Below are positions 1-46,421 of a DNA stretch of 46,421 nt, one piece after another (the first letter of the stretch is position 1; each line of letters opens with the position of its first letter). The stretch comes from Steroidobacteraceae bacterium. GTDB taxonomy: Bacteria; Pseudomonadota; Gammaproteobacteria; Steroidobacterales; Steroidobacteraceae. The position numbers and the translations under genes were made by a program. Under the pieces are notes generated by a model. It was not told where the DNA came from, made no database searches, and saw nothing but the letters and a program-made list of their open reading frames with translations. The DNA is taken from assembly GCA_019683695.1 (NCBI GenBank), contig JADGHX010000014.1, positions 1 to 46,421 on the forward strand, in the 5' to 3' direction.

Positions 1-90
1 CGGTGAGGCAGCGGCCAGGGCGGCGGGGGAACAAAACGCGGCGAACGCCGCCAGGCACGAAGCGGCGGCAAGACTGTGTTTGAACGGCAT
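1..90 (-). CDS. Partial exported protein (signal peptide only)
   Basis: Only the first 30 codons of a leftward gene are in the window; the rest lies beyond the left edge. An ATG opens a classic Sec signal peptide: a short basic start (M-P-F-K-H), a hydrophobic Ala/Leu/Phe core, and an A-L-A-A-A stretch that would serve as a signal peptidase I site. It follows the lipoprotein gene to its right on the same strand, with a strong hairpin between them. The mature protein and its function cannot be inferred. I am fairly sure of the start because the reading frame stays open to the edge and the composition is that of a signal peptide. Confidence 0.6.
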   Translation of the reverse strand, partial: MPFKHSLAAASCLAAFAAFCSPAALAAASP

Positions 91-138
91 GCCCGGAGCT
101 TACCGGGGAAGTGTTTCAGATTGAAAGCGGCGGATCAC

Positions 139-172
139 CCGTCAGGCGCGCGGACGCTCGCGCGCCTGACGG
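139..172 (-). terminator. Perfect 13-bp hairpin between two leftward genes
   Basis: The arms 139-151 and 160-172 are perfectly complementary (CCGTCAGGCGCGC on the left arm) around an 8-nt loop. The hairpin lies 8 nt after the stop of the lipoprotein gene and about 50 nt before the next start. No T-run follows, so it is either a U-poor terminator or an mRNA-processing or stabilising hairpin. Confidence 0.5.
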
Positions 173-180
173 AGAAGCAC

Positions 181-612
181 TCAGCCGTGCGCCTTTTCCT
201 GGGCAAGGTCCGCCTTCATGCGCTTGTAGTCGAGCGGACGGATCTCGGTGATGCGGCAGGTGTCGCGCCCGACACGGATCGAGTCGAAACCGCTGCTCAC
301 GGTATGCGGGAAACGCGACTTGATGGCCAGAGTCGTGGCGAACGGCAGATCGATGCACGGCTCCGCGACTGTGAGCAGGTAAGACTCGTTCACATTGGTG
401 TGAATCACGAGGTGATGATTGTCCACGGGCGTCCAGCCGTCATACCGCGTATACATGCGGATGTCCGATACAGGCTGACCCGCATACGCTGTGTAGCGGG
501 CGAGATCGGCCTTGTCCCCATCCTTGCGCGGAATCGCCGAGCAGGCGGCGAGGATCGCCGCCGCAAGCAGGGTCACGGCTGAAGCGAGCGTCTTGTGCGT
601 GCTTCGGATCAT
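181..612 (-). CDS. Small lipoprotein, DUF6491-like
   Basis: The protein has 143 residues. It starts with a lipoprotein signal peptide (basic start, Ala/Leu core) ending in the lipobox L-A-A-C at residue 24, so it should be lipidated and membrane anchored, facing the periplasm. The mature part is soluble with three more cysteines and alternating beta-type segments. The pattern 'I-R-x-Y-T-R-Y-D-G-W' and a C-terminal 'T-C-R-I-T-E-I-R-P-L-D' resemble DUF6491 proteins, a family without known function. The frame is open for about 80 codons upstream, but that stretch reads as non-coding; the ATG directly before the signal peptide was chosen. The family call is from memory and moderate. Confidence 0.75.
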   Translation of the reverse strand: MIRSTHKTLASAVTLLAAAILAACSAIPRKDGDKADLARYTAYAGQPVSDIRMYTRYDGWTPVDNHHLVIHTNVNESYLLTVAEPCIDLPFATTLAIKSRFPHTVSSGFDSIRVGRDTCRITEIRPLDYKRMKADLAQEKAHG

Positions 613-1312
613 CTTCGTTCTCACGTCATTCTCACGGATACCGCGCTTATGACCGCGCATCATGCAGTGGGTTCCGGCACCACTCGCCCCGGCAAACCCG
701 CGAGCGCATGCCCGAACGTGTCGATGCGAAGACAACCTGATGAGCCCCGGGTCAGCTCGGCGCCGACGCTCCCGGGTACCTCGAAAGGGACACCATCGAC
801 TTTGCCGGAGGTTCGAGCGGAACCGCCATCGCCCTTCCGTTGCCTCCCGATGCATTTCCCTTCCGGATGGATTTCAGCGAGACACACCATCCGCCCCTGT
901 ATCCCGCCACGATCGCCATCGCCCTTCTCCGGTGCAGCTTTGGCGCGGCAAGGACGCGCCGCCTCGATGAAGCGCTTGTTCGTGACGAAAAGCATCGCCA
1001 TGTTTCGGGCGTTCGATCAGGCTCAGCCTGGGCACCCTCCAGTCGGAGTCGTAGCGGCGCAGCCTGTCCTGTCGTGTTCAAAACGCGCGGCAGCCGTTGT
1101 CTTGCAGCTCGGCCAAGCTCAACGCAACGAGCGGCTTGCCGCGTCTGCGTTCGCGGCAGCGATGGCAAGGGCGCTGCGTTGAAGCATGGGACTCGAGCTG
1201 TGCTGTGCACGCCTGACACAGCACTGTCGCGACAATGCACACACACGCGAGTGTGGCGCAGGGGCTAATTGACGGGTCCCGCGATCTGCCGGATGCTACT
1301 GAACGGCTTCGA

Positions 1313-1363
1313 GGCTCATGTCCGAATCACTTTCGGAATCAACCACGGTATCGGACGTGAGCC
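1313..1363 (+). promoter_or_regulatory. 13-bp stem-loop upstream of TonB receptor
   Basis: Arms 1313-1325 and 1351-1363 pair over 13 bp with a single G-U wobble (GGCTCATGTCCGA against TCGGACGTGAGCC), leaving a 25-nt loop. It lies about 135 nt before the receptor start and could be an untranslated-leader structure or a terminator. The function is unknown. Confidence 0.4.
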
Positions 1364-1419
1364 CACGCGAAGCCGCGCTCACCTGACGATTTGATTTGAA
1401 GACATCCCGTTTCTGGACT

Positions 1420-1449
1420 TTCCGCCACACGCATCGGCCTGTGGCGGAA
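1420..1449 (+). promoter_or_regulatory. 10-bp stem-loop just before the TonB receptor ribosome site
   Basis: TTCCGCCACA (1420-1429) and TGTGGCGGAA (1440-1449) pair perfectly around a 10-nt loop. The structure ends 36 nt before the Shine-Dalgarno of the receptor gene. Being so close to the ribosome site, it may affect mRNA stability or expression, or be an operator dyad in DNA. Confidence 0.4.
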
Positions 1450-1499
1450 CGTACCCGCTTTCCGTGTCGGCGGTGCCTGACTTCGAAAGGGGAATGCTC

Positions 1500-4172
1500 A
1501 TGTCAAAGCGATCGCATCGGTTCCCGGTGAAGCCCCGGCAAACCCTGGCCGCCCTCCTCGCCTTCACGAGCGCGCTCTCAACCGCCCCGCCACTGCTTGC
1601 GCAACAGGAGCTGCGCGAGGTGGTTGTCACGGCGCAGCGCCGCGAGCAGGACATCCAGAACGTGCCCATCGCCATCACCGCTTTCACCGCCGACACGCTG
1701 CAATCGAAGCAGCTCAACGACATCAACGCCCTCAGCAACCTCACACCGAATGTGAATCTGGATGCGAGCTCCCCGTTCTCGGGCGACTGGTCGGTGCTCT
1801 CCGCATCGATCCGCGGCATCGGCCAGGACGACTTCGCATTCAACCTCGACCCGGGCGTGGGCGTGTACCTCGATGGCGTATTCCTCGCACGCACCATCGG
1901 CGCGAACCAGAACCTCATGGACGTGGATCGCATCGAGATCCTGAAGGGTCCGCAGGGCACGCTGTTCGGCCGCAACACGATCGGCGGCGCGATCAACATC
2001 GTCACGCACGTGCCGGGGCCGGAACGGCGCCTGGACCTGCAGGCGACGGGTGGCCGCTTCAATCGCCGGGATTTCTCGTTTCTCGTGGATGTTCCGCTGC
2101 GGGACAATCTGTTCTCGACGCTCACCGGGGCCTCGATGGTGCGCGACGGATACCAGCAAGTGGTTCCGTATCCCGAGGGCTCCCCCTACGCGGAAATCCC
2201 CTTCATCACGGATGCGGCGGCGGCCTACCCGAAAGCCGGATTCGATACGTCGCGCACGAACGGGGGCATCAATCAGCAGGTGCTGCGCGGAAAACTGCTC
2301 TGGCAGCCCACGGATAAATTCGAGCTCACGTTCGCGGCGGACTGGCAGCATCAGAACCAGCCGTCCACGGCAGCCACCGTGCTGCGCGTGTTCCCGACTA
2401 CGTCCCTGTTCGCCAGCATCTATCACTTCTGCATCAGCAATCCGGCATCCGTGCTGGACACCATCATGGCGGATGACCCGCGAGTCATCGCGGCCGTGCC
2501 GGAGCTTCCGCAGCTCGGGCAGACGCAGCCCATCTTCAACACCGGACCCAACGGGCTCTGCGGACCGCGTGCCGCCGGCACACCATTCGCGCCCGGCGGT
2601 GCGGCGCTGGGCGGTGCCGGCTACGTGGGCGGCCCTGGCGGTGCGCTGCTGCTGTCGGGCTCACCGCGCCTGTTCTGGGATGAGAACGCCGTCAACACGG
2701 GCGACAGAGACACGACGTTCTCGAACGGTGTGAGCTTCGCGGATCACGACGTGTTCGGCGGCTCGCTCACAGGGGTGTACGACTTCACGGACACACTGTC
2801 GCTCAAATCCATCACCGGATATCGCCAGATCGACTGGGACGTCGGCATCGACCTCGACGGTACGCCTGAGCAGCTTCAGGAAGTGACGGACTCCCAGCAC
2901 CAGAACCAGTTCTCGCAGGAGTTCCAGCTGAACGGACAGGCGTTCAACAACCGGCTTGATTACGTCGCCGGCCTCTACTACTTCGAGGAATCCGGCTACG
3001 TGCACGACTTCGTCCCATTCGAAGGCATCCTGTACATCTTCGATTACGCGAACGACATCGACACGAAGTCGTACGCCGGCTACCTGCACATGGATTTCCA
3101 GGTCACCGACCGGTTCACGGCCACACTCGGCGGGCGTTACTCGTACGACGACAAGCGATTCATTGGCGGCCAGGCCGACCTCAATGGCTTCTCGTACAAG
3201 CTGTTCGGGTGCCCCGCCGAAGAACGGCCGGCCGTCTTCCCGGTGTTCGGGGGCGTGCCGAACACGGGCAACATCACATGCCAGGAGTTCATCGGCTTTC
3301 CGGTTCCGGGCCAGCCGCTGCGGTATTTTCCAGCGGATCAGCAGAAGGAGATCTTCAAGGTCTTCACGCCGCGCGTGGGTGCGCAATACCAGTTCACGGA
3401 TGACGTGATGGTCTACGCGAGCTGGGCGAAGGGCTTCAAGTCCGGCGGCTGGACGACACGCCTCTCCCAGCCGATCGCCACAGGTGATGAAGCGCTGTTC
3501 CGCGAGGAAACCGCGAAGAGCTCAGAGCTCGGCATCAAGTCCGAGTTCTTCAACCGTCGCATGCTCGTGAATGCCGCCATCTTCTACACCGAGTACGACG
3601 ACATTCAGCTCAACGTGCAACAGGGCCCGTCCCCGGTGTTCCAGAATGCGGGCGACGCCACCATCAAGGGTGCTGAACTGGAGTTGCAGGCCATCACAGG
3701 CGGCGGGTTCTCGCTCAATCTCGCGGCGGGCTACATCGATGCGGAATATGACTTCATCAACCCCGACACGCTGATCCCGCCGGATGCGGATCTGCCGAAG
3801 ACGCCGGAGTACAAGGTCACCATCGGGCCGGCGTACGAGTTCGGCATCCGCAACGGCGGCAGATTCCGCGTGCGCGCCGACTACACGCGAACCGCCGAGA
3901 TGTTCAACGATTCACTGAACACGCCCGAGCTGAGGCGACCCGCCAGCAACGCACTGTCTGCGTCGGTCCACTATCTCTCGCCCAGTGAGCGATACGAGCT
4001 GATCGCGGGCGGCACGAATCTCACGAACGACCGCTATCTCGTCACCGGGTCGATTAATCTCTCGGCGGGCGAAATGGTCGGCACGTACAACCGGCCGCGG
4101 GAGTGGTTCATCAGCGTGCGGGCCCGATTCGGCGACTCCACCGGCGGTGGCGCGCGGTCGGAGGGGGAGTGA
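1500..4172 (+). CDS. TonB-dependent outer-membrane receptor
   Basis: This is an outer-membrane gated channel of 890 residues that imports a bound substrate using TonB-ExbBD energy. A signal peptide ends near L-L-A-Q-Q and is followed by E-V-V-V-T-A-Q-R-R, a TonB-box-like start of the plug domain. The plug shows the hallmarks V-G-V-Y-L-D-G-V, D-R-I-E-I-L-K-G-P-Q-G and L-F-G-R-N-T-I-G-G-A-I-N. The rest is a beta barrel with aromatic-rich strands. Of two ATGs at 1494 and 1500, the second is 7 nt after AAAGGGGA and was chosen. Barrels normally end in an aromatic residue; here R-A-R-F is followed by a polar tail of about 13 residues, which is odd. The substrate is unknown. The class is the one common in gammaproteobacterial and sphingomonad scavengers. 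Confidence 0.93.
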   Translation: MSKRSHRFPVKPRQTLAALLAFTSALSTAPPLLAQQELREVVVTAQRREQDIQNVPIAITAFTADTLQSKQLNDINALSNLTPNVNLDASSPFSGDWSVLSASIRGIGQDDFAFNLDPGVGVYLDGVFLARTIGANQNLMDVDRIEILKGPQGTLFGRNTIGGAINIVTHVPGPERRLDLQATGGRFNRRDFSFLVDVPLRDNLFSTLTGASMVRDGYQQVVPYPEGSPYAEIPFITDAAAAYPKAGFDTSRTNGGINQQVLRGKLLWQPTDKFELTFAADWQHQNQPSTAATVLRVFPTTSLFASIYHFCISNPASVLDTIMADDPRVIAAVPELPQLGQTQPIFNTGPNGLCGPRAAGTPFAPGGAALGGAGYVGGPGGALLLSGSPRLFWDENAVNTGDRDTTFSNGVSFADHDVFGGSLTGVYDFTDTLSLKSITGYRQIDWDVGIDLDGTPEQLQEVTDSQHQNQFSQEFQLNGQAFNNRLDYVAGLYYFEESGYVHDFVPFEGILYIFDYANDIDTKSYAGYLHMDFQVTDRFTATLGGRYSYDDKRFIGGQADLNGFSYKLFGCPAEERPAVFPVFGGVPNTGNITCQEFIGFPVPGQPLRYFPADQQKEIFKVFTPRVGAQYQFTDDVMVYASWAKGFKSGGWTTRLSQPIATGDEALFREETAKSSELGIKSEFFNRRMLVNAAIFYTEYDDIQLNVQQGPSPVFQNAGDATIKGAELELQAITGGGFSLNLAAGYIDAEYDFINPDTLIPPDADLPKTPEYKVTIGPAYEFGIRNGGRFRVRADYTRTAEMFNDSLNTPELRRPASNALSASVHYLSPSERYELIAGGTNLTNDRYLVTGSINLSAGEMVGTYNRPREWFISVRARFGDSTGGGARSEGE

Positions 4173-4186
4173 ACGAGAAGGTCTGC

Positions 4187-4500
4187 AGCACGGGCGGTGG
4201 GCTTCGGGCCCACCCGCGCTGCCAGACCCACGCGAGCGAACAGCACAGATCAGTGGGGTCTCGCCGCACGGGCGTGGGCTTCGAGCTCAACCTGCGCTAC
4301 CGACTCAGATGAAGCGAATATTCGGCACAGGTCTGGGGGTCTCGCCGCACGGGTGCGGGACTGCTCTCAACCCGCGCTGCCGACTTGCACCAAGAGAACA
4401 TTCGGCACAGGTCAATGGGGGTCTCGCCGCACGGGCGCGGGACTTTGCGCTCAACCCGCGTTGCCAACTCGACAAGAACAGAGCACCCGCACAGGTCGGT
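4187..4500. repeat. Decaying ~82-bp tandem repeat, about four copies
   Basis: The word GGTCTCGCCGCACGGG recurs at 4257, 4338 and 4420, giving periods of 81 and 82. Each copy continues with a GCGGG-rich part, CTCAACCCGCGCTGCC-like, an AGAACATTCGGCACAGGTC-like end and a G-run. An earlier, more diverged copy starts near 4187. The second and third full copies are nearly identical while the outer ones have drifted. The array sits in the convergent gap between the receptor and the serine hydrolase and encodes nothing convincing. The unit is too long for a VNTR of simple type. Confidence 0.8.
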
Positions 4501-4503
4501 GAT

Positions 4504-4534
4504 GGCGGGCAAAGCGACGGCCGCTTTGCCCGCC
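4504..4534. terminator. Bidirectional hairpin between convergent genes
   Basis: GGCGGGCAAAGCG (4504-4516) pairs perfectly with CGCTTTGCCCGCC (4522-4534) around a 5-nt loop. It lies between the stop of the receptor gene and the stop of the oppositely oriented hydrolase gene, right after the tandem repeat. There is no T-run, but the 13-bp GC-rich stem and position suit a shared terminator. Confidence 0.6.
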
Positions 4535-4595
4535 TGATCCTTGCAGCAGGTGATCAGGCCAGCGTTCGATCAGGCTGGCCCGACGAGCGTTCGCC

Positions 4596-5747
4596 TCATT
4601 CCGCCGCCGAGTGCACGATGTCCGACAGGCGCTGGAAGCGCTCGGTGTTCGCGTTGCTCTCCATGACCCCGGCGCTCAGGCACACGAATGTGATGTCGCG
4701 CTCCGGATCCACCCAGTACAGCGTCGTCCCCGCGCCGTAGTTGCCGAACGTGCCGGGCGAGGCCAGCGTGCCGAACATGTGACGGCACATCGCCGTGCCG
4801 CGAAGTGAGAAGCCGAGCCCGATGTATGCCGGGTACGGAGGCCAGCCCCGCTCCTTGCCGCGCAGGGCATACAGCTCGTTCGGCTTCTCGCCCGTCCAGT
4901 TGCGGCGCGCCTGCGCGAGCGTGGCGGGCGAGAGGATTCGCGCCCCATCGAGCGTGCCGTTCTGCCGAAGCATCTCGGCGAAGCGGAACAGATCGGGCAC
5001 CGTGGACGCGATGCCCACCCACGGCATCTCGGCATGCTCCTCCTCGAAAGCGCCATTCGGGCCGAGATTGCTGTGGCCGCGATGGCCGATCGGATAATTG
5101 CCGCGGAAATCGGGCACCACCTTGCGCGGCTTCAGGTCCGCGCGCACCCCGACCGATGTGTCACGCATCTTGAGCGGATCGAGAATCTCCTCCTGCACGA
5201 GGGTCCGATACGACCGCTTCTTCGGATCGGTCTTCAGCACCGCAGCCGCGAGCAGCACATGATTCACGAGCGGCGAGTACGCCACGCGCTCGCCCGGCGG
5301 CTCGACCGGATGAACCACCTCGCACACGGCCGCGAACACTTCCTCAAAGCGATCGATGTACATGCCGGGCTTCACTTCGAAGATGATGGGGAACCCGGAC
5401 TGGTGCGAGAGCAGGTGAAAGATCTCGATGCGTCCGCGATCACCGCCCGAGAACTCCGGCACCACGTCCGAAATGCGCGTGGTGAGCGCGAAGCGCCCTT
5501 CCTCGATGGCGCGCAGGACGAGCACGTTCGTGAAGGCCTTTGTGATCGAGAACAGGCTGAACACCGAATCCATGCGCAGCGGCTGCGTCTGCGCGGCATC
5601 CGCACTGCCGATCGCCACCTCGAGCGCCACGCGGCCGCCGCGCGCGATCTTCAGCACTGCACCGTGGTACAGCCCGGCAGCGATGTCCTCCCGGATCACG
5701 GACTGCAGATGCTCGAGACGCTGCGGATTCATGTTCGACTCAGCCAT
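4596..5747 (-). CDS. Serine hydrolase, beta-lactamase/esterase EstB family
   Basis: This 383-residue serine hydrolase has the penicillin-binding-protein/class C beta-lactamase fold. The nucleophile motif S-x-x-K is S67-I-T-K70 in 'F-S-L-F-S-I-T-K-A-F'. The family marker H-L-L-S-H-Q-S-G follows near residue 111, and Tyr157 in 'V-A-Y-S-P-L-V-N-H' takes the place of the Y-x-N tyrosine. There is no signal peptide, so it is probably cytoplasmic and an esterase or amidase rather than a true beta-lactamase. GAGGGG precedes the chosen ATG by about 6 nt; the frame stays open far upstream but without protein-like sequence. The substrate is unknown. Confidence 0.88.
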   Translation of the reverse strand: MAESNMNPQRLEHLQSVIREDIAAGLYHGAVLKIARGGRVALEVAIGSADAAQTQPLRMDSVFSLFSITKAFTNVLVLRAIEEGRFALTTRISDVVPEFSGGDRGRIEIFHLLSHQSGFPIIFEVKPGMYIDRFEEVFAAVCEVVHPVEPPGERVAYSPLVNHVLLAAAVLKTDPKKRSYRTLVQEEILDPLKMRDTSVGVRADLKPRKVVPDFRGNYPIGHRGHSNLGPNGAFEEEHAEMPWVGIASTVPDLFRFAEMLRQNGTLDGARILSPATLAQARRNWTGEKPNELYALRGKERGWPPYPAYIGLGFSLRGTAMCRHMFGTLASPGTFGNYGAGTTLYWVDPERDITFVCLSAGVMESNANTERFQRLSDIVHSAAE

Positions 5748-6161
5748 GGACACACCCCTCAGTTGATAGGAAGCAAGGGCCTGCAGCCCTCTCGCTTTCT
5801 GGACGTTGCCTGCGTGTGCAGCGGCGAGGCACCGACTTTGCCCTTGGATCACAGAGCACGGACCTTCGAACGGCCGTTCCCGTCGCACATTCGTGCGGCG
5901 GCCCCAAGGCAAAGACATGACTGCGCCTGCGCTCGCGAAAGCACTCAGCAGGCGGGCGGATCGTGCCGGCAAGCGCCCGCTCGCCACAAGCGAACAGACA
6001 GGCGCCTGCCGATGCGACCGCATGCTGGACCAGCCAGCGCCTGACTGCACCAACGGGTACCCGCGCCAGCCGCTTGGAAGCTCCCCGGCCTGCAAACGCT
6101 TCGAGCGGGAACGCGCTCGACCGGCGGGGCGGCTCCGGCCGCACCGCCGGTCGGTCGAACG
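5748..6161. other. Intergenic region upstream of the serine hydrolase
   Basis: About 410 bases lie between two leftward genes. The hydrolase frame remains open through most of it, but the peptide is Arg/Ala/Ser-rich without family features and no good ribosome site precedes any upstream ATG, so I treat it as non-coding. It should hold the hydrolase promoter, though no clear -35/-10 pair stands out. Its right end holds a strong hairpin, listed separately. Confidence 0.4.
6118..6153 (-). terminator. Long GC hairpin downstream of DUF6152 gene
   Basis: CGACCGGCGG (6118-6127) pairs with CCGCCGGTCG (6144-6153). After one G-A mismatch the stem continues with GCGGC/GCCGC to a 4-nt loop. It begins 8 nt after the stop of the leftward DUF6152 gene. 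It fits a terminator position but lacks a T-run. Confidence 0.55.
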
Positions 6162-7211
6162 CTACTCGTAGTTCAGGTGCTCGCGCGCAGCGCTGAGATC
6201 ACACGGTGGCTGCTTCGCGAATTCCGAGTCGGCGGACTTCGTGTAAGTGCCCTGCCCCGTCACCGGCGCGGTGAAGTAATCCGGATCCTCCAGGGTATAG
6301 GAGACGCTCATGGCCATGCCACCGTCGATGAGCTTGTAGCGCTCGACGATGCGCTTGCGCGGGCCGGAATCGACGCCCGGCGCATTGCCCCACTTCACCG
6401 GGCTGAACCCGGTGGTCTCCACCACGAGCGTGCCATCCGGCTCGAACCGGCCGACCGAGAAGCCGAGCGGATCGGGCTTGTAGTCCGCCGGCGGCTTCGT
6501 GCGATTCAGCCAGATGACGCGGTCCGCGTCGATGTACTGCTCCTTCTGGATCTCGATGCGATCAGGATGGCGGATCCACTTGTATTCGTACACCGTCATG
6601 ATGAGGGCCGGGAGGCTGATCGGCCCGCATGAGAGCTGCGGATTGTCGTTCGCGTTCCATGCGACGGCCTGCGCTTTCCCCTTCGCGGTGTACGGCAGGT
6701 TCAGGTCCGGGCCGCCTGCGCCGAGCAGCACGCGCTTGCGCACCTCTTCCGCGGTGCCCGGGAACTTGTACCGCCAGTTGCCCGAGAAGTCCTTCGAGGG
6801 CTCGATCTTCGGGCGGCTGGCCACGGCATTCTGAGGCGGCACGCCGACCGAGTAGAGCACCCTGCCGTCCGCGAACACCACGCGATCGACGAGTGCGAAG
6901 TGCTTCGTGCGGTCCTTGTGAGGGTTCACGAAGAACTGCACCTCATCGCCCACCTTCAACGTGTTTGCCGTCCAGCCCTGACGGACGAGACCCGAGATGG
7001 AGTGGCCCTCGAAAGTCCATTCCTCCGCGACGCCCTTGTCGTTCACGACGGTGCCGGCCCAGAACACGTGCGGATTGCTCCATCGCACGCGCGTGATCTT
7101 CACCTTCATCGGAATCGTCTCGTTGAGCGCGAATGCGGCGCGGGAGTGATGCGCCATCGCCGGTGCACACACCAAAGAAGCCAGCAACACTACGGGCAGA
7201 AGTCGTTTCAT
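6162..7211 (-). CDS. DUF6152 family exported protein
   Basis: The protein has 349 residues and a clean Sec signal peptide ending A-P-A-M-A before H-H-S. The mature N-terminal ~110 residues match DUF6152: the His-His-Ser start, 'R-V-R-W-S-N-P-H-V-F-W', and a strand-rich domain with 'V-G-D-E-V-Q-F-F-V-N-P'. The remaining ~220 residues form a second beta-rich domain with repeated 'E-R-Y-K/V-E-T-T-G-F' type strands seen in longer members. The function is unknown; the proteins are exported, often in Steroidobacter-like and sphingomonad genomes beside TonB receptors, as here. GGAGAGG is 4 nt before the ATG. Confidence 0.85.
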   Translation of the reverse strand: MKRLLPVVLLASLVCAPAMAHHSRAAFALNETIPMKVKITRVRWSNPHVFWAGTVVNDKGVAEEWTFEGHSISGLVRQGWTANTLKVGDEVQFFVNPHKDRTKHFALVDRVVFADGRVLYSVGVPPQNAVASRPKIEPSKDFSGNWRYKFPGTAEEVRKRVLLGAGGPDLNLPYTAKGKAQAVAWNANDNPQLSCGPISLPALIMTVYEYKWIRHPDRIEIQKEQYIDADRVIWLNRTKPPADYKPDPLGFSVGRFEPDGTLVVETTGFSPVKWGNAPGVDSGPRKRIVERYKLIDGGMAMSVSYTLEDPDYFTAPVTGQGTYTKSADSEFAKQPPCDLSAAREHLNYE

Positions 7212-7401
7212 GTGCCTCTCCAAGCGGAACGCTGCGCCGGAGGTTCGGCTCTCGTTCGGACCGGCGCGAGCTGTGCGGGCGGACTGTATCACCGCCCGGC
7301 GTCCAAAACGCGGACACCAGCGCAGCGGTTCAGGAGGCTGCGGCGATGCCCGTGGGCGCGTCACTTGCTCTGCAGGTCTCCGACGTTGAGGTGCCGGGTC
7401 G

Positions 7402-7641
7402 ATGGGCACATCTGAATGGGCTGGACCGGAGGCTGACCGCATCGCCTTCCTGCTGAACCGCGACGGCTACCAGGCGACACGCGCCTGGGTGGAACGCACG
7501 CGGGACCTTTACTGGCACGCAATCCAGCCCGGCGAACCCCGCGCCGAATCCGACTATCGCCACCTTTTCGAGGCATCGATCCGCGACTTCGATCGCTGGC
7601 TCGCGGAGCACCCGCCAGCGGACGAGCCCAGGCCGAGATGA
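7402..7641 (+). CDS. Small conserved hypothetical protein (79 aa)
   Basis: This is a short soluble acidic/aromatic protein. The core 'R-D-G-Y-Q-A-T-R-A-W-V-E-R-T-R-D-L-Y' and the end 'F-E-A-S-I-R-D-F-D-R-W-L' resemble a small proteobacterial family I recall with 'G-x-E-A-T-R-A-W-V-E-R-T-x-x-I-Y-R' and 'F-I-E-S-Y-x-x-F-K-R-W-L'; its role is unknown. GAGGTG lies about 10 nt before the ATG. It is convergent with the alpha/beta-hydrolase gene, leaving 28 bases between the stops. The sensible amphipathic composition, unlike the Arg-rich frames around it, supports it as real. Confidence 0.65.
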   Translation: MGTSEWAGPEADRIAFLLNRDGYQATRAWVERTRDLYWHAIQPGEPRAESDYRHLFEASIRDFDRWLAEHPPADEPRPR

Positions 7642-7669
7642 GCACCCGGCCCGCCTCGGTGAGCCCGGG

Positions 7670-8554
7670 TCACTGCTCGCCTTGCAGCACACCCTGCCAG
7701 ATTCGCTCCCAGCAGCACGCGTGGGTGAACTCATCGATCACATGCACGTTTCCCCCGATTTTCCCGGCCGCTTCACGCACGAGGCTCGGAGGCACGTTGT
7801 CGTCCCGAGAGCCGACGTAGTGATCCGCCCGGATGCTCGCGTCGAGCCGCACGTCCTCTGCAGGATTCAGCGAGCCTTTCAGCGGGGTGTATCGATGAAA
7901 GTCCGTCCATGCATCGATGTCCATGGTCGGCGCGAGTGTGACGACTCGCGTCACGCCCGTGAGTCGGGCCGTCAGCAGCACGGCCAATGTTCCGCCGCCA
8001 CTGTGACCGAATAACTCGAGCTGCTTTGCGCCGGCACGCAGCTGCTCCTTCTGCACGGCGCGCGCGAGACTCTCGACCACACGTGGGCTGAATCGCTTCA
8101 GCGTCCAGTACTGCGGGTTGCATTCAAGATCGGAGACCGTGTCGAAATAGCACGGGCGCCCCACGTACACGCTGGACGCAGGATCCAGGGCCATGAGGCG
8201 CAACATCAGAGGGTTTTCGGGCGTGGGGTCGGCCGCGACGAAGTACCGCTGGAGATACGGCGTGCCGTCTCCTTCGATGTACACATGCAGAACCTCGCCG
8301 CGAGGCACCCTGTTCCTGAACACGCGGTGCCGAAAATCGGCGCCCTGGATCAGCTCCGTCTCCCAGCCATGGCTTTCTGCGAGCACCTCGGCACGCGGTA
8401 CCGGCGACGCACAACTGGTGAGCGTGAGGCCGAAGATCAGCGCAAGACAACTTGTCAGCCGCAACGCCCCGAAGAACCGCGGCGTTCGCGCGGCACGTGG
8501 ATGCGTCGATCTGCGCGCGGCAAAGGCACCGGGAATCGTCAGAAACAATCGCAT
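7670..8554 (-). CDS. Alpha/beta hydrolase, probable lipoprotein
   Basis: The protein has 294 residues. A long basic N-terminus precedes a hydrophobic segment and lipobox L-T-S-C at Cys48, so it is likely lipidated in the periplasm. The hydrolase core has the nucleophile elbow G183-H-S185-G-G, a probable acid Asp at 251/252 (S-R-D-D-N-V-P) and a catalytic His at 278 (E-F-T-H-A-C-C-W). The 'Y-I-E-G-D-G-T-P' strand near residue 92 would supply the oxyanion hole. The substrate is unknown; esterase or peptidase is possible. The ribosome site is weak, and the ~30 residues before the hydrophobic core are unusually long for a lipoprotein, so the true start may be internal. Confidence 0.8.
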   Translation of the reverse strand: MRLFLTIPGAFAARRSTHPRAARTPRFFGALRLTSCLALIFGLTLTSCASPVPRAEVLAESHGWETELIQGADFRHRVFRNRVPRGEVLHVYIEGDGTPYLQRYFVAADPTPENPLMLRLMALDPASSVYVGRPCYFDTVSDLECNPQYWTLKRFSPRVVESLARAVQKEQLRAGAKQLELFGHSGGGTLAVLLTARLTGVTRVVTLAPTMDIDAWTDFHRYTPLKGSLNPAEDVRLDASIRADHYVGSRDDNVPPSLVREAAGKIGGNVHVIDEFTHACCWERIWQGVLQGEQ

Positions 8555-8905
8555 ACGCGACGGCGAACCTTGCACATCACCCCATGCGGAACAAACCGGA
8601 TCGTACTCGCTGCGGCGCGTGCGTGGCGCCCGTTCCCACGAACCGCGAACGCGCCCGTGCTGCTGCGATGCTGAACGCATTGGCCGCTCAGTCTCAAGTT
8701 GCATGCCGTCGAGGAAATCCCGCACGTCCTGCCGCGCATCGATGAGCGCGTGTTGCCGATCAGGCGCAACCCATTCACGCTGTCGGCCTCGCAGCACTCC
8801 GGTCCGCCGCGCTGGCGCGTCCACGCGCCGCCAGGCTCGTAAGCGCGCGGAACGAGTGCGATCGCACCCCGTTGCTCTGTTACCCGTTTGTGTGGAGACG
8901 AGCGA
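8555..8905. other. Divergent intergenic region between two lipoprotein genes
   Basis: About 350 bases lie between the leftward hydrolase gene and the rightward lipoprotein gene. Open frames here encode only Arg/Cys/Ser-rich peptides and look like non-coding GC-rich DNA. Both promoters should lie here, but I can point to no clear box. If the rightward gene really starts at the internal TTG at 9164, this region is about 610 bases long. Confidence 0.4.
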
Positions 8906-9769
8906 ATGAGCAAGTTCCGGTGCGTCCACGAGTGGATTCGCGTGGGCAGGACTTGCAACCGCCGAGACTCCGCAGACGACAGTCCTCGCGCAGATTTCGA
9001 GTCAGCCGCGGAGGCTGAGCACGAGGCCGAGCCCTGGCGCGCAGCGCCCCAGGCCAGGCGCGACGACTCCGGCACCAGCGCCCCATCCGGACGGCGGCAG
9101 CGCTACCGCGCAAGTGCGCAGGCGAGCGCGACCTCGGCGATCTGGCGAGCGTCGCGTCCTGCGTTGCGGATCGCGGCAGCCGCTGCGCTGCTCTGGGCGG
9201 CGGCATGCTCGACCACAACGTTCACGTCCACGTGGAAAGCACCAGAGGCGGAATCTCTCAATCCCGCTGGGCACAAGGTGGCGGCCGTCTTCATCACCAC
9301 GGACGAGAGCAGCCGCCGGGCGGCGGAGGACACCCTCGTGCGCAAACTCGAAGAGCGTGGAGCCGAGGGCATCGCAACGTACACGCTGATCCCCAGCAAT
9401 GAACTGCAGAACATGGACGAGGTGCACGCGCGACTCGCGCAAGCCGGCGTGGAGGGCATTGTCACCATGCGCGTGATCGATGAAAGCGAGCACGTCCACG
9501 TCGTCTACGACACCCCGCCGACGTTCGCACCGTACTACTGGCACTTCAGCGGATACTGGCGTTACGGGTGGAGCGCGCCGTACGTGCCGGAGGTGCACAC
9601 CGACAAGGTTCTCAGAATCGAAACACTCGTCTATTCGCTGAAGCGCGATGCGCTTCTCTGGGCCGGAACGAGCCGCACGGTGGATCCCGAGAACATCGAC
9701 AAGCTCGTGAGCGAAGTCGCGGATACCGCCGCAAGACTCATGCAGAAGCAGGGCCTGCTGGCCGGCTAG
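8906..9769 (+). CDS. Lipoprotein of DUF4136-like type, start uncertain
   Basis: The last ~190 residues form a recognisable small lipoprotein: a hydrophobic Ala/Leu segment, lipobox A-A-A-C, then 'T-F-T-S-T-W-K-A-P', 'K-V-A-A-V-F-I', 'R-R-A-A-E-D-T-L-V-R-K-L', a Tyr/Trp-rich stretch 'Y-W-H-F-S-G-Y-W-R-Y-G-W' and 'V-E/S-E-V-A-D-T-A-A-R-L-M'. Such proteins occur widely in Proteobacteria without known role. The chosen ATG has GGAG 8 nt upstream but adds ~85 polar residues before the lipobox, which is wrong for a lipoprotein. An in-frame TTG at 9164 would give a normal signal peptide and 201 residues. I trust the gene and the stop, not the start. Confidence 0.7.
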   Translation: MSKFRCVHEWIRVGRTCNRRDSADDSPRADFESAAEAEHEAEPWRAAPQARRDDSGTSAPSGRRQRYRASAQASATSAIWRASRPALRIAAAAALLWAAACSTTTFTSTWKAPEAESLNPAGHKVAAVFITTDESSRRAAEDTLVRKLEERGAEGIATYTLIPSNELQNMDEVHARLAQAGVEGIVTMRVIDESEHVHVVYDTPPTFAPYYWHFSGYWRYGWSAPYVPEVHTDKVLRIETLVYSLKRDALLWAGTSRTVDPENIDKLVSEVADTAARLMQKQGLLAG

Positions 9770-9951
9770 CCGAGCCCGCATCAGCCGCCTCCCGTAGCGA
9801 AACCTGGACGGCGATAAGCAGCACTGCGCGTGTGCACCGCCACCCAGCCTCATCGGCGCTTACTGGGGAACTCTCACTAACATCCGATGCCGAGGGCGCA
9901 GCGCGCCGCGGTCGCGGGCGTTATCGCGATCGCGCCCGCCGGGACCGGGCG

Positions 9952-11673
9952 TCACCTGCGGTGGCCGGCCATTACCCGCAGCGGTGCCGCCTGACTGACA
10001 CCGCTACACCTCGGCGCCGCGCGGCACGGCTTGATGGCCGCCGGCAGCAGAGTCGGCGGCAACGTGCCGATGGCCCGGCTCGTGAGCCTCAGCGTCTTGC
10101 CGGGCGCCGCGGCGTTGACGAGCACCAGCCCTCGCGTGGGGTCCTCGATGATGGCTGCGGACCGGGCGGATTCCGGCACGACGAACAACGCATTGGCGGG
10201 CGTGCTGGTGCGGACCAAAGGTGTGCTGTTCCGATCGAAGTCCGCGCGCGCGATGACTGCGGGTGCGTTTGAATTGCTGAACAGGAACACGCGGTCGCCC
10301 GTATCGTCGTAAAGACCGGCGGCAACCGCGTTCGCAATGCGCACTTCGTCGCTGAAACCGTTCAGCGGCACTTCGTAGAGCGTTCCATCCGTGGAGGGCC
10401 CGTTGTTGCCCACCGTAACCAATGCGGCAGAGCCGTCCGCTTTGATATCCGTGAGCGCCGTCATGTTCGCGGTAAGAATCGTGGAAGGCACACCTGTCGC
10501 GCTGATGGGAACGGCGCTCAGACGCGGGGTGGCAGCGCCAGGCGCCCGCCACACATAGGTGAGCTGCGTGAACGCCTCATTCACGTGGAAGGATTCGATC
10601 AGGGCGCCCGCGGGCATGTCGGACGTGAGACGGCGTTCGGAATTCGGCACCGCCGGATCGATGAAGAACGCGCCGTTCTGCCCGTTGTGCGTGCCGAGCA
10701 CGAGCACCTTCGTTTCATCCGGGGACACCAGGAGCTGGTCGTGGGTATCCTGGCCTGGATACGTAGGCGAGATACGCTCGGGCGAATCCAGCGCATCGGT
10801 CGCTGCGCGATACACGGCGGCTGTAGTGCCCCCGGGCGCCGCCATGAAGTACACGCGGCCGCCACTCCACTGCACCGTGTCCGTGAGCAGGTTCGCCGAC
10901 GAGCTCACGAGCTTTGCGGACCCGCCGTTGGTGTCCAGCACGTAAAGATTCGTGGCCTGCCCCGAGGCGGTCGCAGGCGCTGTGGGGAACGCGAGCCAGC
11001 GATCATCCGGACTGATGCTCACCGGGCTGCCGGACATGAACGATCGCCCGCCCGGCGGCTGGATCTTCACCGGGCTCGGATCGGACGTCACGCGAACATA
11101 GAACAGCTCGGGCGGCGAGGTTTGTGCCGTATCCGTGCGCTCGTAGACGACCATGGAGCCTGTCTCCGAGCGCCAGGCGTTCCGGAGGCGGAAGTTGCCC
11201 GAAGTGGCCTCGCTCACCTGCCACTCCGAAATGAGATCGGTGGCGTACAACTCGGGCGCCTGCGCGGAATTCTGCGCGGCGAAGAGCACGCGGTACGCCG
11301 GCACATCCACGAACACCACCGCGGTGGCAATGGAGAAACCGCCGAGCGAGTTCGTGATCTTGTATTTGAAGCGCGTGACACCGCGGAAGCCCGCGGGCAG
11401 ATCGAGCCGCACCGTGCGGTCGGAATTGAAGGAAGCGCTGCCGACGGTGGGCGCCTCCTCGATGGAGAACGTGAGCGGCTCGTGATCGAGATCCCGATCG
11501 TTGTCCAGCACAGGCACGGCAGCAGCCCCCGAGCCCGTCACCTCGAGAATGTCGTCCGCGGTGGCCGGCGGATCCTCCCCACCGGAGGTTTCATCGTCCG
11601 AGCAGCTCACGAACGCACCCGTCGACCCGAGGAGAACGAGCCCGCTCAGAACCAAGCGACCGAAAATGCGCAT
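9952..11673 (-). CDS. Exported cadherin-like plus beta-propeller protein
   Basis: The protein has 573 residues. A signal peptide runs to Cys24 (F-V-S-C-S-D-D), possibly a lipoprotein. Residues ~40-115 form a cadherin-like domain: 'V-P-V-L-D-N-D-R-D-L-D-H-E-P-L' then 'G-F-R-G-V-T-R-F-K-Y-K-I', as in bacterial adhesin repeats. The remainder has repeated 'S-P-D-D/E-x-x-W/K-V-L' and 'Y-V-L-D-T' blades of a TolB/WD40-type beta-propeller. It is probably anchored to the envelope as a binding or structural protein; the ligand is unknown. AGGAGG lies 4 nt before the selected ATG; another ATG lies six codons upstream. The last ~30 residues (Cys/Arg-rich) do not look like the propeller, so the original stop may have been lost. 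Confidence 0.75.
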   Translation of the reverse strand: MRIFGRLVLSGLVLLGSTGAFVSCSDDETSGGEDPPATADDILEVTGSGAAAVPVLDNDRDLDHEPLTFSIEEAPTVGSASFNSDRTVRLDLPAGFRGVTRFKYKITNSLGGFSIATAVVFVDVPAYRVLFAAQNSAQAPELYATDLISEWQVSEATSGNFRLRNAWRSETGSMVVYERTDTAQTSPPELFYVRVTSDPSPVKIQPPGGRSFMSGSPVSISPDDRWLAFPTAPATASGQATNLYVLDTNGGSAKLVSSSANLLTDTVQWSGGRVYFMAAPGGTTAAVYRAATDALDSPERISPTYPGQDTHDQLLVSPDETKVLVLGTHNGQNGAFFIDPAVPNSERRLTSDMPAGALIESFHVNEAFTQLTYVWRAPGAATPRLSAVPISATGVPSTILTANMTALTDIKADGSAALVTVGNNGPSTDGTLYEVPLNGFSDEVRIANAVAAGLYDDTGDRVFLFSNSNAPAVIARADFDRNSTPLVRTSTPANALFVVPESARSAAIIEDPTRGLVLVNAAAPGKTLRLTSRAIGTLPPTLLPAAIKPCRAAPRCSGVSQAAPLRVMAGHRR

Positions 11674-11765
11674 GCCGCCTCCTGCCTTCATTCAGCGCCG
11701 CGTCCGCCGGGGCATTCTACGGCAGCCCGCGCAGGGCGTGAGCCCATGAACGAAGACAGCAGGGT

Positions 11766-12188
11766 TTACGGTGCAGAGATCGTGGCGGCGACCTGCCCCA
11801 CCCAATGCAGCGCACCCCAGGGATTGTGGGTACGCGCGATCGACACGATGAGGCCGAAAACGAGCAACGCGGCAATCGCGCAGACGAGCCGTGCGCGCCG
11901 CGTGCGTGCACGTTTCAGGGCAAGGCTGCCGAGCACGATGTACACCACGACGAGAATCACTTTCACAGTGAGCCAGCGCTGCACAAACGGATACTGGTGG
12001 ATGAGCCCCATCAGCACGAGGGCAGACCCCAGCAACACCGTGTCGATGGTGTAGCTGAGATAACGCACGGGAACAGCCATCGCCAGGCGCAACCCCGCCT
12101 GCACTGCCACCGCACGAAGCAGAAAGAGCGTTCCGCTTGCCAGAACGGCAGCCACGTGAACGAGCTTGATCTGCGGGTAGAACTCCAT
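11766..12188 (-). CDS. SirB2 family membrane protein
   Basis: The protein has 140 residues with four predicted membrane helices, opening 'Y-P-Q-I-K-L-V-H-V-A-A-V-L-A-S-G'. It carries the family pattern 'Y-L-S-Y-T-I-D-T-V-L-L' and a C-terminal 'H-N-P-W-G-A-L' after the last helix. SirB2 was named from a locus affecting invasion regulation in Salmonella; its biochemical role is not established. It lies 40 nt downstream of the ribbon-helix-helix gene on the same strand, so the two may be cotranscribed. Confidence 0.85.
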   Translation of the reverse strand: MEFYPQIKLVHVAAVLASGTLFLLRAVAVQAGLRLAMAVPVRYLSYTIDTVLLGSALVLMGLIHQYPFVQRWLTVKVILVVVYIVLGSLALKRARTRRARLVCAIAALLVFGLIVSIARTHNPWGALHWVGQVAATISAP

Positions 12189-12228
12189 GACACCGCTCGC
12201 CGCGCCCCACCGCGGGCGCGCGAAGAGA

Positions 12229-12501
12229 TCAGCTGCGAGAGGTGCGCCGCTTGCTCACGCCGGCGCTGCGCGCGCCCGCGGCGCGCTGCTCAGTGACCAG
12301 GGCCTCTTCGCCGGGCACCCACGGCCGGCCGAGCCGGGCCTCGATGTACGCGCGAATCATGCGCCGGATCACCTGGGAGGACGTGAGGTCCTCCTGCGCG
12401 CAGAGCTGCTCGAACACCGCCTTCTTGCGTGGATCGATCAGGATCGTGAGACGAGCGGTGCGCTCCTCGAGCTTCACGACGCCGAAGTTCTTCATGGACA
12501 T
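12229..12501 (-). CDS. Ribbon-helix-helix (CopG-type) DNA-binding protein
   Basis: The protein is about 90 residues. After an ATG-TCC-ATG start the sequence 'T-A-R-L-T-I-L-I-D-P-R-K-K-A-V-F-E-Q-L-C' gives the beta strand and first helix, and 'L-T-S-S-Q-V-I-R-R-M-I-R-A-Y-I' the second helix of a ribbon-helix-helix fold. The C-terminal ~35 residues are basic and disordered. It would bind DNA as a dimer. No toxin gene adjoins it, so it is more likely a stand-alone regulator than an antitoxin. A homolog of partition or plasmid type is possible. The start could be 12495 or 12501; neither has a strong ribosome site. Confidence 0.75.
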   Translation of the reverse strand: MSMKNFGVVKLEERTARLTILIDPRKKAVFEQLCAQEDLTSSQVIRRMIRAYIEARLGRPWVPGEEALVTEQRAAGARSAGVSKRRTSRS

Positions 12502-12720
12502 CCAGTGCGCGTCAAAGGGTCGGGGAGGATATGCGCCCAGGAGGTGAGGCGCAACCGCGCGCACGTCGCGAGACCGGATGCCGGAAGCGGCTCTCCACAT
12601 GACAGAACGCGCCCGATGCGGCCGGGTGGCTTGCGCGGACTGCGCGGGATCGCATCGATCGCGCGCGCCGGGCGTTACCCGTGTCACACGAAGAGACGCA
12701 CACATTGCGGTGACTCCGAT

Positions 12721-12726
12721 TATAAT
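12721..12726 (+). promoter_or_regulatory. Consensus -10 box of the hydrogenase-like operon
   Basis: A perfect TATAAT lies 22 bases before the GTG start of the first operon gene, giving a leader of only about 15 bases. The -35 position (near 12698-12703) is poor, so an activator may be needed. Confidence 0.5.
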
Positions 12727-12747
12727 GCGACGCGTATTTGAGTAACC

Positions 12748-14760
12748 GTGTTCGTGACCTCCCTCATTCCCTCGCCGCTTGCCGTCCTGCTCACCCTTCT
12801 GAGCGTTTGGGCCCTCATCGGCGTTGCGGGGTTGCTACGACCCAGGAGCCTCACGCTGACCGCGCGGCGCCTCTTCCCGCTCGGCGCGATTTGTGGTCTC
12901 GCCATTGCAGCGATCGCCGCTGCGAGCTTGTGGTCCCCGGCAGAACGTCTGACGCTGCACGTCGGCTTGCCGGATCTGCCCATGCACATGCGCCTGGACG
13001 CGCTCAGCAGCTTCTTTCTTTTCCTGCTGGGCGCAGCGTCGGCGGGCATCTCCATTTTCGGTGCAGGCTACTTCCGCAGCGGCCAGGGCACCCCACCGGG
13101 GCTGCTGTGCCTGCAGTACCACATCTTCCTCGCGAGCATGGGGTTCGTGCTGCTGGCAGACGATGCGTATGCGTTCATGGTGGCGTGGGAAACCATGGCG
13201 CTTGCGTCGTACTTTCTCGTCACGGCCCAGCATCAACGAGCCGAGATCCGCCGCGCGGGATTCCTCTATTTGCTCATTGCGCATCTCGGCGCCATCGGCA
13301 TTCTCCTGAGCTTCGGCGTGATGCAAGGTGGAAGCTGGCTGTTCACATTCGACGCCATGCGCGCCGCCACGCTCCCGGCCGGATGGGCTGCGGCGGCGTT
13401 TCTTCTTGCGCTCTTCGGTTTCGGTGCGAAGGCTGGCCTCGTGCCCTTGCACGTGTGGCTGCCGGAGGCACACCCGGCGGCGCCCTCACCCGTATCGGCG
13501 CTCATGAGCGGCGTCATGCTGAAGACTGCCGTGTACGGCATCCTGCGCGTGACCTTCGATCTGCTCGGGAACACCGAATGGTGGTGGGGGCTCGTGCCGC
13601 TGGCGCTCGGCCTCTTCAGCGCCATCTTCGGTGTCGTGTTCGCGGCCGTGCAGACCGACATGAAGCGCCTGCTCGCGTTCTCCTCCATCGAGAACATCGG
13701 CATCGTCTTCACCGCATTCGGCCTCGCGCTCATCTTCCAGGGCGTGAGCCTGCCGGCCCTCGCGGCGCTCGCGCTCGTGGCGCTGCTGTATCACAGCCTC
13801 AATCACGCCTTCATGAAGAGCCTGCTGTTCCTGGGCACGGGCGCCGTTCTCCATTCCACGGGTGAACGCAACCTCGGCCGCCTGGGCGGGCTTATCCACC
13901 GCATGCCCTGGGTCGCCTGGCTCTCGCTCGTCGGCGCACTGGCGCTGGCGGGGTTGCCGCCGCTCAACGGCTTCGTCTCCGAATGGCTGCTCCTGCAGGC
14001 GTTCCTGTTCTCACCCGGCGTGCCACGCACGTTCATCAACATGCTGCTGCCGCTCGGCGCAGCGCTCGTGGCACTGGCCGCCGCGCTTGCTGCGTACGTG
14101 ATGGTCAAGTTCTACGGCGTGATCTTCCTCGGGCAGCACCGCGAGCCGGCGCTCGCGCGCGCTCACGACGCCGGCAAGCTCGAACGCATCGGACTCGGCT
14201 GGCTCGCGGCAGGGTGCGTCGTGCTCGGCCTCTTCCCCGCGCGGGTCGTGGCGATTCTCGGCACAGTGGTTGAGCAACTCACCGGTGCCAGCCTGCCCCG
14301 GACCGCAGCGCCGTGGTGGTTACTGGCTCCGCTCGCGGAACGACAAGCGTCTTATTCCGCGCTGGTGTTCTTCGGCGTCATCGCCGTGATGGTCGTCGCG
14401 ACCGCGTTGGTCGTGCGCGTCCTGTATCACGGTCGCGCGCAACGCGTTCCGCCCTGGGATTGCGGCTTCGGCGGCCTGAATGCCCGCATGCAGGACACAG
14501 CCGAAGGCTTCGGGCAGCCGATCCGGCGTCTGTTCGGCACGTTCTTCATCGTGACCCGCGAGTTGCCGTCGCCGTTTGACAATGCGCCGCGCTATCGCGT
14601 CACGGTCGAAGACCGGTTCTGGCGTAGCCTGTATCGCCCGCTGGGCGCACTCGTTCAGCGCGCCGCGGACGCGATCACCTGGGTGCAGCAGGGGCGCATC
14701 GCCACCTACCTGATTTACAGCTTCGTCACGCTCGTCGCATTGCTCGCACTGGTGCTATGA
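12748..14760 (+). CDS. hyfB: Hydrogenase-4 component B-like proton-pumping membrane subunit
   Basis: The protein has 670 residues and about 15 membrane helices. It belongs to the NuoL/HyfB/Mrp antiporter-like family that moves protons or sodium across the inner membrane. Hallmarks are 'K-A-G-L-V-P-L-H-V-W-L-P-E-A-H' with the channel lysine, 'A-P-S-P-V-S-A-L-M-S-G-V-M-L-K', and 'M-K-R-L-L-A-F-S-S-I-E-N-I-G'. Near the C-terminus 'P-W-D-C-G' and a long last helix match HyfB/HycC. It starts with GTG (TTGAG a few nt upstream) and its stop overlaps the next ATG by four bases (ATGA). It is the first gene of a six-gene operon; the C-terminal part would contact the soluble module. Confidence 0.93.
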   Translation: MFVTSLIPSPLAVLLTLLSVWALIGVAGLLRPRSLTLTARRLFPLGAICGLAIAAIAAASLWSPAERLTLHVGLPDLPMHMRLDALSSFFLFLLGAASAGISIFGAGYFRSGQGTPPGLLCLQYHIFLASMGFVLLADDAYAFMVAWETMALASYFLVTAQHQRAEIRRAGFLYLLIAHLGAIGILLSFGVMQGGSWLFTFDAMRAATLPAGWAAAAFLLALFGFGAKAGLVPLHVWLPEAHPAAPSPVSALMSGVMLKTAVYGILRVTFDLLGNTEWWWGLVPLALGLFSAIFGVVFAAVQTDMKRLLAFSSIENIGIVFTAFGLALIFQGVSLPALAALALVALLYHSLNHAFMKSLLFLGTGAVLHSTGERNLGRLGGLIHRMPWVAWLSLVGALALAGLPPLNGFVSEWLLLQAFLFSPGVPRTFINMLLPLGAALVALAAALAAYVMVKFYGVIFLGQHREPALARAHDAGKLERIGLGWLAAGCVVLGLFPARVVAILGTVVEQLTGASLPRTAAPWWLLAPLAERQASYSALVFFGVIAVMVVATALVVRVLYHGRAQRVPPWDCGFGGLNARMQDTAEGFGQPIRRLFGTFFIVTRELPSPFDNAPRYRVTVEDRFWRSLYRPLGALVQRAADAITWVQQGRIATYLIYSFVTLVALLALVL

Positions 14761-15707
14761 AGCTGCTGGAAGTGTTCACTCAGCTCATCGAAATCATCGC
14801 GGCACTTGCGGTGGCGCCGATCTTTCTCGGCTGGGTGAATCAATGCCGCGCATGGCTGCAGAACCGCAGCGCGCCGAGCTTGTGGCTGCCGTACCGTAAC
14901 ATCCGCAAGCTCTTTCATAAAGACGCGGTGATCGCGACCAATGCGTCGGCGCTGTTCCGCCTGGCCCCGTATGTCGTTTTCGGTGCCATGGTGACCGCGG
15001 CAGCGATCATTCCGTCCATGGGAACGGATCTGCCTTTCACCAGCGCTGCGGATGCCATTGCGCTCGTCGGCCTCTTCGCTACGGCGCGCGTGTTCATCTC
15101 GCTCGCTGCCATGGACATCGGCACGGCCTTCGGCACGCTCGGCGCTCGCCGGGAGATGATGGTGGGCTTCCTCGCCGAGCCGGCGCTGCTGATGGTGGTG
15201 TTCGTGGCGTCGCTCATCTCTGCAACGACCGCGCTTCCGGGCATCACCGAGAGCCTCGGCACCCGCGATCTCGGCATCTACCCGAGCCTCGCGTTCACGG
15301 CCGTGGCATTCACGATGGTCCTCCTCGCAGAGAACGCCCGCATTCCGATCGACAACCCGTCGACGCATCTTGAGCTGACGATGATTCACGAGGCGATGCT
15401 CCTCGAATACTCCGCGCGTCACCTCGCGCTCATGGAGTGGGCATCGGCGCTCAAGCTCTTCAACTACGCGACGATCGGTTTTGCGCTGTTCGCGCCCTGG
15501 GGCGTTTCGACGGCCGAGGGCGGTCCGGGAGCGCTCATCGCGTCCGTTCCGCTCCTGATGGTCAAGCTGGCGATCGCCGGCGTGGCGCTCGCCGTGCTCG
15601 AAACCTTGTCCGCGAAGCTGCGTGTCTTCCGCGCGCCCGAGTTTCTCGCCATGGCGTTTCTGCTGGCCGTGCTCGGGCTGCTCGTGCATCTGCTGCTTGG
15701 GGCCTGA
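14757..15707 (+). CDS. hyfC: Hydrogenase-4 component C-like (NuoH-type) membrane subunit
   Basis: The protein has 316 residues and about eight helices. It is the NuoH/HyfC-type subunit linking the redox module to the ion-pumping arm. The N-terminal 'P-S-L-W-L-P-Y-R-N-I-R-K-L-F-H-K' and the motif 'E-N-A-R-I-P-I-D-N-P-S-T-H-L-E-L-T-M-I-H' with conserved acidic residues are characteristic. It starts inside the stop codon of hyfB (ATGA overlap), so translation is coupled. The conserved charged loop argues that the interface with the large subunit is still used even though that subunit lacks its metal site. Confidence 0.93.
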   Translation: MKLLEVFTQLIEIIAALAVAPIFLGWVNQCRAWLQNRSAPSLWLPYRNIRKLFHKDAVIATNASALFRLAPYVVFGAMVTAAAIIPSMGTDLPFTSAADAIALVGLFATARVFISLAAMDIGTAFGTLGARREMMVGFLAEPALLMVVFVASLISATTALPGITESLGTRDLGIYPSLAFTAVAFTMVLLAENARIPIDNPSTHLELTMIHEAMLLEYSARHLALMEWASALKLFNYATIGFALFAPWGVSTAEGGPGALIASVPLLMVKLAIAGVALAVLETLSAKLRVFRAPEFLAMAFLLAVLGLLVHLLLGA

Positions 15708-15712
15708 CGCGC

Positions 15713-16408
15713 ATGACCCCCGTTTCATTCGACCTGCAACTGCTCAATCTCTGCGCCGCGCTGCTCCTGCTGCTCTCCTTCGCCATGCTCGCCCAGCGGC
15801 GCATCGTCACGCTGGTGAACCTGCTGGCGCTGCAGGGTGCACTGCTGCTCGCCGCGACGCTGCTCCTTGCCTGGCGGACGCAGCAGCATCACCTGTACAT
15901 CTCCGCAGCCCTCACGCTGGCCCTGAAAGTGATCCTCCTGCCCTGGCTGCTTCATCGGCTCATCCGTCGATTGCAGGTGTACCGGGATACGGAGCCCCTG
16001 CTCAACATCCCCGGAACGCTGCTCGTTGGCGTGCTCGTGGTGGTGTTCTCGTTCGGGCTCGCGCAACCGATTTCGGCTCTCGCCAGCACGGCAACGCGCA
16101 GCGCCATCGGCATCGCCGTCGCGGTGGTCCTGCTCTCCTTCGTCACGATGATCAACCGCCGCAAGGCCATGTCCCAGGTCGTGGGATTCCTCTCCATGGA
16201 GAACGGGCTCTTCTTCGGTGCAATGAGCGCAACCTACGGCATGCCCATGATCGTCGAGCTCGGCGTGGCGCTCGACGTGCTGGTCGCGGTGCTGGTGCTG
16301 GGCGTCTTCTTTTTCCAGATCCGCGAGCAGTTCGACAGCCTCGATCTGCACCACCTCGAAGCGCTGAAGGAGCCGTCCTCCACGCGCCCTGCGGCGGAGG
16401 AACGGTAA
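15713..16408 (+). CDS. hyfE: Hydrogenase-4 component E-like (NuoK-related) membrane subunit
   Basis: The protein has 231 residues and about seven helices. The core 'E-N-G-L-F-F-G-A-M-S-A-T-Y-G-M-P-M-I-V-E-L-G-V-A-L-D' is the NuoK/HyfE signature carrying the conserved membrane glutamates. The frame is open upstream into hyfC; the ATG five bases after the hyfC stop was chosen because it opens the first helix and gives the usual length. It acts with HyfB, HyfC and HyfF in the membrane arm. Confidence 0.92.
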   Translation: MTPVSFDLQLLNLCAALLLLLSFAMLAQRRIVTLVNLLALQGALLLAATLLLAWRTQQHHLYISAALTLALKVILLPWLLHRLIRRLQVYRDTEPLLNIPGTLLVGVLVVVFSFGLAQPISALASTATRSAIGIAVAVVLLSFVTMINRRKAMSQVVGFLSMENGLFFGAMSATYGMPMIVELGVALDVLVAVLVLGVFFFQIREQFDSLDLHHLEALKEPSSTRPAAEER

Positions 16409-16409
16409 C

Positions 16410-17867
16410 GTGGAGCTCCTGTTCCTGCTCGGATGCCCGCTGGCCGGGGCGGTTCTCCTCGCGATCTACGGCGCGCGTCAGCACGCGCCGGAACTGAACT
16501 CCGCCATGAGTCTGGTCACGCTGCTCGCGGCGTGCGCGCTCACCGTGCGCGTCGTGAGCGAAGGCCCGCTTCTCATCGCGCAGGAGCAGTTTTTCATCGA
16601 CCCGTTCAACGTGTTCCTGGTCACGTTGACGGCGTTCGTGGGGTTCACCACGTCGCTCTTCTCCCGACCGTACATGCGCGTGGAGATCGAGCACGGGCGC
16701 GTGACGCCGGCACGGCTCCGGCTGTACCACAGCATGTATCAGCTTTTCATGGCGACCATGCTGGTCGCGCTCACGACCAACAACATGGGTCTGCTGTGGG
16801 TGGCCATGGAAGCGGCGACCCTCTCAACGGTGCTGCTGGTCACGCTGTACCGGACTGCGGCGAGTCTCGAAGCGGGGTGGAAGTATTTCATCCTGTGCGG
16901 CGTCGGCATCGCGCAGGCGCTGTTCGGAACCATCCTGCTGTATTTCGCAGCAGAGAAGATCCTTGGCCTCGAAGGTGTGAGCGCCCTGCTCTGGACGCAC
17001 CTGAACGGCGTGAAGGGTCAGCTCGAACCGGTGGTCCTGAGCCTCGCGTTCGTGTTCCTGCTGGTGGGGTACGGCACCAAGGTCGGGCTCGCGCCGCTGC
17101 ACAACTGGCTTCCCGACGCACACGCAGAAGGCCCCACACCCATCTCCGCCGTGCTCTCCGGCCTGCTGCTGAACGTGGCGATCTATGCCATCGTTCGCTG
17201 CAAGGTGCTCGTCGAAGGCTCGCTGAGCTCCGACCTGCCTTCCCGCATGCTCATGGGGTTCGGGCTGCTCTCCGTCGTGCTGGCTGCGTTGTTCCTGTGG
17301 CGGCAGCGCGATGTGAAGAGACTCTTCGCCTACTCTTCCATCGAGCACATGGGCCTCATCGCCTTTGCGTTCGGAATGGGCGGCGCGGTCGCGAACTTCG
17401 CCGCGCTGCTGCACATGACCGTCCATTCCCTTACCAAGTCGGCCATCTTCTTCGCCGTCGGGCACGCCGCGCAGAAGGCGGGCTCGCAGCTCATTGCGGA
17501 TATTCGCGGCCTGATCACACGCAGTCCCACGGTGGGCTGGGGGCTGATGATGGGATCGCTCGCCATCCTCGGCGTGCCGCCGTTCGGTGTGTTTGCGAGC
17601 GAGTTCCTCATCCTCACCACCGCGATGCGCGAACAGCCCTGGGCCACCCCGATTCTGCTCGCCGCGCTGGGCATTGCGTTTGCGGCGATCTTCGGCCGTG
17701 TGCAGCCGATGGTATTCGGTGAGACCACCGCGAAGCGCTTGCCGCACCCGCCTGCGCTACTGCCCGTGTTCACGCATCTCGGGCTCGTGCTGCTGCTGGG
17801 CCTCTACGTTCCGCCGTACCTTGCGGACTGGTATCGAGCGGCCGCCCGCTTGATCGGAGGCGAATGA
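16410..17867 (+). CDS. hyfF: Hydrogenase-4 component F-like antiporter-type subunit
   Basis: The protein has 485 residues and about 14 helices, a second NuoL/M/N-type ion-translocating subunit. 'K-V-G-L-A-P-L-H-N-W-L-P-D-A-H-A-E-G-P-T-P-I-S-A' and 'V-K-R-L-F-A-Y-S-S-I-E-H-M-G' contain the channel Lys and the helix-break motifs. It starts with GTG, GGAGG lies 9 nt upstream, and the start is one base after the hyfE stop. With HyfB it gives the complex two antiporter-like channels. Confidence 0.93.
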   Translation: MELLFLLGCPLAGAVLLAIYGARQHAPELNSAMSLVTLLAACALTVRVVSEGPLLIAQEQFFIDPFNVFLVTLTAFVGFTTSLFSRPYMRVEIEHGRVTPARLRLYHSMYQLFMATMLVALTTNNMGLLWVAMEAATLSTVLLVTLYRTAASLEAGWKYFILCGVGIAQALFGTILLYFAAEKILGLEGVSALLWTHLNGVKGQLEPVVLSLAFVFLLVGYGTKVGLAPLHNWLPDAHAEGPTPISAVLSGLLLNVAIYAIVRCKVLVEGSLSSDLPSRMLMGFGLLSVVLAALFLWRQRDVKRLFAYSSIEHMGLIAFAFGMGGAVANFAALLHMTVHSLTKSAIFFAVGHAAQKAGSQLIADIRGLITRSPTVGWGLMMGSLAILGVPPFGVFASEFLILTTAMREQPWATPILLAALGIAFAAIFGRVQPMVFGETTAKRLPHPPALLPVFTHLGLVLLLGLYVPPYLADWYRAAARLIGGE

Positions 17868-17868
17868 C

Positions 17869-19401
17869 ATGCCACTGCGCGCATGGGACAGCCGCTTCGG
17901 TTCGCTTCCGGGTGCGCCCGGCCTTCAGGCAATACGGGTGTCACGGGAGGAGTGGCGTCCTCTTGCACAGGACCTCTTGGCCGCCCGCTTTCGTCTGCTT
18001 GCGCTTTGGGCAAGTCGCGGAGCGAATTCCGAAGCCATCATTCACGCGGTGTTCTTCGGCGAACGCGGTGCGCTGCTCGTCAGCATGCCCGTCACGCCGG
18101 AGGAGCGCTACGTGGGGCTGGAGGATCTGTTCCCCGCAGCGTCGCGCATGCAGCGGGCCATCGCGGATCTGTCGGGCCTGCACTCCACGGACGAGGATAA
18201 CCGGCCCTGGTTGCGGCACGCATCCTGGCCTGCGGGCTTCCGGCCGCTCGTGGATGCCGAGGTGCCCGCGCTGGCGGAGCCCGTTGCGGACACCTACGCC
18301 TTCGTCAGCGTCGAAGGGGACGGCGTGCATGAAATCCCGGTCGGCCCGATTCACGCGGGAACCATTGAGCCGGGACACTTCCGTTTCTCCGTGGTCGGCG
18401 AGAAGGTGCTGCGGCTCGAGGAGCGTCTCGGCTATGTGCACAAGGGCATCGAGCGGCGCTTCACGGAACTGCCGATCCTCGAAGCCCATCGCCTCGCCGC
18501 GCGCGTATCGGGAGACTCCGCGGTCGCGTTCTCATGGGCCTACTGTCAGGCGCTGGAAGGCATGTCGGGTGTGCAGATCCCGGCACGCGCTGCATGGCTG
18601 CGCGCGCTCGCCCTGGAGCTGGAGCGCATCGCGAATCATCTGGGCGATCTCGGGGCACTGGGAAACGATGCGGGGTTCGCATTCGGCCTCGCACAGTTCT
18701 CGCGACTGAAGGAAGACCTGCTGCGCGCCACTCACGACGCACTCGGCGCGCGGTATCTCATGGGGCTCATCGTGCCGGGCGGCACGCGGCTCGATCTTTC
18801 CGAAGGTGGTGCAGACCGACTCCGGTCCTGCGTGAGGACACTCACGAAACAAGTCTCCGAGCTGCGCGCGATCTACGACGATCACGAAGGCGTGCGGGAC
18901 CGCTTCATCGGCGCGGGCACGGTCGCTCCTCCGTTGGCCACGCGACTCGGGCTCATCGGGCTCGCCGGCCGGGCCAGTGGTCAGGCGCTCGATCTGCGCG
19001 TCGACCTGCCGTGCGAACCCTACACTGAGCTCTCTCCAGTCAAGGTGTGCCACAACGAAGGCGACGTCGCTGCGCGCGTCGCCGTGCGGTTCGACGAAAC
19101 GCTGGAATCCTGCGCACTCGTCGAGCGCATTCTCGCAACGATGCCGGCAGGCGCTCACATCGAGCACGTGCAGGCGCCCGCCGCAGGCTCGCTGGGGATC
19201 GGCCTCATCGAAGGATGGCGCGGACCGGTGCTCATGGCACTGGAAGCCGGAGTCGATGGAAGCATTCGTCGCTGCCACCCACACGATCCCTCGTGGCAGA
19301 ACTGGCCCGTGCTCGAGCACGCCATCATCGACAACATCGTTCCGGACTTTCCGCTCATCAACAAGTCCTTCAACCTGGCCTACAGCGGGCACGATCTCTG
19401 A
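17869..19401 (+). CDS. hyfG: Hydrogenase-like large subunit (NuoC-NuoD fusion) lacking Ni-Fe ligands
   Basis: The protein has 510 residues. Residues ~20-120 are a NuoC-like domain and ~140-510 a NuoD/hydrogenase large-subunit domain, as in HycE/HyfG. Family marks remain: 'V-G-P-I-H-A-G-T-I-E-P-G-H-F-R-F' (158-173) and 'E-K-V-L-R-L-E-E-R-L-G-Y-V-H-K-G'. But the N-terminal Ni motif R-x-C-G-x-C is R212-V-S214-G-D-S217, and the C-terminal D-P-C-x-x-C is N502-L-A504-Y-S-G507. All four nickel cysteines are gone and the protein ends just after, with no peptide to be cleaved. It cannot hold a standard Ni-Fe centre, so it is not an active hydrogenase. This matches energy-converting hydrogenase-related (Ehr) proteins. 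Confidence 0.9.
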   Translation: MPLRAWDSRFGSLPGAPGLQAIRVSREEWRPLAQDLLAARFRLLALWASRGANSEAIIHAVFFGERGALLVSMPVTPEERYVGLEDLFPAASRMQRAIADLSGLHSTDEDNRPWLRHASWPAGFRPLVDAEVPALAEPVADTYAFVSVEGDGVHEIPVGPIHAGTIEPGHFRFSVVGEKVLRLEERLGYVHKGIERRFTELPILEAHRLAARVSGDSAVAFSWAYCQALEGMSGVQIPARAAWLRALALELERIANHLGDLGALGNDAGFAFGLAQFSRLKEDLLRATHDALGARYLMGLIVPGGTRLDLSEGGADRLRSCVRTLTKQVSELRAIYDDHEGVRDRFIGAGTVAPPLATRLGLIGLAGRASGQALDLRVDLPCEPYTELSPVKVCHNEGDVAARVAVRFDETLESCALVERILATMPAGAHIEHVQAPAAGSLGIGLIEGWRGPVLMALEAGVDGSIRRCHPHDPSWQNWPVLEHAIIDNIVPDFPLINKSFNLAYSGHDL

Positions 19402-19422
19402 TCCGCCGCGAAGCGCACTGCC

Positions 19423-19983
19423 ATGCTGAAAACCCTCAAACAGATCGCGTCCATCGGCATCGTCACCGAGCCCGCGCCCCCGGCGGACGAGAGCCTGCGC
19501 GTGCGGGACGCTCTGCAGGAGCAGATCCGCTCGGTGCTCGGCCGCGCGCTGTGCATCCGACATGTTGATGCGGGCTCCTGCAACGGATGCGAGCTCGAGA
19601 TCCACGCGCTCAACAATCCTGTCTACAACCTCGAAGGGCTCGGCATCCGCTTCGTGGCCAGCCCGCGCCACGCGGACATGCTGCTCGTCACCGGGCCGGT
19701 CTCGCGGCACATGGTCGTCGCCCTCCGCCGGGCCTACGACGCGACGCCTGAACCCAAGCTCGTTGTCGCGCTCGGAGACTGCGGCTGCACGGGTGGCATC
19801 TTCGGTGAGAGCTACGCGTCCTGCGGGCGCGTGGCGAACGTGATTCCGGTAGATGTGGCCATCCCCGGGTGCCCGCCTTCGCCGACGCGCATTCTTCAGG
19901 GCATTCTCGCGGCCCTCCACACCTCACGCGCGAGCGCCGCGGGCGCAAGCGAAACGCTCGACAGCCCCGCGCGCCGGGCCTGA
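19423..19983 (+). CDS. hyfI: Hydrogenase-like small subunit (NuoB type) with intact 4Fe-4S site
   Basis: The protein has 186 residues of the NuoB/HyfI/HycG fold. The four cysteines of the proximal (N2-type) 4Fe-4S cluster are present: C53-N-G-C56, G-D-C120-G-C and P-G-C150-P-P. Preserved cluster ligands beside a large subunit without nickel ligands is the remarkable point of the operon. The start ATG follows the hyfG stop by 21 bases. The C-terminal ~20 residues are Ala/Ser-rich and probably disordered. No ferredoxin-like electron carrier subunit (HyfA/HyfH type) is encoded in the operon. Confidence 0.92.
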   Translation: MLKTLKQIASIGIVTEPAPPADESLRVRDALQEQIRSVLGRALCIRHVDAGSCNGCELEIHALNNPVYNLEGLGIRFVASPRHADMLLVTGPVSRHMVVALRRAYDATPEPKLVVALGDCGCTGGIFGESYASCGRVANVIPVDVAIPGCPPSPTRILQGILAALHTSRASAAGASETLDSPARRA

Positions 19984-20018
19984 GAATCGGGCTCATCGCG
20001 TTTTCTCAGGAGGGCACC

Positions 20019-20615
20019 GTGGCGGAGCTGCTCGTTGTCATGGCGCTCGAAATCGAGTCCCAGGGCGTGTTCGAACAGGCGCAGATTCCGGTGCTGTTCA
20101 CAGGCGTGGGCAAGGTGAATGCCGCGCACGCACTCACCCGCAAGCTGGCGCAATACCGGCACGCGGGTCGCCCGATGCCGCACGTCGTGAACTTTGGCAC
20201 GGCCGGAAGCCGCGTGTTCAGCCGTGGGACCGTGGTGGCCTGCCACGCCTTCGTGCAGCTCGACATGGACGTGACGCCGCTCGGCTTCGAAGCCGGTGTC
20301 ACGCCCTTCGATCCCTCGCCCGCGAAGCTCGAATTTCCGCGCACGCTCCCGAACCTTCCACACGGCGTGTGTGGGAGCGCCGACACGTTCGAGACGAGCG
20401 GTCATGCGCCCTCGTGCGACGTGCGCGACATGGAGGCCTACGCGCTCGCAAAGGTCTGCTGGGTGGAGAAAGCGCCCTTCACCTGCGTGAAGTACGTGAC
20501 GGATGGCGCGGATGAAGCGGCGGCAACGGATTGGGAAGCGAATCTGCCGAAGGCGGCAGCCGAGTTCCTGAGAATCTATCGCGAGCTGAGCGCAGTGCCG
20601 GGCACGCGTCCGTGA
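20019..20615 (+). CDS. MTA/SAH-type nucleosidase (phosphorylase superfamily)
   Basis: The protein has 198 residues in the family of 5'-methylthioadenosine/S-adenosylhomocysteine nucleosidases. 'F-T-G-V-G-K-V-N-A-A-H' near residue 27 binds the ribose/phosphate side. 'V-N-F-G-T-A-G' follows, then D137-M-E139-A-Y (the M-E substrate pair) and 'K-Y-V-T-D162-G-A-D' with the catalytic Asp. A GTG with AGGAGG 5 nt upstream is clearly better than the earlier frame-open codons, which overlap hyfI. It follows hyfI by 35 bases and could be read in the same transcript. The reaction would release adenine or another base; the exact substrate is not determined. Confidence 0.85.
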   Translation: MAELLVVMALEIESQGVFEQAQIPVLFTGVGKVNAAHALTRKLAQYRHAGRPMPHVVNFGTAGSRVFSRGTVVACHAFVQLDMDVTPLGFEAGVTPFDPSPAKLEFPRTLPNLPHGVCGSADTFETSGHAPSCDVRDMEAYALAKVCWVEKAPFTCVKYVTDGADEAAATDWEANLPKAAAEFLRIYRELSAVPGTRP

Positions 20616-20958
20616 TCGACGGGCTGTGAAAGTGAGTCTGCCCGAGCGCCGTACCCGCGTGCCCTCGATGATGTGTTTCTGCCGCTCTATCCGAAATCGT
20701 GACCGTCTTTCATTCGCACGCTGACAATAGAGCCTTGGCCGCCCGCGTTATCGGTCATGACTCCGGGGTTCTGGGTGGCGCGTTTCGTGCGACGTTTCGT
20801 TGCGCTTCTGCCTTCGAGTGCGACCCGACATGCGCGCATCATGCGCCGGCATGTCCAAGAGGCGGGGCTGCGCGCTTGCTGTACACAGTCGCTCATCAAT
20901 AGAATCAATTTCGAATTCGGATTCTAATTCTCGATCTGTCGAGCGAGGGGGATTCACG
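20616..20958 (+). promoter_or_regulatory. Intergenic region with sulfatase promoter
   Basis: About 340 bases lie between the nucleosidase stop and the sulfatase start, with no believable gene. Near the right end TTGCTG (20876-20881), an 18-base spacer and TAGAAT (20900-20905) form a good sigma-70-type promoter, in an AT-rich patch unlike its surroundings. A dyad covering the -10 and start point is listed separately. Confidence 0.55.
20901..20925. promoter_or_regulatory. Probable operator dyad over the sulfatase promoter
   Basis: AGAATC (20901-20906) and GATTCT (20920-20925) are inverted around a centre containing the palindrome GAATTC. A second, overlapping dyad GAATT/AATTC spans 20913-20930. 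The site sits on the -10 box and expected transcription start, where a repressor would block RNA polymerase. The nearest regulator gene in the window is the TetR-type gene about 2.7 kb downstream, but I see no matching site in front of that gene. Confidence 0.45.
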
Positions 20959-22350
20959 ATGGGCATCGACTCGGCCACGACCACGCGGCGCTCCTTCCTG
21001 GCAGCGGCGGGCTCGGTGCTCTGCACGGCCCGCGCATTCGGTGCCCTGCCCTCCAGGCGACCGCCGGACGTGCTCTACATCATGGCGGACGATCTCGGCT
21101 GGGCGGATGTTCATTGCTACGGCCGCCTGGATGTGCCCACGCCTCACATCGATGGGCTCGCGGCGGCTGGCATGAAGTTCGACCACGCCTACGCAAACAG
21201 CTGCGTATGCACACCCACGCGCGTCGCGCTGCTCACCGGGCGCTACCAGAATCGTTTTCCCGTAGGGAACGAAGAACCCCTCGGCAAACCCGATGTGGGC
21301 ATCGATCCGGCCACGCCAGGTCTTGCATCGCTTCTCAAGCGTGCCGGGTACCAGACCGTGCTGATCGGCAAGTGGCACCTCGGCATGCCGCTGTCCGTCG
21401 GGCCTCTGAAGCATGGCTACGATCGCTTCTGGGGCATCCGCGGCGGCGGTGTCGACTATTTCACGCACGCCGTGCCCTCCGCCAACGGCGCGCAGCCGGA
21501 TCTCTGGGATGGCGATGTGCGCATCGAGCAGAGCGGTTACCTCACGAACCTGCTGGCGGAACGCGCCGCGCAGGAGGTCGAACGCTGTGCCGCGAGCGAT
21601 GCGCCATTCCTCATCAGCCTGCACTTCACGGCACCGCACTGGCCGTGGGAAACGGAGCAGGACGCGGAGCTCGCCGCACACATCAAGAGCATGATGAACT
21701 TCGACGGCGGCTCGCTCGCGACCTATCAGAGCATGCTCCGCTCGCTCGACAACGGCATCGGCCGGGTACTCGAAGCGCTCGAGCGCAGCGGCCGCGCATC
21801 GAACACGATCGTGGTGTTCACCTCGGACAATGGCGGTGAACGCTTCTCGAGGACCTGGCCCTTCAATGGCATGAAAGGTGAGCTGCTCGAAGGCGGCATC
21901 CGCGTGCCGCTCATCGTGCGGTGGCCGGATCGCGTGCGTGCCGGCTCGCAGAGCAACGAGCTGGCCATGACCATGGACTGGCTGCCCACGTTCCTTGACG
22001 CGGCAGGCGCCAAGCCGGATCCGAGCGCGCCAAGCGATGGCATCAGCCTGCTGCCGGCCTTCGATGGTGGCACGCTGCCCGAGCGCACGCTGTTCTGGCG
22101 CTACAAGGCCAACGACCAGGCTGCGGCGCGCTCCGGCCCCTGGAAGTACCTGCGCATTGGCGGCGATGAGTTCCTCTTCAACGTGGTGGAAGATCCGCAG
22201 GAACGCGCGAATCGCAAAACGCACGAGCCGGAGCGCTTCGAAGCGCTGAAGACCGCGTGGGCCGCCTGGAACCGCACGATGCTCCCCTACACGGCCGGGA
22301 ACCGCTCGTGGGACAACCGGAGCACCGGATCCTTGCCGGACCGCTACTGA
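20959..22350 (+). CDS. Tat-exported formylglycine-dependent sulfatase
   Basis: The protein has 463 residues in the alkaline-phosphatase/sulfatase superfamily. A twin-arginine signal (T-R10-R11-S-F-L-A-A-A-G) directs folded export. Metal-binding Asp pair D44-D45 sits in 'M-A-D-D-L-G-W'. The motif C84-T-P-T-R88 is the C-x-P-x-R site whose Cys becomes formylglycine, followed by 'L-L-T-G-R-Y'. 'G-K-W-H-L-G' and 'F-T-S-D-N-G-G' are further active-site marks. It would hydrolyse a sulfate ester in the periplasm. No formylglycine-generating enzyme lies in the window. GAGGGGGA precedes the ATG by 7 nt. The stop overlaps the convergent oxidoreductase gene by 7 bases. Confidence 0.92.
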   Translation: MGIDSATTTRRSFLAAAGSVLCTARAFGALPSRRPPDVLYIMADDLGWADVHCYGRLDVPTPHIDGLAAAGMKFDHAYANSCVCTPTRVALLTGRYQNRFPVGNEEPLGKPDVGIDPATPGLASLLKRAGYQTVLIGKWHLGMPLSVGPLKHGYDRFWGIRGGGVDYFTHAVPSANGAQPDLWDGDVRIEQSGYLTNLLAERAAQEVERCAASDAPFLISLHFTAPHWPWETEQDAELAAHIKSMMNFDGGSLATYQSMLRSLDNGIGRVLEALERSGRASNTIVVFTSDNGGERFSRTWPFNGMKGELLEGGIRVPLIVRWPDRVRAGSQSNELAMTMDWLPTFLDAAGAKPDPSAPSDGISLLPAFDGGTLPERTLFWRYKANDQAAARSGPWKYLRIGGDEFLFNVVEDPQERANRKTHEPERFEALKTAWAAWNRTMLPYTAGNRSWDNRSTGSLPDRY

Positions 22351-23588
22351 GCGCAGGGCAAGCTCGCGCGAATGCGCTGATTCAGGTCCGCCAGCATCTG
22401 CACCGTACGCTCGGCACCGGCGCGGTCCGGCGTCGTGTCCTCGTTGCCGAAATCCCCAGGCGCGGGGGATTGCAGAACGATGCCGTCCCGGCGGGGCAGC
22501 ATGTATAGCTGATCGTTGTATGCGAGGCCGTACCGGACCTCCGGCTGCGGGATCAGCCTCATGAGCTGGCCCCGCACGGGGATCACGGATTCGTCGCCGA
22601 AGAGCGCGCGGGCACCGTAACCCGTCGCATTGATCACCGTCTTCTCGCGCAGGCGCGCAATGTCTTCGGGTTTCTCGAACTCCCGCGTCTCGATCTCGCC
22701 GCCAGCCGCGAGAAAGTCGGCCATCAGCATGCGCGAGTAGGCACTGATGTTGAAGATCATGTTCGTGTACCGGCGCACGAACGGCACCGGAAACGGATGA
22801 GTGCCCGGTGCGAGCACTTCTCCTCCGGGCATCAGATCGCTCAGGCGACTCTCCAGGTTCGGATAGTCCGGCTCGCCCGCGAACAGGTCGGCACCGAATC
22901 CGTTCCCGTCCCGAAGATAGTACCCGTCGAACCACTCGATGGGATTGCCCGGCAGCCCGAGCAGATGCTGGTACGTGCGAAAGCTGATGCGCGCCATCTC
23001 TTCCCAGCGAGCGACGAGCTCCGGCGTTGCCGCTTCGCGCGTGCAGAAGCGTGAGTTCGGGGACCAGTTGCCGGTGGCGAACGTGGATCGCACGTCGGGG
23101 AAGCGCTCTTTCGCGTAGATGCGCACCTTCATCCCCGCCCGCTGCGCAACGAGCGCCGAGGTGAGCCCGATGACGCCGCAGCCGATCACCGCGATCCTTT
23201 CCTGTCGCGTTTCCTGCACGAGCCGCAGTGCCAGCGTGGCGGAGCCCCATGACAAGGACCAGCCGCTACCGCCGTGACCGTAGTTGTGCACGATGGTCTT
23301 GCGACCCAGCCGCTGCTTTTCGATTCGTGGCCCATGCTCACGGAAGGGGCGCGTGCATACGGTGAGCGCGATGATGCGATCGGGCTGCGCGCGCACGAGT
23401 GGCAGCGGTGTGCGCACGCCATCCACGATGATGGAAGGCTGCACGTGCGCGCACGGCGGAGCGGCCTCCGGTGTGCCGGCGTGCGGTGCTGGAGGCGGAG
23501 CCTTCGTCTCCGCGCCAGAGACGGCGGCCGTCGAGGCGGAGGCCAGCGCGATGCCTGCACTCTTGAGGAAATCACGACGCTGCACCAT
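22344..23588 (-). CDS. FAD oxidoreductase, D-amino-acid-oxidase-like, permuted order
   Basis: The protein has 414 residues with a Tat signal (Q-R4-R5-D-F-L-K-S-A-G). The Rossmann FAD motif 'I-A-V-I-G-C-G-V-I-G-L' is at residues ~132-142, unusually far in. It is preceded at residues ~99-122 by 'V-H-N-Y-G-H-G-G-S-G-W-S-L-S-W-G', a motif that in D-amino-acid oxidases sits at the C-terminus. The protein ends with 'Y-M-L-P-R-R-D-G-I-V-L-Q' and a helix, where ordinary members continue into that motif. So the order looks circularly permuted. It is probably a periplasmic amine or D-amino-acid oxidase. It is 44 bases downstream of the TetR gene on the same strand. Confidence 0.82.
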   Translation of the reverse strand: MVQRRDFLKSAGIALASASTAAVSGAETKAPPPAPHAGTPEAAPPCAHVQPSIIVDGVRTPLPLVRAQPDRIIALTVCTRPFREHGPRIEKQRLGRKTIVHNYGHGGSGWSLSWGSATLALRLVQETRQERIAVIGCGVIGLTSALVAQRAGMKVRIYAKERFPDVRSTFATGNWSPNSRFCTREAATPELVARWEEMARISFRTYQHLLGLPGNPIEWFDGYYLRDGNGFGADLFAGEPDYPNLESRLSDLMPGGEVLAPGTHPFPVPFVRRYTNMIFNISAYSRMLMADFLAAGGEIETREFEKPEDIARLREKTVINATGYGARALFGDESVIPVRGQLMRLIPQPEVRYGLAYNDQLYMLPRRDGIVLQSPAPGDFGNEDTTPDRAGAERTVQMLADLNQRIRASLPCAQ

Positions 23589-23632
23589 TTGAACCCCCGG
23601 TGTCTCGGAATGGAATCTCCGGCCCCGACCGC

Positions 23633-24256
23633 TCACGTCCCGGGCTCTGCCAGCCCTGCGACCAGCCGGAAGGCGCGAATCAGTTCGGCACGCATCACCT
23701 TGTCGTTCGCGGACAGCGGCACGACGCGAACGAGCACGGCATTGTTCACGAAGCCGTTCAGCAGCAACTGCGCCGTGCGGATGCGGCGCCGCTCTTCCGC
23801 CGTGAGCTTCCGGCCAATCCTGCGCTCCTGATGCTGCACGATGTGATCGCACACCTTCAGCCCGATGTCCCGCAACGCCTCCCAGAACTTCGGCTCACTC
23901 GCGCCGCGCACCAGTGCGGCATGCCAGAGCTTGCGCTCGCGGAGCACGAAGCCGAGCACGCTGTTCACCACTTCTGTGGCGAGATCGGCATCCGGCGGCA
24001 GGCTGGCCCAGAACGCTTCCACCTCGCGCGAGCGGCGCTCCACGAATTGCGCGCAAAGCGCCTCGAAAAACGACTCCTTGTCGCCGTAGCGCGCGTAGAA
24101 CGAGCCGATGGACGAGCCCGCAGCTTCCGCAATATCCGTGACGGCCAGCTCACTCCACATGCGCTTCTGCAAAAGACGATTCGCGGCCGCGAGCAGACTG
24201 TCCCGTGTTTCCCGGCTGCGCTCCTGCCTCACGGGCCTCGGTTTCGCGAACTTCAT
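23633..24256 (-). CDS. TetR family transcriptional regulator
   Basis: The protein has 207 residues. The N-terminal helix-turn-helix runs from ~14 to 60: 'R-E-T-R-D-S-L-L-A-A-A' then 'V-T-D-I-A-E-A-A-G-S-S-I-G-S-F-Y-A-R-Y-G-D-K-E-S-F-F', the standard TetR recognition region. The C-terminal domain is all helical and would bind a small ligand and dimerise. It lies between the permease gene (146 bases upstream, same strand) and the oxidoreductase gene (44 bases downstream), so it likely controls uptake and oxidation of some amino compound, possibly also the sulfatase. The ATG opens the basic N-terminal arm. Confidence 0.9.
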   Translation of the reverse strand: MKFAKPRPVRQERSRETRDSLLAAANRLLQKRMWSELAVTDIAEAAGSSIGSFYARYGDKESFFEALCAQFVERRSREVEAFWASLPPDADLATEVVNSVLGFVLRERKLWHAALVRGASEPKFWEALRDIGLKVCDHIVQHQERRIGRKLTAEERRRIRTAQLLLNGFVNNAVLVRVVPLSANDKVMRAELIRAFRLVAGLAEPGT

Positions 24257-24402
24257 GGCGCGGAAGGCGTGGAGGGGCGAACGGGCTGAAAGCGAAGCAT
24301 GGGCTCGCGTGATGGAATACGGCGTCGTGACTGCGCCAGAGCGCGCGGAGGAACGTACAGGATGTGTTGGGCGCAATCAACGCGGAAGGAGCGCCGACGC
24401 GC

Positions 24403-25839
24403 TCACTGGCCCGACGTGGGGGAGTCCGCGTCTCGCAGCGACGTACGCGTGTTCCGGGCATACTGCTCATAGAGCCGCAGGCCGACCCAGACCACCGCCC
24501 CGCTCAGCATAACGAACAGCGCCACGTAGCTCGCGTGTTCCGACTGAGCGTGCCGAACGCTCGAGTAGAGCAGGTATGCGCAGGTGGCGATGAACACGAG
24601 CGGCAGCACCGGATACAGCGGCACCTTGTAGGGCCGCGCCCTTTCCGGCTCCTTCCTGCGCAGCACGAACAGCGCAATGCCCGTCAGCATGAAGAAGAAC
24701 CAGAACACCGGCGCCGTGAACTCCACGAGCGTCGAGAAGCCATCCTTCGTGAGCGCCCCGAAGCCGATGAGCGCCAACGTGATGAGCGCCAGGGCAATGA
24801 AGCCGGCGTGCGGCGTGCTGCGCTCACCGTGCCATCGTCCCAGAAAGCCGAACACGGGCCAGTCTCGGGCCAGCGCGTAGCTCGAACGCGCCCCAACGAG
24901 CATCGTGGAGTTCATGGAGGTGAGCGCGGACACCGCCACCAGCACCCCGATCGCCTGCCCGCCCGTGGTGCCCACAATCTGCGTCACGGCATCCACCGCC
25001 ACGGCGTCACTCGCCTTCATGCTCTCGAAGCCGAGCGTGGTCATCAGCCCTCCCACGAACAGGAGGTACACGAGCGTGATCACCGTGATGGAAAGAAGCA
25101 GTGTCCTCAGCACCGCGCGCGGCCCGGAACGCAGCTCGGCGGAAACGTACGCCGCTTCGTTCCAGCCACCATACGTGAGCAGCACGAAGACCAGAGCAAG
25201 CCCCAGCGTGCCCGTGCCGGAAACCGCGGGTCCCGCAAGCGAATTCTCGGGCGGCGAGCCGAACAGGAACCCCGCCACGCCGATGAGCAGCACGCCCGTG
25301 ACTTCGACGATCGTGAGCACGTTCTGCATTCGCGAGGAGGCGCGCAGGCCCGCGAGGTTGATGGCCGTCAGCACGACAACGGCGATCGCTGCATAAATTG
25401 CGGACGAATGCGGCCCCAGGTTCCACAGTCGCGTGAGATAGTCCCCGAGAATGTACGCGATGAGCGCGATGGATCCGGTGACGATCACCATCGTGCGCGC
25501 CCATGCGAAAAGAAAGCTCACGTCGCGCCCATAGGCGCGCGTCAGAAACGAGTACTCCCCGCCTGCGCTCGGATAGGTGCTTGCCAGCTCCGCGTACGTG
25601 AGCGCGCCGACGAACGACAACGCGCCGCCGAGCACCCATGCCGCAAGCATCAGCAGCGGCGAGCCCGCAATGCTCGCGACGAGCGCCGGCGTCTGGAAAA
25701 TGCCGGCGCCCACCACGATGCCCACCGTGATCATCACGGCCGCGAACACACTGAGCACCGGGCGCGGACCGGCGGGTACGTCCACGGCGGCTCCGGCGAC
25801 ATCCACCGGAGCGGTGTGCTGAGGGTGGATGTCGTTCAT
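24403..25839 (-). CDS. APC-family amino acid permease
   Basis: The protein has 478 residues and 12 membrane helices. The first helix has 'V-G-I-V-V-G-A-G-I-F-Q-T-P', the substrate-backbone site of amino acid/polyamine/organocation transporters. 'T-Y-A-E-L-A-S-T-Y-P-S-A-G-G-E-Y' follows helix 2, and 'L-T-Y-G-G-W-N-E-A-A-Y' marks helix 6. It resembles LAT/SteT-type exchangers. The stop of the exported methyltransferase gene is 17 bases upstream, so these two are one transcription unit. The substrate is probably an amino acid; the neighbouring D-amino-acid-oxidase-like gene fits this. Confidence 0.9.
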   Translation of the reverse strand: MNDIHPQHTAPVDVAGAAVDVPAGPRPVLSVFAAVMITVGIVVGAGIFQTPALVASIAGSPLLMLAAWVLGGALSFVGALTYAELASTYPSAGGEYSFLTRAYGRDVSFLFAWARTMVIVTGSIALIAYILGDYLTRLWNLGPHSSAIYAAIAVVVLTAINLAGLRASSRMQNVLTIVEVTGVLLIGVAGFLFGSPPENSLAGPAVSGTGTLGLALVFVLLTYGGWNEAAYVSAELRSGPRAVLRTLLLSITVITLVYLLFVGGLMTTLGFESMKASDAVAVDAVTQIVGTTGGQAIGVLVAVSALTSMNSTMLVGARSSYALARDWPVFGFLGRWHGERSTPHAGFIALALITLALIGFGALTKDGFSTLVEFTAPVFWFFFMLTGIALFVLRRKEPERARPYKVPLYPVLPLVFIATCAYLLYSSVRHAQSEHASYVALFVMLSGAVVWVGLRLYEQYARNTRTSLRDADSPTSGQ

Positions 25840-25856
25840 CAGCCGCCGCCGGAAGC

Positions 25857-26705
25857 TCAGATGCGCCGGCCGATGTACGTGGACGTGCGGCCGTTGCGCG
25901 TGACCTTGGCTTCGATGCGGTCGCCATTCACGACGCCGGCCACACGCGTGACGCCCCCGGCTTCGGGGAAGCGGAAGTCGATGCGCGGACCCTCGAGCTT
26001 CGCCTCCATGAGCTGCGAGTTGTCCGCCGCGGTGCCATGCACCTGCTGGAAGGTCTGTTCCAGTTTCACGCGGAAGGCGCCCTCGCGCGCCTTCTCATCC
26101 TGCGGCTCGAAGGTCCACTCGCCGGCCACTTTCGCCGGAACGATCCAGAGATAGGCGTGACCGGAGTCGCTGGACACCTGTGCATCCGGCTCCCACTCGG
26201 CCATGGTGAAGGAGTGCGAGACGACGCGCGTGCCCGGCTTCATTTCGAGCAAGGTCGGCCGCAGGCGCAGGTTCAGATCCGGCAGCAGGTAGAGCGTGAC
26301 GACCGTGGCGTCGCTGAAATCGGTCTCGAAGATGTCGCCCTGCTTGATGGTGACGCGGTCGGTGACGCCCGCCACCTCCGCAAGACATTGCCCGAGCCGC
26401 ACCATGTCCGGGTTGTATTCGATGCCCACGGCCTGCGCGCCGAAGCGCTTGCCGGCCATGATGGCGATCTTGCCGTCACCCGCGCCGAGGTCGTACACCT
26501 TGTCCTGCGGTGTGACCTTCGCGAGCTGCAGCATCTTCTCGACGAGCGTGTCCTCGGTCGGCACCCAGATGACGTCCTTGCCGCTCTGGCCGGTCTGGGG
26601 CTGATAGATCTTTTCGCAGTCCTCGCGGGATTTCGCCTGCGCATCCCACGCAACGAACATCAGCGCGGCACAGAAGACCGCGCGGGCAATCGACAGGGTC
26701 CGCAT
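25857..26705 (-). CDS. Exported SAM-dependent methyltransferase-like protein
   Basis: The protein has 282 residues. A Sec signal peptide (basic start, Ala/Phe/Leu core, A-Q-A) precedes a class I methyltransferase domain with motif I V70-Y-D-L-G-A-G-D-G78, motif II acidic 'V-G-I-E-Y-N-P' and 'V-T-I-K-Q-G-D-I-F-E'. 'L-Y-L-L-P-D-L-N-L-R-L-R-P' follows. The C-terminal ~100 residues form a separate beta-rich domain ending 'T-S-T-Y-I-G-R-R-I'. A methyltransferase with an export signal is odd, since SAM is cytosolic. The N-terminus could be a membrane anchor instead. Start: GGAGAA about 12 nt upstream of the ATG. Confidence 0.82.
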   Translation of the reverse strand: MRTLSIARAVFCAALMFVAWDAQAKSREDCEKIYQPQTGQSGKDVIWVPTEDTLVEKMLQLAKVTPQDKVYDLGAGDGKIAIMAGKRFGAQAVGIEYNPDMVRLGQCLAEVAGVTDRVTIKQGDIFETDFSDATVVTLYLLPDLNLRLRPTLLEMKPGTRVVSHSFTMAEWEPDAQVSSDSGHAYLWIVPAKVAGEWTFEPQDEKAREGAFRVKLEQTFQQVHGTAADNSQLMEAKLEGPRIDFRFPEAGGVTRVAGVVNGDRIEAKVTRNGRTSTYIGRRI

Positions 26706-26932
26706 GTGCACAGCAGTTCTCCTTGCAGCTTCGGCAACATGAAGATGCGAAAGCCCGCCGCGCGCCCGACAGAGCGTTTGACGATGTGGATCTGCCGAGC
26801 CCCTCGCGACAGCGTCTTTCGGGCCAAGCAAGCACGATTCCCGCCGCGATTATTGCACAGGCCCCGCACGCCGCCTGACGGCGTGATACACGGCCGCGGT
26901 CGCTCAGCCCCACCGTTCGCGCGAAGCGCTTC

Positions 26933-26941
26933 TGCTAACAT
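26933..26941 (+). promoter_or_regulatory. Extended -10 of the tRNA-Ser gene
   Basis: TGCTAACAT gives a TG-extended -10 (TAACAT) ending 13 bases before the mature tRNA 5' end. The -35 region is unclear. Its place right before a stable RNA gene is the main support. Confidence 0.4.
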
Positions 26942-26954
26942 GCCGGCCCCTGCC

Positions 26955-27044
<90 letters not shown>

Positions 27045-27358
27045 TGACCGAAATCGCCTGCGCGCCGAGCGGCCCCGAGCCCGCGAAGCAGCGCCGCCTG
27101 CCTCTCACACGCGCCCGAACCGGCAGCGTCCAACGCCTGACGCACGTACGCGGAAATGTCCCGCGCCACGAATCGCGACCCGGCGGCCGTGCCGCACAGG
27201 TCCAGGTCTTGCTGGGGCGGCGTGGCCGTAAGCCCATCCGGAAGGAAGGGCGCGGTGTGTGAAGAAATCACCCGGCCCTGGCTCGATACGCTGCGCGAGC
27301 CGGTCAATCACGAGATCCATCTCGCAATCGCCCCGCCCGAAAAGGTGTGCGGAACGCG
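27045..27358. other. Convergent gap between tRNA-Ser and serS
   Basis: About 310 bases separate the tRNA 3' end from the serS stop. Frames passing through are low-complexity Arg/Gly/Ala-rich shadows. I found no strong terminator hairpin or T-run and no repeat. Confidence 0.4.
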
Positions 27359-29943
<2,585 letters not shown>

Positions 29944-29969
29944 GCGGTTTGCAGGTTCCACGACGGCGA

Positions 29970-30383
29970 CTACTTCTGCAGCCGGAAGAGGCGCTCCACC
30001 CACACCATCCACATTCCGAGGCCGGCATAGCACACGGCCAGCCCGACGACGACACCCAGGGAGTTCGCAAGCAGGTCGCGCCAGTCCGCCGTGCGCCCGA
30101 TCCCCATGAAACCCTGCGCCACCTCGAGGGCGGCACCGAGCAGGATGAGCAGCGTGCCCACCACAACATACCGGGAACGCCGCGCCAGCGCGCCGAACCA
30201 AAGGGCAAGCGAGGAGTATCCGAGGAAATGCAGCACCTTGTCGTTCATGTCGTGCGTGAACGAAGGCGTGTTGCGCTCGAGGCTGGTGGTGACGATGACC
30301 GCGACGAGCACCCATCCGAGCGCCCACCACAATCGCGCAAAGCGCAGCTTGGGCTGCGCGAGCCATGCGGTTTCGACGCTCAC
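29970..30383 (-). CDS. VanZ family membrane protein
   Basis: The protein has 137 residues and four membrane helices. 'D-K-V-L-H-F-L-G-Y-S-S-L-A-L-W' and 'E-V-A-Q-G-F-M-G-I-G-R-T-A-D-W-R-D-L-L-A-N-S-L-G' are VanZ family signatures. VanZ was named for a low-level teicoplanin resistance gene, but chromosomal members like this have no settled role. A GTG start overlaps the lolA stop (GTGA), and the frame and length fit exactly. It stands between lolA and rarA, which adjoin each other in E. coli. Confidence 0.85.
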   Translation of the reverse strand: MSVETAWLAQPKLRFARLWWALGWVLVAVIVTTSLERNTPSFTHDMNDKVLHFLGYSSLALWFGALARRSRYVVVGTLLILLGAALEVAQGFMGIGRTADWRDLLANSLGVVVGLAVCYAGLGMWMVWVERLFRLQK

Positions 30384-31027
30384 GATGCCGGCGTTCCGAT
30401 CACGTCCGCCCCGGGCGGGGGCGTGAAGCTCACCTCGTCGGGAGACACCCGCGCATTGCGCGTGACGCTCTCGAAATCGATGGTGGCGGTCTGCCCGAGA
30501 CGGTCGTCGATGATCATGCGCTCGAGTTGTCCTTTCCTGAATCCGAACAGGGCGCGCCGGAAATCGGCCTCGTTCTGCTTCGGCTCGACCAGCACCCAGT
30601 CGAGGCCGTCGCGGGTGCCGGCCGGCGTGAGCCGGAAGTTCTCCAGCACCTCCGTCCCGGAAGACAGGAGCATGGCGGGCGTGGCGGACAGGGCCGCATC
30701 GATCGGCTTCACGGTCACCTGCTCGAGATCGCGGTCGAAGAACCACACGTTCTTGCCGTCCGCCACGAGCAGCTGCCCCGCAGAATTGTCGCCGGAGCCC
30801 GACTTCACGTCCCACCGGAACTTGCCCGGGCGCGAGACCACGAGCGTGCCGCGGGTGCGGTCCACCACCTTGTCATGAGCATCCTTCACGGTCTGCGTGA
30901 ATCTTGCACGCAGCGTGGTGAGCCCGTCGATGTAACGGTCGAGCGGCGTCGCGGCTTCTGCGGCGCCCGCGATCCGGGTCGCGACGAGCAGCACGCCCAG
31001 GACGAAGGCGCGGGACGCAAGTTTCAT
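30380..31027 (-). CDS. lolA: Outer-membrane lipoprotein carrier protein LolA
   Basis: The protein has 215 residues including a signal peptide ending near I-A-G-A. It is a periplasmic chaperone that ferries lipoproteins from LolCDE to LolB. The core shows 'L-R-A-R-F-T-Q-T-V-K-D', 'G-T-L-V-V-S-R-P-G-K-F-R-W-D' and 'V-W-F-F-D-R-D-L-E-Q-V', diagnostic LolA strands. An ATG two bases after the ftsK stop was chosen over an upstream TTG. It is in one transcription unit with ftsK and vanZ. Confidence 0.95.
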   Translation of the reverse strand: MKLASRAFVLGVLLVATRIAGAAEAATPLDRYIDGLTTLRARFTQTVKDAHDKVVDRTRGTLVVSRPGKFRWDVKSGSGDNSAGQLLVADGKNVWFFDRDLEQVTVKPIDAALSATPAMLLSSGTEVLENFRLTPAGTRDGLDWVLVEPKQNEADFRRALFGFRKGQLERMIIDDRLGQTATIDFESVTRNARVSPDEVSFTPPPGADVIGTPAS

Positions 31028-31029
31028 GC

Positions 31030-34633
<3,604 letters not shown>

Positions 34634-34641
34634 CCCCAGCG

Positions 34642-35775
34642 ATGCGGAGCGCGGTCCATAAACGCATCACCGATCTCGACCCGGAGCAGTGGAATGCGCT
34701 GAACGGCACGGAGGTGCCGTTCCTGCGCCACGAATTCCTCTCGGCGCTGGAGCACACGGGTTGTGTCGGCGGGCGCACGGGCTGGGAGCCCCGCTACATC
34801 ACCCTGTCAGATGCCCACGGGCTCGCGGCCGCGGCACCGGCGTATGCGAAGTCCCATTCCTACGGTGAATTCGTCTTCGACTTCAGCTGGGCCCAGGCCT
34901 ACGCGCGCGTGGGCCTCGACTACTACCCGAAACTCACCATCGCCGTGCCCTTCACGCCGGCGACCGGTGCACGTCTGCTCGTGCGCAGAGGGCTGGATCC
35001 CGCATCAACCGCCCGGAAGCTGCTCGACGCCATCGAGGCGTACACGGAGGAGCACTCGCTCTCCTCCGCACACGCCCTCTTCCTCGATGAGAGCGACCGC
35101 GCGGCCTGCGAGCGCGCCGGTTGGCTGCTGCGGCGGGACTGCCAGTTTCACTGGACCAACCGGGGCTACGCCACATTCGAGGACTTCCTCGAGACATTCA
35201 CGGCGGAGAAGCGCAAGAAGGCGCGTCGCGAGCGCCGGCGCGTCGCCGAAGCCGGCATCACCTTCCGCACCGTCTCCGGGCCCGAGCTGGATGGGCGGCT
35301 CCTCGATCGCGTGCATGCCTTTCACCGGGACACGTTCCTGCGCCACGGCCACGAGCCGTATCTGTCGCGCGCGTTCTTCGCCGAGATCGCCCGTACGCTC
35401 GGCGATGCGCTGATGGTGAAGGTGGCGCTGCACTCCGGCCGGCCGGTCGCGGCGGCGATATTCTTCCGCAGCACTGACACCTTGTTCGGCCGGTACTGGG
35501 GCGCCGAAGCGGAGTACCACAGCCTGCATTTCGAAACGTGCTACCACCAGGGCGTGGAGTACTGCATCGAGCACGGCCTGCAACGCTTCGAGCCGGGCAC
35601 CCAGGGCGAGCACAAGGTGGCGCGCGGCTTCGAGCCGGCGATCACGTGGTCCGCGCATTTCATTGCGGACCCGCGCTTCCGGGCCGCGATCGATGATTAC
35701 CTGGACCGGGAAGGCGCGGCGGTCGACGCCTATGCGGACGAGGTGCGTGCGCACGTGCCCTATCGCAACGCTTAG
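34642..35775 (+). CDS. FemAB/GNAT-like acyltransferase (DUF482 family)
   Basis: The protein has 377 residues. Signs of the family are 'W-N-A-L-N-G-T-E-V-P-F-L-R-H-E-F-L-S-A-L-E', 'Y-G-E-F-V-F-D-F-S-W-A-Q-A-Y', and in the second domain 'K-R-K-K-A-R-R-E-R-R' and 'F-E-P-G-T-Q-G-E-H-K-V-A-R-G-F'. These are tandem GNAT folds, likely transferring an acyl or aminoacyl group; the acceptor is unknown. It begins 8 bases after the trxB stop and is followed by aat after 39 bases, so it may be cotranscribed with both. Annotation is often 'GNAT family N-acetyltransferase' or 'DUF482'. Confidence 0.85.
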   Translation: MRSAVHKRITDLDPEQWNALNGTEVPFLRHEFLSALEHTGCVGGRTGWEPRYITLSDAHGLAAAAPAYAKSHSYGEFVFDFSWAQAYARVGLDYYPKLTIAVPFTPATGARLLVRRGLDPASTARKLLDAIEAYTEEHSLSSAHALFLDESDRAACERAGWLLRRDCQFHWTNRGYATFEDFLETFTAEKRKKARRERRRVAEAGITFRTVSGPELDGRLLDRVHAFHRDTFLRHGHEPYLSRAFFAEIARTLGDALMVKVALHSGRPVAAAIFFRSTDTLFGRYWGAEAEYHSLHFETCYHQGVEYCIEHGLQRFEPGTQGEHKVARGFEPAITWSAHFIADPRFRAAIDDYLDREGAAVDAYADEVRAHVPYRNA

Positions 35776-35814
35776 CCGGAAATCGCCGCGGGCGAGTTTT
35801 TGAGTGGACGAGCG

Positions 35815-36531
35815 ATGAAAACCATCACATGGCTCTCGCCGCAGGACGAGCCGGAGTGGTTTCCGCCTCTCGAGCGCGCGCTCGATGAGCCCCCGGGCCT
35901 GCTCGCCGCCGGCGGGGACCTCTCGACGGCGCGGCTGCTGGCCGCGTACAAGCGCGGCATCTTCCCGTGGTATTCCCCGGGGCAACCCGTGCTGTGGTGG
36001 TCCCCCGACCCGCGGGCCGTGCTGTTTCCCGAAGAATTCCGCTGCACCCGCTCTCTCGCGAAGCGCATCCGGAACGGCGGCTTCGAAGTCGTGATCGACC
36101 GCGATTTCCGCGGCGTGATAGAAGGGTGCGCTGCGCCGCGGCCGCACAGTGCGGGCACGTGGATCACGCCCGAGATGCTCGCCGCCTATGTCGAGCTGCA
36201 CCGGCGCGGCTACGCACACAGCGTGGAAACGTACAAGGACGACCGGCTCGTCGGCGGGCTTTACGGTGTGCGGTTAGGTAGCGTGTTCTTCGGCGAGTCC
36301 ATGTTCAGCCGCGAGCGCGATGCCTCGAAGGTTGCGCTCGCGCGGCTCGTGGAGATCTGCCTGGCCGAGCGCATCGTGGTAATCGATTGTCAGATGGCCT
36401 CGAGTCATCTCGAGAGCCTCGGGAGCCGCCGCATCCCGCGGGGCCAGTTTCAGGCCCTGCTCCGCAAGCACGCGACGCTCGACCCGCGCCCGATGGCGCG
36501 GCCGGAACCGCCGGACACCTCGCGGGGTTGA
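35815..36531 (+). CDS. aat: Leucyl/phenylalanyl-tRNA-protein transferase
   Basis: The protein has 238 residues. It adds Leu or Phe from tRNA to proteins starting with Lys or Arg, marking them for ClpS-ClpAP. The diagnostic block 'G-L-L-A-A-G-G-D-L-S' then 'Y-K-R-G-I-F-P-W-Y-S' and 'W-W-S-P-D-P-R-A-V-L' is intact, as are 'H-S-V-E-T-Y-K-D-D-R-L-V-G-G-L-Y-G' and 'F-G-E-S-M-F-S'. The ATG was preferred to a TTG five codons upstream. clpA and clpS are within 3.2 kb, and infA follows, the E. coli arrangement. Confidence 0.97.
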   Translation: MKTITWLSPQDEPEWFPPLERALDEPPGLLAAGGDLSTARLLAAYKRGIFPWYSPGQPVLWWSPDPRAVLFPEEFRCTRSLAKRIRNGGFEVVIDRDFRGVIEGCAAPRPHSAGTWITPEMLAAYVELHRRGYAHSVETYKDDRLVGGLYGVRLGSVFFGESMFSRERDASKVALARLVEICLAERIVVIDCQMASSHLESLGSRRIPRGQFQALLRKHATLDPRPMARPEPPDTSRG

Positions 36532-36689
36532 CTCCCGGAAAGCCCCGTGGCCGGGCCGAGCCGCAGCGGGTACAGCGCGGCTCACTCGCTGACGCGCGAG
36601 GTGCGTGTCCGCAGCCGGAGCGGCTCAGGCAAATTGCATTGCGCGACTCGTTTATGCATGATTCGCGGCCCCCGGGCCCGTAGGGTTGT

Positions 36690-36908
<219 letters not shown>

Positions 36909-36938
36909 AGCCGCCGCACGCTTTCCCGCAAATGAAAT

Positions 36939-36967
36939 GCCGGCACCGGAGGGTATCCGGTGCCGGC
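36939..36967. terminator. Bidirectional hairpin between infA and clpA
   Basis: GCCGGCACCGGA (36939-36950) pairs perfectly with TCCGGTGCCGGC (36956-36967) around a 5-base loop, between the convergent infA and clpA stops. There is no T-run, but the 12-bp GC stem and place suit termination of both genes. Confidence 0.65.
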
Positions 36968-37007
36968 GGTCATCGTGCCTTGGGCCCGACAGGCCCGGGC
37001 GGCCGCC

Positions 37008-39281
37008 TCAGGCCGTGACTTCAGGCAGCTGCGCGGGCGTGCAATCGAGCTCGAGCTTCGAGCCGTCCTTCGACACCGAGATGCGCACCACGCCACCGCC
37101 CGTGAGCTGCCCGAACAGCAGCTCCTCGGCGAGGGGCCGCTTGATGTGCTCCTGGATGACGCGAGCCATCGGGCGGGCGCCCATCTTCGGGTCGTAGCCC
37201 TTCTGGGCGATCCAGCGCCGTGCCGCATCGTCCAGCGCGATCTGCACGCCCTTCTGCTCGAGCTGCGACTCCACTTCGACGATGAGCTTGTCCACGACGC
37301 GCTCGATCGTGGCCGTATCCAGCGGGTTGAACTGGATGATGGCGTCGAGCCGGTTGCGGAACTCCGGTGAGAAGAGCCGCCGGATGGCCTCCATGCCGTC
37401 GCTGGCGTTGTCCGCCTGCGTGAAGCCGATGGACGGGCGCGCCATCTCCTGGGCGCCGGCATTCGTCGTCATGACGATGATCACGTGGCGAAAGTCTGCC
37501 TTGCGCCCGTTGTTATCCGTGAGCGTGCCGTGGTCCATGACCTGCAGCAGCAGGTTGAAGACGTCCGGGTGGGCCTTCTCGATTTCGTCCAGCAGCAGCA
37601 CGCAGTGCGGGTGCTTGGTGATCGCCTCGGTGAGCAGGCCACCCTGATCGAAGCCCACGTATCCCGGAGGCGCGCCGATGAGGCGCGACACCGTGTGGCG
37701 CTCCATGTATTCGGACATGTCGAACCGCAGGAACTCGACGCCCATGACGAGCGCGAGCTGCCGGGTCACTTCCGTCTTGCCGACACCGGTCGGGCCTGCA
37801 AAGAGGAAGCTGCCGACAGGCTTGCGATTGTCGCCGAGGCCCGAGCGCGCCATCTTGATGGCCGCGGCCAGCGCTTCGATCGCCTTGTCCTGCCCGAAGA
37901 TGGTGAGCTTCAGATTGCGCTCGAGGTTCTTGAGGATCTCGCGGTCGGAGGTCGAGACTGTCTTCGCCGGAATGCGTGCCATGCGCGCAACGACGTCTTC
38001 CACGTGCCGCACCTCGACCACGGTCTCGCGTTCCGCGAGCGGCTTCAGGCGCAACCGCGCACCGGCCTCGTCCACCACATCGATGGCCTTGTCCGGCAGA
38101 TGTCGTTCGTTGATGTGCCGCTCGGCGAGCTCTGCAGCGGCCTTCAGCGCCTCGTCCGCATACTTGACACCGTGATGCTCCTCGAAGCGGCTCTTGAGCC
38201 CCATGAGGATCTCGATGGTTTCGGCCACGCTGGGCGCTGCCACATCGATCTTCTGGAAGCGACGCGCGAGCGCGTGGTCCTTCTCGAAGATGCCGCGGTA
38301 TTCCTGATACGTGGTGGAGCCGATGCAGCGGATCTCGCCGTTCGTGAGCACGGGCTTGATGAGGTTCGACGCGTCCATGACGCCGCCCGAGGCCGCCCCC
38401 GCACCGATCACCGTGTGAATCTCGTCGATGAACAGGATGGCGCCGGGCTGCTTCTTCAGCTCCGTGATGACGCTCTTCAGACGCTTTTCGAAATCGCCGC
38501 GGTACTTCGTGCCCGCGATGAGCGAGCCCATGTCGAGCGCGTAGATGGTGCAGTCCGTCAGCACCTCGGGCACCTTGCCCTCGACGATCAACCGGGCGAG
38601 GCCTTCCGCGATGGCCGTCTTGCCGACGCCGGCTTCGCCGACGTACAGCGGATTGTTCTTGCGCCGGCGGCAGAGAATCTCGATGGTGCGTTCCACCTCG
38701 AGCTTGCGGCCGATCAGGGGATCGATGCGGCCTTCCTGCGCCATGCGGTTGAGATTGGTGGTGTACTTCTCGAGCGCGCTGCCGCCGCTTTCCGGATCGC
38801 GCTCGCCATCGCCCTGCGACTCGTCCTTGTCGGAGGTCTTCTCGTCCGCGATCTTCGAGAGGCCGTGGGAGATGTAATTCGTGACGTCGAGCCGGGTGAC
38901 GTGCTGGCGGTTCAGCAGGTACACGGCGTGACTCTGCTTCTCGCTGAAGATCGACACCAGGATGTTGGCGACGCCGACTTCCTTCTTGCCGCTCGACTGC
39001 ACATGAAAGAGCGCCCGCTGCAGCACGCGCTGGAAGCCCAGCGTGGGTTGCACCTCGCGCTCCTCGGACTCATCGATGCGCGGCGTGGACTGCTCGATGT
39101 GCTCCTTCACCTCCTGCTTGAGCTTGGCCAGATCCGCGCCGCATGCGCGCAGGATCTCGCGCACCTTGGGCGTGTCGAGGATGGCGAGCAGCAGATGCTC
39201 TACGGTGAGGTACTCGTGACGAGCTTCACGCGCCTGGTGAAACGCATCGTTGAGACAGTATTCAAGCTCGTTGGACAGCAC
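37008..39281 (-). CDS. clpA: ATP-dependent Clp protease ATPase subunit ClpA
   Basis: The protein has 757 residues and unfolds proteins for ClpP. The N-domain (1-140) docks ClpS. The first AAA+ module has Walker A G215-E-A-G-V-G-K-T222 and the second G-P-T-G-V-G-K-T near 500, followed by '[10 protein letters not shown]' and a ClpP-docking tripeptide I-G-F in 'R-P-S-I-G-F-T-Q'. It starts with GTG, and GGAAGG is ~9 bases upstream. It follows clpS by 21 bases on the same strand and should be cotranscribed. Confidence 0.96.
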
Positions 39282-39302
39282 GATTGAAACCTTCCGAAGG
39301 CG

Positions 39303-39623
39303 TCAGGCCTCTTCGAGTGTGCACATCAGCGGATGCTGATTGTCGCGTGCGTAGGTGGTCACCTGCGCTACCTTAGTTTCAGCGATCTCGTATGTGAAGA
39401 CTCCGCAGACACCCTTACCCTTCGTGTGGACCTCCAGCATGATGCGCGTCGCCGTGGGGCGATTCAGCGCAAAGAACTTTTCGAGCACGTCGACGACGAA
39501 CTCCATCGGCGTGTAGTCGTCGTTCAAGAGAACGACCTGATACAGGGGCGGTTGCTTGACCTGCGGGCGCGCTTCTTCAACGACAACGCCGATGTCGGGA
39601 CGTGCGATCTGCGGGTCGGACAT
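39303..39623 (-). CDS. clpS: ClpA adaptor protein ClpS
   Basis: The 106-residue adaptor hands N-degron substrates to ClpA. The core '[20 protein letters not shown]' contains the substrate-pocket Asn-Asp pair and the conserved Met. '[11 protein letters not shown]' carries the second pocket His, and 'H-P-L-M-C-T-L-E' closes the fold. The ATG with AAAGG upstream is preferred over an upstream ATG that would add 25 atypical Cys-rich residues. With aat nearby, this completes the leucine/phenylalanine branch of the pathway. Confidence 0.95.
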
Positions 39624-39815
39624 GGTGGCCTTTATAGGGGTCGCCAATCGGCAACACAAGCAGTCGAAACAGTGACCGAGTTTACCGAAAGAAAACAATT
39701 GCTTGAGAGCACACTTGGCACACTCGTATGATGTCGCCGGCGCGCGCGGCCGGCACGCTTGCCGCGCGGCGCGCCGTGGCGCCTTCTCTCACCTGATCGG
39801 GGATCCTTCCTGCCG

Positions 39816-40802
39816 ATGAACGCCGCATCCTGGCTCGAGAATCTGCCAGCGCCGCAGAGGTGGCGCGAGATCGTGCTGGTGCACGGCCCGCGCATCGCCA
39901 CCTGGGTGCTCGCGCTCGCGCTTGGCGTGCAGGCGGCCCTCATCGTGACCGACCTCACAGGTGGAAACGCGGCAAATCCCGCCGCAAGTTCCGCGCCAGC
40001 CGCTCCGCCACCGCCACCCGCGCCACGCGTGAACGTGGCTGCGATCGCCAACAGCGGGCTCTTCGGCGCCGCGAAACCTGCAGCGGTCGCCAACGCGGCA
40101 GACGCGCCACGCACCAGCATACCGCTCGTGCTCACGGGAATCATTGCAGCAAACGATCCACGTCAGGGCCTCGCCATTCTGGGGGAGAATGCGGCCTCCA
40201 CGAAGGTCTACGCGGTCGGCGACACCGTGCCGGGCGGCGTGAAGCTGCATTCGGTGCTCAACGACAAGGTCATTCTGGACCGCAACGGCACGCTCGAGTC
40301 CCTCACGCTGCCGCGCCAGAGCACGGGTGCCCCGGCGGCGCCGCCGCCCGTGGCCCGTCTGCCGACCGAAAGCCCGGTGGTGGACCGCATGCGTCAGCTC
40401 GTCTCGAGCCAGCCGGGCATCCTCTCGGACATCATGCGACCACAGCCCGTGTTCGCGCAGGGCAAGCAACGGGGCTATCGCGTTTACCCCGGACGCAACC
40501 GTCAGGCGTTCATACGCCTCGGCCTGCGCCCGGGCGATCTGGTCACCGCCATCAATGGCACGCCGCTGGATGACCCGGCGCGCGGCCAGGAGATCTTTGC
40601 CACGCTCGGTAGTTCGAGCGAGGCGCTGGTCACCGTGGTTCGCAACGGACGGCAGCAGGATGTTCCCCTGAACCTCGCCATGGTGGCTCAGGAAGCGGAA
40701 CAGCTCCTCGGCGCCGAAGGAGATGGCTCGCCGGCCTCACCGCCCGGCGAAGCCGCACCCGCGCCCGAAGATGTCGCGCCCCCCGGGGGGCGCGAAGAAT
40801 GA
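39816..40802 (+). CDS. gspC: Type II secretion inner-membrane protein GspC
   Basis: The protein has 328 residues. A cytoplasmic head of ~30 residues, one membrane helix (~30-50), a Pro/Ala-rich linker, the homology region ('I-P-L-V-L-T-G-I-I-A-A', 'G-D-T-V-P-G-G-V-K-L') and a C-terminal PDZ domain ('G-L-R-P-G-D-L-V-T-A-I-N-G-T-P-L-D-D-P') match GspC. It links the inner-membrane platform to the GspD secretin in the periplasm. The frame opens further upstream, but the ATG gives the normal short head. gspD follows after a 49-base gap containing a hairpin. Confidence 0.92.
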   Translation: MNAASWLENLPAPQRWREIVLVHGPRIATWVLALALGVQAALIVTDLTGGNAANPAASSAPAAPPPPPAPRVNVAAIANSGLFGAAKPAAVANAADAPRTSIPLVLTGIIAANDPRQGLAILGENAASTKVYAVGDTVPGGVKLHSVLNDKVILDRNGTLESLTLPRQSTGAPAAPPPVARLPTESPVVDRMRQLVSSQPGILSDIMRPQPVFAQGKQRGYRVYPGRNRQAFIRLGLRPGDLVTAINGTPLDDPARGQEIFATLGSSSEALVTVVRNGRQQDVPLNLAMVAQEAEQLLGAEGDGSPASPPGEAAPAPEDVAPPGGREE

Positions 40803-40813
40803 TAGAGGCACGC

Positions 40814-40837
40814 CAGCGCCGGCACGGGCCGGCGCTG
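40814..40837 (+). terminator. Hairpin between gspC and gspD
   Basis: CAGCGCCGGC (40814-40823) and GCCGGCGCTG (40828-40837) pair perfectly around a 4-base loop, ending 14 bases before the gspD ATG. There is no T-run; it could slow or protect the message and set the GspC:GspD ratio rather than terminate fully. Confidence 0.5.
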
Positions 40838-40851
40838 ATAGGACTGACTGA

Positions 40852-43035
40852 ATGAAATTGAACGGTCTCGTCGCACTCAGCCGCGCACGGGTCTTCGCCT
40901 TGGCCGCGGCGCTGGTGATCGCGGCTGCGCCGGGGTCCGCACAACAGCCCGGCCAGCGGATCACCCCCAACTTCAAGGACGCGGATATCCAGCAGATCGC
41001 CGAGGCGGTCGGTGCCGCAACGGGCAAGACCTTCATCATCGAGCCTCGCGTGCGCGCGCAGGTGACGATGTTTTCCTCCACGCCCATGTCGCCGGACGCC
41101 TTCTACGAGGCGTTCCTGTCGATCCTCCAGGTGCACGGGTTCGTGGCGCTGCCTGCGGGGGATGTCATCAAGATCGTGCCGGACGCCGCCGCGCGCACCA
41201 TGCCCGGCAACGACCTGCCGGACCGCACCAGGGGCGTCGACGAGATGGTCACGCAGGTCATCCAGGTGAACAACGTGAACGCGGCGCAGCTCGTGCCGAT
41301 CCTGCGTTCGCTCGTCCCGCAGAACGGGCATCTGGCGGCCTATCAGCCCTCGAACATCCTCATCATTTCGGATCGCGCCGCGAACGTGAACCGCATCCAG
41401 CGAATCGTCCGGCGCATCGATCAGGCCGGCGACTCGGACGTGGAGATCATCCCGCTCCAGAACGCCTCGGCCGCCGAGATCGTCCGCGTGATCACCACGC
41501 TCTTCCAGCAGCAGCAGGCGCAGGAAGGCGGCGCCAACCCCATGAAACTGGTCGCGGATGACCGCTCCAACAGCGTGCTCGTGAGCGGGGACCCGTCGCA
41601 GCGCCTGCGCATCAAGACGCTCATTGCCCATCTCGACACGCCGCTGCAACAAGGCGGTGATACGCAGGTGCGTTACCTGCGCTACGCGGATGCGGAGAAG
41701 ATCGCTCCGAAGCTGAAAGAGCAGCTCACGGGCATCGCGCAGGCGCAGCCCGGCCAGCAAGGCCAGCAGCAGTCCCCACAGGCGCAGGCCGACCGCGCCG
41801 CCATGATCTGGGCCGATGCCGACACGAACGCGCTCGTCATCACGGCGCAGCCGAAGACGATGCGTGCGCTGAACCAGATCATCGACAAGCTCGACATCCG
41901 CCGCATGCAGGTGCTGGTGGAAGCGATCATCGTCGAGGTGAACGAAGACAAGAGCGCCGCGCTCGGCGTGAACTGGGCCGCCTGGTCCCAGGACGATGAC
42001 ACGCGCATTCCGCTCGGCACGTTCATCAATCCGGTGAGCGGGACCTCGATCGTCGATCTCGCCCAGATCGTCAACGATCCGCAAGCCGCCGCCTCCGCCG
42101 GCGTCACCGCGCCGCTCGGCAGCACGTTCGGCATCGGCCGCATCGCCAACACCGGAGTGAATTTCGCTGCGATGTTGCGCGCCATCCGCAACGACGCGAA
42201 CGCGAACCTGATCGCCACGCCCTCCGCCGTCACGATGGACAACCAGGAAGCGGAGCTGAAGGTGGCGCAGGAGGTGCCCTTCCTCACCGGCCAGTTCACC
42301 AGCACCGGCGCGGCTCAGGGCGCGGTCAACCCCTTCCAGACCATCCAGCGCGAAGAGGTCGGCACGATTCTGAAGGTCACCCCGCAGCTGAGCGGTGGGG
42401 ACACGATCATGATGAAGATCGAGCTGGAAAGCTCGAGTCTCGCCCCCAGCTCCACGGGCGCCGTGGACCTCATCACGAACAAGCGCACGATCAGCACGAA
42501 CGTGATGATCGAGGATGGCGGCATCGTGGTGCTCGGCGGCCTGATTTCCGACAGCGAGACGAAGGGCGAGCAGCGCGTGCCGTTCCTCGGGCGCATCCCG
42601 CTGCTCGGGCTCGCGTTCAAGTCGCGTGACTCACGGGCCACGAAGAACAACCTCATGGTGTTCATCCGTCCGAAGATCCTGCGCGATGGCGTGCAGGCCG
42701 CCTTCGAGACGGACGCCAAGTACAACTACATGCTGGACCAGCAGAAGAAGACCAACCGTCGCGAGCTGCTCCCGCTTCTGCCCGGCGTGAAGAAGCCGCA
42801 GCTGCCGCCTGCCCCGCCGCTGCCGGCGCCGGGCACCGGAACGCCGGACGAGAAAGTCGACTCACAGAATCAGTCGCAAACCCCATCGCAGGATCAGCCG
42901 CAAGGCACGGAGCCGCAGGCGCAACCGCAGCCGGCGCCGGCGCCGGCGCCGCAGGCCACGCCGGCGCCCACGCCGCCCGCAACGCCCCCTCCGCAGCCGG
43001 AGGCCGAGGCGCAACCGGAGCGACCGCCCGGCTGA
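40852..43035 (+). CDS. gspD: Type II secretion outer-membrane secretin GspD
   Basis: The protein has 727 residues. A signal peptide ends near G-S-A-Q-Q. The N0 domain starts '[14 protein letters not shown]', then three N domains ('[11 protein letters not shown]', '[11 protein letters not shown]'), and the secretin core '[10 protein letters not shown]', '[15 protein letters not shown]' and '[10 protein letters not shown]'. It forms the outer-membrane pore. After ~residue 640 comes an unusual tail of ~80 residues rich in Pro, Gln and Ala in place of a compact pilotin-binding S domain. The ribosome site is weak, so coupling to gspC is possible. Confidence 0.95.
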
Positions 43036-43051
43036 GGAGCTTGGATCTCAC

Positions 43052-44539
43052 ATGAACGACGTCGCCACGATCACCGCGCCTGAGCGCAGACTGTCCTTCG
43101 CGTTCGCGAAGCGACACGGTGTCGTCGTGAAGCGCTTCGTGAACGGCACGGCCGAATGCGCCTGCCGTCCCGACACCCCGCCGCTTGCGATCGCCGAGGT
43201 GCGCCGCTACCTGCGCACGCCGCTGAAAATCGAGCGTGTCGATGAGGCGACGTTCGATGTTCTGCTGCGCTCGGCGTACGAAGCCGGGTCGGATGCGATG
43301 CAGGCGGCCGAGGGCCTCGAGGACACGACGGACCTTGCGCACCTCGCCCAGGAGCTGCCGGAGCAAGCGGACCTGCTGGAAAGCGAAGATGACGCGCCGA
43401 TCATCCGCCTGATCAACGCCGTGCTGACGCAGGCGGTGAAGGAAAACGCGTCGGACATTCACATCGAGCCGTTCGAGAACCGGCTGGTCATCCGCTTCCG
43501 CGTGGATGGCGTGCTCCGCGAGGTGCTGCAGTCCAAGCGCGCAGTGGCTCCCCTGGTGGTTTCGCGCATCAAGGTCATGTCGAAGCTGGACATTGCCGAG
43601 AAGCGCCTGCCCCAGGACGGACGCATCAGCCTGAGAATTGCCGGTCGTGCGGTGGACGTGCGCGTGTCCACGATCCCGTCGGGCCATGGCGAGCGCGTCG
43701 TGCTTCGCTTGCTCGACAAGCAGGCCGGACGGCTGGACCTGCACTCCCTCGGCATGGAGCCGCAGACCGCGAAGCTCATCGACGAGCTCATCTTCAAGCC
43801 GCACGGCATTCTGCTGGTGACAGGCCCCACGGGCTCCGGCAAGACGACCACGCTCTATGCCGCGCTCGAGCGCCTGAACGACAACACCCGCAACATCATG
43901 ACGGTCGAGGACCCGATCGAGTACTACATCGACGGCATCGGCCAGACGCAGGTGAACACCAAGGTGGAGATGACATTCGCCCGTGGCCTGCGCGCCATCC
44001 TCCGCCAGGACCCGGACGTCGTGATGGTCGGCGAGATCCGCGACCTCGAGACGGCGCAGATCGCCGTGCAGGCGAGCCTCACCGGCCACCTCGTGCTCTC
44101 GACGTTGCACACGAACACGGCCGTGGGCGCGGTGACCCGTTTGCGGGACATGGGCATCGAGCCGTTCCTGCTCTCCTCGAGCCTCATCGGCGTGGTGGCG
44201 CAGCGCCTCGTGCGCGTGCTGAACCCGGAGACCCGCGTGCCCTTCACGGCCGGCGAGTACGAACGGCGCCTGCTCAATCTGAAGGACGGCGAGGTGTCCC
44301 CCACCCTGTACCGCCCGGGGCGCGACCCCACCGGCGGGTATCGGGGGCGTACCGGCATCTACGAGCTGGTCGTGGTGGATGACCAGATGCGCACGATGAT
44401 CCACGATGGCGCCGCCGAGCACGAGCTCGAGCGCTACGCCCGTACGCTGACGCCCTCCATCCGCGACGACGGCCGGGCAAAGGTTCTGAAGGGCGAAACC
44501 ACCATAGAAGAAGTGCTGCGCGTCACGCGAGAGGACTAG
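43052..44539 (+). CDS. gspE: Type II secretion ATPase GspE, without zinc-binding cysteines
   Basis: The protein has 495 residues. The N-terminal domain docks GspL. The ATPase has Walker A G258-P-T-G-S-G-K-T265, Asp box 'T-V-E-D-P-I-E-Y', Walker B 'V-V-M-V-G-E-I-R-D' and His box '[12 protein letters not shown]'. Family members normally carry four zinc cysteines after 'Q-R-L-V-R' (C-P-x-C) and before 'G-Y-R-G-R' (G-C-x-x-C). Here these are N391-P-E-T394 and G-R-D-P-T (423-427), so the zinc clip is lost. The ATPase centre is intact, so function is likely. GAGGAG lies ~12 bases before the ATG. Confidence 0.95.
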
Positions 44540-44646
44540 GTCGATTCGACAACAGGCTTCGTTGCCGGCTGGCGAAGGCACGACGCTGCCCACCTGGCAC
44601 GGAGCAGAAGCACATGCGGATATTGCGCTGAGCCAACCACACACGT

Positions 44647-45861
44647 ATGGGTGCATTTGAATACACCGCACTGGATGCGGGGGGCCGCGAGCGCAAAGGC
44701 ATTCTGGAAGGCGACACCGCGCGCCACGTGCGTCAGCTGTTGCGCGAACGGCAGCTTCTGCCGGTATCGGTCACGGAGGTCGCGCAGAAGGAAGCCACAC
44801 AGCAGAAGAAGTTCTCCCTCGTGCGGCGCGTGTCCGCGGCGGACCTCGCGCTCTTCACCCGGCAGCTCGCCACACTGGTCCGTGCCGGGCTGCCGCTCGA
44901 GGAAGCGTTACTGGCCGTGTCGCAGCAGACGGAGAAGCCTCGCATCCAGAGCATCGTCCTCGGCGTGCGATCGCGGGTGATGGAAGGCCACACGCTGGCC
45001 GATGGTCTCGGGGAGTTTCCGCGCGTGTTCCCGGAAATCTACCGCGCCACGGTATCGGCAGGTGAGCAGACCGGGCATCTCGACGAGATCATGGAGCGCC
45101 TCGCGGACTACACCGAGAATCGCGAGCAGATCCGGCAGAAGATCCTCGGAGCGATGCTCTATCCGATCGTGCTCACGATCATGTGCTTCGGCATCGTCTC
45201 CGGACTTCTGGTGTACGTCGTGCCGAAGGTGGTGGAAGTCTTCGAGTCGAGCGACAAACAGCTCCCGCTCATCACGCGCATGCTCATCACCACGAGCGAC
45301 TTCTTCCGCGACTACGGGCTGTGGCTCATCGTGGCGCTCGTTGCGGCCGGGTTCCTGTTTGCTCGCTGGCTGCGCAACCCCGACGCGCGCCGCCGGTGGC
45401 ACCGGTTTCAGCTGCGCATGCCGCTGGTAGGCAAGCTCGCCCGCGGCTTCAACACGGCGCGGTTCACACGCACGCTGAGCATTCTGTCCGGCAGCTCCGT
45501 CCCGGTGCTCGAGGCATTGCGAATCGCCGGAGACGTGGTCACCAATCTCCCGATGCGGGATGCCGTGCGGGAAGCGGCACAGCGCGTGCGTGAGGGCGCG
45601 CCCATCGGGCGTTCGCTCGCGCAAAGCAAGCTGTTCCCGCCGATGACCATCCACCTGATCTCGAGCGGTGAGTCAAGCGGCGAGCTGGACAGCATGCTGG
45701 AGCGCGCCGCGGTGAGCCAGGAACGCGAGCTCGATGGCTTGATCGCTGCGATGGTGGGGCTCCTCGGGCCGCTGCTCATCATCACCATGGGCCTGTTCGT
45801 CATGGGCATCGTTTTTGCAATGCTCCTGCCGATCTTCCAGCTGAACCAACTCATTCACTAG
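44647..45861 (+). CDS. gspF: Type II secretion inner-membrane platform protein GspF
   Basis: The protein has 404 residues with two GspF repeats and three membrane helices. The start 'F-E-Y-T-A-L-D-A-G-G-R-E-R-K-G' and 'L-A-L-F-T-R-Q-L-A-T-L-V-R-A-G-L-P-L' are diagnostic; the second repeat has 'A-R-F-T-R-T-L-S-I-L-S-G-S-S-V-P-V-L'. It couples GspE to pseudopilus assembly. A 107-base gap separates it from gspE. The pseudopilin gene gspG, usually next, is not here. Confidence 0.96.
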   Translation: MGAFEYTALDAGGRERKGILEGDTARHVRQLLRERQLLPVSVTEVAQKEATQQKKFSLVRRVSAADLALFTRQLATLVRAGLPLEEALLAVSQQTEKPRIQSIVLGVRSRVMEGHTLADGLGEFPRVFPEIYRATVSAGEQTGHLDEIMERLADYTENREQIRQKILGAMLYPIVLTIMCFGIVSGLLVYVVPKVVEVFESSDKQLPLITRMLITTSDFFRDYGLWLIVALVAAGFLFARWLRNPDARRRWHRFQLRMPLVGKLARGFNTARFTRTLSILSGSSVPVLEALRIAGDVVTNLPMRDAVREAAQRVREGAPIGRSLAQSKLFPPMTIHLISSGESSGELDSMLERAAVSQERELDGLIAAMVGLLGPLLIITMGLFVMGIVFAMLLPIFQLNQLIH

Positions 45862-46117
45862 CGTCCCGGGCACGTGTGCCGATGCGCGGCGCGGGCCGGC
45901 GCCAACGTGCGCCTCTTTGATGGCGCAACCGGCAGCGTTGTCCTGAAAAAAGCCGACAGGACTTTCTCCAAACGGACCCGCCGCGGTCGCTCCAACCGAC
46001 GCGCCTGTGTCGCCGAAAAGGTGCAACGCCGCCCGTTGCAGAACGCCGTGAATCGAATTAATTTCCGGCCCGCCAAAGTTGCCAACCGAAGTCGTTGACC
46101 AACTGATCTCGTTCACC

Positions 46118-46381
46118 ATGAGCGAAAAGCCTGAATCGGACGATTTCGAGGACGAAGAAGAAGATTCGCCCTCCGTCGAGGAAGACGTCGACCTCGACCA
46201 GGTCACCAAGGAACTCGATCTTGCCAAGCGCCGCGGCCAGAAGCTCGGCGATCCGGCGTGGCGTCGTCTGGAGCGCATCATCGAAGACAAGCGCGTCGCG
46301 GAGCTGACGAGCGACTTCGACGATTACGACATCGGCCTCGACGACGATCGCCCGAAATTCCGGAAGCGGCCCTCGCGCTGA
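46118..46381 (+). CDS. PA3496 family putative envelope-integrity protein
   Basis: The 87-residue very acidic protein has a first third that is mostly Glu, Asp and Ser. It then has 'D-L-A-K-R-R-G-Q-K-L-G-D-P-A-W-R-R-L-E' and 'I-E-D-K-R-V-A-E-L-T-S-D-F-D-D-Y-D-I', the conserved core of PA3496-like proteins in Gammaproteobacteria. The role is unproven. The ATG was chosen over one 13 codons upstream because family members start shortly before the acidic run. It lies about 250 bases after gspF on the same strand. Confidence 0.85.
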   Translation: MSEKPESDDFEDEEEDSPSVEEDVDLDQVTKELDLAKRRGQKLGDPAWRRLERIIEDKRVAELTSDFDDYDIGLDDDRPKFRKRPSR

Positions 46382-46400
46382 AAAGGGGCACGCAGGCGTG

Positions 46401-46421
46401 CGCTCGCCCGTGCGGCGAGCG
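46401..46421 (+). terminator. Hairpin after the PA3496-family gene (window edge)
   Basis: CGCTCGCC and GGCGAGCG pair around a 5-base loop, 20 bases after the stop. The right arm ends at the window edge, so any T-run cannot be seen. An overlapping smaller stem GCACGC/GCGTGC lies just before it. Confidence 0.45.

Follow-up and report, generated by a model that had tools for sequence, protein, structure and literature searches.

The gene at 22344..23588 on the minus strand of the window (the whole stretch of 46,421 nucleotides that was analysed, contig JADGHX010000014.1 of a Steroidobacteraceae bacterium) probably encodes a natural, circularly permuted flavoenzyme of the D-amino-acid oxidase (DAAO) family that is sent by the Tat pathway to the periplasm, with the oxidation of amino acids, likely D-amino acids, as its predicted function. 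The product of 414 aa, read from ATG to stop, matches PF01266 (DAO) at 1.6e-25 in two stretches, while an NCBIfam search returned only matches under the model cut-offs and assigned no family name. Its N-terminus, MVQRRDFLKSAGIALASASTAAVSG, is a twin-arginine signal, a Pro/Ala-rich stretch comes next, and this is followed by RIIALTVCTRPFREHGPRIEKQRLGRKTIVHNYGHGGSGWSLSWGSATLALRLVQETRQE and then by RIAVIGCGVIG. On the minus strand, a Tat signal is assigned to residues 1-27 (MVQRRDFLKSAGIALASASTAAVSGAE; 23508..23588) from the sequence, a crude signal scan and TatC in the genome, and the Pro/Ala-rich linker with the beginning of the folded part to residues 28-65 (23394..23507) from sequence and pLDDT. 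The moved segment, residues 66-129 (23202..23393; phmmer and profile), corresponds to the C-terminal part of an ordinary DAAO (human DAAO 274-335) and contains the HNYGHGG motif at residues 101-107 (23268..23288). Residues 130-414 (22347..23201; phmmer, profile and structural alignment) correspond to the N-terminal part of an ordinary DAAO (pig DAAO 1-269), comprise the FAD-domain and substrate-domain part, and contain the FAD dinucleotide-binding motif GCGVIG, of the GxGxxG type, at residues 136-141 (23166..23183). An earlier note on this DNA had described a HNYGHGG segment ahead of the FAD motif, a C-terminus that stops before the place of that segment, and a Tat signal with a Pro-rich linker behind it. 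These descriptions hold: the motif order and its coordinates are right, the chain ends at about canonical position 265, and the linker follows a start of MVQRRDFLK. By sequence, the last ~60 residues of the DAAO fold (the substrate-arginine strands, the flavin strand with HNYGHGG and the helix at the C-terminus) now lead the chain; the fold and FAD site are predicted to be unchanged.

When the protein was searched with phmmer against PDB sequences, several DAAO chains were each matched twice, in swapped order and with no overlap. In human DAAO, query residues 71-129 align with 274-335 and query residues 131-353 with 2-212, and in Rasamsonia DAAO query residues 72-130 align with 320-378; in the phmmer alignments shown, the moved segment lies C-terminally in every PDB chain that it matches. 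Judged by these two swapped matches to the same DAAO chains, the motif order of the window protein is far beyond chance. A canonical DAAO profile, derived from 14 proteins of canonical order (nine bacterial, one archaeal and four eukaryotic partial sequences), also matches the native protein twice, with model positions 264-323 at residues 70-127 (60.9 bits) and 2-257 at residues 129-402 (112.6 bits). Once residues 66-129 are moved to the end there is a single match, to model positions 4-323, at 184.8 bits, and six relatives from different clades likewise give a single profile match each when de-permuted. The two segments jointly cover the DAAO profile once, with no duplication and with only about six positions at the cut missing, and the protein is therefore strictly a circular permutation. 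The cut, at canonical positions ~258-264, probably lies in a loop, with the last helix of the N-terminal part on one side and the substrate-arginine strand on the other. An assembly error is not the explanation, as about 100 relatives from six phyla have the same order.

The AlphaFold model of the window protein (80 sequences in the alignment) has a mean pLDDT of 92.1 and a pTM of 0.86; by residue, pLDDT is mostly above 90 over residues 51-410, with means of 52-69 over residues 11-50 and of 92 or more from residue 51 onward. With the chain in its native order, a sequential aligner places residues 130-405 on residues 1-269 of pig DAAO (Z 20.1, rmsd 2.7-2.8) and residues 128-404 on human D-aspartate oxidase 2-263 (Z 21.2). 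The C-terminal ~70 residues of both reference chains stay unmatched, as expected of a permuted chain. In the fold, residues 66-129 would take the place of the DAAO C-terminal part, as indicated by homology and by the order of the predicted strands and helix. New termini at the surface, as the earlier note proposed, would fit both a cut placed in a loop and the low pLDDT values over residues 11-50. A disulphide that would join these termini by pairing C46 with the cysteine of LPCAQ was considered and rejected, C46 being found in no other member. Completion of the neighbouring subunit's fold by residues 66-129, in a domain-swapped oligomer, is possible in principle, but is very improbable given the confident single-chain model and the link of only about five residues that joins the moved segment to the Rossmann strand (residue 125 to 131). 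That the N-terminal segment is instead a domain added to a truncated DAAO, a reading favoured by nothing except the motif order itself, is scarcely credible and is refuted by the sequence, since the segment is homologous to DAAO 274-335, sums with the remainder to a whole DAAO profile with no overlap, shares its order with ~100 members, and is accompanied by no second HNYGHGG such as a second copy of this fold element at the C-terminus would bring.

Collection of homologs yielded about 100 relatives with permuted order. At least six phyla are represented, the named records belonging to Pseudomonadota, Acidobacteriota, Bacteroidota, Verrucomicrobiota, Gemmatimonadota and Actinomycetota. When one genome per species was scanned, at least 317 relatives came to light; in the best 80 of these, which were examined for order, and in the relatives from a phylum sample (398 genomes, 20 with a match including the window's own), HNYGHGG lies near the start of the chain. 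Wherever a strict FAD-motif pattern could be detected in relatives, HNYGHGG always comes first; the pattern is too strict for some relatives, and for these the order was taken from HNYGHGG at about residue 100 of ~400 together with collinear alignment. By tblastn against plasmids, the permuted order was found in Niveispirillum, Kozakia, Nonomuraea, Rhizobium and Bradyrhizobium, and a Streptomyces match (L015) proved to be of canonical order; no relatives were found on viral contigs. The permuted form is also known from the culturable genera Xanthomonas, Dyella, Pseudomonas, Sphingomonas, Komagataeibacter and Dyadobacter. Its distribution is patchy, in that among 274 genomes sampled from the window's own class only the window's genome has the gene, and none of the 35 sampled genomes of its own family does. 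From this absence in all 35 family members, the gene in the window's genome was probably either acquired or is a rare survivor; GC content is uniform along the region.

In trees for which permuted proteins were first restored to canonical order, the permuted forms group together. A larger tree of 102 permuted and 16 other sequences has a branch that sets them apart (SH-aLRT 92), and in a careful tree of 60 sequences they are monophyletic (94/84), with 94% of 200 bootstrap trees in agreement. The glycine oxidase outgroup falls on the canonical side and the permuted forms are nested among DAAO oxidases, which makes a single permutation inside the DAAO family the simplest reading. Since ~100 relatives from six phyla share the same order and form this one group, the sequences are most simply read as descending from one old permutation. 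The existence of a permuted family, as suggested in the earlier note, is in this way borne out by profile scores, trees and collinear relatives alike. Halostagnicola was considered as sister to the permuted clade and set aside, as it sits on a long branch and its placement is distrusted. The basal permuted clade is mixed, with three members lacking a signal peptide (L012, L013, L014) and one having it (L110). Two of the signal-less members, rhizobial and on conjugative plasmids (L013:4470-8696 and L014:4357-8684), have a different, conserved three-gene context, in which the permuted gene lies between a FAD-binding (berberine-bridge-like) oxidoreductase and a thiamine-pyrophosphate enzyme.

Several features of the DAAO active site are shared by the permuted members. 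R80, within the moved segment, is equivalent to R283 of human DAAO, the arginine that binds the substrate carboxylate, and is present in 103/103 members that have a residue at that position. H101, Y103 and H105 are invariant (104/104), and the segment IVHNYGHGGSGWSLSWGSA at residues 99-117 carries the DAO signature around HNYGHGG, judged against the PROSITE pattern. Position 362 corresponds to the substrate tyrosine of DAAO (Y228 in human DAAO, Y223 in RgDAAO) and is tyrosine in the window protein, whereas across the family it is Y in only 32/104, S in 32/104 and N in 17/104. The variability of this position means that substrate or chemistry may have shifted; from the alignment, carboxylate binding and the flavin-side motif seem to be kept, and the remainder of the pocket looks diverged. 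For export, the window protein has an n-region of QRRDFLK followed by a hydrophobic stretch, and TatC is encoded in the same genome (239.9 bits); predicted Tat export to the periplasm fits this RR signal and TatC. We infer from the Tat signal that the protein would be exported folded and loaded with FAD. In a crude script-based survey of 108 sequences, at least 81 have RR ahead of a hydrophobic stretch, and a lipobox-like motif is present in 54.

The surroundings of the permuted genes give some indication of function. In the window, a TetR-type regulator (23633..24376, minus; PF00440, 9.7e-09) lies 44 nt upstream of the DAO gene on the same strand, and upstream of it, again on the same strand, is an APC amino-acid permease (24403..25839, minus; PF13520, 1e-51). 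In this genome the co-directional TetR regulator would exert control and the permease would import amino acids. At eight loci of one subclade (Acetobacteraceae/sphingomonad), genes for exported cytochromes c stand immediately downstream of the DAO gene, often overlapping its stop codon, and at the gammaproteobacterial loci L083 and L087 a longer downstream protein has a cytochrome-like CxxCH motif. RidA-family genes (PF01042) with hydrophobic, signal-like N-termini occur at 8/85 loci, directly adjoining the DAO gene at five of these eight (four divergent, one downstream). Cytochrome c and RidA neighbours are thus confined to a minority of loci, and neither is present in the window. Four RidA genes, with no evident signal peptide, are encoded in the 5.18 Mb of the window's genome, from which about one RidA gene would be expected by chance in the 1 Mb of flanks, as a rough figure. 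Peptidase S11 (DD-peptidase) genes lie upstream of the DAO gene in the Rhodoferax/Pelomonas clade, S12 hydrolases like AmpH or D-aminopeptidase lie near some other permuted genes, and a DadA-like gene is found near the permuted gene in Kozakia. A general role of S11 peptidases was considered and discarded, as all four cases belong to the one Rhodoferax/Pelomonas clade.

On the basis of these neighbours, we tentatively propose, as something short of an even prospect, that the permuted family is central to a module for D-amino-acid respiration in the periplasm, in which DD-peptidases or D-aminopeptidases free the substrate, cytochrome c accepts the electrons and exported RidA removes the imine. 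In our main and more probable reading, the enzyme would oxidise small amino acids at their C-N bond, the likeliest substrates being D-amino acids released from the cell wall or from extracytoplasmic peptides. The resulting imine would be hydrolysed, with the assistance of exported RidA at some loci. Oxygen would accept the electrons in some lineages, and a dedicated cytochrome c would do so in the Acetobacteraceae/sphingomonad subclade. It is also conceivable, although we would not presume it, that the same permuted fold acts as an ordinary oxygen-using oxidase making periplasmic H2O2, with cytochrome c merely a local addition. Such activity would agree with the nesting of the permuted clade among DAAO oxidases and with the genomic context, as most loci, that of the window included, have no adjacent cytochrome c; the cytochrome c genes that adjoin or overlap the stop codon at eight loci are harder to reconcile with it. 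We regard as rather unlikely that an enzyme of this fold and location acts on something other than a free D-amino acid, such as an N-substituted amino acid, a peptide end or an opine-like compound. The variable tyrosine position would allow this, as would the next-best folds of the window model, which include glycine oxidase, iminodiacetate oxidase and opine dehydrogenase. However, the Arg283 equivalent is invariant, the best fold scores are those of D-amino-acid and D-aspartate oxidase, and DD-peptidase, D-aminopeptidase-like and DadA-like genes are among the neighbours.

The window protein shares the FAD motif, the RPxR arginine and HNYGHGG with the DAAO/D-aspartate oxidase family (PF01266; PDB 1kif, 2du8, 6rkf, 1c0k, 7ct4), and its residues 130-405 have a common fold with these chains at Z 19-21 and 22-24% identity. 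In contrast to that family, its order is rotated at canonical ~258-264, so that HNYGHGG comes first rather than last, it has a Tat signal, and the substrate tyrosine is poorly kept among the permuted members. The D-amino-acid dehydrogenase DadA is a DAO-superfamily enzyme that also oxidises D-amino acids, but it has canonical order and only local similarity to the window protein, at the FAD motif (29.6 bits). The closest experimental precedent is lao-cccA-ridA of Gluconacetobacter diazotrophicus, where a predicted Tat-exported L-amino-acid oxidase has cytochrome c and ridA genes alongside and where transposon insertions in the oxidase gene abolish formation of indole-acetic acid from tryptophan (PMC5053998). 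Both systems follow the same logic, in which amino acids are oxidised by an exported enzyme with cytochrome c and RidA genes alongside, whereas that oxidase, of 533 residues, belongs to a different flavoenzyme family, is related to the Rhodococcus-type L-amino-acid oxidases, and is unpermuted as far as described (PMC5053998). In the open-access literature we found no natural circular permutation described for the DAAO family; searches that covered permuted or exported D-amino-acid oxidases and flavoenzymes likewise gave no description, and the permuted, exported form of DAAO seems to be undescribed. DAAO is a textbook flavoenzyme, and the permuted form, apparently old, occurs widely, also in bacteria that can be cultured. 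Nature thus provides a test of how far chain order matters for folding and FAD binding, in which permuted and canonical relatives are directly comparable, and annotation profiles that are bound to order give only partial matches to the permuted form. If the evidence from neighbouring genes holds, it would also represent an overlooked route of extracytoplasmic amino-acid oxidation in Gram-negative bacteria.

Some further genes near these loci are of note. In an Opitutales genome, the permuted gene has a divergent neighbour (L036:1433-2776, minus) that encodes a 447-aa signal-bearing RidA-type protein, apparently a single chain of several RidA repeats. In Pelomonas (L025:4187-5905, L028 and L034), the gene directly upstream of the permuted one encodes a BlaR1/M56-like part fused to an S11 D-Ala-D-Ala peptidase. 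In the window, a sulfatase gene (20800-22350, plus; PF00884) whose product has its own twin-arginine signal (TTRRSFLAAAG) is convergent with the DAO gene, the two ends overlapping by 7 nt. At 17869-19983 on the plus strand, the window encodes hydrogenase/complex-I-like subunits, including a large-subunit-like ORF of 510 aa, which on inspection by eye shows no obvious nickel-ligand motifs of the paired-cysteine (CxxC) type, and a 186-aa Oxidored_q6 protein; these subunits possibly belong to an energy-converting-hydrogenase-related complex.
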